Shown: positions 1 to 51,372 of the stretch, one piece after another
Position numbering within the stretch: position 1 is the first letter of the stretch
Layout: each line of letters begins with the position of its first letter
NCBI GenBank assembly: GCA_012522805.1
Contig: JAAYJS010000002.1
Location: forward strand, 1 to 51,372
Direction: 5' to 3'
Source of the DNA: Eubacteriaceae bacterium
GTDB lineage: Bacteria > Bacillota > Clostridia > Eubacteriales > Eubacteriaceae
DNA: 51,372 nucleotides
Position numbers and translations under genes: made by a program
The notes under the pieces: model-generated
Told to the model about the DNA's origin: nothing
Database searches by the model: none
The model's input: only the letters and a program-made list of their open reading frames with translations

Positions 1-12
1 AATTCTTTATAT

Positions 13-88
13 GCTGATGTGGCTCAATTGGCAGAGCAGCTGATTTGTAATCAGCAGGTTGTAGGTTCAAGTCCTATCATCAGCTCCA
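13..88 (+). tRNA. tRNA-Thr (anticodon TGT)
   Basis: A full cloverleaf is visible. The acceptor arm GCTGATG (13-19) pairs with CATCAGC (78-84), the anticodon loop carries TGT, the T-arm has the GGTTCAAGTCC pattern, and CCA is encoded at 86-88. It lies 3 bases before a tRNA-Tyr, so both probably come from one transcript that starts outside the window. Confidence 0.95.
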
Positions 89-91
89 TGT

Positions 92-176
92 GGGAGAATG
101 CCCGAGTGGCTAAAGGGGGCGGACTGTAAATCCGTTGATTATGTCTACGATGGTTCGAATCCATCTTCTCCCACCA
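92..176 (+). tRNA. tRNA-Tyr (anticodon GTA)
   Basis: The acceptor GGGAGAA (92-98) pairs with TTCTCCC (166-172), and CCA is encoded at 174-176. The anticodon GTA is at 126-128. A long variable arm makes this an 85-base class II tRNA, as expected for bacterial tRNA-Tyr. It sits between tRNA-Thr and 5S rRNA. Confidence 0.95.
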
Positions 177-234
177 TTTTAGAAATTTAGCGAAGCACAT
201 TAAAAGGTGCGAAAAAACATATATAGTGAACAAA

Positions 235-349
235 CTACGTGATGATAGCAAAGGGGTCACACCTGTTACATACCGAACACAGAAGTAAAGTCCTTTAGCG
301 TCGAAAGTACTTGGTGGGCGACTGCCCGGGAGGATAGAACATTGCGTGG
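235..349 (+). rRNA. rrf: 5S ribosomal RNA
   Basis: The 115-base segment has the conserved 5S core (GGTCACACCTGTTACATACC followed by GAACACAGAAGT) and the helix with GGTGGGCGACTGCCCGGGAGG. The ends pair through CTACG (235-239) and CGTGG (345-349). It follows two tRNAs, and no 16S or 23S rRNA lies in the window. A T-rich stretch just after position 349 may end the transcript. Confidence 0.93.
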
Positions 350-702
350 TTTTTTTATTTTTTGAAAACTATATATTTCAATACAAAGATAATGAACAGA
401 TCATGTAAACTGTTCAAAAGATACCATAAACAATTGGTTTGAAAACGAAAGCGTAGCGACTAAAACGAATGAAGGTAGCGAAAAAACAACATGGCGATAT
501 GATAGAAAACATCAAAAAATATTTTAGAAAAGATAAGTACGATAGTGCTCTGTAAATTTAATTGCTAGAGAACTGTTGTACTTATTGTTATTTTGGCACA
601 GTCAATGACCGCACGTAGTGACGAAAGGGAGCGGAGTAAGGTTAGCAAGGCGAAAGCCTGATTGAAGAAATCTTAGGTTTTTTCTAATAGGATTTTATTT
701 TT
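350..702. other. Gene-free spacer after 5S rRNA with degenerate repeats
   Basis: No credible gene was found here. The stretch holds a long imperfect hairpin with stem ATAAGTAC (533-540) and GTACTTAT (578-585). The phrase AAGGTAGCGAAAAAACA near 472-488 also occurs, with one base missing, near 204-219 between tRNA-Tyr and 5S rRNA. A purine-rich block rich in GCGAAAG and GTAGCG phrases lies at about 600-660. This could be leftover rRNA-operon spacer or processing sequence, but nothing proves a function. Confidence 0.4.
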
Positions 703-731
703 TTGATGCATGAATCATAAAATGTTATAAT
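703..731 (+). promoter_or_regulatory. Promoter for the MerR-type regulator
   Basis: TTGATG (703-708) and TATAAT (726-731) are separated by exactly 17 bases. The predicted transcript start near 738 leaves a leader of about 180 bases before the regulator gene at 920. Confidence 0.6.
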
Positions 732-919
732 AACAAAACAGACGGCTCTTTCTGAAAGCGAATAATCTCAAACTGTTTTTTCTTAGTAAACGAACTTAAA
801 TATAAAAAAGACTTTTTAAAATCATTTCGATCATTCCATTATAACGCATATCAATTTATCTTATACAAACGATGGTTTATTTTATAACAGCAATTGCTGA
901 TGAAAAGGTAAGGTGGTTT

Positions 920-1756
920 ATGGAAAAATATTTAAGTATTGGGCAAATGGCAAAGTATAACCGTACAACAATACCTACTTTAAGATATTACGATAAATTA
1001 GGCCTATTGAAGCCTTGTCATATCGATGAGCAGACCGGCTATCGTTATTATGACATCAAACAAAATGCACGATTCGATTTAATACAATATATGAAAGAGC
1101 TGGGGATGGCGCTAAAAGAAATTGCGAATATTTTAGAAAAAGAAGATTTACAATTAATTGAAACGACCCTCATTAAAAAAAAAGAGGCAACTTTACAAGC
1201 CATCGAAAATTTAAATTATCAAAAAAATGCCATTCACCGGACGATAGAAAATATAGATCGTTACAGGAAATCCCCAGTTTCGGGAACTCTCACCTTAGAG
1301 TATATTCCTGAAAGAAAATATTACGCAATTGATGCTGAAATCAACTTCTACAACTACGGTATCGACACCTATGAAGAGCTTCTTGTCAAACTTAAGGATC
1401 ATTTAATACAACATCATATACCACAAGTATATTTTTGCAATGCGGGAATAACGATGCGTAAAGAAGATTTTCTAAAAGCAGAATTTGTTTCTGATAGAAT
1501 ATTTATATTTGTTGATGACCATTGCCCTTTACCGAGTCCACCAAAAATCATTGAAAGCGGTATGTTTGCTTGTATTTATCTCGATCAATTTGAATTGGAA
1601 AAAGAATACGCTAAGAAGCTATTACAATTCTGTGAGCACAACGATTATGAAATTTCCGGAGATTATATCTGCGAAGTTTTGACGGAGCTGAACTATTTTG
1701 ATTGTAAAGAACGTTCCATGTTTATTCGCTTGCAAACACCTATTCTTGTTAAATAA
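920..1756 (+). CDS. MerR-family transcriptional regulator with GyrI-like effector domain
   Basis: The 278-residue protein begins with a MerR winged helix-turn-helix, recognisable by SIGQMAKYNRTTIPTLRYYD and then GLLKP and GYRYY at residues 5-45. A helical linker follows at about 75-125. The rest resembles the GyrI-like, drug or small-ligand sensing domain of BmrR-type regulators. An in-frame ATG lies upstream at 872, but the start at 920 is preferred because AAGGTAAGGTGG sits just before it and the HTH then begins at the usual place. The next gene is a dehydrogenase 91 bases downstream on the same strand, with a hairpin between them. The ligand cannot be told from sequence. Confidence 0.82.
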   Translation: MEKYLSIGQMAKYNRTTIPTLRYYDKLGLLKPCHIDEQTGYRYYDIKQNARFDLIQYMKELGMALKEIANILEKEDLQLIETTLIKKKEATLQAIENLNYQKNAIHRTIENIDRYRKSPVSGTLTLEYIPERKYYAIDAEINFYNYGIDTYEELLVKLKDHLIQHHIPQVYFCNAGITMRKEDFLKAEFVSDRIFIFVDDHCPLPSPPKIIESGMFACIYLDQFELEKEYAKKLLQFCEHNDYEISGDYICEVLTELNYFDCKERSMFIRLQTPILVK

Positions 1757-1771
1757 ATATCAAAAAGATTG

Positions 1772-1797
1772 ACTCTCTTCTTAGATGAGAGTCTAAA
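1772..1797 (+). terminator. Hairpin after the MerR-type gene
   Basis: GACTCTC and GAGAGTC form a 7-bp stem around a short loop, just after the regulator's stop codon. The T-tract is poor, so it may be a weak terminator or an operator-like element for the dehydrogenase gene that follows. Confidence 0.35.
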
Positions 1798-1847
1798 CTT
1801 AAATTATCAAGAAAAGTTATTTTCTTAATAAAAACAGGAGGACAACT

Positions 1848-2873
1848 ATGGAAAAAATTAAAGTCGTTCAATATGGATGTGGGAAAATGGCTAAATATAT
1901 CCTACGCTATCTTCATGAAAACGGTGCACAAATCGTAGGAGCGATTGATAATAACCCGGAAATCGTCGGCATGGACATCGGTGATTTTGCTGAATTGGGT
2001 ATGAAGACAGGTGTTTTGATCTCCGACAATGCAGACGAAGTTCTTGATAGTTGCGACGCGGATATTGCAGTTGTAACTTTATTCAGTGTTGTCTCGGAGT
2101 GTTTTGATCATTTTATGAAATGCCTCAATCGTGGAATTTCTGTTATTACAACTTGCGAGGAATCGACTTATTCTTGGACAACCGATCCGGTTCGTACAAA
2201 TTTAATGGATGTCGCTGCTAAGGAGAATGACTGTACCTTTGTTGGTTCCAGCATGGAAGATATATTTTGGGTCAATATGGTGGGTATGGTGGCAGCCGGA
2301 TGTCAACATATCGAAAAGATTGAAGGCGCTGTTAGTTACAATGTGGAAGACTATGGATTGGCATTGGCAAAGGCCCATGGTGTTGGCCTAACGCCCGATG
2401 AATTTGAAAAGCAGCTTGCCCATCCTGAAGTCGTTGAGCCATCTTATGTTTGGAATTCGAACGAAGCTTTAGCTTCGAAAATGGGCTGGACAATCAAATC
2501 TCAAACACAAAAAAGCGTTCCCTTTTTCTATGAAGAGGACCTTTACTCAGAAACAATGGGTGATACCATTCCTAAAGGAAATTGCATCGGCATGGCAGCT
2601 GTTGTAACGACCGAAACTTTCCAAGGTCCAATCATTGAGACCCAGTGTATCGGAAAGGTCTATGGACCCGATGATGGCGACATGTGCGATTGGAAAATTA
2701 CCGGAGAACCCGATGTGGAATACCGTGTGGTTAAGCCGGCTACTGTAGAACACACGTGTGCTACGATTGTCAACAGAATACCCACCGTGTTATACGCACC
2801 ATCAGGTGTTGTAACCTTTGATCAATTGGACAGTTTGGGGTTTTTAACCTATCCGATGGAGTATCATATGTAA
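1848..2873 (+). CDS. NAD(P)-dependent amine dehydrogenase, 2,4-diaminopentanoate dehydrogenase-like
   Basis: The 341-residue protein has an N-terminal Rossmann fold with GCGKMA at residues 10-15 and the DapB-like phrase [15 protein letters not shown] after the second strand. Its overall length and C-terminal half fit the family of 2,4-diaminopentanoate dehydrogenase, which forms 2-amino-4-oxopentanoate in clostridial ornithine fermentation. None of the other ornithine-pathway genes (oraS/oraE, ortA/ortB, orr) is nearby, so the exact substrate is uncertain. The ribosome-binding site AGGAGG lies 6 bases before ATG. A strong hairpin at 2921-2950 ends the transcript. It could be another amine or amino-acid dehydrogenase of the same fold. 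Confidence 0.6.
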
Positions 2874-2920
2874 AATATGGGCAACCCCCAGTTTGAAAGT
2901 GATCAACCCTTTTAAACGAA

Positions 2921-2956
2921 AAAACATCCCTGAAAATGCAGGGATGTTTTAATGTT
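2921..2956. terminator. Bidirectional terminator between convergent genes
   Basis: The perfect 11-bp stem AAAACATCCCT (2921-2931) and AGGGATGTTTT (2940-2950) has an 8-base loop. A- and T-rich flanks on both sides suit termination of the dehydrogenase gene and of the minus-strand gene at 2961-3236. Confidence 0.8.
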
Positions 2957-2960
2957 TTGT

Positions 2961-3236
2961 TTAATTATTATAGCCACCACAACTTTGACGGCTGGGATTT
3001 CTTGCTTCGAAAGCGTCTATGTCTTCCTCAGGATTATAAACGGACAATTTCATTTCACCTTCGTTGAGGTCAAATTTGACTTCTTTATAATCGTTTAATG
3101 CTTTCAATTCTTCAAGTGCAGCTTTTACTTCGTCAACATTGGAGTATTCACTTAAATCAATGGTACCGAGACCACCGGTTGAATAATTTGTTTTTTCTAA
3201 TTTTCCTAAAATAGCTTTCGCAACTTCGTTTGTCAT
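2961..3236 (-). CDS. Small acidic hypothetical protein
   Basis: This 91-residue protein is not recognised. It is acidic, with predicted helices such as VDEVKAALEELKAL, and ends in QSCGGYNN with a single cysteine near the C-terminus. It is likely real because AGGAGGGG lies just before its ATG and a strong terminator follows its stop. Upstream on the same strand lie a terminator-like hairpin and a candidate structured RNA (about 3419-3652). The gene may therefore be monocistronic or sit behind a leader that contains that RNA. No signal peptide or membrane segment is visible. Confidence 0.65.
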   Translation of the reverse strand: MTNEVAKAILGKLEKTNYSTGGLGTIDLSEYSNVDEVKAALEELKALNDYKEVKFDLNEGEMKLSVYNPEEDIDAFEARNPSRQSCGGYNN

Positions 3237-3418
3237 GTTACCCCTCCTATAGTTTCTACCTATATTATAATGAAGCTTTGCAATTTTGTCCAGTAATTCA
3301 ACTAAAAATTAACAAACTCAAAATTCAGAATGGGTAAATAGAGTACTTTGTTGTTAATTGGATCTTGATATTTTAAATAAATAGCAATGGAAGAAAAAAT
3401 AAAGATATTTTGCGCAAT

Positions 3419-3652
3419 GAAAAGCCCCGTTTGTGGTAACGGGGCTTTCATAGAAGGAGTAAATTTCTCAGTTTTGGAGAAATATAGTCGGTCATCTTAT
3501 AGCATTAAGAAGATCACTTACCATGTGAGGCTGTGGGTAAGATAGAAAGGTAGTTTTTATATCCTGTACTTTGATTTGTATAGGATTGACATGCTGTTTG
3601 TTTAATGAGGCAACATACTAAGACGACCTGAATGTTATCTACATCTAACATC
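3419..3652 (-). ncRNA. Candidate structured RNA (6S-RNA-like or leader RNA)
   Basis: On the minus strand a promoter (3660-3687) is followed by a folded segment that ends in a GC-rich hairpin at 3421-3448. The ends of the core pair over 10 bp: GGTCGTCTTA (complement of 3619-3628) with TAAGATGACC (complement of 3490-3499). Inside are three further hairpins, including CTTACC with GGTAAG and ATCCTATAC with GTACAGGAT. A closing stem, a large interior and a side hairpin are features of 6S RNA, and the length fits. I could not match a conserved consensus. It could instead be a cis-acting leader for the gene at 2961-3236. Confidence 0.42.
3421..3448 (-). terminator. Hairpin at the end of the candidate RNA
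   Basis: AAAGCCCC (3421-3428) and GGGGCTTT (3441-3448) form an 8-bp GC-rich stem. Read on the minus strand it is followed by a modest T-rich tail. It would end a transcript from the promoter at 3660-3687. Confidence 0.6.
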
Positions 3653-3659
3653 TGGTTAT

Positions 3660-3687
3660 AGTATAACACATTTTAAAAGTTTGGCAA
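3660..3687 (-). promoter_or_regulatory. Promoter of the candidate structured RNA
   Basis: On the minus strand TTGCCA (3687-3682) and TATACT (3665-3660) are separated by 16 bases. The predicted transcript starts near 3652 and reads away from the phosphatase gene through a region with no protein gene. Confidence 0.6.
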
Positions 3688-3700
3688 GCCTTATTTTCAA

Positions 3701-4648
3701 TTATTCTGTTAAATTTTTTCTAATTTTATCAAAATCATCTAAAGTCATGTCTGTATGGGATAACAGATAGGTTTCGACATTGCCATACTGCTTATTGATA
3801 TAGTCTAAAGTTATTTTTAACCAGTCCGGTTTCACACCGAAAAAGTCTCTTAAGGCACTCTTCTTAATTTCTGTGACAGCGTTAATTTCATCGTGGAGAA
3901 TGGTACCTAAGGTGTCAAAAGCTTCGTCAAAGGTGTAGTTACTTAGAGTATAATCGGAGTAGACGGTTTCTTCAGGCACTCTACAAATCAGTAATATGAG
4001 TGCGATCATAAAACCCGTTCTATCCTTGCCGTTGGTGCAGTGAATTAATATAGGCAATTGTTTTTCGTCGGTTATGATTTTTAGGATATCCGCAAAATCT
4101 TGGGCTCTTTCTTTGACGAGATAATCGTAAACATTTTTCATAAAGGTGTCGATGCCATTAGGGTCGTTTAAATCGATGTCTTTTGCAGAATGGGAAATGT
4201 CTTTCAATACGGGTACATGGTGATTGGTAGCACCTTCAATTTCTGGATCCGGATGCTTGACGAGTTTATGATCGTCTCTAAAATCGTATATATTCCGGAT
4301 ACCGAGTTTTTCTAAATCGGCAATGCTTTTTTCCGGAAGGTGCGCCAGTTCTTCGCTCCGGTACACCTTACCCCATTTTGTAGTTTTACCGTCGGTGGTT
4401 GTGTACCCGCCAATATCTCTTAAGTTAATGGTGTTTTCAATTTGAAGAAATCTACTGTCGATTTGACTTTCCGGCAAAATAATTAAGTGATTTTCGTCTG
4501 TAAAATCTGTATCTGTTTGCGTCGGTTTACCCTTATCGTCTTTATTTTTAAAGATAAGGTATAAGGGGATACCCAAAAGAACACCACGTTTCATCCATCT
4601 AACAATTGTTTTCAAAATAGAACAATTTTTCTTTGTATTTTTTTTCAT
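3701..4648 (-). CDS. Membrane-anchored tyrosine-protein phosphatase (Y_phosphatase3 family)
   Basis: The 315-residue protein carries the cysteine phosphatase loop HCTNGKDRTG at 203-212, with Cys204 as predicted nucleophile and Arg210. Upstream it has the family phrases NLRDIGGY (residues 75-82) and YRSEEL, as in the PtpB/LipA-type tyrosine phosphatases. Residues about 20-33 form one hydrophobic segment near the N-terminus, so the enzyme is probably tethered to the membrane. Its location relative to the membrane is uncertain because the start is rich in lysine and lacks a cleavage site. GAGG lies before the ATG. The gene is alone on this strand, between a probable RNA gene and the divergent hemW. 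The family includes protein and phosphoinositide phosphatases, so the substrate is open. Confidence 0.85.
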   Translation of the reverse strand: MKKNTKKNCSILKTIVRWMKRGVLLGIPLYLIFKNKDDKGKPTQTDTDFTDENHLIILPESQIDSRFLQIENTINLRDIGGYTTTDGKTTKWGKVYRSEELAHLPEKSIADLEKLGIRNIYDFRDDHKLVKHPDPEIEGATNHHVPVLKDISHSAKDIDLNDPNGIDTFMKNVYDYLVKERAQDFADILKIITDEKQLPILIHCTNGKDRTGFMIALILLICRVPEETVYSDYTLSNYTFDEAFDTLGTILHDEINAVTEIKKSALRDFFGVKPDWLKITLDYINKQYGNVETYLLSHTDMTLDDFDKIRKNLTE

Positions 4649-4900
4649 AATTTCCTCTCAGTCTTGTTACAATGTCTGTATTATAGCACAGATAAATCAT
4701 AGATAACAAAAGTCATAAAACAGATTTTTACATACAATTTTTTATTTTGGTTTATAATGTATAGCATCGATCGCTATCCATGATAAGTAAATCATTGAAC
4801 AGTCCTTCGATTGTTTTAGGCTTTTATTTAAATTGTAGTGTAGATTTTTAAGATCGTATTGTTTATGATTGGACGCATGCTTATAGAGGTGGTTATTGAG

Positions 4901-6058
4901 ATGTCGAAAACAAAAAAGTTCGGATTTTATGTGCATCTTCCGTTTTGCATCAAAAAATGTCACTATTGTGATTTTTTATCCTTTTCTCAATGGGAAGAAA
5001 ACTTGGTGAACCTCTATGTTGGTAGGTTGGTAACAGAAATTCTAAATTTAAATAATAGCCATATGGTGTTGGACACGATTTACTTTGGAGGTGGGACACC
5101 TTCATCGATACCTCCCTATTTTATCAAAAAAATTGTCGAGAGTATAGAAAAGCACTTCGATATTGCAAAAGATGCGGAACGAACCATTGAGTTAAACCCG
5201 GCAACGGGGTTACAATCTTCTATTGCCCAGTACAAAGAGATGGGTTTTAATCGCGTATCGGTTGGCTTACAATCGGCTGAAAACCACCTGTTAACCTTAT
5301 TAGGAAGAGCTCATCTTTATGAGGACTTTTTAAGAACCTATGAAATGTTGAGCGAAGAAGGTTTTCAAAATCTATCAGTTGATGTGATGTATGGTCTTCC
5401 CGAACAGAGCCTATCGGATCTGGTTCGCACCATCAAAGCGGTAACGGATTTAGAAAATATCAAACACATTTCGGCTTACAGTCTGATCCTTGAAAATAAT
5501 ACGGTTCTGGCACAGAGAGTGGAGAAGGGGCAACTTGTTTTACCGACGGAAGAAGACGAAAGAAAAGCACATTATTTGCTGAGAGAGGAATTGATGAATA
5601 AGGGTTTCGCTCAATATGAAATTTCTAACTATGCACAACCGGGTTATGAAAGCAGACATAACAGCGGGTATTGGCGATTGAAGCCTTATTACGGTGTCGG
5701 ATTAGGTGCGGCATCCTTTGTAGACGATGTGCGCTACCAAACGGAGACAAGCATGCATGCGTATTTGAATGAAGGCGTCACCCCGATTCGAAAAGCGGAA
5801 AGACATCCATCGACACAAGAGTTGATGGAGGACTATATGATGCTCGGATTACGGATGACCGAAGGGATTCATATCGAAAAGTTTAGAGAAAAATTTTTAA
5901 TAGGATTAGATGAAGTATTTGGCAAAAAAATAAATGGACTAATTGAGAAAGGATTTTTGCAATTGAAAGATAAAAGATTATTTTTAACAGAAAAAGGACA
6001 AGATTTTGAAAATTATGTCAATCTTACTTTGATGAGCAGTAAAGGAGAAACAGAATGA
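4901..6058 (+). CDS. hemW: Radical SAM heme chaperone HemW
   Basis: The 385-residue protein starts with the radical SAM motif: Cys16, Cys20 and Cys23 in CIKKCHYCDF, binding a 4Fe-4S cluster. It continues with YFGGGTPS and the HemN/HemW-type phrases VSVGLQS, YEISNYA and HNSGYW. HemW is known as a heme-trafficking chaperone, often misnamed coproporphyrinogen oxidase. The start at 4901 is chosen over in-frame codons at 4859 and 4865 because AGAGGTGG precedes it and it gives the usual N-terminus. The stop overlaps the next ATG (6055), so the chromate-transport genes are translationally coupled. In many Clostridia hemW lies just upstream of hrcA, as here. Confidence 0.9.
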   Translation: MSKTKKFGFYVHLPFCIKKCHYCDFLSFSQWEENLVNLYVGRLVTEILNLNNSHMVLDTIYFGGGTPSSIPPYFIKKIVESIEKHFDIAKDAERTIELNPATGLQSSIAQYKEMGFNRVSVGLQSAENHLLTLLGRAHLYEDFLRTYEMLSEEGFQNLSVDVMYGLPEQSLSDLVRTIKAVTDLENIKHISAYSLILENNTVLAQRVEKGQLVLPTEEDERKAHYLLREELMNKGFAQYEISNYAQPGYESRHNSGYWRLKPYYGVGLGAASFVDDVRYQTETSMHAYLNEGVTPIRKAERHPSTQELMEDYMMLGLRMTEGIHIEKFREKFLIGLDEVFGKKINGLIEKGFLQLKDKRLFLTEKGQDFENYVNLTLMSSKGETE

Positions 6059-6606
6059 GTTTATGGCGTTTTTTTCTGGTAATTTTAAGATTCAATGCTG
6101 TGACTTTTGGAGGTGGCTACACCATCATCCCGTTACTAAAACAGTATTTTGTTGAAAACAAAAAGGTCTTGGAAGAGGACGAAGTTTTAAAATTGACCAC
6201 TTTAGCACAATCCGGTCCCGGAGTCATGGTGGTGTCCGCTTCCTTGTTGTTAGGTTATCGGCTTTTTGGAATAAAAGGCGCTTTGGTGGGCATTATGGGG
6301 GCTGTTTTACCGCCCTTGGTGATTATATCCATCATTTCCCTCTTCTATCAACAATTCAGATCGAACCTCTGGGTATCTGCCGCTTTGGCAGGTATCGGTG
6401 GTACGGTTGTTTCTATTCTTTTTATCACTGTTTTCAACATGGCAAAAAATGCGTTGAAAACAAATCCGGTTTTTTCCGGCTTAATGATGACAGCGAGCTT
6501 TGCAGCAGGGCTATTGACAGATATTAGAACCTCGGTCATTATTTTTTCCGTCGGTCTATTGAGTTTAATTTTGTTTTCATTTTATAAAGAGGAGCAGATT
6601 CCATGA
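6055..6606 (+). CDS. Chromate transporter, short-chain CHR subunit 1
   Basis: This 183-residue membrane protein has the CHR-domain signature VTFGGGYTIIPLLK near residues 18-31 and the later AQSGPGVMVVSA motif, followed by several hydrophobic segments. Short-chain chromate transporters work as heterodimers of two homologous halves, and the second half is the next gene. The start overlaps the hemW stop and the stop overlaps the next start, both as ATGA. Substrates of such clostridial pairs are mostly unproven. Chromate efflux is the family annotation. Confidence 0.87.
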   Translation: MSLWRFFLVILRFNAVTFGGGYTIIPLLKQYFVENKKVLEEDEVLKLTTLAQSGPGVMVVSASLLLGYRLFGIKGALVGIMGAVLPPLVIISIISLFYQQFRSNLWVSAALAGIGGTVVSILFITVFNMAKNALKTNPVFSGLMMTASFAAGLLTDIRTSVIIFSVGLLSLILFSFYKEEQIP

Positions 6607-7157
6607 TTTTGTGGCAATTATACCGTGTCTTTCTTACGATAGGAGCATTATCCTTTGGCGGTGGCTACGCCATCTTGCCTTTTATTCAAAAAGTAGTTGT
6701 GGAAGAAATGCATTGGCTGACCATCGTAGAAATGACCGATGTCATCGCGATTTCTCAGATGACACCGGGGCCGATTTCCCTCAATGCTGCAAGCTTTGTT
6801 GGAACAAAAATTGCAGGACTGAGCGGTGCTGTCGTTGCTTCGATTGGCGTTATTACACCGCAATGCATTTTAATGTTGATACTGTCCAGATACTTATTTA
6901 GCGGTAAAGAAATAGTTTTTTTAGAAAAAATGTTAAAGGGTTTAAAACCGGCTGTTGTCGGTTTAATATTGGTATCTGTTATAGGATTAGTAGAGTCCGT
7001 TATCTTTCCTAAGGGTGGTTTTTATTTGGACAAAACCAATATTGCTTCAATGGTTGGTATGATTGTGGGCGCTGTCTTGATGATCAAGAAAATGGATATT
7101 ACAAAAATCATCATGATTGGTGGGATCATCGGTTTATCGTTTACATTGTCATTATGA
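6603..7157 (+). CDS. Chromate transporter, short-chain CHR subunit 2
   Basis: The 184-residue protein is the paralogous partner of the gene just upstream. It has LSFGGGYAILPFIQK near residues 17-31, AISQMTPGPISLNAASFVG at about 50-68 and repeated hydrophobic helices. The two halves overlap by four bases, which favours equal synthesis of both subunits. No terminator follows. About 50 bases later comes the hrcA promoter, so read-through into the heat-shock cluster is possible. Confidence 0.87.
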   Translation: MILWQLYRVFLTIGALSFGGGYAILPFIQKVVVEEMHWLTIVEMTDVIAISQMTPGPISLNAASFVGTKIAGLSGAVVASIGVITPQCILMLILSRYLFSGKEIVFLEKMLKGLKPAVVGLILVSVIGLVESVIFPKGGFYLDKTNIASMVGMIVGAVLMIKKMDITKIIMIGGIIGLSFTLSL

Positions 7158-7208
7158 TAATTTTCATTTACTCTTCCTTAAAATTGAGTTTATTATTATA
7201 GAAATCAA

Positions 7209-7237
7209 TTGACAAAAGATATTCAAGGTGGTATATT
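7209..7237 (+). promoter_or_regulatory. Heat-shock operon promoter
   Basis: TTGACA (7209-7214) and TATATT (7232-7237) are spaced by 17 bases. The predicted start near 7244 lies just before the CIRCE element, so HrcA bound there would block initiation. Confidence 0.85.
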
Positions 7238-7249
7238 TGTAACATGGTG

Positions 7250-7276
7250 TTAGCACTCAACGCAAAAGAGTGCTAA
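7250..7276 (+). promoter_or_regulatory. CIRCE operator (HrcA binding site)
   Basis: TTAGCACTC (7250-7258), a 9-base spacer and GAGTGCTAA (7268-7276) make a perfect CIRCE. HrcA is encoded 15 bases downstream and is expected to repress its own operon here. Confidence 0.97.
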
Positions 7277-7291
7277 TAGCGAGGTGATAAG

Positions 7292-8326
7292 ATGGAACTT
7301 AATGAAAGAAAAGAAAGGATTTTGGAAGTTATTATTCGCTCCTATATCGACACAGCCGAACCGGTTGGGTCGCGAACGGTAGCGAAACAATTTAAACAGA
7401 GCATCAGTGCAGCAACCATTCGAAATGAAATGTCCGATTTAGAGGACATGGGTTTTCTTGTTCAACCTCACACTTCTGCAGGGCGTATACCAACACAGAA
7501 GGCCTATCGTTATTACGTAGACTCAATTATGAAGGTCAAGCAATTGGAGGAGGTGCTCAAGCGTGATATTCACGAAGGTTATTTAAAAGTAGCCGGAGAT
7601 TTGGAAGATATCATGACTTATACCACCAACCTATTGTCTGACTTGACGAAATATGCGTCGGTTGTACTGTCCCCAAAGGTGACATGGGCAAACTGCAAAC
7701 ACCTTCAAATCATTCCGGTCTTCAAAGAGCGAGTTCTTGTCGTCGTGGTGACGACGGAAGGTTTTGTAGAAAACATAGAGTTGAATTTATCAAAAGAGCT
7801 GACAATACAGGACTCATTGCGTCTAAGTAATATAATCAATTCACTATTAGGAGGTTTGCACGCATCAGAAATTAACCACAACTTGATTGATGAACTGGCT
7901 AATGTGACTTTAGAGGAAAAAGTTCTTTTGAGAGAAATCGTCATCGGTGTACAAGAAGCATTGTTTGAGCATCATTCCCAGGTTATGTCCACCGGAGTCA
8001 CAAATCTGTTGGACTATCCGGAATTTGCCGACACAGATCGTGTTCGCCATTTGGTCAAAGTTTCTCAGAAGAAAAATATTTTAGCGGAAGCACTCATCGG
8101 CGATCACTACAGTGAAGTTTTACGTATTACCATCGGGGATGAAAACAAAGGTGAAGAGCTTAAGGAATTGAGCTTAATTACCACAACTTATGAATTACAA
8201 GACAATATCATCGGTGCCATTGGTGTTATCGGACCGACGAGAATGCAATACGACCATGTGTCATCGATGTTGGAATATATACGTCATGAAATCAATCAAA
8301 ATTTATTAAAAATACTATTAGATTAA
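7292..8326 (+). CDS. hrcA: Heat-inducible transcription repressor HrcA
   Basis: The 344-residue protein has the HrcA winged-helix start (LNERKERILEVIIRSYIDT, then EPVGSRTV and SAATIRNEMSDLE at residues 2-54), the PHTSAGRIPTQKAYRYYVD stretch near 60-80 and the usual C-terminal GAF-like dimer region ending in INQNLLKILLD. It binds CIRCE, which is present directly upstream. GAGGTGA precedes its ATG. It is the first gene of the hrcA-grpE-dnaK-dnaJ group, with grpE starting 13 bases after its stop. Confidence 0.96.
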   Translation: MELNERKERILEVIIRSYIDTAEPVGSRTVAKQFKQSISAATIRNEMSDLEDMGFLVQPHTSAGRIPTQKAYRYYVDSIMKVKQLEEVLKRDIHEGYLKVAGDLEDIMTYTTNLLSDLTKYASVVLSPKVTWANCKHLQIIPVFKERVLVVVVTTEGFVENIELNLSKELTIQDSLRLSNIINSLLGGLHASEINHNLIDELANVTLEEKVLLREIVIGVQEALFEHHSQVMSTGVTNLLDYPEFADTDRVRHLVKVSQKKNILAEALIGDHYSEVLRITIGDENKGEELKELSLITTTYELQDNIIGAIGVIGPTRMQYDHVSSMLEYIRHEINQNLLKILLD

Positions 8327-8338
8327 AGGTGGAGTTCA

Positions 8339-8902
8339 GTGGAAGAAAAAAAATATCAGAATGCAATAAACGAAGAAATACTAGAACCGGAAAAAAAGTC
8401 GGATTTGGCCGAGGAAATACCCGAGGAAACGATTGAAGACAGGTCAGATGAAAAAGCTGACACAACTTTAGATCATGCTGAAGAAAAACTGGAGCAGATG
8501 ACCAATCAAATGATGCGTCTGCAGGCAGACTTTGAAAACTATAAAAAAAGAACGATCAAAGAGAAAACTGAAATCGGAAAATATGCCTTGGAAGGTTTTA
8601 TCAATAAATTATTACCGGTTCTCGACAATATCGATAGGGCAGTAGAAGCTCTGCCGGAAACGCAAGATGGCTATATAGAAGGTGTTCTCATTGTATTTAA
8701 TCAATTAAAAGAAATCTTAGAAAAAGAAGGCTTAAGCGAAATCGATACATTGGGCAAACCCTTCGATCCAAACTTCCACCATTGTGTGGTGATGGGCGAA
8801 GATCCTGACAAGGCTTCCAATGAAGTCTTAGAAGTTTTGCAAAAAGGTTATGAATTAAAAGGCAAAGTACTGAGACCGACAATGGTCATGGTCAATCAAT
8901 AA
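8339..8902 (+). CDS. grpE: Nucleotide exchange factor GrpE
   Basis: The 187-residue protein has an acidic, low-complexity N-terminus, a long coiled-coil (about 45-100, including RLQADFENYKKRT) and the C-terminal beta domain with LGKPFDPNFHHCVV and VLQKGYELKGKVLRPTMVMV. GrpE drives ADP release from DnaK. The start is GTG at 8339, supported by AAAGGTGGAG upstream. It lies between hrcA and dnaK in the standard order. Confidence 0.95.
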   Translation: MEEKKYQNAINEEILEPEKKSDLAEEIPEETIEDRSDEKADTTLDHAEEKLEQMTNQMMRLQADFENYKKRTIKEKTEIGKYALEGFINKLLPVLDNIDRAVEALPETQDGYIEGVLIVFNQLKEILEKEGLSEIDTLGKPFDPNFHHCVVMGEDPDKASNEVLEVLQKGYELKGKVLRPTMVMVNQ

Positions 8903-8936
8903 ATAGAAAAAACAATAAACTCCAGGAGGAAATAAA

Positions 8937-10766
8937 ATGAGTAAAGAAAAGATTATTGGTATAGATTTAGGAACAACAAATTCTTGTGTCGCTGTTTTAG
9001 AAGGTGGCGAACCGATTATCATTCCCAACGCAGAGGGCGAACGCACCACCCCGTCGGTTGTAGCGTTTACGAAAGACGGTGAAAGATTGGTCGGGCAAGT
9101 GGCAAAACGCCAAGCTGTGACCAACCCCACGAGAACCATCACCTCTGTTAAAAGACATATGGGCAGCGATTTTAAAGAAACTATCGATGATAAAAGTTAT
9201 ACCCCCCAAGAAATTTCCGCAATGATATTACAAAAATTAAAAACAGATGCAGAAGCTTATCTTGGAGAAACCATCGGCAAAGCAGTTATTACTGTACCGG
9301 CTTACTTCAGTGACGCCCAAAGGCAAGCGACGAAAGATGCCGGACGTATTGCAGGCTTGGAGGTACTGAGAATTATCAATGAGCCTACTGCAGCAGCATT
9401 GGCTTATGGTATGGAAAAAGATGAAGCGCAAAAAATTATGGTCTTCGACTTAGGTGGCGGTACCTTTGACGTTTCTATCTTAGAATTAGGAGACGGTGTA
9501 TTTGAAGTAAAAGCGACCAACGGTAACAACCGCTTAGGTGGCGACGACTTCGACGACAAAGTGATCGACTGGATGGTTGATGAATTCAAAAAATCGGAAA
9601 ACATCGACCTGAAATCCGATAAAATGGCGCTGCAACGATTAAAAGAAGCAGCTGAAAAAGCAAAAATTGAATTGTCTTCTGTTCTTAAAACAGAAATCAA
9701 TTTACCCTTTATTACTGCTACCCAAGAAGGTCCGAAACATATGGAATTGACTTTAACCAGAGCTAAATTCGATGAATTGACAGAATCTCTTGTCAATGCA
9801 ACCGTCGAACCGGTAGAAAAGGCAATGAAGGATGCGGGACTGGGTAAAAACGAATTGCACAAAGTCATATTAGTCGGTGGTTCAACACGTATCCCCGCAG
9901 TTCAAGATCTAGTTAAAGATTTAACCGGAGAAGACGCCTACAAAGGCATTAACCCTGACGAATGTGTCGCTCTTGGAGCTGCCATTCAAGGTGGTGTCTT
10001 AGCTGGAGAGGTTCAAGATGTTTTACTGTTGGATGTTACCCCGCTATCCTTAGGAATCGAAACTTTGGGTGGTGTCTTTACAAAATTAATTGAAAGAAAC
10101 ACCACGATTCCAACGAAGAAGAGCCAAGTATTCTCCACCGCAGCGGACAATCAAACGGCTGTAGATATCCACGTTCTTCAAGGTGAAAGAGAAATGGCCA
10201 ATGCCAACAAAACCTTGGGGCGCTTCCAATTGGACGGCATCCCGGCAGCACGTAGAGGTATTCCACAAATAGAAGTAACCTTTGATATTGATGCCAACGG
10301 TATTGTCAACGTCTCTGCAAAAGACATGGGAACCGGCAAAACTCAAAATGTCGTCATCAAATCGACCACAAATATGAGCGAAGATGAAATTAATCAAGCT
10401 GTGAAAGAAGCGGAATTACACGCTGAAGAAGATAAAAAATTAAAAGACTTAGTAGAAGCTAGAAATAATGCCGATGCAACGATTTACCAAACCGAGCAAA
10501 CCTTAAAAGAAATGGAAGGTAAAGTAAGCGAGGCAGATACCGCACCGATCAACGACGCGATCGAAAAATTGAAAGGTTTAAAGGAAGGCGAAGATGCACA
10601 AGCGATCAAAGATGCCATCCAAGAATTAAACGAAGCGATTTATCCAATAGCACAAAAAATGTATGAACAAACAGCACAATCTGCAGAAACTGATCAAGCC
10701 CAAAGCGAAGATGACAACAGCAATGTTGAAGAAGCAGATTTCGAAGAAATAAAAGATGATGAATAA
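8937..10766 (+). CDS. dnaK: Molecular chaperone DnaK (Hsp70)
   Basis: The 609-residue protein is a complete Hsp70. It has the ATPase signatures [14 protein letters not shown] at the N-terminus, [15 protein letters not shown] near residue 170 and [13 protein letters not shown] near 310, then the substrate-binding domain and helical lid. The tail [12 protein letters not shown] is a typical acidic DnaK end. It refolds unfolded proteins with DnaJ and GrpE, both encoded beside it. AGGAGG lies before its ATG. A short perfect hairpin separates it from dnaJ. Confidence 0.97.
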
Positions 10767-10772
10767 AAGATC

Positions 10773-10800
10773 AATGGCAGCATTTGCTGCCATTTGATTT
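10773..10800 (+). terminator. Hairpin between dnaK and dnaJ
   Basis: AATGGCAGC (10773-10781) and GCTGCCATT (10786-10794) form a perfect 9-bp stem with a 4-base loop and a mixed T-rich tail. It may reduce read-through into dnaJ or stabilise the upstream mRNA. Confidence 0.5.
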
Positions 10801-10862
10801 AAATTTCAGTTTGCAGTTTATGATCTTTTTCTTTTGTGCTACACTGTTAGCGAGGTGATGGA

Positions 10863-12008
10863 ATGAGTGAAAAAAGAGATTATTATGAGGTGTTAGGAGT
10901 TGGAAAAGACGCCGATGCCGAAGAAATAAAAAAAGCATACCGAAAACTGGCCATGCAGTATCACCCGGATAAAAACCCGGACGATAAAGTAGCGGAAGAA
11001 AAGTTTAAAGAAGCTAACGAAGCCTACGAAGTGCTCTCTGACGAGCAAAAACGTCGAGATTACGACCAATTTGGACACGCCGGTGTAGATGGCGGTTTCC
11101 AACAAGGCAGCGGATTCGGCGGTGGTTTTGGCGGCTTTGAAGATATCTTCAGCGACATATTCTCCTCTTTTGGGGGAAGAGGCGGTTTTGGCGATGCGGG
11201 CTATGGTCGCCCTAGGGGTCCTCAAAGAGGGTCCGACATGCGTATCACCTTAACTTTAGACTTTAAAGAAGCGGTTTTCGGTGTAGATAAAAAGATAAAA
11301 ATTAAAAGGCGAGAATCCTGTTCTCATTGTAAGGGGACCGGAGCCGAAGGCCAAAGCTCTGTTAAAACCTGTGATCAATGTGGCGGTACAGGGGTCAACT
11401 ATATACGTCAACAAACCCCCTTTGGTACCATACAGCAAACAACCACGTGTAATAAATGTAATGGTGAAGGACAAATCATCGATAACCCCTGTAGTCAATG
11501 CCATGGTAGCGGCTTAGAAACCCAAGAAAGAACGATAAACATCAAAATACCGGCCGGTGTCGATACCGGCTCCACCATTCCGCTCCGTGGAGAAGGTAAC
11601 GCAGGTATGCGAGGCGGCCCCCAAGGGGATCTGTATGTATATCTCAATGTCAGAGAAGACCCCTTATTTAGACGAGACGGTATGGATGTATCCTTCGAGA
11701 TGCCCATAACCTTTACCCAAGCTGCTCTGGGAGCAGAAGTGGTCGTACCGACCTTAGATGGAAAAATTAAATTGAAAATACCGGAAGGCACACAAACGGG
11801 CAAAATTTTTAGGCTCAAAGGTAAGGGTATCAAAAACGTCAATGGACGGGGTATTGGAGACTTGTACATTTCAACAACAGTAGAAACCCCAAGGCGTTTA
11901 AACAAAAAACAAAAAGAAATGTTAAAAGAATTTGAAAACAGCTATAGCAGCGAAAACAACAAAAACAACGAAAGTTTTTGGTCGAGAATCAAAAATTCAT
12001 TTCAATAA
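10863..12008 (+). CDS. dnaJ: Co-chaperone DnaJ (Hsp40)
   Basis: The 381-residue protein has all type I DnaJ parts. They are a J domain with the HPD motif (YHPDKNPDD near residues 33-41), a Gly/Phe-rich linker (about 75-115), four zinc-binding repeats [24 protein letters not shown] and CSQCHGSG, and the C-terminal substrate domains with GDLYVYLNV. It stimulates DnaK ATPase. GAGGTGATGG precedes the ATG. The gene is 96 bases after dnaK and is followed by two hairpins. Confidence 0.97.
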
Positions 12009-12024
12009 ATCAGCATAGGAGATT

Positions 12025-12075
12025 GGGACAAAAGCGACGATAGGTGTTTTGCATCAAAGGAGATGCTTTTGTCTC
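12025..12075 (+). other. Long hairpin downstream of dnaJ
   Basis: GGGACAAAAGC (12025-12035) and GCTTTTGTCTC (12065-12075) pair over 11 positions with one G-U, enclosing 29 bases. It lies in the dnaJ 3' region ahead of the clear terminator at 12159. The lack of a T-tract argues against simple termination. Confidence 0.45.
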
Positions 12076-12158
12076 GATCTATTTTATTAACCGGATTGAT
12101 GAGAACATAGCTTCTTGAAATCGTGGAGATTTTAATAAAAAATCGAAAAAATCTTTAT

Positions 12159-12183
12159 GCCCTATTCAAAGGGCTTTTTTTTT
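12159..12183 (+). terminator. Terminator of the heat-shock operon
   Basis: GCCCT (12159-12163) and AGGGC (12170-12174) form a stem followed by nine T residues. It separates dnaJ from radC. Confidence 0.8.
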
Positions 12184-12216
12184 GTTACGATGAATTTAAA
12201 ACGATAAGGGGTTCAC

Positions 12217-12924
12217 ATGGGGAACTATCAAAAGCCGATGATCATTCGGGAAATGCCCGAAGATGAAAGACCTAGAGAAAAACTCATAGAACTGGGTGCC
12301 CAAAGCTTGACAAAAGCGGAGTTGATAGCCATTATCATCTCCACAGGAACGAGAGAAAAATCTGCTATCGATTTAGGAAGAGAAATATTATTTCGCTTTG
12401 GTGACAATCTAAGTGATTTTTTAGATATGCGCATTGAAGAATTGTGCCGTGACAAATCCTTAAAAGGGATAGGTGTTGCTAAAGCTTGCAAAATTAAAGC
12501 TGCACTGGAATTGGGAAAGCGCTTAGGAGACACAAAACCTCAAGATGAGACGATTACCACTCCGGAAGCGGCAGCCTCCTGTTTGATGGATGCTTTGCGT
12601 TATAAAAAAACAGAACATTTTGCTATATTGATTTTAGATACAAAAAGAAAATTGATCAATCGCGAATTAATTTCCATCGGCACCTTGGATGCGTCCATCG
12701 CTCACCCCAGGGAGATATTTTCTCCTGCTATTCGACAACACGGCTCTGCAATCATCGTGGGTCACAACCACCCCTCCGGCGATCCTACCCCCAGTCGGGA
12801 GGATATCGCCGTTACCCGAAGGTTGGTCGATGCCGGTGAACTTTTGGGGATACCGGTGTTGGACCATGTGATCGTCACTGATCAAGCCTATATCAGTTTA
12901 AGACAAAATGGCGATATGAACTGA
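12217..12924 (+). CDS. radC: RadC-family JAB/MPN domain protein
   Basis: The 235-residue protein has the RadC layout. An N-terminal helix-hairpin-helix region (residues about 15-95, with LKGIGVAKACKIKAALELG) is followed by a JAMM metalloprotease-like domain with HNHPSGDPTPSRED and an upstream Glu. The metal-binding residues look intact. Despite the name, a role in DNA repair is doubtful and the biochemical activity is unproven. It is preceded by a terminator and followed by an extended -10 promoter, so it is probably monocistronic. The gene is uninterrupted, although radC is the well-known target of Tn554 in staphylococci and a Tn554-type element lies elsewhere in this window. Confidence 0.9.
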   Translation: MGNYQKPMIIREMPEDERPREKLIELGAQSLTKAELIAIIISTGTREKSAIDLGREILFRFGDNLSDFLDMRIEELCRDKSLKGIGVAKACKIKAALELGKRLGDTKPQDETITTPEAAASCLMDALRYKKTEHFAILILDTKRKLINRELISIGTLDASIAHPREIFSPAIRQHGSAIIVGHNHPSGDPTPSREDIAVTRRLVDAGELLGIPVLDHVIVTDQAYISLRQNGDMN

Positions 12925-12964
12925 AAAACTTTATAAATTTGCAAGAGTTTTACCTATGACTTTA

Positions 12965-12973
12965 TGCTATAAT
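12965..12973 (+). promoter_or_regulatory. Extended -10 promoter upstream of the pseudouridine synthase
   Basis: TGC followed directly by TATAAT (12968-12973) is an extended -10. No good -35 is seen at the expected distance. It would start transcription of the synthase, PBP and nth genes. Confidence 0.5.
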
Positions 12974-13017
12974 AGCTTCAGTTATAGGTAGCATTTTGCT
13001 GTTTAAAAAAATGGAGA

Positions 13018-13944
13018 ATGGAAAGAAGGAAAAGAATCGAGGAAAAACGCACTTATACGTATCATTACAAACAAAGTGACAGTCAAAGAATACAAGACTA
13101 CTTAATTCAAGAATATCGCTATTCTTCACGCTTGCTGAGACAGGTCAAAAAAAATGGTGGTATTTTTAAAAACGACAAACCGGTTTGGGCAACGGATCCT
13201 TTGAAAAAAGGAGACAATCTGCGCATCATTCTACCGGAAGAGACGGTAGATGTATCTCCAAACTATGGAAGGTTAGATATTCTGTATGAAGACGATGAAG
13301 TTTTAATCGTCAACAAAAACAAAAATTGTGTCACGCATCAAACCAAGAACCATCAGGAAAATACGCTTGCAAATTATATCGCAGACTATTGGCTGAAAAA
13401 CGAAGAAAAAAGCAAAATTCGTTTTATCAATCGTTTGGATAGAGACACGACGGGAATCGTCGTAGTGGCAAAAAATAAATATGTACACCACTTTATCCAA
13501 TCCCAAATGGAGGATACGACAAAAACCTATGTGGCAATGGTGGAAGGTTACCCACAATCAGAAACGGGTCTCATCGATGCACCGATTGCCAGACTGGAAG
13601 AAAATTCTATACAACGGGTAGTGTCTCCAAAAGGAAAACGCGCATTAACGGAATATCGTGTTGTGGAAAACTATGATGATGGAAGCTCTTTATTGCGCTT
13701 ACGTTTATTAACGGGAAGAACCCACCAGTTAAGGGTGCATCTTCAGCATATCGATTGCCCCATTATCGGGGACCCACTGTACAACACATTGGGAAACAAA
13801 GCACCAATTGATAGACAAGCGCTCCATGCGGAAACCATCGCATTGACACTGCCAAAAAAAGGAAGAATAGAAGTCTTTGCGCCATTAAAAAGCGATATGA
13901 TAACATTGCGAAAATTATTAATAGAAGGTGATAAATGTGAATAA
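13018..13944 (+). CDS. RluA-family pseudouridine synthase
   Basis: The 308-residue protein has an S4-like N-terminal domain (residues about 20-75) and the RluA catalytic motif INRLDRDTTG, with predicted catalytic Asp141. The family phrases RTHQLRVHLQHIDCPIIGDPLYN follow near 235-260. It isomerises specific uridines in 23S rRNA or tRNA, and the exact target cannot be told. GGAG lies only five bases before the ATG. Its end overlaps the start of the PBP gene, so the two are translationally coupled. Confidence 0.9.
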   Translation: MERRKRIEEKRTYTYHYKQSDSQRIQDYLIQEYRYSSRLLRQVKKNGGIFKNDKPVWATDPLKKGDNLRIILPEETVDVSPNYGRLDILYEDDEVLIVNKNKNCVTHQTKNHQENTLANYIADYWLKNEEKSKIRFINRLDRDTTGIVVVAKNKYVHHFIQSQMEDTTKTYVAMVEGYPQSETGLIDAPIARLEENSIQRVVSPKGKRALTEYRVVENYDDGSSLLRLRLLTGRTHQLRVHLQHIDCPIIGDPLYNTLGNKAPIDRQALHAETIALTLPKKGRIEVFAPLKSDMITLRKLLIEGDKCE

Positions 13945-16111
13945 AAGAAATGAAAATGAACCGAAAAGAAAAGGCTTGCCATCAAAAATCAGTAAGAAGA
14001 AATTAACCCCTTTGAAAATTATCATAGCCATTACGCTGGTTTTGTTTTTAACAGGTTGTGCGGGTATCTTTGCCATGTACACCGCTAACTGGAAGGATAT
14101 TTCAGATACGGAATACCAAAGAAAAGAAAAAACAATTATCTATTCTGCAGATCAGCAAATCATTGCAGAATTGTTCTCTCAAAACAGAACATACGTGACC
14201 TTAGACCAAGTACCCCAAAACCTGCGTAATGCCTTGATTGCAACGGAAGACCGCCGTTTTTACAGTCATCACGGTGTGGACTATATCGGCATTGTCCGTG
14301 CAGCAGTAGGGAATGTTGTCGGTGGGGGTATCAGTTCAGGAGCCTCTACGATTACCCAACAATTGGCAAGGTTATTGTATTTGGATCCCATTTCTACAGA
14401 ACAAACCAAAATGGATACCTTTAACAGAAAGTTCGCAGAAATTTCCATCGCACGTCAATTAGAGAAAAAATACTCCAAGGATCAAATCCTTGAAATGTAT
14501 TTTAATGAATATTACTTCGGGTCCGGCGCTTACGGGATACAAGAAGCAGCCCAGACTTATTTTGGAAAAAACATATCTGAAGTGAATCTGGCCGAAGCAT
14601 CCATGCTTGCGGGGATTCCTCAAGCACCCACAGCCTATGCACCAAACAATGACTTTGATGCGGCAAAAGCCCGTCAAAATATTGTACTAAATCGCATGCT
14701 CAAAGAAAACTACATCGACCAAGCGCAATTGGAGGAAGCCGTCAATACGGAAATTCACATACAACCTTGGTCGGAAGCCAAATTAAATGACCAGATGCGA
14801 GATGGTTATGAGCAATTTATAGGTAAAGCTTTTGAAACCTACGCCCGCAATAATGCGGAAAGCGTCATGAAGGAACGAGGCTTGTCAGAGGAAGATGCCG
14901 TAACCTATATTCGCGGTGAATTGGCCAGTGGCGGCTATAAAATCTATACCACTGTCAACGTAGCCTATCAAGACAACGCCATTAACACCATGAACGAGCT
15001 AATGCCTGCTTACGGGATGACCGGCGAAAAAGACTCATCTGCTTTGGTCTCCGTCAATACCGATGGTGCTGTACTCGCTTATTACGGAGGCGATTACAAT
15101 AAAACTCAGGTAGATATGGCAAACTCCCCTCGACAACCGGGTTCCAATATCAAGCCCTTGTACTACAGCTTGGCTTTACAAAACGGCACCTATTCACCGG
15201 GTTCAACCATTAAAGACGTTCCCACGACTTTTGGTGCTTATAAGCCCTCCAACTACGGCGGAGGCTTTTCGGGTAATGTTTCCATTACCACTGCACTGGC
15301 TCAATCGCTGAATGTCCCGGCGGTAAAAGTCTTCAACGCCATTGGTATCAACAACTCCATGGAGTGGATGAAACGCATGGGCATCACAACGGTTTCCGAA
15401 ATGGATTATAACTTGGCCACGGCTTTAGGTGGCATGACCGACGGCATTAAACCCTTGGACATGGCAGCGGCATTCAACATTTTTAACAATGGGGGTGTTT
15501 ACAACTCGCCATATTATATTACAAAAATTGAAAAAACAGACGGTACGCCTGTTTACGACTATAAGGAAGACGATTCCTTGGTAGCGTATAGAGTTCTATC
15601 AGAAGAAATTGCCGACCAAATGTGGAATATTTTAAACCAAGTTGTTACCGGCGGTACAGGTACAGCAGCCTATCCGGGTTATCCGACAGCAGGTAAAACC
15701 GGTACCACCGACAACGACTGGGACCTCTGGTTTACTGGGATGACCGGAAACACGACGACCGCGGTTTGGCTGGGTAACGAAGACCACCATCCGATTGGCA
15801 TGGGATCCTACGTAGCGGCCAACGTCTATGGCACCTACGCCAGGGGTTTGGTTCAAAACGATTTGATACCTTCCATTGCTTTAGGTGACGAATACCAAAA
15901 ACCTGAAAACCATCAACCGGTGGGACCGGAAGTACCGGAAGGAACAGTTCCGGAATCAGCTCAAGAAATGCCTATTCAGGAACAGGAGTTACAACCGGAA
16001 AAGCCAAAAACGGTTATCCGTTTTAGAAATGATCTTTTCGACGATGGATCCGGCGACGATGATGAAAAACCGATTCGACGAACTAGGCCTTTCAATCCTT
16101 TCTTTAACTAG
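13937..16111 (+). CDS. Class A penicillin-binding protein (PBP1A type)
   Basis: The 724-residue protein has a short basic cytoplasmic end, one membrane anchor (about 27-47) and a GT51 glycosyltransferase domain with EDRRFYSHHG (catalytic Glu at about 104). A transpeptidase domain follows with active-site PGSNIKPL, SLNVPAVK and AGKTGTTD. The C-terminal tail is rich in Pro, Glu and Asp and lacks a recognised domain. It polymerises and cross-links peptidoglycan at the outer membrane face. GTG 13937 is chosen over GTG 13928 because AAGGTG sits at the right distance. The start lies inside the end of the upstream synthase gene. Confidence 0.93.
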   Translation: MNKRNENEPKRKGLPSKISKKKLTPLKIIIAITLVLFLTGCAGIFAMYTANWKDISDTEYQRKEKTIIYSADQQIIAELFSQNRTYVTLDQVPQNLRNALIATEDRRFYSHHGVDYIGIVRAAVGNVVGGGISSGASTITQQLARLLYLDPISTEQTKMDTFNRKFAEISIARQLEKKYSKDQILEMYFNEYYFGSGAYGIQEAAQTYFGKNISEVNLAEASMLAGIPQAPTAYAPNNDFDAAKARQNIVLNRMLKENYIDQAQLEEAVNTEIHIQPWSEAKLNDQMRDGYEQFIGKAFETYARNNAESVMKERGLSEEDAVTYIRGELASGGYKIYTTVNVAYQDNAINTMNELMPAYGMTGEKDSSALVSVNTDGAVLAYYGGDYNKTQVDMANSPRQPGSNIKPLYYSLALQNGTYSPGSTIKDVPTTFGAYKPSNYGGGFSGNVSITTALAQSLNVPAVKVFNAIGINNSMEWMKRMGITTVSEMDYNLATALGGMTDGIKPLDMAAAFNIFNNGGVYNSPYYITKIEKTDGTPVYDYKEDDSLVAYRVLSEEIADQMWNILNQVVTGGTGTAAYPGYPTAGKTGTTDNDWDLWFTGMTGNTTTAVWLGNEDHHPIGMGSYVAANVYGTYARGLVQNDLIPSIALGDEYQKPENHQPVGPEVPEGTVPESAQEMPIQEQELQPEKPKTVIRFRNDLFDDGSGDDDEKPIRRTRPFNPFFN

Positions 16112-16116
16112 TTAAA

Positions 16117-16770
16117 ATGAAAAAAAAATTAAGCAAACAAAGAGTTGGAAAAGTCATCGAGATTTTGGAAAACCATTATGGAGACGAGGGGTGCGGATTA
16201 GACTTTCGCACCCCTTATGAATTGCTCGTTGCTACTATTTTGTCCGCACAATGTACCGACGTTCGGGTCAATGTTGTAACCGACGAACTTTTTAAAGATT
16301 ACAATACACCGCAGAAGATGCTTACTCTATCCCAACAAAAATTACAAGAGCATATTCGATCCTGCGGATTGTCTAAAACCAAATCAAAAAATATTTTGGC
16401 AACGTCTCGTCTTTTATTACAAGTTTTTGACGGTGAAGTCCCCAAAACCATGGAAGAATTGACAGAACTGCCCGGTGTGGGACGCAAAACCGCCAACGTG
16501 GTGATGAGCAATGCCTTTGGTGCCGATGCCATCGCTGTGGACACCCATGTTTTTAGGGTAAGCAAACGCATCGGTTTGGCGACTGGCAATAACGTTTTAC
16601 AAGTTGAAAAAGAACTGATGGAGATGTTACCTAAATCCTATTGGTCCAAGGCACATCATTGGATTATTTGGCACGGCAGACGTCTTTGTAAGGCTAGGAA
16701 TCCAGAATGTCCAGAGTGTCCGCTAAAGGAAATTTGTTTATACAAAGACAAAACGGTCGCTGAAATATAA
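16117..16770 (+). CDS. nth: Endonuclease III
   Basis: The 217-residue protein has the helix-hairpin-helix ELPGVGRKTANVV with catalytic Lys, the following VDTHVFRVSKR with catalytic Asp and a C-terminal 4Fe-4S loop of spacing C-x6-C-x2-C-x5-C (CKARNPECPECPLKEIC). It removes oxidised pyrimidines and cleaves at the abasic site. It begins six bases after the PBP stop and has no strong ribosome-binding site of its own, so coupling to the PBP gene is likely. Confidence 0.94.
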   Translation: MKKKLSKQRVGKVIEILENHYGDEGCGLDFRTPYELLVATILSAQCTDVRVNVVTDELFKDYNTPQKMLTLSQQKLQEHIRSCGLSKTKSKNILATSRLLLQVFDGEVPKTMEELTELPGVGRKTANVVMSNAFGADAIAVDTHVFRVSKRIGLATGNNVLQVEKELMEMLPKSYWSKAHHWIIWHGRRLCKARNPECPECPLKEICLYKDKTVAEI

Positions 16771-16867
16771 TGAAAAAAGTGTGTGGGTAGGCATCTAACG
16801 ATCAAAGTCGCGCAACAATAGTTACTGTTATCCACAGGCAAGACCGGCCTACTACCTGAAAAAGAAC

Positions 16868-16896
16868 TTGCTATTTAGCGACACTTGTATTAGAAT
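16868..16896 (+). promoter_or_regulatory. Promoter of livJ
   Basis: TTGCTA (16868-16873) and TAGAAT (16891-16896) are 17 bases apart. The preceding spacer also holds a long-range inverted pair (GTAGGC near 16790 and GCCTAC near 16850) around about 60 bases. Its role is unknown. Confidence 0.6.
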
Positions 16897-16933
16897 AGAA
16901 CAAATTTAATCTATTTATACGAAGGAGGATGGA

Positions 16934-18103
16934 ATGAAAAAAAGGTTAGCATTAATGCTCGTATTAATCATGGTTATGATGACCCTCGCAGCATGTGGCG
17001 GCGGTTCTGATGATTCTTCAGATCAAGCTGCAGATTCCGGCGATGTCATTAAAATTGGTGCCACCGGACCATATACCGGGGAAACAGCGATGTACGGTGT
17101 TGCTTGTAAAGAAGGAATGGAACTGGCCGAAAAAGAAATTAACGAAAACGGCGGTGTCAACGGTAAAAAAATTAAAATTGTTTTTTACGATACCAAAGGC
17201 GACACAACTGAAACAGTCAATGCCTACAATCGTTTAAGAGACCAAGACGAAGTGGTTGCTTTTATCGGTTCTGTACTAACAGGCGAAAGTAATGCGATCA
17301 AAGACTTGATCAAACAAGATAATATGCCGACCATCGCGCCGACAGCTACCGGTAACGATGTCACTGAAGGTGTACCGAACTTCTTCAGAGTATGCTATTA
17401 CGACAACTACCAAGGTGGTGCAGCTGCCAACTATGCATCTAAAGAAGCACCGGAAGGACTAGGCGCAAAAAGCGCAGCAATGCTGGTATCCAAAGGGAAC
17501 ACCTATTCCGAAGGTTTAGCTGGTGCATTCAAAGAAACCTTTGAGAAAAATGGTGGCGAAGTTGTCATCGAAGAATCTTACGCAAAAGCGGACAAAGATT
17601 TCTCAGCGCAATTAACAAAAATTAAAGAAGCTAACCCGGATGTGATTTATATTCCAGACTACTATTCAACCGTCGGGGTTATTCTTCAAAAAGCAAAAGA
17701 TATGGGCATGGACATTCCTTGCTTAGGTGGTGATGGCTGGGATTCCATCCAAGAGGAATACGCAGATGTAGCCCAAGGGTATGTCTTTACAAACCACTAC
17801 GCTGCTGACTCTCCCAACGAAAATGTCAAGAAGTTTACAGAAAACTACAACGAAGCGTACGGAAAAGCGCCTGCTTCTTTCTCGGCATTGGGTTATGATG
17901 CGGTCTACGCTATGGCCAACGCTATTATAGAAGCCGGTTCTACCGATGCTCAAGCTGTTGTCAGCGCCATTCAAACCATGAATGTTACAGGTATAACAGG
18001 CGAATTTACTTTTGATGAAGAAGGAAACCCAAAAGGCAAAGAAGTAACCATTATCCAAGTTGACAATGGAGAATTAAAATACGTTACTACTGTTACAGAA
18101 TAA
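16934..18103 (+). CDS. livJ: Branched-chain amino-acid ABC transporter, substrate-binding lipoprotein
   Basis: The 389-residue protein begins with a lipoprotein signal ending in LAACGGG, so Cys21 is the predicted lipid-anchored residue after cleavage. The mature part has the type I periplasmic-binding fold of the LivJ family, with IKIGATGPYTGETAMYG, VVAFIGSVLTGESNA and PTIAPTATG early on. It captures branched-chain or related amino acids outside the membrane for LivHMGF, encoded downstream. GGAGG lies before its ATG. A strong terminator between livJ and livH would make the binding protein more abundant than the permease. Confidence 0.92.
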   Translation: MKKRLALMLVLIMVMMTLAACGGGSDDSSDQAADSGDVIKIGATGPYTGETAMYGVACKEGMELAEKEINENGGVNGKKIKIVFYDTKGDTTETVNAYNRLRDQDEVVAFIGSVLTGESNAIKDLIKQDNMPTIAPTATGNDVTEGVPNFFRVCYYDNYQGGAAANYASKEAPEGLGAKSAAMLVSKGNTYSEGLAGAFKETFEKNGGEVVIEESYAKADKDFSAQLTKIKEANPDVIYIPDYYSTVGVILQKAKDMGMDIPCLGGDGWDSIQEEYADVAQGYVFTNHYAADSPNENVKKFTENYNEAYGKAPASFSALGYDAVYAMANAIIEAGSTDAQAVVSAIQTMNVTGITGEFTFDEEGNPKGKEVTIIQVDNGELKYVTTVTE

Positions 18104-18158
18104 AAGAAGAATAGAGAAAATACATTCAGACTGGTAAAAGTTCGAAATCCAATGGTGT

Positions 18159-18190
18159 TTTAGCTTAAAATCAAAAGAGTTTAAGCTAAA
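18159..18190 (+). other. Perfect inverted repeat in the livJ-livH gap
   Basis: TTTAGCTTAAA (18159-18169) and TTTAAGCTAAA (18180-18190) are perfectly complementary 11-base arms with a 10-base loop. There is no T-tract, so it is more likely an operator or mRNA-stabilising hairpin than a terminator. Confidence 0.55.
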
Positions 18191-18286
18191 CAAATGGTCA
18201 AACTTGTTGGATTAATCCTTCAAACAGATCGATTCCTCGGATAGGGGATAACGTGCTTTAATCATTGTCCTGAATAGAAACAAATG

Positions 18287-18320
18287 AATATAGAAGAGCT
18301 GAAGCTCTTCTATATTTTTT
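18287..18320 (+). terminator. Terminator/attenuator between livJ and livH
   Basis: AATATAGAAGAGCT (18287-18300) and AGCTCTTCTATATT (18303-18316) form a very stable stem that runs into a T-tract. Partial termination here would set livJ above the other liv genes. Confidence 0.85.
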
Positions 18321-18368
18321 GGCGTTTCTCAAAGATTCACCGCATATAATTGAAATGAGGATTTAAGT

Positions 18369-19247
18369 ATGAAATTATTTTTTCAACAGGTGATCAACGG
18401 CTTAAACTCAGGCAGCATCTACGCTTTGATAGCCATAGGCTATACATTGGTGTACGGTATATTAAAGCTTATTAATTTTGCCCACGGGGAAATTATGATG
18501 TTTGGAGCATATTTTTCATTCATTGCAGCAGCAACTATGGATATGCCCTTTTGGTTCGTTATCATCTTTTCAATGGGACTCTCGGCGATTTTAGGAATGT
18601 TGGTGGAGTTTGTCGCTTATAGGCCCTTAAGACAGGCACCGAGGCTTTCCGCTTTGATTACAGCGATAGGCGTCTCCATGTTTTTACAAAATGTGTCGTT
18701 GATGGTATTTGGTGCTGACCCCAAGGTCATGCCACGGATTTTTCCCAATGTCGTTTTTAATATTTTTGGAATAGAAATTTCCTCTATCACCTTGATTACC
18801 ATCGGCTTATCGGTTTTCTTTATGATATTGTTGGAACTATTCATCAGCCATACCAAACAAGGTAGGGCGATGCGAGCTGTATCAGAAAACCAAGATGCCG
18901 CCATTTTAATGGGTATCAACGTCAATCGTACGGTATCCATTACTTTTTTAATCGGCTCAGCATTAGGCGCACTCGGTGGCATTCTTTACTCCACGGCTTA
19001 TACGAACATTGCCCCTACCATGGGAACGATGCCGGGGCTTAAAGCCTTCGTCGCAGCGGTTCTAGGTGGTATCGGTTCAGTACCCGGTGCGATGTTGGGT
19101 GGTTTTTTAATCGGTATGATAGAAAATATGTCCAAGGCTTATATCTCTACGACTTGGGCAGATGCCATCGTCTTTTTAATTTTAATTATCGTACTGCTCT
19201 TTAAACCAACCGGAATACTGGGTAAAGACATCAAGGAAAAGGTGTAA
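18369..19247 (+). CDS. livH: Branched-chain amino-acid ABC transporter permease LivH
   Basis: The 292-residue protein is an all-helical permease with the LivH start FFQQVINGLNSGSIYALIAIGY and the conserved LINFAHGEIMMFGAY near residue 35. It also carries the coupling-helix phrase RAMRAVSENQDAAILMGIN near 160-180. It forms the membrane channel with LivM. The start codon has GAGG about 9 bases upstream. It ends one base before livM begins. Confidence 0.92.
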   Translation: MKLFFQQVINGLNSGSIYALIAIGYTLVYGILKLINFAHGEIMMFGAYFSFIAAATMDMPFWFVIIFSMGLSAILGMLVEFVAYRPLRQAPRLSALITAIGVSMFLQNVSLMVFGADPKVMPRIFPNVVFNIFGIEISSITLITIGLSVFFMILLELFISHTKQGRAMRAVSENQDAAILMGINVNRTVSITFLIGSALGALGGILYSTAYTNIAPTMGTMPGLKAFVAAVLGGIGSVPGAMLGGFLIGMIENMSKAYISTTWADAIVFLILIIVLLFKPTGILGKDIKEKV

Positions 19248-19248
19248 C

Positions 19249-20262
19249 ATGAACAGCAAAACTAAAAAAGCTTATCTTCTTAACGCCGTTGCCGTTTTCC
19301 TGGTTTATATTGTATTTTTAACTTTAATTCGTTTTAAAGTTCTTTCCAATTACTTCGGCGGTGTCATCATCTTAACCTGTATTATGATGATTATGGCTTT
19401 GAGCTTAAACATTGTCGCCGGATTTTTAGGTGAGATGGCCCTCGGTCATGCCGCTTTTATGGCCATAGGTGCATATTTAAGCGGGTTTACCTCTATCGCA
19501 ATCATGAATGCATTTCCAACTGCGCCGGCACTGCTTGTTCTCATCTTCTCTTCCTTAGTTGGAGGTGTTGCAGCCGGTATCGCCGGCATTGCCATCGGAA
19601 CACCGAGTTTGCGCTTGCGTGGCGACTATTTGGGAATTGTGACGATTGGTTTTGGAGAGATCGTACGTATTTTCTTTATTAACTTTGACCCCCTGGGTGG
19701 TGCTCAGGGTTTAAAGGGCATACCTCGTTTAACCAACTTGAGTTATGCTTATTGGATTACGGTACTGGTTGTCTTTCTCATTTTTACCCTTGGGGTATCC
19801 AAATACGGCAGGGCGATTATGTCCATCCGGGAGGACGAAATTGCATCGGAGGCATCGGGCATTCCTACTACACGGGTTAAGGTGATGGCATTTACCATAT
19901 CCTCATTCTTTGCCGGAATTGGCGGCTCCCTTTATGCCCATTATCAAGGTTACATTGATCCGGATAAATTTCAATTTATGTTTTCTATAGAAATGTTTGT
20001 CATCGTTGTACTGGGTGGTCTGGGGAGTTTAACGGGTTCTATTTTGTCCGCCATTGTGCTGACGGTTTTACCTGAATTGCTCAGAGGTTTTGCTCAGTAT
20101 CGATTGTTGATATACTCGCTGGCATTGGTCATCATGATGATTTTTAGACCTCAAGGCATGTTGGGGAGAACGGAATTCTCTCTGTATCACTTAATTTATG
20201 TATTAACCAATAAAAGAGAACCTTATAAAAAAGGCAGTATAGATGGAGGTAAGTCATCGTGA
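19249..20262 (+). CDS. livM: Branched-chain amino-acid ABC transporter permease LivM
   Basis: The 337-residue permease has multiple membrane helices and the LivM phrases GFLGEMALGHAAFMAIGAYLSG, LRLRGDYLGIVTIGFGEI and SIREDEIASEASGI, the last being the likely coupling helix. It pairs with LivH. It overlaps the GTG start of livG by four bases, which points to coupled translation. Confidence 0.92.
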   Translation: MNSKTKKAYLLNAVAVFLVYIVFLTLIRFKVLSNYFGGVIILTCIMMIMALSLNIVAGFLGEMALGHAAFMAIGAYLSGFTSIAIMNAFPTAPALLVLIFSSLVGGVAAGIAGIAIGTPSLRLRGDYLGIVTIGFGEIVRIFFINFDPLGGAQGLKGIPRLTNLSYAYWITVLVVFLIFTLGVSKYGRAIMSIREDEIASEASGIPTTRVKVMAFTISSFFAGIGGSLYAHYQGYIDPDKFQFMFSIEMFVIVVLGGLGSLTGSILSAIVLTVLPELLRGFAQYRLLIYSLALVIMMIFRPQGMLGRTEFSLYHLIYVLTNKREPYKKGSIDGGKSS

Positions 20263-21020
20263 GCGCAATACTACAAGCTAAAGATGTTACCATGCGTTTC
20301 GGTGGTTTAACCGCAGTAGAAAATTTCAACTTATCTATCAATTCCGACGAATTGGTCGGTCTGATCGGGCCCAACGGTGCAGGTAAAACTACCATTTTTA
20401 ACGTCTTGACCGGAGTCTATAAACCATCAGAAGGCGAAATACTTTTAGAGGATACGTTGATCAACGGGTTGATGCCCCACGAAGTAGTCGCCTTAGGTAT
20501 GTCCAGGACCTTTCAAAATATTCGTCTGTTTAAAGATTTGACCACTATACAGAATGTGGAAATCGCCTACAACAACGATATCCATTATCAATTGCCTCAT
20601 GCTTTATTTCGCACCAAAAAATATTGGGAAGAAGAAGAAAAAGCCTACGAGGAATGTAAAAAACTACTCGATATTTTCGACATGGGCGACTATGAAATGA
20701 CGAAAGCTAAAAACTTGCCCTACGGTCAACAAAGAAAATTAGAAATAGCCAGAGCCCTGGCATCCAAACCGAAGGTACTCCTTTTGGATGAACCGGCAGC
20801 AGGTATGAACCCCAAAGAAACATCAGAGCTCATGGAGACCATTCATTTTATTCGAAAGAAGTTTAATTTAGCGATTTTACTCATCGAACACGATATGAAG
20901 ATGGTGATGGGTATTTGCGAAAGATTAATCGTCTTGGATTACGGTAAAACAATCGCCGCGGGAACCCCTGAAGATATTCGAAAAAACCCCGATGTCATTC
21001 GGGCATACTTGGGCGAATAG
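20259..21020 (+). CDS. livG: Branched-chain amino-acid ABC transporter ATPase LivG
   Basis: The 253-residue ATPase has Walker A GPNGAGKTT, the LivG-type signature LPYGQQRKLEIARAL, Walker B VLLLDEPAAGM and the switch His in IEHDM. It powers LivHM with LivF. The start is GTG at 20259 with GGAGG upstream, inside the livM stop. Confidence 0.93.
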   Translation: MSAILQAKDVTMRFGGLTAVENFNLSINSDELVGLIGPNGAGKTTIFNVLTGVYKPSEGEILLEDTLINGLMPHEVVALGMSRTFQNIRLFKDLTTIQNVEIAYNNDIHYQLPHALFRTKKYWEEEEKAYEECKKLLDIFDMGDYEMTKAKNLPYGQQRKLEIARALASKPKVLLLDEPAAGMNPKETSELMETIHFIRKKFNLAILLIEHDMKMVMGICERLIVLDYGKTIAAGTPEDIRKNPDVIRAYLGE

Positions 21021-21029
21021 GGGGCGGCT

Positions 21030-21734
21030 ATGTTAAAAGTAAAAGATTTAAATGTATATTATGGCAAAATTCACGCCATCAAAGGAATTGATTTTGACGT
21101 TAAAAACGGAGAAATAGTCACCTTAATCGGCGCTAACGGTGCAGGAAAGACGACCACTTTAAAAACAATATCCGGTATCTTAAAAGCGGAAAAGGGTGTC
21201 ATCTCCTTTGACGGAGAAAACATAACCCGAATCAAACCACACCTCATACCGGATTTTGGCGTTGCGCATGTTCCGGAAGGACGTCAAGTTTTTGCGCAAA
21301 TGAGTGTTTATGAGAATTTAATCATGGGTGCGTTTATTCGAAAGGATAAAAGGGAAATTGCCAATGATATTGAAATGGTCTATACTTATTTTCCGAGACT
21401 GAAAGAACGTCACAAACAATTGGCAGGCACATTGAGCGGTGGCGAGCAACAAATGCTGGCAATTGGCCGCGCTCTAATGACCAAACCGAAACTATTATTA
21501 TTGGATGAACCGTCGATGGGCTTGGCTCCAATTCTAGTGGATGAAATCTTTTCGATGATTCAAACCATAAATGGTGCCGGTACCACCATATTGTTGGTTG
21601 AGCAAAATGCAAACAAGGCTTTGCGTATTGCCCATCGTGGTTACGTATTGGAGACCGGAGTTATTAAATTAACCGGAACTTCCGAAGAATTGATGAGCAA
21701 CGATGAAGTGCGCTCCGCATATTTAGGCGGTTAA
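21030..21734 (+). CDS. livF: Branched-chain amino-acid ABC transporter ATPase LivF
   Basis: The 234-residue ATPase has Walker A GANGAGKTT, signature LSGGEQQMLAIGRAL and Walker B LLLLDEPSMGLAP, typical of LivF. It is the last gene of livJHMGF, 9 bases after livG, and is followed by a hairpin with a T-tract. Confidence 0.93.
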   Translation: MLKVKDLNVYYGKIHAIKGIDFDVKNGEIVTLIGANGAGKTTTLKTISGILKAEKGVISFDGENITRIKPHLIPDFGVAHVPEGRQVFAQMSVYENLIMGAFIRKDKREIANDIEMVYTYFPRLKERHKQLAGTLSGGEQQMLAIGRALMTKPKLLLLDEPSMGLAPILVDEIFSMIQTINGAGTTILLVEQNANKALRIAHRGYVLETGVIKLTGTSEELMSNDEVRSAYLGG

Positions 21735-21758
21735 AATTTAACATAGAACAGAGAACGA

Positions 21759-21797
21759 GGACATATCTCTCGCATAGGCGAAAGGTATGTTCTTTTT
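21759..21797 (+). terminator. Terminator of the liv operon
   Basis: GGACATATC (21759-21767) pairs with GGTATGTTC (21784-21792) with two G-U pairs, and five T residues follow. An outer pairing (AACATA with TATGTT) extends the stem. Confidence 0.65.
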
Positions 21798-22073
21798 ATG
21801 TTGTTCTGTCATATCTGTAATGTAGAGATTTTCAACAAGGGGAACTTTTCCATAAAAAGAGAAAATTCTATTTGTATTTTTTGTATCAATAGAAATGAAA
21901 CGAATTTCGATAGTTCTCCTTCAACGACGGTAACCATCCTTAAAAAAAGATCGGGTGATCAAGTATCTGAATACCTTTGCAAAACGATCAAAAACGAACA
22001 TATAAACGGACAATTAAAATTATCGTTAGATGGCAAAAAAACATTAAATTTAAATAGAATTATTAAAGAATAA
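21798..22073 (+). CDS. Small CxxC-CxxC protein, function unknown
   Basis: The 91-residue reading frame has Cys4-x2-Cys7 and Cys26-x2-Cys29, a spacing that suits a small zinc ribbon. The rest is basic and polar and I do not recognise it. The cysteine layout recalls the sigma-G inhibitor Gin of spore formers, but the similarity is only in pattern. Doubt comes from the start: the ATG lies at the very end of the liv terminator, with no clear ribosome-binding site. A terminator-like hairpin at 22087-22109 after the stop supports a real gene. Confidence 0.4.
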   Translation: MLFCHICNVEIFNKGNFSIKRENSICIFCINRNETNFDSSPSTTVTILKKRSGDQVSEYLCKTIKNEHINGQLKLSLDGKKTLNLNRIIKE

Positions 22074-22086
22074 AAAGTAACGGAAA

Positions 22087-22109
22087 AAAACGGCTAAAAA
22101 TAGCGTTTT
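22087..22109 (+). terminator. Hairpin after the small Cys protein
   Basis: AAAACGGCTA and TAGCGTTTT form a stem with one bulged G and an A-rich loop. It may end the small gene ahead of the DeoR promoter. Confidence 0.4.
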
Positions 22110-22111
22110 GG

Positions 22112-22151
22112 ATTGTTAAATAACAAACGATATTTTTACGAATTTAACAAT
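22112..22151 (+). promoter_or_regulatory. Inverted-repeat operator next to the DeoR promoter
   Basis: ATTGTTAAAT (22112-22121) and ATTTAACAAT (22142-22151) are perfect 10-base inverted arms 20 bases apart. The right arm touches the -35 box. Two CGAAA repeats 10 bases apart (near 22195-22209) lie just before the gene, the kind of short direct repeat that DeoR-family repressors often use. Autoregulation is inferred. Confidence 0.5.
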
Positions 22152-22179
22152 TGACACATTTCGACGAGGGTGCTATAAT
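22151..22179 (+). promoter_or_regulatory. Promoter of the DeoR-type regulator
   Basis: TTGACA (22151-22156) and TATAAT (22174-22179) match consensus exactly with 17 bases between. This is one of the strongest promoters in the window and is probably kept off by an operator. Confidence 0.85.
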
Positions 22180-22213
22180 TTAAACAATCAAAAACGAAAG
22201 ATAACGAAATAAA

Positions 22214-22969
22214 ATGTACGCTGAAGAGAGAAGAGAATATATCTTAAAAAAACTACAAACGGACGGTAAGGTATCCGTCTTGGATCTTTCAGATGAACTG
22301 CAAGTATCGGAGGTTACTATACGAAGAGACTTGGCGGTTATGGATGATATGAATTTATTAACCAGAACCTACGGTGGTGCTATTGAACGCAAATCCGTTA
22401 CCGAACAGTTTTCTTATATAGAAAGGGAAACCTTAAATATTGATTCAAAAAAACATATCGCAAAAAAAGCTTCGACTTTTTTGAGAGAACGAACCTCCAT
22501 TTTTCTGGATGCAGGCACCACAGTTCGACAACTCATCCCCTATGTAGGCGAACTAAATTCTGCAACGGTCATCACCTTCGATATCGCCATGGCAACGGAT
22601 TTGGCCAGGTATCCTCACATTACTACTGTATTAGTGGGCGGTTTTTTAGAGCATCAGACACTTTCCTTGGTAGGGATCGATACCTACAAAAAAATAGAAA
22701 CATTACAGGCGGATCTCTCTTTTATTGGGTGTGATGCTTTCAATGACACTGACGCATTTTCCACATCAACCATGAGAGCAGCCATCAAAGCAAAACTGAT
22801 TGAAAATTCTGATCAATCTGTTCTTATGTGTGACAGTTCCAAATATCGACAAAAAAGCCTCAACACATTTGCAAAACTCAAGGACTTTAATTGTTTTACC
22901 ACAGATCGTCATAACGATCGTCTCAATAAATTTTTAAGTGAACAGTCGTTGAAAAACGTCATTCAATAA
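22214..22969 (+). CDS. DeoR-family transcriptional regulator
   Basis: The 251-residue protein starts with the DeoR helix-turn-helix (EERREYILKKLQTDGKVSVLDL, then VSEVTIRRDLAVM at residues 29-43 and RTYGGAI). It continues with the sugar-phosphate sensing DeoRC domain, including IFLDAGTTVRQL and the FIGCDAF motif. DeoR regulators usually respond to phosphorylated sugars made by the pathway they control. It stands at the head of the dehydrogenase, aldolase, LarA-like, GntP and FGGY-kinase genes, so it is the probable local repressor. The ribosome-binding site before ATG is weak. Confidence 0.88.
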   Translation: MYAEERREYILKKLQTDGKVSVLDLSDELQVSEVTIRRDLAVMDDMNLLTRTYGGAIERKSVTEQFSYIERETLNIDSKKHIAKKASTFLRERTSIFLDAGTTVRQLIPYVGELNSATVITFDIAMATDLARYPHITTVLVGGFLEHQTLSLVGIDTYKKIETLQADLSFIGCDAFNDTDAFSTSTMRAAIKAKLIENSDQSVLMCDSSKYRQKSLNTFAKLKDFNCFTTDRHNDRLNKFLSEQSLKNVIQ

Positions 22970-23065
22970 TTCAATCATTTTATAAGGTGGTGTAAATTTT
23001 TACTCAAAAGAAGTTCATATTTACGGCAATCCATTCAATTTATTAATAACGGGAGGTTAATTATT

Positions 23066-24163
23066 ATGAGCAAAGATATTAAGACAATGATTTTAGGCGA
23101 TGCCATGATCGGTCACAAAGGGTTTGTAGAAGCTTGGGACAAATACCTTGCAAGTGATTTCGGATCGGATGTCATCGCAGGTGATTTCGAAACAAATTGG
23201 GATCAATTACAATTCAGACGTTTGGAAGTGGAAAAACAAGGTCCGGAAATTGAAGAAGTAGACGCTTTGATCGCTGAAAAAGGCGAAGACAGGGAAGCTC
23301 TTTTCGGATTATTTGTACCGGTTTCAAGCAAAGTTATGGACGCAATGCCGAACTTGAGAATTGTCGGCGTATCTCGCGCAGGGTTGGAAAACGTCAATGT
23401 TGAAGAAGCAACAAAAAGAGGTATTTTGGTTTTTAACGTCAAAGGTAGAAACGCCCACGCCGTTTCCGATTTTACGATCGGCATGATGTTGGCAGAAGCC
23501 AGAAACATCGGTCGTGCCCACGCAGCCATTAAAAAAGGAGAATGGCAAAAAACCTTCTCCAACTCCGATAATGTACCGGAACTCAACGGAAAAACCGTGG
23601 GGTTAGTTGGTTATGGGTATATCGGACATTTGGTCGCTAAGAAATTATCCGGGTTTGATGTCAATGTTATCGTTTATGACCCTTATGTCGATGCGGCCGA
23701 GTTACAAAAAGACGGTTGCGAAAAAGTAGAGCTCAATGACTTGTTTAAACGCGCCGACATCGTATCCGTGCACGCCAGATTGACGGATGCAAATAAGAAA
23801 ATGATCGGTAAAGAACAATTTGACTTGATGAAACCCACAGCAATTTTTGTCAACACGGCAAGAGCAGGCTTGGTAGATTTTGACGCTTTAACGCAAGCAT
23901 TACAGGAAAAGAAAATCTTGGGCGCAGCTTTGGACGTATTCATCACGGAACCGCTGGAAGCGGACAACCCTTTAAGAGACTTGGATAACGTTACCTTAAC
24001 TACGCATATAGCCGGTACAACTTCCGACGCATTGACCAATTCGCCCTTCCTCTTATTGGAAGATGTAACATCCTTCTTAAAAGAAGACGCGGCCAAATTT
24101 ATTGTCAATAAAGAAGTCTTGGAAAACGACGATTTTAAAGCATGGTTATCTTCCAAGAAATAA
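23066..24163 (+). CDS. NAD-dependent D-2-hydroxyacid dehydrogenase family protein
   Basis: The 365-residue protein has the 2-hydroxyacid dehydrogenase fold. It shows GYGYIG at 182-187 with Asp205 for NAD, and the catalytic trio Arg266 (NTARAGLVD), Glu295 (ITEPLE) and His314 (THIAG). It is longer at the N-terminus than typical SerA or LdhA catalytic halves and has no ACT domain, so it is unlikely to be the biosynthetic phosphoglycerate dehydrogenase. It would oxidise the C2 hydroxyl of a D-hydroxy acid or reduce a 2-keto acid. The aldolase gene starts 10 bases later. A neighbouring LarA-family enzyme could supply the right C2 epimer. The substrate is unknown. Confidence 0.82.
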   Translation: MSKDIKTMILGDAMIGHKGFVEAWDKYLASDFGSDVIAGDFETNWDQLQFRRLEVEKQGPEIEEVDALIAEKGEDREALFGLFVPVSSKVMDAMPNLRIVGVSRAGLENVNVEEATKRGILVFNVKGRNAHAVSDFTIGMMLAEARNIGRAHAAIKKGEWQKTFSNSDNVPELNGKTVGLVGYGYIGHLVAKKLSGFDVNVIVYDPYVDAAELQKDGCEKVELNDLFKRADIVSVHARLTDANKKMIGKEQFDLMKPTAIFVNTARAGLVDFDALTQALQEKKILGAALDVFITEPLEADNPLRDLDNVTLTTHIAGTTSDALTNSPFLLLEDVTSFLKEDAAKFIVNKEVLENDDFKAWLSSKK

Positions 24164-24173
24164 GAGAGTAAAC

Positions 24174-25010
24174 ATGTTAGTTAATCTAAGAGACATCATC
24201 CAAGATGCCTACAAAAACAAATACGCTCTGGGCTCCTTCAACGGTTATAACTTTGAAACCTTCAAGGGAACCGTCGATGCGGGCGTCGAAAAAAACGTAC
24301 CGGTTATTGTGGCATTCGGTGCAAAATACTTAACAAATATGAGCTTAAAAACTGCTCATGCCATGGTTCAAAGCATTGCGGAGGAAGTCAACATTCCCGT
24401 CTGTCTGCACTTGGACCATTGCAGCGATATGGATATTATCTTTGAAGCGATCGATATCGGTTTCGGATCCGTCATGTACGACGGCTCCATGCTGCCCTTC
24501 GAAGAAAACCTGGCCAACACCAAAAAAGTATGCGAAAAAGCCCATGCCAAGGGTGTATCCGTCGAAGCGGAACTGGGAAGTTTGGCCGCCGGTGCGGAAT
24601 CCCACGAAGGCTCCGCCGACGACAAAGAGGTCTACACAGATCCGGATAAAGCAAAAGAATTCGTCGAAGAAACCAAAGTCGATTGCCTTGCGGTATCGAT
24701 CGGAACAGTTCACGGATTGTACAAAGGTACCCCGGAAATCAGAATAGATATCTTAAAGGAAATCAACGAAAAATGTCAAATACCTTTGGTACTTCACGGT
24801 GGCAGCGGCACTCCGGAAGATGTTTTAAAAGCATCCATCGAAAACGGAATTGCTAAAATTAACGTCAACACGGAAATTTCAAAACAAGTGGTCGAAGACA
24901 CACTTAAGTCTCTGTCGGAAAAAACGGTCCACTACTCCGTATTATCCTTGGAACAAAGAGACAGTGTCAAAAAAGTTGTAGAAAAATATATTGACATCTA
25001 CAAAAATTAA
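24174..25010 (+). CDS. Class II (zinc) fructose-bisphosphate/tagatose-bisphosphate-type aldolase
   Basis: The 278-residue enzyme has the class II aldolase core: catalytic Asp81 and zinc ligand His82 in LHLDHC, zinc ligands His180 (GTVHG) and His208 (LHGGSG), and phosphate-binding NVNTEI. Its length and the EAELG phrase near 131 place it with GatY/KbaY/FbaA-type aldolases that split ketose phosphates into dihydroxyacetone phosphate and an aldehyde. The start at 24174 is chosen because it follows the dehydrogenase stop and gives the family N-terminus. It is cotranscribed with the dehydrogenase. In this locus it probably cleaves the phosphorylated pathway intermediate rather than the glycolytic one. 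Confidence 0.85.
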   Translation: MLVNLRDIIQDAYKNKYALGSFNGYNFETFKGTVDAGVEKNVPVIVAFGAKYLTNMSLKTAHAMVQSIAEEVNIPVCLHLDHCSDMDIIFEAIDIGFGSVMYDGSMLPFEENLANTKKVCEKAHAKGVSVEAELGSLAAGAESHEGSADDKEVYTDPDKAKEFVEETKVDCLAVSIGTVHGLYKGTPEIRIDILKEINEKCQIPLVLHGGSGTPEDVLKASIENGIAKINVNTEISKQVVEDTLKSLSEKTVHYSVLSLEQRDSVKKVVEKYIDIYKN

Positions 25011-25097
25011 ACGGAGTATTTGGACTTAAAACATCGTGTTTAATGGTATGGCTTATAAAGCATTATGATCATATTATTATAAATTAAGGTAGATATT

Positions 25098-25320
25098 ATG
25101 AAAAAATCTATCAAAATATTAGCGTTATTGTTGGCTTTGTTTTTTAAATGAGTTGTTTTATAGGTTGTGGCGGTAGCGAGAGCAAAGGTGGAGTTTATTT
25201 TAAGATATATCCAATCAAAGAAGATGTTTGGCATAAAACCTCGGAGGTCTTTAAATAAACGGAATGGATCTGGATGAGGAATTATACACCAAAATATTAA
25301 AAGAATTGGGACGTCAATAA
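25098..25320 (+). pseudogene. Degenerate solute-binding lipoprotein remnant
   Basis: The sequence starts with a good lipoprotein signal (MKKSIKILALLLALFF), but the frame breaks in a T6 run near 25139-25144. The next frame continues as SCFIGCGGSESKGG and then KIYPIKEDVWHKTSEVF. A third frame ends as GMDLDEELYTKILKELGRQ and a stop. The pieces look like the two ends of an extracytoplasmic binding protein, possibly of the TRAP (DctP) type, with the middle deleted and at least two frameshifts. It lies between the aldolase and the LarA-like gene, where an uptake gene would fit. Confidence 0.55.
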
Positions 25321-25486
25321 TATAAAAGTATAAACCTCAATAATAAAGATTAAACTATAGGTAAGGTTGAAACATTAGCTGAAATTTAATTAAAAAAATT
25401 ACAAATTGCATGTACCATTAATATTTGTGAACTCAGTCGTTGAGGAATTTCATTTAACCCACCTATACTATATAAGGAGGTAATGT
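25321..25486. other. AT-rich spacer before the LarA-like gene
   Basis: No gene is seen here. With the pseudogene, it makes a 475-base gap between the aldolase and LarA-like genes. TATACT at 25464-25469 resembles a -10 but lies too close to the ribosome-binding site to be useful. No terminator was found. Confidence 0.4.
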
Positions 25487-26803
25487 ATGAAACTTTTTGA
25501 AGATTCATTTATACCGAAAATGTATCGTGTAAAACAACATCAGAAGACAATAAACTTGGAGGACGTTGAAGGCGTTGTTGGACAACAATCGAAAAATATT
25601 CTAAATAAAATAAATAAAGGTGATCGGATCGGCATTGCTGCCGGAAGTCGCGGCATTTACCAATATAATAAAATTGTTAAAGCAACAGTGTCGGCTGTAA
25701 AAAAAGCTGGTGGAGAACCTTATATTATACCGGCCATGGGCAGTCACGGAGGTGCGACGGCTAAAGGTCAAACGGAAGTACTTAAAAGTTATGGAATTGA
25801 CGAGAAGAGTATGGGGGCTCCTGTATTAGCAACGATGGAAACCGTTGTTATTGGACACACTCCTGGAGGCATCCCTGTGCATTTTGATAAAAATGCTTAC
25901 GAAATGGATGGCATTATTTTAGTCAATCGTGTCAAACCACATACGGATTTTAACGGTACCATAGAAAGCGGTATCATCAAACAAATGGTAGTGGGTTTAG
26001 GCAAGCAGAAGGGTGCTTCCGCTATTCATCGTAGAGGTATAGAAGGTTTGACGGATGGTATACCGGAATGTGCACAAATTATTTTGGCAGACAGACCTAT
26101 ATTAATGGGTGTTGCTATTTTAGAAAATCAGGAAGATCGTACTGCTGAAATTGTGGTTTTACCGGCTAAGGATTTTCAAAAAGAAGAAAAGATACTATTA
26201 GAAAGAGCCAGATCTTACATGCCTTCTTTTCCTGTTGAGGATTTTGATGTTCTGGTCTTACAGGAAATGGGTAAAAATATTTCCGGAACCGGAATTGATC
26301 CAAATGTGGTGGGGCGTTATTTAATACGAAATGTTGAAGATCAAAAACCGAATATATATCGCATCGTTTGTCTGGATTTAACAGAAGAAAGTCATGGCAA
26401 TGCCATCGGTGTCGGTATTGCAGATCTGATTACTGAAAAAATGGCAAAGAAAATTGATTGGAACCCCACGTATATCAATACGATCACTTCCGGTTTTTTA
26501 GAAAGAGGGTTTATGCCCGTTGTAGCTCAAAGTGATCGAGATGCCATAGAAATTGCCTTAAATTGTTGCAATCGTTTGACGACAGCAAGTAATTCACGGA
26601 TGATCATGGTAAAAAATACCTTGGATCTTAAAGAAATTATTGTATCGGAAGCCCTCTTGGAAGAGTTAAAAGAGAAAGAAGAGATTGAGATTTTAGGTGA
26701 GGTTGAGCTTAAGTGGGATGAGGAAGGTTACCTCAGCCCTTTGTTTAAAAAAAAATCAGCCGGTATTTCAAAATTTAAAATAGGGGATATATCTAACAAA
26801 TGA
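25487..26803 (+). CDS. LarA-family nickel-pincer nucleotide racemase/epimerase homologue (DUF2088)
   Basis: The 438-residue protein keeps the key residues of lactate racemase LarA. Lys165 in SGIIKQM is the predicted covalent cofactor site, and His181 lies exactly 16 residues later, matching the nickel ligand spacing of Lys184/His200 in the Lactobacillus enzyme. His87 (MGSHGG), His152 (KPHTDF) and Arg55 (AGSRGI) match the catalytic His/His/Arg set. Compared with LarA there is a 3-residue insertion between His152 and Lys165. Known LarA homologues racemise or epimerise various 2-hydroxy acids, including sugar acids. The genes around it suggest a polyhydroxy acid. AAGGAGG precedes the ATG. Maturation needs LarB, LarC and LarE. 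Only a LarC C-terminal-domain protein is in the window (39025). Confidence 0.85.
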   Translation: MKLFEDSFIPKMYRVKQHQKTINLEDVEGVVGQQSKNILNKINKGDRIGIAAGSRGIYQYNKIVKATVSAVKKAGGEPYIIPAMGSHGGATAKGQTEVLKSYGIDEKSMGAPVLATMETVVIGHTPGGIPVHFDKNAYEMDGIILVNRVKPHTDFNGTIESGIIKQMVVGLGKQKGASAIHRRGIEGLTDGIPECAQIILADRPILMGVAILENQEDRTAEIVVLPAKDFQKEEKILLERARSYMPSFPVEDFDVLVLQEMGKNISGTGIDPNVVGRYLIRNVEDQKPNIYRIVCLDLTEESHGNAIGVGIADLITEKMAKKIDWNPTYINTITSGFLERGFMPVVAQSDRDAIEIALNCCNRLTTASNSRMIMVKNTLDLKEIIVSEALLEELKEKEEIEILGEVELKWDEEGYLSPLFKKKSAGISKFKIGDISNK

Positions 26804-26880
26804 TACCTTTTATTTTTATGATGATTGCAGTCGCCCTGATGGTTGCCTTTGTTCCCGGATTGTGGGATTTACTTTTGTAG
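26800..26880 (+). pseudogene. 26-residue hydrophobic frame, probable transporter C-terminal remnant
   Basis: An ATG overlapping the LarA-like stop (ATGA) opens a 26-residue, almost wholly hydrophobic frame (MIPFIFMMIAVALMVAFVPG, then LWDLLL). It resembles the last membrane helix of a TRAP large permease (DctM), suggesting that the rest was deleted. It could instead be a translationally coupled small membrane peptide, since the overlap would allow translation. Confidence 0.4.
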
Positions 26881-27013
26881 AAACTAGGATGTTCTCAGCA
26901 AATTTTTATCATTTAAAGTAGGGAAAGTCCGGAGTTTTATTTAAGTATTAACGGGGCTTAGGGTCGTGCGGTAAAACAAGTTGTAATAATATGTTGAAAG
27001 GAAAGATTCAATT

Positions 27014-28402
27014 ATGGCTACGGGACAAATTATATTAGCTTTTATTTTGGCTTTGGCTTTTGTGTTGATCACAATTATTAAATTTAATATGCACCCCTTC
27101 TTCTCACTATTACTCGGTGGGTTGTTGATGGGTGTTATATCCGGAATTGGCCTTTTGGAGATCTCTGCAGGTTTGGCAGCAGGCTTCGGAAGCACCATGG
27201 CGGGCATCGGTATTTTGATTATTTCCGGTGTTATTTTAGGCGAATTGCTGCATGCTTCCGGTTGTATGGAAGAAATAGCCAATTTATTTATTCAGAAACT
27301 GGGCATTGAAAACACGCCCTTAGCGATGAACTTGACGGGATACTTGGTTTCTATTCCGGTATTCTTTGACGCCGCTTTTGTTATTTTGGTAAACTTGGCA
27401 AAATCCCTTTCTCAAAAAGGTAAGATTCCTTTCGTCTCTTTAGTAACCGCTTTAAGCGTCGGTTTGATTACCACCCACGCAATGGTTATTCCGACACCCG
27501 GTCCAACAGCGGTAGCCGGTACCATGGGTGCCAATGTCGGTTGGTTTATTTTCTATGGAATTATTACTTCTTTAATCGGCTCTGTTACCGGTGGTGTCAT
27601 CTATGGACGTTTTCTAGGTAAAACAGCAGAATTTAAAGACAATTTTGCCCAGGATTTTAAAGAAGCGGAAGCCGTTGCGGATCAAAACAGTGGCAATAAT
27701 GTAAAAAAACCTTCCGGTGAAACAGGTATCCTTTTAATTCTTCTTCCAATTTTGTTCATCTTGGTCGGTACCATTGTCACCATGTTTTTGGAAAAAGGTA
27801 CGATGATGCACACCATCTTCGGTTTTATCGGAGACAAAAACGTTGCGTTGATTACAGCTGTTCTGATCAGTTATGCAGTTCTTAAAGATTCCCTGAAAAA
27901 AGATTTAAACGAAATGACTTCCAGTGCAACTTCTCAAGCAGGTGCTATTTTAGCCATTACCGGTGCCGGCGGTGCTTTCGGATCGATTATTACCCTAAGC
28001 GGTATCGGTGAGGTCATCGTTGAAGGTTTATCCAGTATGACCAGCTCTACCGGTGCAGGGACGGTCGTTATCTTGGCAGCGTTTATGATTTCCGCTTTAT
28101 TGCGTATTGCACAAGGTTCTACAACGGTTGCATTGGTTACCACTTCGGCTATCTTTGCTCCGATTGTAACGGGCTTAGCAGGGACGTCTCCGGTATTGGT
28201 CGGTTTGGCCATTTGTGCCGGTGGTTTAGGGTTCTCCTTACCCAACGACTCCGGTTTCTGGGTTGTCAACCGCTTCTCCAACTTTACAACACAACAAACC
28301 TTAAAAGTTTGGACCGTCGGTGGCTCCGTTTCCGGACTGGCTGCTTTGCTTGCAGTGGTTATCCTCAGCTTCTTATCCGGAGTACTTCCCGGACTGATGT
28401 AG
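27014..28402 (+). CDS. GntP-family gluconate/sugar-acid permease
   Basis: The 462-residue protein has about 12 to 14 membrane helices and GntP-family phrases such as HPFFSLLLGGLLMG, SIPVFFDAAFVIL, THAMVIPTPGPTAVAG and LPNDSGFWVVNRFS. The family imports gluconate and related sugar acids with protons or sodium. AAAGGAAAG lies before its ATG. It sits between the LarA-like gene and the FGGY kinase and is the best candidate for substrate uptake in this locus. Confidence 0.9.
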   Translation: MATGQIILAFILALAFVLITIIKFNMHPFFSLLLGGLLMGVISGIGLLEISAGLAAGFGSTMAGIGILIISGVILGELLHASGCMEEIANLFIQKLGIENTPLAMNLTGYLVSIPVFFDAAFVILVNLAKSLSQKGKIPFVSLVTALSVGLITTHAMVIPTPGPTAVAGTMGANVGWFIFYGIITSLIGSVTGGVIYGRFLGKTAEFKDNFAQDFKEAEAVADQNSGNNVKKPSGETGILLILLPILFILVGTIVTMFLEKGTMMHTIFGFIGDKNVALITAVLISYAVLKDSLKKDLNEMTSSATSQAGAILAITGAGGAFGSIITLSGIGEVIVEGLSSMTSSTGAGTVVILAAFMISALLRIAQGSTTVALVTTSAIFAPIVTGLAGTSPVLVGLAICAGGLGFSLPNDSGFWVVNRFSNFTTQQTLKVWTVGGSVSGLAALLAVVILSFLSGVLPGLM

Positions 28403-28439
28403 TCAGATTTTGAAAATCTAAGAAAGGGGGACAGTCAAT

Positions 28440-29954
28440 TTGTATATTGTAGCGATCGATGTCGGTACTTCGTCGATGAAATCCGTTTTATACAATGATA
28501 GCGGAAAGCTTTTAAAAGTTTTTATGCATGAGTATTATTCGGAATACCCACAAGAAGGGTACGTCGAACAAGACCCTGTTACATGGAAAGATGCCTTGGA
28601 GGACGTTCTCTGTAAAATGGGCGACTATTGCTCCGATCAAAACTTGAAGGTCGATGCTCTATCCGTTACTTCGCAAAGATCTTCCTTAATCCCCATGGAT
28701 GAAAACGGAGAACCGCTGTGCAAAGCGATCATGTGGCAAGATAAAAGAACTTTGCCCCAATGTGACAAGTTAATTGAAGAATTTGGGCTCGATTATTTTT
28801 ATCAAAAAACAGGTCTCCGCATTAACCCGTATTTCGTGTTGCCGAAAATATTGTGGCTACAAGAAAACGAAACGGAAATATTTAATAAAGCGGTTAAATT
28901 TATCGGTGTTATGGACTATGTCGTCAAATTGTTGACCGATGCATACGTGACCGATCATTCCCAGGCGTGTCGAACATGTCTAATGGACATTAAAGAATTC
29001 AAATGGGATCCTGAATTGCTAAAACTTGGCAATATTCAGGAAGAACAATTGCCTAAATTGGTTGCTCCGGGCACCGTTGCCGGCGGGTTGGTTTCCGATC
29101 TTGCCGAAAGGGCAAATTTAGCTGCGGGCATACCAGTTGTGTTGGGCGGTGGCGACCAACAAGCTTCCGCAATAGCCTTAGGTGTGATCAAGCAAGGGTC
29201 CGCTGAAGCCAATACCGGAACAGGCTCTTTCGTTCTCTCCGCTGTGGACAAACCTTATTTCGATAAAGAAAACAGAGTGTTGTTGCAAGCGGCGGCCATC
29301 CCCGGAAAATGGATCATGGAAGCCGGTATCTTCAATACAGGCGCTGTTTATCGCTGGTTCAGAAATAATTTTTATAAAGAACTGGATGGTCAGAGCAATG
29401 CTTATCTCGTCATGAATGAGGAAGCACAAAACTCTAAACCCGGTGCAAATGGAATCATGATGATACCGCATTTTCAAGGAAGTGCAGCACCTTTTTGGAA
29501 TCCTTTAGCGAAGGGTGTATTTTTCAACCTGTCCTTAGATGATACCAGAGGTGACTTTGCCCGATCTATTCTGGAGGGCATATCCTTAGAAATTGCAGTT
29601 AACATCAAACTGATTCAGAAAATTATTGGAGACTTGGAAGTGGTTTCCGTTGCAGGGGGTATGACCAATGCGGATTTATTCTGCGAAATTCAGGCCAATT
29701 CCTTCGACCGAAAGGTCGCCAGGTACGAAAACCCTGAAGCCAGCTCCTTAGGTGCAGCGATGATCGCAGCCGTATCCCTAGGTGTATACAAAGATTTTGA
29801 GGAAGCCTTTGCCCGGATGGTGCAAAACAAACCGAAAATCTTTGAACCGGATGCAAAGCTGGTGGAGATCTACCGACATATTTATATCAGAAAAATGGTT
29901 TTATACGATGCTATCAGCGTCGGCGAAGTCTACGATGCTTATGTAGAAGATTGA
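28440..29954 (+). CDS. FGGY-family carbohydrate kinase
   Basis: The 504-residue protein has the FGGY N-terminal signature AIDVGTSSMKSVLYNDSG, MWQDKRT near residue 100, the ATP-site GTGSFVLS near 260 and the C-terminal block VAGGMTNADLFCEIQAN, then SSLGAAMIAAVSLGVY. It is closest in layout to gluconate and xylulose kinases. The start is TTG at 28440, backed by AAAGGGGG nine bases upstream; no better in-frame ATG exists. It ends the locus and is followed by a strong terminator. It would phosphorylate the imported or modified sugar (acid). Confidence 0.88.
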   Translation: MYIVAIDVGTSSMKSVLYNDSGKLLKVFMHEYYSEYPQEGYVEQDPVTWKDALEDVLCKMGDYCSDQNLKVDALSVTSQRSSLIPMDENGEPLCKAIMWQDKRTLPQCDKLIEEFGLDYFYQKTGLRINPYFVLPKILWLQENETEIFNKAVKFIGVMDYVVKLLTDAYVTDHSQACRTCLMDIKEFKWDPELLKLGNIQEEQLPKLVAPGTVAGGLVSDLAERANLAAGIPVVLGGGDQQASAIALGVIKQGSAEANTGTGSFVLSAVDKPYFDKENRVLLQAAAIPGKWIMEAGIFNTGAVYRWFRNNFYKELDGQSNAYLVMNEEAQNSKPGANGIMMIPHFQGSAAPFWNPLAKGVFFNLSLDDTRGDFARSILEGISLEIAVNIKLIQKIIGDLEVVSVAGGMTNADLFCEIQANSFDRKVARYENPEASSLGAAMIAAVSLGVYKDFEEAFARMVQNKPKIFEPDAKLVEIYRHIYIRKMVLYDAISVGEVYDAYVED

Positions 29955-29961
29955 AACTAGC

Positions 29962-30010
29962 AAAAAGAGTTTATACTGAATCGAAATTTGGTGTAAACTC
30001 TTTTTTTCTT
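29962..30010 (+). terminator. Terminator after the FGGY kinase
   Basis: AAAAAGAGTTTA and TAAACTCTTTTT form a long stem with a T-rich tail. It closes the sugar-acid locus. Confidence 0.85.
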
Positions 30011-30285
30011 TTTAATGTGCAAGTGATATCCTAGCAATAACGTGATTTTATCAAAATAGAACCAAAATATATAGGTATCTTTATTATTTTTTATGGGAGG
30101 ATTTTGCATTTTATGATAAAATTATATTTTATTGACAACCGTTGCATTGTTTATTAAAATTGCATAGGATTACAATGGTCTGTTAAGAGAGTTGACGGGA
30201 CCTTTGTACGACAAAAATACACACTTACGTTTAGAATTGCATGGGCGATCCACCTTTGCACAAAATACAAAAAAGGAGAAATGTT
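30011..30285. other. Intergenic region with the opp promoter
   Basis: The only recognised element is the promoter at 30132-30160. About 125 bases of leader follow before oppB, and I see no riboswitch or leader peptide that I can support. Confidence 0.4.
30132..30160 (+). promoter_or_regulatory. Promoter of oppBCDF
   Basis: TTGACA (30132-30137) and TAAAAT (30155-30160) are 17 bases apart, in a gap after a strong terminator. Confidence 0.75.
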
Positions 30286-31203
30286 TTGGGGAAATATATT
30301 CTAAAAAGAATTGCTATGGGTTTGACGACTATTTTCATCGTCATTACGTTGACATTCTTTTTAATGAACTTGATACCCGGCGGACCTTTTATGGCAGAAA
30401 AAGCCATATCCGCTCAGGCTCAAGCTGCAATGAACGAAAAATACGGTTTAGATAAGCCTTTACCGGTACAGTATAAAAACTACCTGGTAAACCTGACAAA
30501 AGGGGATTTAGGCGTATCCGTTAAACAAAGAGGCCGCGATATTAACGGAATTATCACATCGAAATTTCCGGTCTCCGCACGTTTGGGGGGAGCCTCTATC
30601 TTGATGGCTTTAATTGTGGGCATTCCTTTAGGAAGTATCGCCGCTATTAACCGTGGTAAGCTTGCGGACAATATCATTATCGTGATTGCGACCTTTGGCA
30701 TCGCCGTGCCCAGTTTTGTTCTATGTACCTTGCTCATGTACATATTTGGGGTAAAGCTCAATCTCTTTCCCACTTATGGGCTGGGCTCCCTTAAGCACTA
30801 TGTTCTACCGGTTTTTGCCCTTGCATTTTATCCGACTGCCTATATTGCACGCTTAATGCGCTCTTCCATGTTGGATGTTTTAGGGCAGGACTACATCCGA
30901 ACCGCCAAAGCAAAGGGGTTATCCACCTTTGTACTTTTGTTTAAACACGCTTTACGCAATGCGATTTTGCCCGTCGTCACCTATTTAGGACCACTTTTGG
31001 CTTATACTTTAACCGGATCCTTTGTGGTTGAAAAAATATTTACTATTCCGGGATTGGGTTCCGAATTTATCGGCTCCATCAGCGGACGAGACTATCCTTT
31101 AATTATGGGTACCACCATCTTTTTGGCTACCCTCATCGTTACTATGAACGTCTTGGTGGATATCGCTTACAAGCTGATCGATCCGCGTATCAAATTGCAA
31201 TAG
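30286..31203 (+). CDS. oppB: Oligopeptide ABC transporter permease OppB
   Basis: The 305-residue permease begins GKYILKRIAMGLTTIFIVITL and has LDKPLPVQYKNYLVNL, the binding-protein-dependent transport domain and the coupling phrase DYIRTAKAKGLS near residue 205. The start is TTG 30286 with AGGAG upstream; this gives the normal OppB length, whereas the in-frame ATG at 30241 would add an unlikely basic extension. It forms the channel with OppC. Confidence 0.92.
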   Translation: MGKYILKRIAMGLTTIFIVITLTFFLMNLIPGGPFMAEKAISAQAQAAMNEKYGLDKPLPVQYKNYLVNLTKGDLGVSVKQRGRDINGIITSKFPVSARLGGASILMALIVGIPLGSIAAINRGKLADNIIIVIATFGIAVPSFVLCTLLMYIFGVKLNLFPTYGLGSLKHYVLPVFALAFYPTAYIARLMRSSMLDVLGQDYIRTAKAKGLSTFVLLFKHALRNAILPVVTYLGPLLAYTLTGSFVVEKIFTIPGLGSEFIGSISGRDYPLIMGTTIFLATLIVTMNVLVDIAYKLIDPRIKLQ

Positions 31204-31212
31204 GAGGCTACC

Positions 31213-32268
31213 ATGACAGAACCAAATACAAAAATACCCTCCTTCCATTTAAAGTTAACACCGGAAGATTTTGCCCCAGCCACCAGAGAAGAACGGGAAA
31301 GTCTGGTTACGATGCGAGAAAGTGTCGGCTTTTGGCAGGATGGCTTCAGACGACTGAGCAGAAATAAAATTGCCATGACCAGCCTCGTCTTTATTTTAAT
31401 CATCATGTTCTTTTCTTTTATCGTGCCCTTTTTCTACCCCTACAATTACTCTTTTCAGATAAGAGGGGCGGAAAACTTAGCACCGATGACGTATTCCGCT
31501 GAAGAACAGGCATCCATCGATGCCGGCGAAAGCGTTTTTCCTCACGTTTTAGGAACCGATGACTTGGGACGGGACACCGCTATCCGTGTGATGATGGGCT
31601 CTCGCATCTCTTTATTGGTCGGCTTAGTCGCGTCCATCATCGTATTGATGATCGGCTCGACCTACGGCGCAGTTTCCGCTTATATAGGCGGATGGACGGA
31701 TTTAATTATGATGCGTATCGTCGATATCATTTATACCGTTCCGGATATTTTGATTATTATTTTGCTCTCCGTCACTTTAAAGTTTCCCTTGCAAAGATTG
31801 GCCAATCAACCGGGGTTTGAGTGGATTCAATTGTTAGGGGTGAACCTGATTTCTATATTCATCGTGTTTGCCCTGCTTTATTGGGTCGGTATGGCGCGCA
31901 TTATCCGGAGCCAAATTCTGATTTTAAAAGAACAGGAATTTGTCACCGCCGCCAAAGCCTTGGGTGCTTCCAACAGACGGATCATCAAAAAACATTTGTT
32001 GACCAATGCCATCGGTACATTAATCGTCACCACGACTTTACAAATACCCTCTGCCATTTTTACAGAAAGCTTTTTAAGTTTTCTCGGATTAGGGGTTGCG
32101 GCTCCAATGCCGTCTTTGGGTTCTTTGGCCTCCGATGCCATTAAAGGGCTCAACTCGTACCCCCATCGATTGATGGCACCGGCGTTGCTGATTTCCGCTA
32201 TTATTTTAAGCTTTAACCTGTTGGGCGACGGCTTAAGAGATGCCTTCGATCCGAAGTTAAAGAATTAG
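31213..32268 (+). CDS. oppC: Oligopeptide ABC transporter permease OppC
   Basis: The 351-residue permease has a long cytoplasmic start, a first helix near residue 55, the OppC phrase HVLGTDDLGRDTAIRVMMG and the coupling segment FVTAAKALGASNRRIIKKHL. The ribosome-binding site AGGAGG lies just before ATG and the gene is 9 bases after oppB. It works with OppB, OppD and OppF. Confidence 0.92.
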   Translation: MTEPNTKIPSFHLKLTPEDFAPATREERESLVTMRESVGFWQDGFRRLSRNKIAMTSLVFILIIMFFSFIVPFFYPYNYSFQIRGAENLAPMTYSAEEQASIDAGESVFPHVLGTDDLGRDTAIRVMMGSRISLLVGLVASIIVLMIGSTYGAVSAYIGGWTDLIMMRIVDIIYTVPDILIIILLSVTLKFPLQRLANQPGFEWIQLLGVNLISIFIVFALLYWVGMARIIRSQILILKEQEFVTAAKALGASNRRIIKKHLLTNAIGTLIVTTTLQIPSAIFTESFLSFLGLGVAAPMPSLGSLASDAIKGLNSYPHRLMAPALLISAIILSFNLLGDGLRDAFDPKLKN

Positions 32269-32277
32269 GAGGAGTTT

Positions 32278-33288
32278 ATGTCTGATCAAGAAAATTATAT
32301 GTTGAAAATCAACAATTTACGCACCTCCTTCTTTACGCCTGTCGGCGAAGTGAAAGCTCTGAACAACGTCACCTTTGCCATGAAGGAAGGCGATGTTTTG
32401 GGTATCGTCGGTGAATCCGGCTCAGGAAAATCCGTCACGTCATATTCCTTGTTGGGGCTGCTGGCTTATCCCGGAAAAATTGTTGGCGGCACCATTCGTT
32501 TTAACGGCCACGAAATCGAAAAAAAGACAGAAGCTGAAATGCGCAAAATTCGAGGCGATGAGGTGTCCATTATTTTTCAAGACCCCATGACCAGCCTCAA
32601 CCCCGTCTATACCGTGGGCAATCAGATTGTCGAAGTGATCCGACTGCATACCGATAAGGATGCCGCGGCTGCACAGGCAAGGGCCAAGGAATTACTGGAA
32701 TTGGTCGGTATCAATGAAGCGGAAAAGCGTTTAAAGCAATACCCCCACGAGTTATCCGGAGGCATGCGCCAAAGGGTGATGATCGCTATCGCTCTGGCCT
32801 GCGAGCCGAAACTCTTAATTGCCGATGAGCCGACCACGGCCTTGGACGTGACCATTCAAGCGCAAATTTTAGAGTTGATGATCGAACTGAAAAATAAATT
32901 GGGTATGAGCATCATCATGATTACCCACGATTTGGGGATCGTCTCCAACATGTGCGAAAAAATTGCGGTGATGTATGCCGGAAAAATTTTGGAATACGGC
33001 ACGGTGGATGAAATTTTTTATACCCCCCGTCATGAATACACCAAGGGACTTTTGCGCAGCATTCCCAACTTAATGGATCGAGAACACAAAAAACTGGTGC
33101 CCATCGAGGGAACACCGGTGGACATGTTAAAGCCTCCAAAGGGTTGTCCCTTTGCGCCACGGTGTGAATCCTGTATGCGCATTTGCTTGGAACATATGCC
33201 GGAAGTCGTTCATTTTTCGGATACCCACTACTCGGCATGTTGGCTCAACCAAAAAGATGAATGGACAAAAGAAAGCGTGGAAGCATGA
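32278..33288 (+). CDS. oppD: Oligopeptide ABC transporter ATPase OppD
   Basis: The 336-residue ATPase has Walker A GESGSGKS, signature [15 protein letters not shown], Walker [13 protein letters not shown] and the C-terminal oligopeptide-transporter domain with [14 protein letters not shown]. The four cysteines there may bind an Fe-S cluster, as in related ATPases. Its stop overlaps the oppF start (ATGA). Confidence 0.93.
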
Positions 33289-34247
33289 AAAGACTATTAG
33301 AAGTACAAAATCTAAAAAAATACTTTCCAGTTGCCAGCGGACGGCTCTTTGAAAAAAAAGTTGTCAAAGCGGTGGACGATGTTTCCTTTTTCATCAACAA
33401 AGGTGAGACTTTGGGATTGGTCGGCGAATCCGGCTGTGGCAAAACCACAACCGGCCGTACCATTTTGCGCTTACAAGAACCGACAGAGGGAAAAATTATC
33501 TTTGACGGTCAGGATATCACCAAGGCCAATATGTTGCCCTACCGGAGAAGAATGCAAATTGTTTTTCAAGACCCTTACGCCAGTTTAAACCCACGTATGA
33601 CCGTCGGCGATATTGTTGGAGAAGGTTTGGACATTCATAAATTATGTGCCAACAAGCGAGAGCGACAAGATGTAATCGTCGAAATGCTGGAACGGGTTGG
33701 CCTGAACTCGGAACATGCGAACCGTTTTCCCCACGAGTTTTCCGGTGGCCAACGCCAACGGGTTGGTATCGCAAGGGCATTAGTGGTCAAACCCGAGTTC
33801 ATCGTCTGTGACGAGCCAATATCCGCTCTGGATGTTTCCATTCAAGCGCAAGTCATCAATATGTTTGAAGAATTGCAAGATCAACTGGATTTGACCTATC
33901 TGTTTATTGCCCATGATTTATCGGTTGTCAAACACATCTCCAATCGCATCGGCGTGATGTATCTTGGCAAACTCGTGGAATTGGCTGACGCCAACGAACT
34001 GACCTTCCACCCGTTACACCCTTACAGTCAGAGTTTAATTTCCGCTATTCCCGTTGCGGATCCGAAATTAAGTCGAACCCGTCAGCGCATCGTCTTGGAG
34101 GGGGATGTTCCAAGCCCCATCGATCCGCCAAGCGGTTGTCGCTTTAGAACGCGCTGCTCCTATGCCACCAAGATATGTGCAGAACAGGAGCCGGAATTTA
34201 AAGAAGTAAAAGACAACCACTTTGTGGCTTGTCACATCGTCGAGTAA
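33285..34247 (+). CDS. oppF: Oligopeptide ABC transporter ATPase OppF
   Basis: The 320-residue ATPase has Walker [10 protein letters not shown], signature [15 protein letters not shown], Walker [13 protein letters not shown] and the C-terminal [14 protein letters not shown] cysteine cluster. The start at 33285 overlaps the oppD stop. An in-frame codon further upstream lies inside oppD and is unlikely. A terminator follows, so the binding protein gene oppA is transcribed separately. Confidence 0.93.
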
Positions 34248-34274
34248 AAAAATAATGCTCGAAGACCGATATTT

Positions 34275-34300
34275 AAAGCAGAGGAAACTCTGCTTTTTTT
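34275..34300 (+). terminator. Terminator between oppF and oppA
   Basis: AAAGCAGAG (34275-34283) and CTCTGCTTT (34288-34296) form a 9-bp stem with a GAAA loop and a T-tract to 34300. Confidence 0.9.
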
Positions 34301-34341
34301 AACGCCACATATCGGGAAAACATCAAAGGAATTTTAAAGTA

Positions 34342-34370
34342 TTGTAAATTAACGATATAACCTGTATAAT
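34342..34370 (+). promoter_or_regulatory. Separate promoter of oppA
   Basis: TTGTAA (34342-34347) and TATAAT (34365-34370) are 17 bases apart. It allows the binding protein to be made in excess of the permease. Confidence 0.75.
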
Positions 34371-34406
34371 AGATATTAAGAATATATTATATAATTGGAG
34401 GAAAAG

Positions 34407-36032
34407 ATGAAAAAACGAATTTCGATTCTCTTAGCCGTGCTTTTAGTCGCAGCGACTCTATTGAGTGCTTGCGGTGGCGGCGGAGGCGCAAGTAAGGATT
34501 CCAAAGGGGATGGGGCAAACGCATTGGCTGTTTGTATCGGTCCCGATCCGGAAACCATCGACCCTGCGTTAAACTCCGCAGTTGACGGCGCATCGATGAT
34601 TATCCATGGTTTTGAGACCTTGGTGACCATCGGTAAAGATGGAGAAATTGTACCTGGACAAGCCGAAAGCTATACCACTTCCGACGACGGATTGGTTTGG
34701 ACATTCAAATTAAGAGAAGATTTGAAATGGAGCGACGGCACACCCCTAACCGCAGAAGATTTTGTTTACTCTTGGAAAAGAGGGGTAGACCCGGCAACCG
34801 CAGCACCCTATGCTGAGCTCTTTAACGTCATAAAAGGCTATGAAGAAGCTGCAGAAGGTAACTTAGATGCTCTAGGTGTAAAAGCTGTTGACGACACAAC
34901 CTTCGAAGTCACCTTAGCACAAGCGAGCCCTTATTTTATCCAATTGGCTGCTTTCCCGACCTATTCACCGGTTAAGAAAGAAACCATCGAAGAAAATGGC
35001 GAAACTTGGGCAACCAAACCTGAAACTTACATCGGCAACGGTGCTTTCAATGTAACTGAATGGGTTCCTGGCGAATACATTCTATTAGAAAAGAACCCCA
35101 ACTATTGGAATGCCGATACCGTTAAATTGGACAGCATTAAATTTGTTTTAATGGAAGACCCCAATGCCGTTCTATCTGCCTACGAAAAAGGCGACATTCT
35201 CTGTGCAAAAGACGTTCCGGCACAGGAAATACCGAAATTAAGAGAACGTGAAGATTGGCACTTAGATGACTTGCTCGGAACCTACTACATCAGCTTTATG
35301 ACGCAAAAAGCACCCTTCGATAATCCGAAAGTGCGTAAAGCGCTCAGTTTAGCCATCGATAGAGAGCACATTGCCAATGTGGTTATGCAAGGTACCTACG
35401 GTCCTGCAAGTAACTTTGTCGGTCACGGTTTATTAGATGCAGATGGTAAAACCCATTTTGTAGACAATAGCCCGGAATTCATCGACATCACCAAACACGA
35501 TGAAAACTTGGAAGAAGCTAAAAATTTATTAGCAGAAGCTGGCTATCCGAACGGTGAAGGCTTAGAAACCCTCGAATACCTCACCAACGATGCAAGTTAC
35601 CATAGACCGGTTGCAGAAGCTTTGCAACAAATGTGGGGAGAATTAGGTATTAAACTGGAAATCAACGTTGTTGAATGGTCCGTATTTACCCCCACCCGTC
35701 GTAACGGAGACTATCAAATCGCTCGTAACGGTTGGATTTGCGACTACAATGATCCTTCCTCTATGTTGGATTTATTAGCTTCGACCAACGGTAACAACGA
35801 TGGACAATACAGCAACCCGGAATTTGACGAACAAATGGAAATCGCAAGAACCTCTTCCGATCAAAATGTACGCTTCGAAGCGATGCATAAAGCAGAACAA
35901 ATTGCTATGGACGATGCAGCGATTGCTCCAGTTGCTTACTACAAAGATTTCTACCTGTTAAGCGATAAAGTAGAAGGTTTCTTCCACTTACCGCTAGGTT
36001 ACTTTAACTTTATTAACGCAAGCGTTAAATAA
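34407..36032 (+). CDS. oppA: Oligopeptide ABC transporter substrate-binding lipoprotein OppA
   Basis: The 541-residue protein has a lipoprotein signal ending LLSACGG, with predicted lipidated Cys22, and the family 5 solute-binding domain (WTFKLREDLKWSDGTPLTAEDFVYSWKR is the hallmark, given here as WTFKLRED, then WSDGTPLTAEDFVYSWKR). It delivers peptides to OppBCDF. The start is ATG 34407, with GGAGG directly upstream. Unusually for many opp operons, the binding-protein gene comes last, behind its own promoter and terminator. Confidence 0.93.
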   Translation: MKKRISILLAVLLVAATLLSACGGGGGASKDSKGDGANALAVCIGPDPETIDPALNSAVDGASMIIHGFETLVTIGKDGEIVPGQAESYTTSDDGLVWTFKLREDLKWSDGTPLTAEDFVYSWKRGVDPATAAPYAELFNVIKGYEEAAEGNLDALGVKAVDDTTFEVTLAQASPYFIQLAAFPTYSPVKKETIEENGETWATKPETYIGNGAFNVTEWVPGEYILLEKNPNYWNADTVKLDSIKFVLMEDPNAVLSAYEKGDILCAKDVPAQEIPKLREREDWHLDDLLGTYYISFMTQKAPFDNPKVRKALSLAIDREHIANVVMQGTYGPASNFVGHGLLDADGKTHFVDNSPEFIDITKHDENLEEAKNLLAEAGYPNGEGLETLEYLTNDASYHRPVAEALQQMWGELGIKLEINVVEWSVFTPTRRNGDYQIARNGWICDYNDPSSMLDLLASTNGNNDGQYSNPEFDEQMEIARTSSDQNVRFEAMHKAEQIAMDDAAIAPVAYYKDFYLLSDKVEGFFHLPLGYFNFINASVK

Positions 36033-36080
36033 TGTTGAGCAAAAATCGATGATTCTAAAATGGTTTTAAACCATAAAAAA

Positions 36081-36110
36081 CAAGGAGCAGGCGATCGCTT
36101 GCTCCTTGTT
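36081..36110 (+). terminator. Terminator of oppA
   Basis: CAAGGAGCA (36081-36089) and TGCTCCTTG (36100-36108) form a strong stem, followed by a T-rich stretch. Confidence 0.85.
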
Positions 36111-36134
36111 TGATTTAATTTTTTAAAAGTTTAG

Positions 36135-36320
36135 ATGGATGGACCGATTTTAAGAAGTTGCATATTGCCAACGGTCGCCACTACTTTTAATGAACTATTT
36201 ATCGGTAAAAAAATTTTGGAAACGCCGGCTATTGGCTATGCATCGGGAGGGTTAACGGATTTAAGAATTCTTGGTTTAATGACCACCAAAGGTATGCAAT
36301 CAGAAGTTGTGAGAAATTGA
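36135..36320 (+). other. Short open frame, doubtful
   Basis: A 61-codon frame runs from ATG 36135 with no ribosome-binding site, just after the oppA terminator. Its translation (for example VATTFNELFIGKK and PAIGYASGGLTDLRILG) looks protein-like rather than random and could be a fragment of a lost enzyme. I cannot name it. Confidence 0.25.
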
Positions 36321-36413
36321 TCAATAAATGAGAGTATTGGAAACTTTATCATAAAGCCGAGTTCTATCTTCTCAATTTAGGAGATTTATAAAACAAAAAG
36401 AGGGGTACTTAAA

Positions 36414-36863
36414 ATGAAAATTGGTTTTGGTAACGACCATGCAGCGGTCGAACTTAAAGAAACGTTAATGAGATATGTGTCGGAATTAGGACACGAATGT
36501 GTGGATTTTGGCACTAATTCTACCGATAGTGTCGACTATCCGGAATATGGGCTTAAAGTTGCAGAGGCCATCAAATCCGGAGAAATAGATAAAGGAATTT
36601 TAATTTGCGGTACCGGGATTGGCATTTCCCTAGCAGCCAACAAAGTACCGGGAATCCGCGCAGCGGTATGCAGCGAACCTTTTACCGCCAAGATGACAGT
36701 CCAACACAACAATGCCAATATATTGGCCATGGGTGCTCGAGTTGTTGGTGAAGGTTTAGCAAAACTCATAGTGGATGCGTTTTTAGAAGCAACCTACGAG
36801 GGCGGAAGACATCAAATTCGCGTGGACATGTTAACGGATATTGAAAACAAGTACAAGGAATGA
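36414..36863 (+). CDS. rpiB: Ribose-5-phosphate isomerase B / RpiB-LacAB family sugar-phosphate isomerase
   Basis: The 149-residue protein has the RpiB features GNDHAAVELKE at the start and ICGTGIGISLAANK with the catalytic Cys near residue 65. It also has the HNNANILAMGARV phosphate-site region. RpiB interconverts ribose 5-phosphate and ribulose 5-phosphate; relatives isomerise allose, galactose or erythrulose phosphates. AGAGGGG lies before ATG and a terminator follows. It is near the sugar-acid locus but separated from it by opp genes, so a pathway role is only a possibility. Confidence 0.88.
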   Translation: MKIGFGNDHAAVELKETLMRYVSELGHECVDFGTNSTDSVDYPEYGLKVAEAIKSGEIDKGILICGTGIGISLAANKVPGIRAAVCSEPFTAKMTVQHNNANILAMGARVVGEGLAKLIVDAFLEATYEGGRHQIRVDMLTDIENKYKE

Positions 36864-36883
36864 GTTTCCTTCTCTAATCAACG

Positions 36884-36942
36884 AAAGCGTTTAAGATCTC
36901 CATGAGCATTAAAGTGCGTTTGAGGATCTTAAACGCTTTTTA
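36884..36942 (+). terminator. Terminator of rpiB
   Basis: AAAGCGTTTAAGATC (36884-36898) and GATCTTAAACGCTTT (36925-36939) form a perfect 15-bp stem with a 26-base loop and T-tract. Confidence 0.85.
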
Positions 36943-37121
36943 TGTTGGCTGAAAACCATTTTAACGAGTTGTTTCTGAACTGGTTTTGCTACGGTAGTGC
37001 GAGGCTCTCAATGTACATTGGGCCTCAATTGTGTTAAAATATACATAAATAGAGCTTTAAGTTCTCAATAGGATTTGTCGTCTCTTGTTGGTTGTAAGGA
37101 TAGAAATAAAAGAGGAAGATC

Positions 37122-37973
37122 ATGGAAAAAATACTTATTATTACGGATTCATGTTCCGATTTGGAAATAAAGGAAAACGATTCAAAACCTTTGCGAATCT
37201 TGCCTTTAACGATTAATTTCACCTATGGGAGTTACCGTGATCGAGTGGATATTTCTCCGGAAGAAGTTTACAAACAAATGGAACAAGAAATTCCAAAAAC
37301 CAGTATTCCCGGTCCTCAAGTTTTAAAGAACATGTTATACCAAGCTGTAGAAGAAGGATTTACACACGTTGTGGCTATTACGGTATCTACGGGCTTAAGT
37401 GGAACCAACAGCATGTTTGAAACCGTGGCAAAGGATTATCAAAACTTAACCATAGCGGTAATCAATTCATTAAATATCGCTTGTGGCATTGGTTTCTTAG
37501 CGGTTTATGCGGTGAATCTAGTGCTTGAAGGTTTCAGTTTCGATGAAATTGTAAAAAAAGTTGAAAACAGAGTACCCTATTCCAAGGCATATTTTAGCTT
37601 AGGCACTTTAAAATACCTCAGAGAAGGTGGACGTATCGGCAAAGTATCGGGCTATGTTGGCGATTTGCTGAAAATCAAACCCATTATTTCCTGCGATGAA
37701 GAGGGTATCTATTACTCCGTTGCTAAAGTAAGAGGTCGTAAAAAAAGCATGCGCAAAATAATCGACCTTGTTCGTGAAGGTTTAGCAGGCGCGAAGCGCT
37801 ATTATCTGACCATCTCCCACGGTTCTGCATATGAAGAAGCTGTGGAAATAAAAAATGCGATGATGGACTTGGTAGAAGGCGCAGAAAACTTTAGCTTTGG
37901 GCAAATATCTCCCGTGCTGGGCGTCCATACCGGACCGGGTTTAATCGGCGTTGGATTTTTGAAAAATTCATAA
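37122..37973 (+). CDS. DegV family fatty-acid-binding protein
   Basis: The 283-residue protein has the DegV fold: IITDSCSDLE at the start, TSIPGPQVL and ITVSTGLSGTNSMFE near residues 60-105, LKYLREGGRIGKVSGYVG near 160-180 and the closing HTGPGLIGVGF. DegV/FakB proteins bind long-chain fatty acids and present them to the kinase FakA, which is not in this window. GAGGAAG precedes the ATG. It has its own terminator and no obvious partner. Confidence 0.9.
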   Translation: MEKILIITDSCSDLEIKENDSKPLRILPLTINFTYGSYRDRVDISPEEVYKQMEQEIPKTSIPGPQVLKNMLYQAVEEGFTHVVAITVSTGLSGTNSMFETVAKDYQNLTIAVINSLNIACGIGFLAVYAVNLVLEGFSFDEIVKKVENRVPYSKAYFSLGTLKYLREGGRIGKVSGYVGDLLKIKPIISCDEEGIYYSVAKVRGRKKSMRKIIDLVREGLAGAKRYYLTISHGSAYEEAVEIKNAMMDLVEGAENFSFGQISPVLGVHTGPGLIGVGFLKNS

Positions 37974-37984
37974 AGATGAGACTC

Positions 37985-38030
37985 AAATGACTTGAGGGCC
38001 AAGCATGGCTTGAACCTCAAGTCATTTTTA
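37985..38030 (+). terminator. Terminator of the DegV gene
   Basis: AAATGACTTGAGG (37985-37997) and CCTCAAGTCATTT (38015-38027) form a 13-bp stem ending in T residues. Confidence 0.85.
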
Positions 38031-38169
38031 TATGTAAAATGGTCTGGACGTCGTGTTAATAGACTGTATGCTTCAAAGAAACACCTAAGATTGGTTAAAA
38101 AATCATAAATACAAGATACTTTTCAAGTAAAGATATAGTACAATGACAATAGGGAAGGAGATCTACAAC

Positions 38170-38865
38170 ATGTTCCAACCAATACGTAAAAAGAAATCCG
38201 ATCGTCCAACGCGTTATTATGAAATCATCATTCAAAAGATCAACGATATGATCCTCAAGGGCACATTACAAGACGGCGACAAACTACCGTCCGAAAGAGA
38301 ATTGGCTGAAATGTTTCGCACCAGCAGAGTGCCCGTTAGGGAAGCAATAAAAATTTTAGAGTTTTTAGGCATTGTTGAAATCATCGATGGCGAAGGGACT
38401 TTTATCTCCAGTATCGAAATACCATCTTTGATGGATAAAATATTTTTTGGTTTTAAAATAGATGACCAAACACTGCCCGAGCTTTTTGAAATCAGAGTTC
38501 TGCTGGAAGGCTACGCAGCCGGGCGTGCTGCCAAGCGTCGGAGTGAAGCGGATCTTAACATGTTAAAACAATCGATTGAAGACATGACCAATGCTCAATT
38601 GTATACCGATGATCTCCTGCAAGCATCCAAAGACTTTCACAATACAGTTGTGAGGGCCGCACAGAATAGCATTTTAAACGACATCTATCAATTTTTATCA
38701 GAATTGGTTGAAATGTCACGTCAAAAAACTTTGGTAGAACAAGGTCAGCTGAGCATTGCAATCAAATATCATCAAAAGATTTATGCCATGATCAAAGATC
38801 AGGATGAAGAAAAAGCAGAGAGCTTAATGCGAGAACACCTCATAGATCAAAACAATATTTTATAA
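38170..38865 (+). CDS. FadR-subfamily GntR transcriptional regulator
   Basis: The 231-residue protein has a GntR winged helix (YYEIIIQKINDMI, then GDKLPSERELAEMFRTSRVPVREAIKILE at residues 38-66) and an all-helical FCD effector domain. FCD metal-site residues are plausible around FEIRVLLEGYAAGRAA and FHNTVVRAAQN. Such regulators sense organic acids. The start at 38170 is chosen because GGAAGGAG lies nine bases upstream; the earlier in-frame ATG at 38143 lacks one. A GTATAC palindrome just downstream, before the LarC-like gene, is its likely binding site. Confidence 0.88.
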   Translation: MFQPIRKKKSDRPTRYYEIIIQKINDMILKGTLQDGDKLPSERELAEMFRTSRVPVREAIKILEFLGIVEIIDGEGTFISSIEIPSLMDKIFFGFKIDDQTLPELFEIRVLLEGYAAGRAAKRRSEADLNMLKQSIEDMTNAQLYTDDLLQASKDFHNTVVRAAQNSILNDIYQFLSELVEMSRQKTLVEQGQLSIAIKYHQKIYAMIKDQDEEKAESLMREHLIDQNNIL

Positions 38866-38897
38866 GGACGATCGATAATTGTTAGAAAAGATCGTCC
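38866..38897 (+). terminator. Hairpin after the GntR gene
   Basis: GGACGATC (38866-38873) and GATCGTCC (38890-38897) form a perfect 8-bp stem starting right at the stop codon. With little T-tract it may be a weak terminator. Confidence 0.5.
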
Positions 38898-38935
38898 GGT
38901 TTGAATGCACCAAAGCCGAAGGGGCAAAAGGAGTC

Positions 38936-38964
38936 TTGACAATGAAGTTATAAAATGTCATGAT
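38936..38964 (+). promoter_or_regulatory. Promoter of the LarC-like gene cluster
   Basis: TTGACA (38936-38941) and CATGAT (38959-38964) are 17 bases apart. The -10 is poor, and an operator overlaps the predicted start near 38971. Confidence 0.5.
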
Positions 38965-38973
38965 TAAGTTAGT

Positions 38974-38983
38974 TGGTATACCA
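38974..38983 (+). promoter_or_regulatory. GntR-type operator palindrome
   Basis: TGGTATACCA is a perfect 10-base palindrome with the GTATAC core common in FadR-subfamily sites. It sits at the predicted transcription start between the GntR gene and the LarC-like gene, a position suited to repression. Confidence 0.6.
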
Positions 38984-39024
38984 GTCATACAAGAAGAGTC
39001 ATAGCTGTGAGGAAGGAGGGTGAT

Positions 39025-39528
39025 TTGTTAGTACATTCAAAAGAGGGGATTTTATTTTTAATTCAGGTAGACCATTTAAGTGGAGAATGGATCGGTCAAG
39101 CCATTGATGTTTTTTACAAAGCAGGCGCCTCCAACGTGCAGGTGGTTTCGGCTATCACAAAGAAAAACAGACCGTCATACATGGTATACATCGATTGCAA
39201 AGCTGAATACAGCGAAGCGATTGAAGCCTTAATTCCCATGGAACTCAATACCGGAGGGTGGCATCGCATAGAAACGGAACATCGTTTTTTACATAACCAA
39301 ATCATTCACAACAAATTGATCATTCAAAGTGAAAACGATTACCTAGAATTCATAGTCGAAGGCAAACGTTTTGAAAGCGGCAGTATGAGACCGGAACATG
39401 ACAACGTGATCGCATTAAAAGATGAAATTGCGGAGAGATTTGCAATTCACAAATCTTATGGCGAAGTGTACCAAATGGCTATGACAACCCTGCAGAGCAA
39501 TCAAGACAGTATTCGGATAATGCTATGA
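39025..39528 (+). CDS. Stand-alone LarC C-terminal-domain protein (nickel-pincer cofactor nickel insertion)
   Basis: The roughly 167-residue protein matches the C-terminal domain of LarC (DUF111/LarC2). Visible are the FLIQVDHLSGEWIGQAIDVFYKAGA start that parallels NIDDMTGE in LarC, KKNRPSYMVYIDC and the MRPEHDNVIALKDEIAERF region, then YGEVYQMAMTTL. LarC inserts nickel into the pincer cofactor of LarA enzymes; the N-terminal LarC1 domain is missing here. TTG 39025 is chosen because GGAAGGAGGG lies directly before it; an in-frame GTG at 39007 would place that motif inside the gene. It heads a cluster with an unknown protein at 39556. Confidence 0.68.
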   Translation: MLVHSKEGILFLIQVDHLSGEWIGQAIDVFYKAGASNVQVVSAITKKNRPSYMVYIDCKAEYSEAIEALIPMELNTGGWHRIETEHRFLHNQIIHNKLIIQSENDYLEFIVEGKRFESGSMRPEHDNVIALKDEIAERFAIHKSYGEVYQMAMTTLQSNQDSIRIML

Positions 39529-39555
39529 AAGGTTATCCAGAACAATGAGAACAAT

Positions 39556-41344
39556 ATGAATATTGATGAAAAAAGTAAAGTGATTTCTTCAGTAGAAATC
39601 GCATCGGTTTCCAACATTTCCAATTTAACCAACGATCGTATCGAAGCCTTAGCCGGTGGTCACGGTATGGTGAACATGGCCATCCATACAGTGGTCAACG
39701 TAATTACCGACGAACTGCTGAAAGGGGAAAGCCTTTCTATCGAGTTTGCAGATGTCAGACGCTTACCTGTAGAAGATATCATGGAAAAGGCAATCAATGT
39801 TGCAAAAAAATCCGGAGCGGATGCCGCCAACGCTGCATTGATCACCGCTTGCATCATGTACTTGGCCGGTTCCGCCGCACAAGTCGGCATCCCGGCAGGC
39901 AACAGAAAACTCGGTGCAACGGCGAGAATGCTGGCAGGTGTCGACAGAGCAGGCGTAGCCGCGATTCCCACAGCTAAAATGAACAATAAAATTTCCGGAT
40001 TTCCGGCAGTGTTGGCTATCAATCAAGCGATGATGGAGGGCAAATTATCTTCCCATTGTGGTAGAAGCATTCCGATGAATGTTGGTGGCGGACCGCTTTA
40101 TGGTCACAGTGCATTGGGTGAAGACCATATTTGGCCGGAACTTGCTACAAATGGTGCACGCATTGGTACACAGGCAATGCTGGATGCTATGGCAGGGGCA
40201 GTGATCAGCCCGCATCCCTTTACAGCTGCTGTACTCGGTGCTGCCGCTATTTTGGAAATCATCCACCCCGATGCGGAAGTTCCGGAAGCAGCCGGCACTT
40301 ACGGAAGCATCACCTCCGCATACTTAGTAGGAAAAGAAGCGGTTAAAACCGCAGGCTTACCGGAGCAATTGCATTTTAAAGTAACCGGAGAAGCAGTAGA
40401 CACAGCCCAATTAGTGGGAGATGTCGGCTTAATCCTCAAAGATATCGGTGCCCCAACAGTGATCGGTATGATGGCCTTTGATGAAATCTTTTCTGCATTC
40501 CAAGAAGGAATCGCAGGATTTTCCGGTGGACCGGTCAACCCCCCCCCTTGGACATATCGGAGCCTATGCCGTAATCGGAATGAAAACTTTGTTGAAAAAT
40601 GAAGGTGATGTCGCTAAAACTATGGATCAGATCGTAGAAGAACGCAAATCCATATCCTTAGATCCGGAAGTGGCACTATTGAGCATCAATACGATTTGTC
40701 GCAAAGCCAATGAGCTGTACAGGGGGTCTGTCACCAACATGCTCATCGATGCAACCGAACCGGCTCGTGCTTTAGCGGTTCATAGAAGAGCGGAATACGC
40801 CTATGATCAATTAAAGGCCGGTGCTTCTTTGGAAGAAGTCGTCAAGTACTTTGATCAGGAACGTATTGAACGAGCTGAAAGTTATGCGGGCAAATTATTC
40901 TCCGCCATGACCGGCGAAGACGTAACAGTCAAAATAAGAAAACTGGAAGGGGGCGCTAGAAGAGAATCCAAATTGGCCCACAAGTATTGGTCCTTCGATC
41001 CAAACATCGACTTAACCGTCACCATGGGGGACAGTGTAGCAGAAATGGACGGATTCGTCCACGATATCGTTGTCAAAGCAACTCTGAAGGGTGAGTGTGA
41101 AGACGTCGCTTGGGCAATCCCATTTGCAGCAGCGGTGGTCAGCGAATTGGCTCTCAATGCCTGCAGCTCTTTAAATATGGTTGTACCCGCCGGCGTTGCT
41201 TCCGTTTTGAAACTGGGCACGCCCAAAGAAGTAGCAAATATCGTAGAAAATGCCGCTTTCTTATCCAGAGCCATACCCGGTGGTAAAGTCTCTTGTGAAA
41301 GAGTCGGTAATTTAGCACTACGTATTGCGAGTTATGAAGAATAA
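39556..41344 (+). CDS. Large conserved-looking protein of unknown function, frameshifted at a C9 tract
   Basis: Two overlapping frames (39556 to about 40547, and about 40540 to 41344) join into one protein of about 595 residues if one C is removed from the run of nine C at 40539-40547. The joined sequence reads smoothly through GGPVNPPLGHIGAYAV. I do not recognise the family. The first half is Ala/Gly-rich and helical with GGHGMVNMAIHTVV, GIPAGNRKLGATARMLAG and GGGPLYGHSALGEDHIWPEL; the second half has HIGAYAVIGMKTLL and VVPAGVASVLKLG. It follows the LarC-like gene by 27 bases and has a weak ribosome-binding site. The shift may be a sequencing error, a true mutation or a phase-variable switch. 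Confidence 0.6.
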
Positions 41345-41754
41345 AGGGTCGATTTATCGATTCTTCTCAAAAGCAACAGTTCGTGAGAACATCGAAAATT
41401 AAATAAAGGCTTGTAGAGTCGACACCTGTGCTTTTGATAGCCTGACGTTCAAATATATTGTTGAGAACGTCAGGCTTTTTTAATTTTTTGAAGTAAGAGT
41501 CCTTTGGATTTATACCAACCTTAAAACAGATGGAAAACATTGAACTGGAATAAAGTTTTGTGGTGCTTGATTTTTAAATTAAACAATAGGTATTTATTAC
41601 AACATCAAAAGAATTCTTAAACGTTCATGATGACCGTCGGCTAAAACAGGCAGAAAACACTTCAAAATGGATAAAATATAGACATGCTGTATAGGGCATG
41701 TTAAAATAATAACGAAGAGGCTGGAAATAATTGAGTAAAAAGAGAGGGAAAAAA
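41345..41754. other. Intergenic region with repeats before the oxidoreductase gene
   Basis: No gene is seen in about 410 bases. It contains the terminator at 41439-41481, an imperfect direct repeat beginning at 41521 and 41641 (15 of the first 20 bases match, 120 bases apart) and a small inverted repeat ACATGC/GCATGT near 41682-41701, shortly before the next gene. Confidence 0.5.
41439..41481 (+). terminator. Terminator after the unknown protein
   Basis: AGCCTGACGTTC (41439-41450) and GAACGTCAGGCT (41465-41476) form a perfect 12-bp stem with a T-tract. Confidence 0.9.
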
Positions 41755-43671
41755 ATGCTGAAAAATCTATTTAGTCCATTTAAAATTAAAGGGAAAACAC
41801 TCAAAAATCGTACAGTTGTGCCGCCGATGGTCAGTAACTATGCCAACAGAGACGGCACTTGCAGCGAAATGTTTACGGCTTACCACGAAGCTCGAGCCAA
41901 GGGGGGCTTTGGCATGATCATCACCGAAGACTTTGCAGTTTCGCCTTCGGCAAGGGGTTTTCGATATCTACCGGGTTTGTGGGAAGACAGTCAGATTCCG
42001 GGTTATGCGAAATTTACTGAGAAAATTCATCAGCACGATGCATTGGTCATCGCTCAAATTTACCATGCAGGTAGGCAAAGCTCTGAATATGCCATTGAAC
42101 AACAAGTAATGTCTGCCTCCGCACTACCATGTCCCTTAGGTTGTGAAATGCCCTTGGAATTGACAATCGAAGAGATCCGAAAAATTGTACAAGATTTTGC
42201 GAACACAGCCATGCGCGCTGAAAAAGCAGGTTTTGACGGCGTAGAAATTCACGGTGCCCACGGCTACTTGATTTCTCAATTCATGTCCTCCTACACCAAT
42301 AAGAGAACAGATGAATACGGTGGACCAATACAAAACAGAGTGCGCTTTGCCGTTGAAATTATTTCAGAAGTTAAAAAGAAAGTCAGTTCGGACTTTATCG
42401 TAGGCTATCGGATTTCTTCGGATTACTATGTACCAGGAGGGTTGAATATCAACGATACCAAGGCGATACTCCCGTATTTGGAAAGCGCAGGCATAGATTA
42501 TATTCACGTCAGCGCCGGTGTCTACCGCTCCTTTAATGAGATCATTCCCTCCATGTACATACCCCATGGTTGGAATGTGGACGGTGCCGCAGAAGTCAAG
42601 AAAATCACAGAGCTACCGGTCATTGCGGTGGGGCGCATTAACGATCCGCGCATAGCCGAACAGGTGATCGCCTCGGGTAAGGTGGACCTCGTTTCATTTG
42701 GAAGACAGTCCTTAGCGGACCCGGAGACACCCAACAAAGCAAAAGCCGGAAATTTTGATGATATGCGACTCTGCATTGCCTGTCATCACGGTTGCGTCGG
42801 ACCTTTGTTACAGCACGAACCTATTGGCTGCATCTTAAACCCATACACCGGTCATGAATTTGAATATTCCGTTGTTCAGACGGATCAACCCAAAAAAGTT
42901 GTCGTGATCGGTTCCGGGCCGGCAGGTCTACAAGCTGCCATCACAGCTGCAGAGAGTGGACACCAAGTAGAAGTTTATGAAAAAGACCGATGGGCAGGGG
43001 GGCAATTCCGCCTTGGCGCTGTACCACCTGCAAAAGGAGAGATCATTGATTTCATTGTATGGCAATTGCATCAATTAGAGAAACTCAACGTGCCTGTAAA
43101 GTTTAATACCGAAGTCACAAAAAAATTGATCGACGATTTGAAACCGGATGTGGTTGTCGCTGCAACAGGCGCTACACCCATCAATCCGGAAATCATCGGT
43201 GTCGGCAGAGAAAATGTTGTCTGTTCCCACGACGTTCTCGCCGGTAAAGCCCAAGTGGGCCCTCGTGTTGTCGTGATCGGTGGGGGAACCGTAGGTAGTG
43301 AAACCGCCTACCATCTCGCATCCAACTTAAAATCTGTCACTTTGGTGGAACTCCAGGATGATATCGCCACTGACGAAGCCATTGCACCCCGTTGGTTGTT
43401 GTTGGACAACTTGGAGCAGTATAAAGTGAGGGTTTGTACGGAAACAACTGTAGCGGAAATCAAAGAGAACTCTGTCGTCTTAAAAGGTAAAGTTGAAGAG
43501 GAAATCCCGGTGGATACGGTCGTCATTTCTGTTGGAGCACAGCCCAATCGAACACTTGCCGACTCCTTAAAAGAAGCCGGATACGATGTGCGTATTGTAG
43601 GAGATGCCGTAGAGGTAGGCCTAGCCGGCGAAGCTATAAAAGCCGGTTTCCATTTAGGACGTTCTCTATAA
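41755..43671 (+). CDS. FMN/4Fe-4S/FAD oxidoreductase of the 2,4-dienoyl-CoA reductase (OYE) type
   Basis: The 638-residue protein has an N-terminal old-yellow-enzyme TIM barrel for FMN (residues about 1-330, with GVEIHGAHGYLISQF around 162-176). A 4Fe-4S site follows at Cys340, Cys343, Cys347 and Cys359, then a flavin domain with VVVIGSGPAGLQAA and an NAD-binding insert with VVVIGGGTVGSETAYHLA. This is the FadH/TMADH/BaiCD architecture, which reduces C=C bonds in enoates or related compounds with NAD(P)H. ATG 41755 is chosen because AGAGAGGG precedes it. It has its own terminator. The substrate is unknown. Confidence 0.88.
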   Translation: MLKNLFSPFKIKGKTLKNRTVVPPMVSNYANRDGTCSEMFTAYHEARAKGGFGMIITEDFAVSPSARGFRYLPGLWEDSQIPGYAKFTEKIHQHDALVIAQIYHAGRQSSEYAIEQQVMSASALPCPLGCEMPLELTIEEIRKIVQDFANTAMRAEKAGFDGVEIHGAHGYLISQFMSSYTNKRTDEYGGPIQNRVRFAVEIISEVKKKVSSDFIVGYRISSDYYVPGGLNINDTKAILPYLESAGIDYIHVSAGVYRSFNEIIPSMYIPHGWNVDGAAEVKKITELPVIAVGRINDPRIAEQVIASGKVDLVSFGRQSLADPETPNKAKAGNFDDMRLCIACHHGCVGPLLQHEPIGCILNPYTGHEFEYSVVQTDQPKKVVVIGSGPAGLQAAITAAESGHQVEVYEKDRWAGGQFRLGAVPPAKGEIIDFIVWQLHQLEKLNVPVKFNTEVTKKLIDDLKPDVVVAATGATPINPEIIGVGRENVVCSHDVLAGKAQVGPRVVVIGGGTVGSETAYHLASNLKSVTLVELQDDIATDEAIAPRWLLLDNLEQYKVRVCTETTVAEIKENSVVLKGKVEEEIPVDTVVISVGAQPNRTLADSLKEAGYDVRIVGDAVEVGLAGEAIKAGFHLGRSL

Positions 43672-43698
43672 GCTTTTTCATTGATGAATTGAATGACT

Positions 43699-43735
43699 AA
43701 AAAGCGGTTTTCATCCGGATGAAAACCGCTTTTTT
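43699..43735. terminator. Perfect 36-base palindromic terminator
   Basis: The arms 43699-43716 and 43717-43734 are exact reverse complements, begin with AAAAAGCGG and end with CCGCTTTTT. It is symmetrical and can act in both directions. Confidence 0.9.
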
Positions 43736-43855
43736 ACTGTAAGCTTTGCAAAATATTGAGAACAACGTGTTTTTTTGCTGCAGTTGGGGTATACTGAGTG
43801 CAACAAAAACATTACGTTCTTCATACTCTTGTTTGAATGAATTTGGAGGAAATCT

Positions 43856-45127
43856 ATGACAAAAAAAGATACGATTTGTGTGCAGGGTAGTTACCAACCT
43901 AATAGTGGGGATCCGAGGGTATTGCCTTTAGTTCAAAGTACAACTTATTATTACGAGACCCCCGAAGAAATGGCACATTTATTTGATCACCCGAAAGATG
44001 GGCACATCTATAGCAGAATTTCCAATCCCACCGTTGCAGAGATGGAGTCTAAAATAACCTTATTGGAGGGCGGCGTCGCTGCGATGGCTTGCGCATCCGG
44101 TATGTCGGCGATTACCTTGGCGGTACTGACTCTGGCTACCAAAGGAGATAACTTTATCACCACTTCTCAAATTTATGGCGGAACCTATAATTTGTTTAAA
44201 GTGACCCTGCCTAAAATGGGAATCGAAGTGCGTTTTGTAGACTCCGATGCATCTGAAGAGGAAATAGAAGCCCAAATAGATGATCGAACCAAGTTCATTT
44301 TTGGAGAGATCATAGCCAACCCGGCGATGACGGTGTTTAACTTTGAAAAATTTTCTAAGATATGTCAAAAATATCAAATGGTGTTGATGATCGACAACAC
44401 ATTGGCGACGCCAATTTTATGTAGACCTTTCGAATACGGCGCCAACGTCATTGTACACTCCACAACCAAATACATGGACGGCCATGCCGGATCCGTGGGT
44501 GGTGTCGTTGTAGACGGCGGCAACTTCGATTACGATCAAAACAAACGGTACGCAGATTTCTATACGCCCGACGACAGTTACCACGGTTTAACTTATGTTG
44601 ATGAGGGCGGATCTGCCGCTTTTGCACTGAAAGCCAGAATGCAATTTATGAGAGATATCGGAGCGAACATTTCTCCTTTTAACGCGTATTTGACCAATTT
44701 AGGAATGGAAACCTTACATCTGAGAATGCAACGCCATTCGGAAAATGCACAAGGACTGGCAGAAGCTTTACAAAAACATCCCATGGTCGACTGGGTGTCC
44801 TATCCCGGACTTCCGGGAAATGCCAACGAAGCCAATGCGAAACGCTATCTCAGCGGCGGTTATTCCGGTATGTTGACCTTTGGAATTAAAGGTGGTCGAG
44901 AAAAGGCAGCGGCCTTGATCAAAGAGTTGAAAATATTTAAACAAGTTACCCATATCGCGGATGTCCGCAGTTGCTTATTACACCCTGCCACCACCACCCA
45001 CAGACAACTATCCAACGAGGATTTAGAGGCTTGCGGAATACCGGAAAATCTGATTCGCCTTTCTGTAGGGATCGAAGCCTTGGAGGATTTAACCGAAGAC
45101 TTAATCGGCGCACTGGATAAGATTTAA
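43856..45127 (+). CDS. metY: O-acetylhomoserine sulfhydrylase / Cys-Met metabolism PLP enzyme
   Basis: The 423-residue protein has the Cys/Met-metabolism PLP fold, with predicted Schiff-base Lys205 in HSTTKYMDGH, an upstream PLP-ring region and the C-terminal HPATTTHRQLS and IRLSVGIE phrases. Length and the long central segment with TPDDSYHGLTY fit MetY, which makes homocysteine from O-acetylhomoserine and sulfide. Methionine gamma-lyase is the main alternative, since both share these motifs. GGAGG precedes its ATG, 120 bases after a symmetrical terminator, so it is a separate unit. Confidence 0.85.
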   Translation: MTKKDTICVQGSYQPNSGDPRVLPLVQSTTYYYETPEEMAHLFDHPKDGHIYSRISNPTVAEMESKITLLEGGVAAMACASGMSAITLAVLTLATKGDNFITTSQIYGGTYNLFKVTLPKMGIEVRFVDSDASEEEIEAQIDDRTKFIFGEIIANPAMTVFNFEKFSKICQKYQMVLMIDNTLATPILCRPFEYGANVIVHSTTKYMDGHAGSVGGVVVDGGNFDYDQNKRYADFYTPDDSYHGLTYVDEGGSAAFALKARMQFMRDIGANISPFNAYLTNLGMETLHLRMQRHSENAQGLAEALQKHPMVDWVSYPGLPGNANEANAKRYLSGGYSGMLTFGIKGGREKAAALIKELKIFKQVTHIADVRSCLLHPATTTHRQLSNEDLEACGIPENLIRLSVGIEALEDLTEDLIGALDKI

Positions 45128-45190
45128 AAATTTTGAAGTGTCGTATTAAAAAAACAATGCTGTACAAAGATTGGATAAAATAAATTACAG

Positions 45191-45219
45191 TTGACAAATG
45201 GATGGGAGCATTCTATAAT
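45191..45219 (+). promoter_or_regulatory. Promoter of tRNA-Ala
   Basis: TTGACA (45191-45196) and TATAAT (45214-45219) match consensus with 17 bases between. The tRNA starts 14 bases downstream. Confidence 0.9.
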
Positions 45220-45233
45220 GATAGTTGTTTCCT

Positions 45234-45309
<76 letters not shown>

Positions 45310-45323
45310 TGAAAAAAATTATG

Positions 45324-45357
45324 AAAAGCTTGAAAAATATAGGTTTCAAGCTTTTTT
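45324..45357 (+). terminator. Terminator of tRNA-Ala
   Basis: AAAAGCTTGAAA (45324-45335) and TTTCAAGCTTTT (45344-45355) form a 12-bp stem with an 8-base loop and continuing T residues. Confidence 0.85.
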
Positions 45358-45788
45358 TAATGCCTTTCCTACCCTTATCTTTTTGAAAAATAGTTCATAA
45401 ATCGCTAGGCTCATTTTACGACAGCCTTAAAGGCGACCGTTATATTCAGCACAATATTTGCTGCTACAATCCACGATCACTTAACAGGTACGATATCTTT
45501 AAGAAATCAAAGTACAGTTGTTTGCGAAGCAGTCGACATTGAATTAGATTTAAGAATGAAAAACGTTGTGCGTGTTTTCACTGGTTGGGTGCGGTTTTGC
45601 AACTCATTCGGCAGTTTTTCACCTTATCCTAATACCAAATGTACAAAACAATTTTTGCTTGGTTGTTACATCATTGATGATTTCTCAGCAACACGGTTAC
45701 GATCCTTAGAAAATAACAGGATTGACTTGACAAAATTACCTAACACTATTAGTATATAAGAAAATTATAGAAAAGAAAGGTGTTTCAA
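45358..45788. other. Spacer between tRNA-Ala and the MarR-type gene
   Basis: A frame of about 115 codons without stops runs from about 45407 to 45759, but it has no good start, no ribosome-binding site and no recognisable motif. It may be chance or an old gene remnant. The only supported element is the promoter at 45727-45755. Confidence 0.35.
45727..45755 (+). promoter_or_regulatory. Promoter of the truncated MarR-type gene
   Basis: TTGACA (45727-45732) and TAGTAT (45750-45755) are 17 bases apart. The start codon lies about 35 bases after the -10. Confidence 0.7.
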
Positions 45789-46106
45789 TTGGATTATTCA
45801 ATTTTAGCAAAGACTCTTTTGGAAAATATGCATCTGATTCGCAGACACAGACCGGATAAAAGCATTCGTCAAGCAATCAAAGGTGAGATGTTTGTTTTGA
45901 GATATTTATCCAACCGTGAGGAGGATGTAGTGCCGGGCGATATCGGAAAAGTGATGAATGTCAGCTCAGCTCGAATAGCGCAAACTCTGAACAGCTTAGA
46001 AAAAAAAGGTTGGCTAACGAGGGAGATAGACGCCGAGGACCGCAGGAGAATTCTCGTGAAGTTGACCGCCGAAGGTAAAAAGCAAGCTGGATCTTATCAA
46101 GAGTAA
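45789..46106 (+). pseudogene. MarR-family regulator truncated at the transposon junction
   Basis: The 105-residue frame has a MarR winged helix (PGDIGKVMNVSSARIAQTLNSLEKKGWL and REIDAEDRRRILVKLTAEGK, given in parts). Full MarR proteins have about 35-50 more C-terminal residues forming the dimer helices. Here the match stops after AEGKKQAG and a stop follows within five codons. Foreign, more AT-rich sequence starts at this point, so the gene was probably cut by the Tn554-type insertion. TTG 45789 is chosen as the start because AAAGGTG lies just before it; GTG 45780 is the alternative. Confidence 0.7.
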
Positions 46107-46187
46107 ATTACAAAAGAATCATTTAAATCAATACTTTCACTTTGAATACATGTATTTGAAGTGGAAGGTACTTATTTCAAAAATAGT

Positions 46188-46241
46188 AAAACCTGTATCT
46201 TAAATTACTTAATAGTAACATAAGATACAGGCTGATTTTTT
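46188..46241. terminator. Terminator-like hairpin near the transposon end
   Basis: CCTGTATCTTA and TAAGATACAGG form an 11-bp stem around an 18-base loop, with a T-run after it on the plus strand. It lies about 80 bases beyond the 3' end of the minus-strand methyltransferase gene and may shield the element or its host. Confidence 0.6.
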
Positions 46242-46321
46242 ATTCATTGTTATTTATACTAAAGCACCCGATAGCTCTGAAAACAATCACAAATTCAACT
46301 TTTCAAAGCCACAGCTTTAAG

Positions 46322-46984
46322 TTATTTTGTCCAGACAACCCCCATTGCCCAACCCATTTTATGGAATTGGCATCCAGGCAACAACTTTTCATATAAATCG
46401 TAATAATTTTGTTCAGATAGGTACTTATCTGAAGCTAAATGCTCAAGCCATGATTTAGATGTGTTGTGATTATAAATTCTAATCGCATTTTTTATTCCAA
46501 ATTTGAAACAATGCGGTAAAAACTCTTGGATTGCCCCTAATTTATAAACATAGGTAGGCGGTGTCTCGACTTCAGATACATTATCAAGAATAACTATTCT
46601 TCCTTCCTCATTCAACAGTTCCTTCATTTGCTGTATTACGCTGGCTATATCATCCAAATGATGAAAGGTTGTTCGGCTTACAATAAAATCAAACTTCTCA
46701 TTAAAATTAAGTTGTTCTGCATTCATATTCAGATAGACCGTATTTGTTAGTTGACGTTTAGATTTGGCAAGATCGAGCATTTGATTAGAAATATCAATCC
46801 CTACCACTTCATCATAATAACTTGCTAATTTCTCCACTAACAAACCCGAGCCACATCCGATATCTAATGCTCTGCCTTTCTTTGGAGACATATTAGACAC
46901 AAAGAATGAATAATCATTCAAAAGCTCATTCACGAAATCGTAATCTTCTGCAACCTTATCAAACTGTGATTCTATTGTATTCAA
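46322..46984 (-). CDS. Class I SAM-dependent methyltransferase
   Basis: The 220-residue protein has the SAM motif ALDIGCGSGLLVEKLA near residues 40-55, the acidic end of strand 2 in VGIDIS and a motif II-like region with FDFIVSRTTFHHLDD. The substrate is unknown. The start is TTG at 46984, supported by GGGGGAT just upstream. It is AT-rich like the rest of the element and lies between the left boundary and erm(A), so it is probably a passenger gene of the transposon. Confidence 0.8.
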   Translation of the reverse strand: MNTIESQFDKVAEDYDFVNELLNDYSFFVSNMSPKKGRALDIGCGSGLLVEKLASYYDEVVGIDISNQMLDLAKSKRQLTNTVYLNMNAEQLNFNEKFDFIVSRTTFHHLDDIASVIQQMKELLNEEGRIVILDNVSEVETPPTYVYKLGAIQEFLPHCFKFGIKNAIRIYNHNTSKSWLEHLASDKYLSEQNYYDLYEKLLPGCQFHKMGWAMGVVWTK

Positions 46985-47300
46985 AAAGATCCCCCATTCC
47001 TACTTTATCGACATTCTTTCATTACTTACCACTTTAGATGTTTTTTCGTTGGGGATAAAACTTCCCTTTAGACAATTTTATCCAAAGACAATACAACAGT
47101 GCAACTTTATTAAAGTCACTGTCCTTTATCGCAGCCTTTACTTTTTAGTAAAGACAGTGGCTTCTCTTATCAAGTTTCAAAACATATTATTTTGAAGAAA
47201 ACGTCCATCTGAAGTGTCAAGTGCAAAATTACATATAAAGGTTTATTCTAAAATGAAAAGATGATACAATCATATTCAGTTACATAAGGAGGTTTCAATT
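46985..47300. other. Divergent intergenic region upstream of erm(A)
   Basis: No gene is seen. The region holds the divergent starts of the methyltransferase and the erm(A) leader. A pair of phrases, ACAGTG with TTAAAGTCACTGTCC and AAAGACAGTGG (about 47093-47160), can form a long imperfect hairpin. A TACAAT hexamer near 47267 is the likely -10 for erm(A). Confidence 0.4.
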
Positions 47301-47348
47301 ATGTGCACCAGTATCGCAGTAGTAGAAATTACTTTATCTCATTCATAA
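47301..47348 (+). CDS. erm(A) leader peptide 1
   Basis: ATG 47301 with AAGGAGG upstream opens a 15-residue peptide, MCTSIAVVEITLSHS, the first of the two known erm(A) attenuator peptides. Ribosomes stalled on it by macrolides change the downstream folding. Confidence 0.9.
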   Translation: MCTSIAVVEITLSHS

Positions 47349-47375
47349 TGAAAAAAATGGAAAGGAGATAAAAGT

Positions 47376-47435
47376 ATGGGTACTTTTTCTATATTTGTTA
47401 TTAATAAAGTTCGTTATCAACCAAATCAAAATTAA
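47376..47435 (+). CDS. erm(A) leader peptide 2
   Basis: ATG 47376 with AAAGGAG upstream encodes the 19-residue peptide MGTFSIFVINKVRYQPNQN, the second erm(A) leader. Drug-dependent stalling here is known to free the erm(A) ribosome-binding site. Confidence 0.9.
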   Translation: MGTFSIFVINKVRYQPNQN

Positions 47436-47437
47436 TT

Positions 47438-47498
47438 GGTTATAATGAACGCTTAATGTCAGTTCATTATAACCAGTAAGGAGAAGATTATAATTAAC
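47438..47498 (+). promoter_or_regulatory. erm(A) attenuator hairpins
   Basis: GGTTATAATGAAC (47438-47450) pairs perfectly with GTTCATTATAACC (47462-47474). The second arm can also pair with the erm(A) start region (47486-47498), which is 11 of 13 identical to the first arm, trapping the AAGGAG site between. The two differing bases include the third base of the start codon. Confidence 0.8.
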
Positions 47499-48224
47499 CA
47501 GAAAAACCCTAAAGACACGCAAAATTTTATTACTTCTAAAAAGCATGTAAAAGAAATATTGAATCACACGAATATCAGTAAACAAGACAACGTAATAGAA
47601 ATCGGATCAGGAAAAGGACATTTTACCAAAGAGCTAGTCAAAATGAGTCGATCAGTTACTGCTATAGAAATTGATGGAGGCTTATGTCAAGTGACTAAAG
47701 AAGCGGTAAACCCCTCTGAGAATATAAAAGTGATTCAAACGGATATTCTAAAATTTTCCTTCCCAAAACATATAAACTATAAGATATTTGGTAATATTCC
47801 TTATAACATCAGTACGGATATTGTCAAAAGAATTACCTTTGAAAGTCAGGCTAAATATAGCTATCTTATCGTTGAGAAGGGATTTGCGAAAAGATTGCAA
47901 AATCTGCAACGAGCTTTGGGTTTACTATTAATGGTGGAGATGGATATAAAAATGCTCAAAAAAGTACCACCACTATATTTTCATCCTAAGCCAAGTGTAG
48001 ACTCTGTATTGATTGTTCTTGAACGACATCAACCATTGATTTCAAAGAAGGACTACAAAAAGTATCGATCTTTTGTTTATAAGTGGGTAAACCGTGAATA
48101 TCGTGTTCTTTTCACTAAAAACCAATTCCGACAGGCTTTGAAGCATGCAAATGTCACTAATATTAATAAACTATCGAAGGAACAATTTCTTTCTATTTTC
48201 AATAGTTACAAATTGTTTCACTAA
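47493..48224 (+). CDS. erm(A): 23S rRNA adenine-N6-dimethyltransferase Erm(A), with ATT start codon
   Basis: From 47493 the frame gives 243 residues, the usual Erm(A) length, beginning [14 protein letters not shown] after the first codon, as known for Erm(A). The SAM site [14 protein letters not shown] and motif [12 protein letters not shown] are intact. The enzyme dimethylates A2058 of 23S rRNA and gives macrolide, lincosamide and streptogramin B resistance. The first codon is ATT where ATG is expected from the known protein. ATT starts are rare and weak; the first downstream alternative, TTG 47559, would remove 22 residues and lacks a ribosome-binding site. It has the full two-peptide leader and converges on ant(9). 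Confidence 0.93.
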
Positions 48225-48232
48225 ATTAAAGT

Positions 48233-48272
48233 AATAAAGCGTTCTCTAATTTCACAAGAGGACGCTTTATTC
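48233..48272. terminator. Bidirectional terminator between erm(A) and ant(9)
   Basis: AATAAAGCGTTCTCT (48233-48247) pairs with AGAGGACGCTTTATT (48257-48271), 15 bp with one G-U, with a 9-base loop between the two convergent genes. Confidence 0.85.
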
Positions 48273-48349
48273 TTCCCAAAAATTGTTCAATATTTATCAA
48301 TAAATCAGTAGTTTTAAAAGTAAGCACCTGTTATTGCAATAAAATTAGC

Positions 48350-49132
48350 CTAATTGAGAGAAGTTTCTATAGAATTTTTCATATACTTAACGAGTGCTTT
48401 CACCTTTGAATATAGTCCTTCCCACTTATCATCACACTCTCCCCGATAGCCTTTTCTAGCTATATCCAGTAAAGTTACATGCTCTTTAGGTAAAAGAGGT
48501 ATAGCCCATTCTGCAGCGACATCTTTCGAGGTAATTTCACCAGTAGTCACTGTTTGCCACATTCGAGCTAGGGTTAAAATTACATTACGCTCATCACCTT
48601 TTATCCCCTCAATTAGTTCTGGCAAAGAATCCTTAATTGCTCTTCGAATATCTGTCAAAGGTACGGAGACAAGTATACTTGAAGAATCAGGACCAAATAG
48701 AGAAATACTATTCTTTCTTGCTTGTGCTAAAACAATAGCCAAATCAGGATCATAGCTTGGTTCCTGAATTTGTCCATTCTCAAATTCACCCCTGAGCCAC
48801 TCACCGTATATAAATTCTCTTTTTGGAGGATATTGCCAAGGGACAACTTCACTCCTATTTATAACCGTAACTTCAAGTGGTCTAACAGAATCCGTATTTC
48901 CAATCTTTCCTGATATAGTCATTAGTCTTTCTGTTAGTTTTTTTCGAGTTAATTGAGGTAAACTATGATTCACGACGACTAGAACATCTACATCGCTGTT
49001 AATGCGTAAACCACCATTTACTGCTGAACCAAATAGATATACTCCAACTATTGAACTTCCAAATAAATCTTTTACGATTTTTAATGTTTGAATCGCTTGA
49101 TTTGGTATTTTTCCGTTAATCAAATTGCTCAT
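48350..49132 (-). CDS. ant(9)-Ia: Spectinomycin 9-adenylyltransferase ANT(9)-Ia
   Basis: The 260-residue protein has the nucleotidyltransferase motif LFGSAVNGGLRINSDVDVLV near residues 34-53, with the two metal-binding Asp residues. The C-terminal helical domain ends in KYMKNSIETSLN. Length and sequence fit the spc gene of Tn554, which adenylates spectinomycin. GAGGTGA precedes its ATG. It lies downstream of tnpC on the same strand, in the Tn554 order. Confidence 0.93.
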   Translation of the reverse strand: MSNLINGKIPNQAIQTLKIVKDLFGSSIVGVYLFGSAVNGGLRINSDVDVLVVVNHSLPQLTRKKLTERLMTISGKIGNTDSVRPLEVTVINRSEVVPWQYPPKREFIYGEWLRGEFENGQIQEPSYDPDLAIVLAQARKNSISLFGPDSSSILVSVPLTDIRRAIKDSLPELIEGIKGDERNVILTLARMWQTVTTGEITSKDVAAEWAIPLLPKEHVTLLDIARKGYRGECDDKWEGLYSKVKALVKYMKNSIETSLN

Positions 49133-49282
49133 GATTTCACCTCGTTGATTATGTTCATATAAAGTTTATATTGATACTCAATTTACTTACCCTAGATTGG
49201 ACATATACTTAAATTACTGTTCAATAAAGCTGACCGTTAGCGTTTAAGTACATCCTTTCACAATTTGTCTACAGATTAATAA

Positions 49283-49660
49283 TTATTCTTTATTATACAG
49301 ATCTCCATATAATTTTTGAATTTGGTTCTGTAATTTTTTATTTTCTTTTTCTAATTCCATTACTCTTCTTTTTAAGGTTTTAATAAGGATTTCCTCCGAA
49401 CGAGAACTTTTCTTGGGTTTTGAGACTACATTTGCTGTTATTTGACGCTCACGAAGGGATTCGATTCTTTGCCTAATATCGTGTTCCTTATAAAGCCATG
49501 ATTTAGAAACATTAGCTTCCTTTGCTATTGAATTAAAATTAATAACTTTACCTTCAATCGAAAATTTAGAAATCGCTTTGTCTACTTTTTCCCTTGTCTT
49601 TTTTGATTTCTGCTTCGCCAAACGTACAATTTCTGTTGTATTTCTAACTTGTTTATCCAT
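49283..49660 (-). CDS. tnpC: Tn554 transposition protein TnpC
   Basis: The 125-residue protein has the exact length of Tn554 TnpC. It is basic and helical, with the putative DNA-binding phrase [20 protein letters not shown] (residues 39-58) and a C-terminal coiled coil ([19 protein letters not shown]). TnpC is an accessory factor that affects transposition frequency and orientation. It starts 6 bases after the tnpB stop, so the two are probably coupled. Confidence 0.92.
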
Positions 49661-49666
49661 TGATAA

Positions 49667-51372
49667 TTACCCCGTCAAACTTCCAATGATTTGTTCTAAA
49701 CGCTCTTTAACACGGCTATTAGTCTCTACTTGTCTTTGCCATTGTTTATCCTTAGCTATGGCTAATAACTCTTCTGTACGCTCTAACTGTTCTTCGTGCT
49801 GTGGTAAGAATTGCTTACTGGTACAGAAGTGAGTGCAATCTAAGCATGCATTCGCATGTGGACAACCACCTGCTACTACTGGCAATCTACAATAACCATT
49901 TGGAAGCACTTGTGCATTTATATTTTTCTTGAACCATTGAAGCTCTACATCATCGACTTCATTATCTTCATCTAGATCAAGCACATCTCCATTATTGGTA
50001 ACCAGTTTTTCCTGAAATTTAGTAAATTCATTTTTTAGAGTTTCATCAAAGATATGAGCGTATCTGCTTGTCATTTCTGGGCTTTCATGCCCCAAAAATT
50101 TCTGCACAATATGCTGGGGCATCCCGTTGTTAATCATTCTTGTTCCTACTGTATGGCGAAAGGCATGGGCATGGAATCTATAAATCTCACCTGATTTATC
50201 CACTATATTTTGCTCATAAGCTAATTTATTTAACTCACCTCTAAATGTTTCTTGTTTTAATGGCGATCCATCTTTTCTTGGAAAGAGGTATTCACTATCT
50301 GGAAATTCCTCTGAAACTTTATCTTCCCGAACTTTAATAAGTAAAGCTACCTCTTTAGATATTGGAACTATATGCTCCTTTTTCATTTTCCATTGATAAT
50401 ACTTTAAAAAGAAATCTCCATCTTTGTCCTCTAATAGACAGCCTTTTTTCAAGGTGCACAATTCACTTATCCTCATTCCACATTCTTGAACAATCATAGT
50501 CATCGTAGCTATATATTCGGGTAATTTATCAAGACGACTGTTCAATTGCTCTAGGACGAATTCATCTATAAAGCGTGGTTTTGCTCTTGGTATTTTCGGA
50601 TAGTCCTCAGAATAAATTAATATTTTGGAAGGAACATCATCCCATTCTAGCCTAAGAAGGGTACTAAATAGTCCTTCCAATATAGAGATCCTCCCAGTTA
50701 TTGTACTAGGTTTTATTCCCATCATGTTTAGTTCACTTAAATATGCTTCAATTTCCACTCTCGTTAATTGGTGTACTCTCTGAACTTGTTTAAATTTCAT
50801 GTCCAGAAAATTAAAGAACTCTTTAAGTCTTTGGGCAATATCACTTACATAGGAAAAGCTATCCACGTTCAATCTCAACTTACAATATCTTTTTACAAGT
50901 TGTTTAAAATATGTATTCCGAAACCCTTTAAAGTTAATTGTATATTCATATTGTGTTGGGTTAACCTTATCATCTGGCAAAGGTAAGTTACGTCTATCCC
51001 AAACGTCTTTATCCCACTCCTCTCCATCAAAATAAAAGTTCTCATAAAACTCCATAAATTGTTTTAGATTAGTAACATAGTAGGAATTAGCTTTTACAGG
51101 TGTTTTTTCTTGATTAGCAGTAATCTTATAATTAGTAGTGGTAATTCTAACACCCCGTTTTGTCAAATAAGTTCTATACTCCGTCATTGCTTTTTCAATA
51201 GGAACTTCAGTAATTGAAGTAATGCTAGGATACTTTAAATCTAAGAAATCTAACATTTTATTAATTACTGTTCCTTTTCTAATCCAGACAGTTTTTGCAT
51301 TCCATATTCCATTGTTTAAATGGTAAAAATAAAAATATTTCAATTCTGTTCTTAACCACAGATTTTTAACAC
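49667..51372 (-). CDS. tnpB: Tn554 transposase B, tyrosine recombinase (5' end beyond the window)
   Basis: The visible 568 or so codons carry the tyrosine-recombinase catalytic residues: Arg in ECGMRISEL, His-x-x-Arg in [10 protein letters not shown], His in LGHES and the nucleophile Tyr in SRYAHIF. A cysteine-rich stretch ([14 protein letters not shown]) follows near the end. A TTG at 51343 could be read as a start, but the frame stays open to the right edge and Tn554 TnpB is about 630 residues, so about 60 residues and tnpA probably lie outside. TnpB acts with TnpA and TnpC in site-specific insertion. Confidence 0.93.

Follow-up and report, generated by a model that had tools for sequence, protein, structure and literature searches.

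Six intact open reading frames, all read in one direction on the forward strand, occupy positions 22214 to 29954 of the window, by which we mean the whole 51,372-nucleotide stretch of Eubacteriaceae DNA analysed here. Their positions and family profiles confirm the span and the families given in the initial annotation: a DeoR regulator, a 2-hydroxyacid dehydrogenase, a class II aldolase, a LarA homologue, a GntP permease and an FGGY kinase. The strong promoter and strong terminator said to frame them are also found. A predicted sigma-70-type promoter (22151–22179, + strand; TTGACA-17-TATAAT, a TG preceding the second hexamer) matches 12 of 12 consensus positions, and an intrinsic-terminator-like hairpin with a 20-pair stem and a T tract follows at 29962–30005 (+). 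Neighbors on the upstream side include ABC transporter genes of the branched-chain amino-acid type, and those on the downstream side an oligopeptide ABC set; the cluster therefore forms a discrete unit.

Within this frame, gene packing is uneven. The GntP and FGGY genes are 37 bases apart, and packing is loose around the gene of the LarA homologue, which is preceded by a 476-base spacer (25011–25486, +) of degenerate coding-like sequence with a lipoprotein-like fragment and is separated from the GntP gene by 210 bases. Its GC3 is 0.31, compared with 0.43–0.50 in the neighboring enzyme genes, and the GC of the 476-base gap, 0.29, is likewise below that of those genes. Owing to this loose packing and lower G+C, transcription of all six genes as a single message is plausible only. 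The spacers flanking the epimerase gene contain fragments that resemble the start of a lipoprotein and the end of a membrane protein. A blastp search with them returned no match, and profile searches for TRAP-transporter remnants reached at best E 0.8 for DctM and gave none for DctP, so that we make no claim of a TRAP origin.

The Regulator, Enzymes and Permease

The first gene (22214–22969, +; DeoRC 137 bits, with HTH_DeoR) encodes a DeoR-family repressor 28–32% identical to E. coli YdjF, YgbI and AgaR. It is followed by a D-isomer-specific 2-hydroxyacid dehydrogenase with an N-terminal extension (23066–24163, +; 2-Hacid_dh_C 203 bits), which reaches the cut-off of none of the NCBIfam equivalog models. 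The third product is a class II aldolase of the FBA/KbaY/YdjI type (24174–25010, +; F_bP_aldolase 302 bits); its best start is the ATG at 24174, and the open reading frame list uses a TTG farther upstream, at 24102. When aligned with KbaY and YdjI, the protein retains D81, H82, E131, H180, H208, GGSG and NVNT, so that the catalytic Asp, the metal-binding His and the DHAP-phosphate motifs of a class II DHAP-dependent aldolase are all present. Because the metal ligands and phosphate motifs are retained, DHAP is the most likely product of this enzyme.

Downstream of the LarA homologue lie a GntP-family acid permease (27014–28402, +; GntP_permease 336 bits) and an FGGY-family kinase with a TTG start (28440–29954, +; FGGY_N/FGGY_C, 220+113 bits). 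Neither could be narrowed further by family: YgbN, DsdX, GntU and the other E. coli GntP members score alike against the permease at about 30% identity, which precludes placement in one E. coli subfamily, and the kinase falls below every equivalog cut-off, including those for xylulokinase (XylB, 323 against 380 bits), gluconokinase (GntK, 274 against 649) and glycerol kinase (GlpK, 284 against 590).

A Divergent, Probable Nickel-Pincer Epimerase

The LarA homologue (25487–26803, +) scores 526 bits with NF052515, the NCBIfam model “nickel pincer cofactor-dependent isomerase, group 22”, for which the curated cut-off is 400 bits. Its score with Pfam Lar_N, 20.6 bits, is under the cut-off of 23.3, marking it as a divergent member of the superfamily. 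Sequence searches for LarA structures, with either the single protein or a 50-sequence profile, gave chance matches only, and a fold search was required. With an AlphaFold model built from 50 relatives (pLDDT 92), all 18 Foldseek matches at E ≤ 0.001 were LarA-family, and VIA-align gave Z of 19–21 against LarA, Mar2 and GntE2, the next fold scoring 6.4. Clear matches are to LarA-family structures only: lactate racemase, malate racemase, single-histidine homologues and T. maritima GntE.

The five key residues listed in the initial annotation are exactly as it had them: R55, H87, H152, K165 and H181 are invariant in the 50-sequence alignment of relatives. Their equivalence to LarA1 R75, H108, H174, K184 and H200 was set by order and motif; of these, R75, K184 and H200 are the NPN-binding Arg, Lys and His, and H108 and H174 the catalytic His. 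The second catalytic His, H152, is followed by T153-D154. The positions of LarA1 F175 and F176 carry F-F in lactate racemases and E and V in GntE (PMC11770544), and the T-D pair matches neither signature. The host genome also encodes LarB, LarC and LarE; LarB was identified from the sequence of the gene immediately ahead of LarC.

Given a LarA-only fold, the retained key residues, the presence of LarB, LarC and LarE and the sugar-acid catabolic loci of its relatives, this sequence and model evidence indicates that the protein is very probably a working nickel-pincer C2 epimerase of a 2-hydroxy acid, as first proposed. It would be conceivable from superfamily membership that the enzyme is a racemase of lactate or another simple hydroxy acid, unrelated to the sugar genes around it, but its subfamily is divergent, T-D stands where lactate racemases have F-F, and its relatives are located in sugar-acid loci; we consider such a role very improbable.

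In open-access articles we found no assay of group 22 or of the six-gene combination. No group-22 enzyme was found among the enzymes named in PMC11770544, nor does the activity table of Desguin 2020 (PMC7583248) contain one; the latter study also notes that the activity of LarA homologues cannot always be predicted from gene context.

Group-22 Relatives and Their Neighborhoods

Group 22 scores above the cut-off in 23 of 391 genomes of the class. This sample was enlarged by 80 named loci from a contig search, and 105 loci with the gene were analysed. Within 7 kb of the gene, with cluster representatives checked and as raw counts without a random-locus baseline, the neighbors include TRAP transporters (37 of 105 loci), 2-hydroxyacid dehydrogenases (21), IlvD/EDD-like proteins (19), galactarate/altronate-type dehydratases (18), PdxA2, DUF1537 kinases and FAH proteins (17 each), ketoglutarate-semialdehyde dehydrogenase (15), and LarB and LarE (10 each). 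Sixteen of the 105 loci, spread over Bacillota, Bacteroidota and Armatimonadota, have both PdxA2 and DUF1537. The pairing of GntP with a LarA-type epimerase recurs in other genomes: GntP adjoins a group-22 epimerase in five other loci, all five with PdxA2 and DUF1537 (Fisher p 5e-5, for loci that belong to related Bacillaceae and hence are not independent).

A tree of the 105 proteins separates members linked to PdxA2 and DUF1537 from those linked to dehydratases, with two changes each compared with 13.2 in shuffles and none of 500 shuffles as low; because the tree comes from a fast method that leaves some deep branches open, this separation should be read as a tendency and not as a fixed clade. 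The cluster's epimerase groups with the PdxA2 and DUF1537 half. Its nearest rows are a paralogue from its own genome and a protein of the same family in a PdxA2–DUF1537 operon. The paralogue, on contig C39, is 76% identical and adjoins two cyclase-family hydrolases; an orthologue of 64–65% identity occurs in four genomes of the same family, all four with a conserved operon of PdxA2, DUF1537, PrpR, epimerase and cyclase. Since a downstream cyclase is common to this operon and the paralogue, the C39 gene would be the ancestral copy, and the epimerase gene of the cluster a duplicate that was taken into a different, new operon. Between the two copies, dN is 0.15 and dS is saturated, which is compatible with purifying selection and yields no ratio. 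The genome also has a DUF1537–PdxA2 pair of its own, downstream of transketolase halves on contig C22, where LarB and LarC lie close by; this is the only DUF1537 found in the genome, the kinase of the cluster being FGGY.

Two Apparent Modules in One Cluster

The exact six-family set was not recovered among the 105 group-22 loci or the sampled genomes of the class. Since the initial annotation had named a lack of co-occurrence in related genomes as grounds for refutation, a conserved six-gene pathway is not supported. Parts of the set recur. Orthologues of the dehydrogenase (59–63%) occur in four genomes, in three of them (G226, G436 and G438) paired with an FGGY kinase of 48–50% identity and in the fourth (G318) with an aldolase (55%) and a kinase; the epimerase is absent beside all four. 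More distant arrangements are SorC–dehydrogenase–aldolase–FGGY in G410 and dehydrogenase–aldolase beside a fructose-type PTS in G425, the regulator and the transporter, respectively, being named from sequence. The epimerase, aldolase, dehydrogenase and FGGY kinase share one neighborhood in G082 (locus L047), at a low identity of 27–49%. As dehydrogenase, aldolase and FGGY occur without the epimerase, and GntP and epimerase occur with PdxA2 and DUF1537, the cluster appears to combine two modules, dehydrogenase–aldolase–FGGY and GntP–epimerase.

This raises the idea that the modules are joined in place and not in function, such that GntP and the epimerase feed the D-threonate pathway of the DUF1537–PdxA2 pair on the other contig, and the dehydrogenase, aldolase and FGGY kinase form a separate neighboring pathway. 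The existence of that pair on C22, the dehydrogenase–aldolase–kinase core or its parts at loci without epimerase or GntP (L174, L171–L173, L176), and the differing GC3 and long flanking spacers of the epimerase gene would all agree with it. Against this, all genes share a direction and one promoter–terminator frame, GntP and FGGY nearly abut, and in G082, too, an epimerase has an aldolase, a dehydrogenase and FGGY as neighbors. We judge such a division unlikely.

A Candidate Four-Carbon Acid Route

The cluster very probably encodes a pathway for an acid sugar, one step of which is catalysed by a working NPN epimerase. To this extent the initial proposal of a pathway for C4–C6 polyhydroxy acids stands, and the range of substrates can be narrowed, as the close relatives of the epimerase point to four-carbon acids. 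That these relatives sit with PdxA2 and DUF1537 of the D-threonate pathway is our reason for suggesting a four-carbon substrate, a moderately supported refinement, and the better-supported one, on which we regard the balance as even.

Both C2 configurations occur among four-carbon acid sugars, 2R in D-erythronate and L-threonate and 2S in D-threonate and L-erythronate. The 2R acids are the substrates of D-specific 2-hydroxyacid dehydrogenases, and PdxB, of the same dehydrogenase family, oxidises 4-phospho-D-erythronate. With a 2R-specific dehydrogenase, the epimerase would therefore admit the 2S acids. In the route that we propose, GntP would import a stereoisomer of threonate or erythronate, and the group-22 enzyme, passing a hydride reversibly to its NPN cofactor, would invert the hydroxyl at C2, interconverting for instance D-threonate (2S) and D-erythronate (2R). 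Oxidation of the 2R epimer by the dehydrogenase would give the 2-oxo acid, the FGGY kinase would phosphorylate O4, and the class II aldolase, acting as a decarboxylase, would release DHAP, with DeoR as the presumed repressor of the cluster. We infer the substrate, direction and order of these steps and the decarboxylase role of the aldolase, as well as everything after the epimerase, and as a whole the scheme falls somewhat short of an even chance.

Several observations weigh against it. The full set is in no other genome examined, so that its genes could have come together by chance or only recently. None of the three enzymes, dehydrogenase, aldolase and kinase, belongs to the LtnD, OtnC or OtnK families, and we know of no FBA-type aldolase that serves as a tetronate-phosphate decarboxylase. 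Related dehydrogenase–aldolase pairs by a fructose-type PTS (L177) suggest a neutral or larger sugar. Finally, the genome's own DUF1537–PdxA2 pair could already handle D-threonate, and a second route would then be redundant.

A five- or six-carbon acid and a true aldol cleavage make up a serious competing explanation, which we hold to be nearly as likely as the four-carbon scheme, if still the less favored reading. GntP would then import a pentonate, hexonate or ketouronate, the epimerase would set C2, FGGY would phosphorylate a carbon adjoining a keto group, and the aldolase would yield DHAP and glyoxylate or tartronate semialdehyde, either of which the dehydrogenase would reduce. Such a cleavage suits an aldolase in which both the metal ligands and the DHAP-phosphate motifs are intact and which is a near relative of E. 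coli YdjI, an enzyme with the annotation octuluronate-1-phosphate aldolase. A family model names the sole scanned dehydrogenase linked to group 22 as a glyoxylate reductase, the pair at L177 lacks a kinase, which would fit phosphorylation by the PTS, and the other half of group 22 accompanies sugar-acid dehydratases. Yet the epimerase of the cluster is outside that half, in the one linked to PdxA2 and DUF1537; GntP–epimerase pairs elsewhere occur with PdxA2 and DUF1537 only; and the cluster encodes no enzyme that makes the required 4- or 5-keto group.

Should the four-carbon route be correct, a nickel enzyme would join the breakdown of erythronate and of threonate, a compound formed from vitamin C, and the cluster would illustrate how a single pathway can take in both C2 epimers. 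Many groups of the LarA superfamily have no known substrate, and the neighborhoods described here give group 22 a first concrete and cheaply testable function, with a suggested role in C2 inversion, of tetronates for one half and of larger sugar acids for the dehydratase-linked half. We found no description of tetronate C2 epimerisation for the LarA superfamily, where such activity is described for the 4-deoxy tetronates only. The broader proposal that the half of group 22 linked to PdxA2 and DUF1537 consists of tetronate C2 epimerases, and that in this cluster a 2-hydroxyacid dehydrogenase, an FGGY kinase and an FBA-type aldolase working as decarboxylase replace LtnD, OtnK and OtnC in a new route to DHAP, is tentative and, in our estimation, doubtful.

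Relation to Known Systems

In E. coli, ygbI encodes a DeoR regulator, ygbJ a dehydrogenase, ygbK a kinase, ygbL a decarboxylase and ygbN a transporter, and ygbIJKLMN also includes an isomerase. The cluster resembles this operon and the bacterial L-threonate and D-erythronate route LtnD–OtnI–OtnK–OtnC in having DeoR, a GntP-type transporter, a dehydrogenase, a kinase and an enzyme of aldolase type, and in its proposed end product, DHAP. It differs in using 2-hydroxyacid dehydrogenase, FGGY and FBA-type proteins, in lacking OtnI and in adding a nickel-pincer epimerase; it would correspond, without homology, to the LtnD–OtnK–OtnC route and to ygbIJKLMN, extended by an epimerase. A three-step tetronate variant likewise leads to DHAP through a dehydrogenase, 2-OtnK and 2-OtnC (PMC12540250).

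A group-22 epimerase and GntP accompany the D-threonate pair DtnK (DUF1537) and PdxA2 in other genomes, whereas both members of the pair are absent from this cluster and are encoded on another contig. The epimerase shares with GntE, the D-gluconate 2-epimerase of LarA groups 19/20, the fold of NPN-dependent C2 epimerases, the key residues and a sugar-acid context, but belongs to another LarA group, has T-D and not E-V after the second catalytic His, and is 12% identical to the GntE structure 4NAR. The E. coli ydjE-J genes also combine DeoR, a dehydrogenase, a kinase and a class II aldolase, YdjI, which belongs to the subfamily of the cluster's aldolase (37% identity); their kinase and dehydrogenase families differ from those of the cluster, and they include neither an epimerase nor GntP.

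Related epimerase loci

The genome that carries the operon also harbors, on contig C39 (locus L035, region 8327-11273), a second epimerase gene of NPN isomerase group 22, whose product is 76% identical to the epimerase of the operon. This paralogue is flanked on both sides by hydrolases of the cyclase family (PF04199), the downstream one of which is also retained next to the orthologue found in genomes of the same family. One possible role for the cyclase-family hydrolase is that of a lactonase acting on the lactone of the acid.

A separate half of group 22 (L086, L088, L090, L091, L128, and other Bacillaceae-type loci) possesses its own set of linked genes, encoding an IlvD-like protein of 734 aa, a galactarate/altronate-type dehydratase, an FAH protein, a ketoglutarate-semialdehyde dehydrogenase, and a TRAP transporter. 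These dehydratase-linked loci probably represent a second sugar-acid pathway that includes a putative epimerase.

Transketolase genes in split form repeatedly adjoin DUF1537-PdxA2 or group-22 epimerase genes, as seen on contig C22 of the same genome (L036, 14122-18441), in L052, and in L047, and this recurrent proximity suggests that transketolase is connected in some way with the breakdown of tetronates.

Other features of the window

Both long spacers flanking the epimerase gene (25011-25486 and 26804-27013) contain decayed coding-like sequence, the remnants comprising a lipoprotein-like start and a short tail resembling a membrane protein, for which searches gave no significant match. A 91-aa ORF (21798-22073), which follows the ABC transporter and precedes the promoter of the operon, matched none of the family models. 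At the contig end, an AadA-like aminoglycoside adenylyltransferase gene (48350-49132, minus strand) and a nearby tyrosine-recombinase gene of the phage integrase family (49667-51343, minus strand) perhaps constitute a mobile element.
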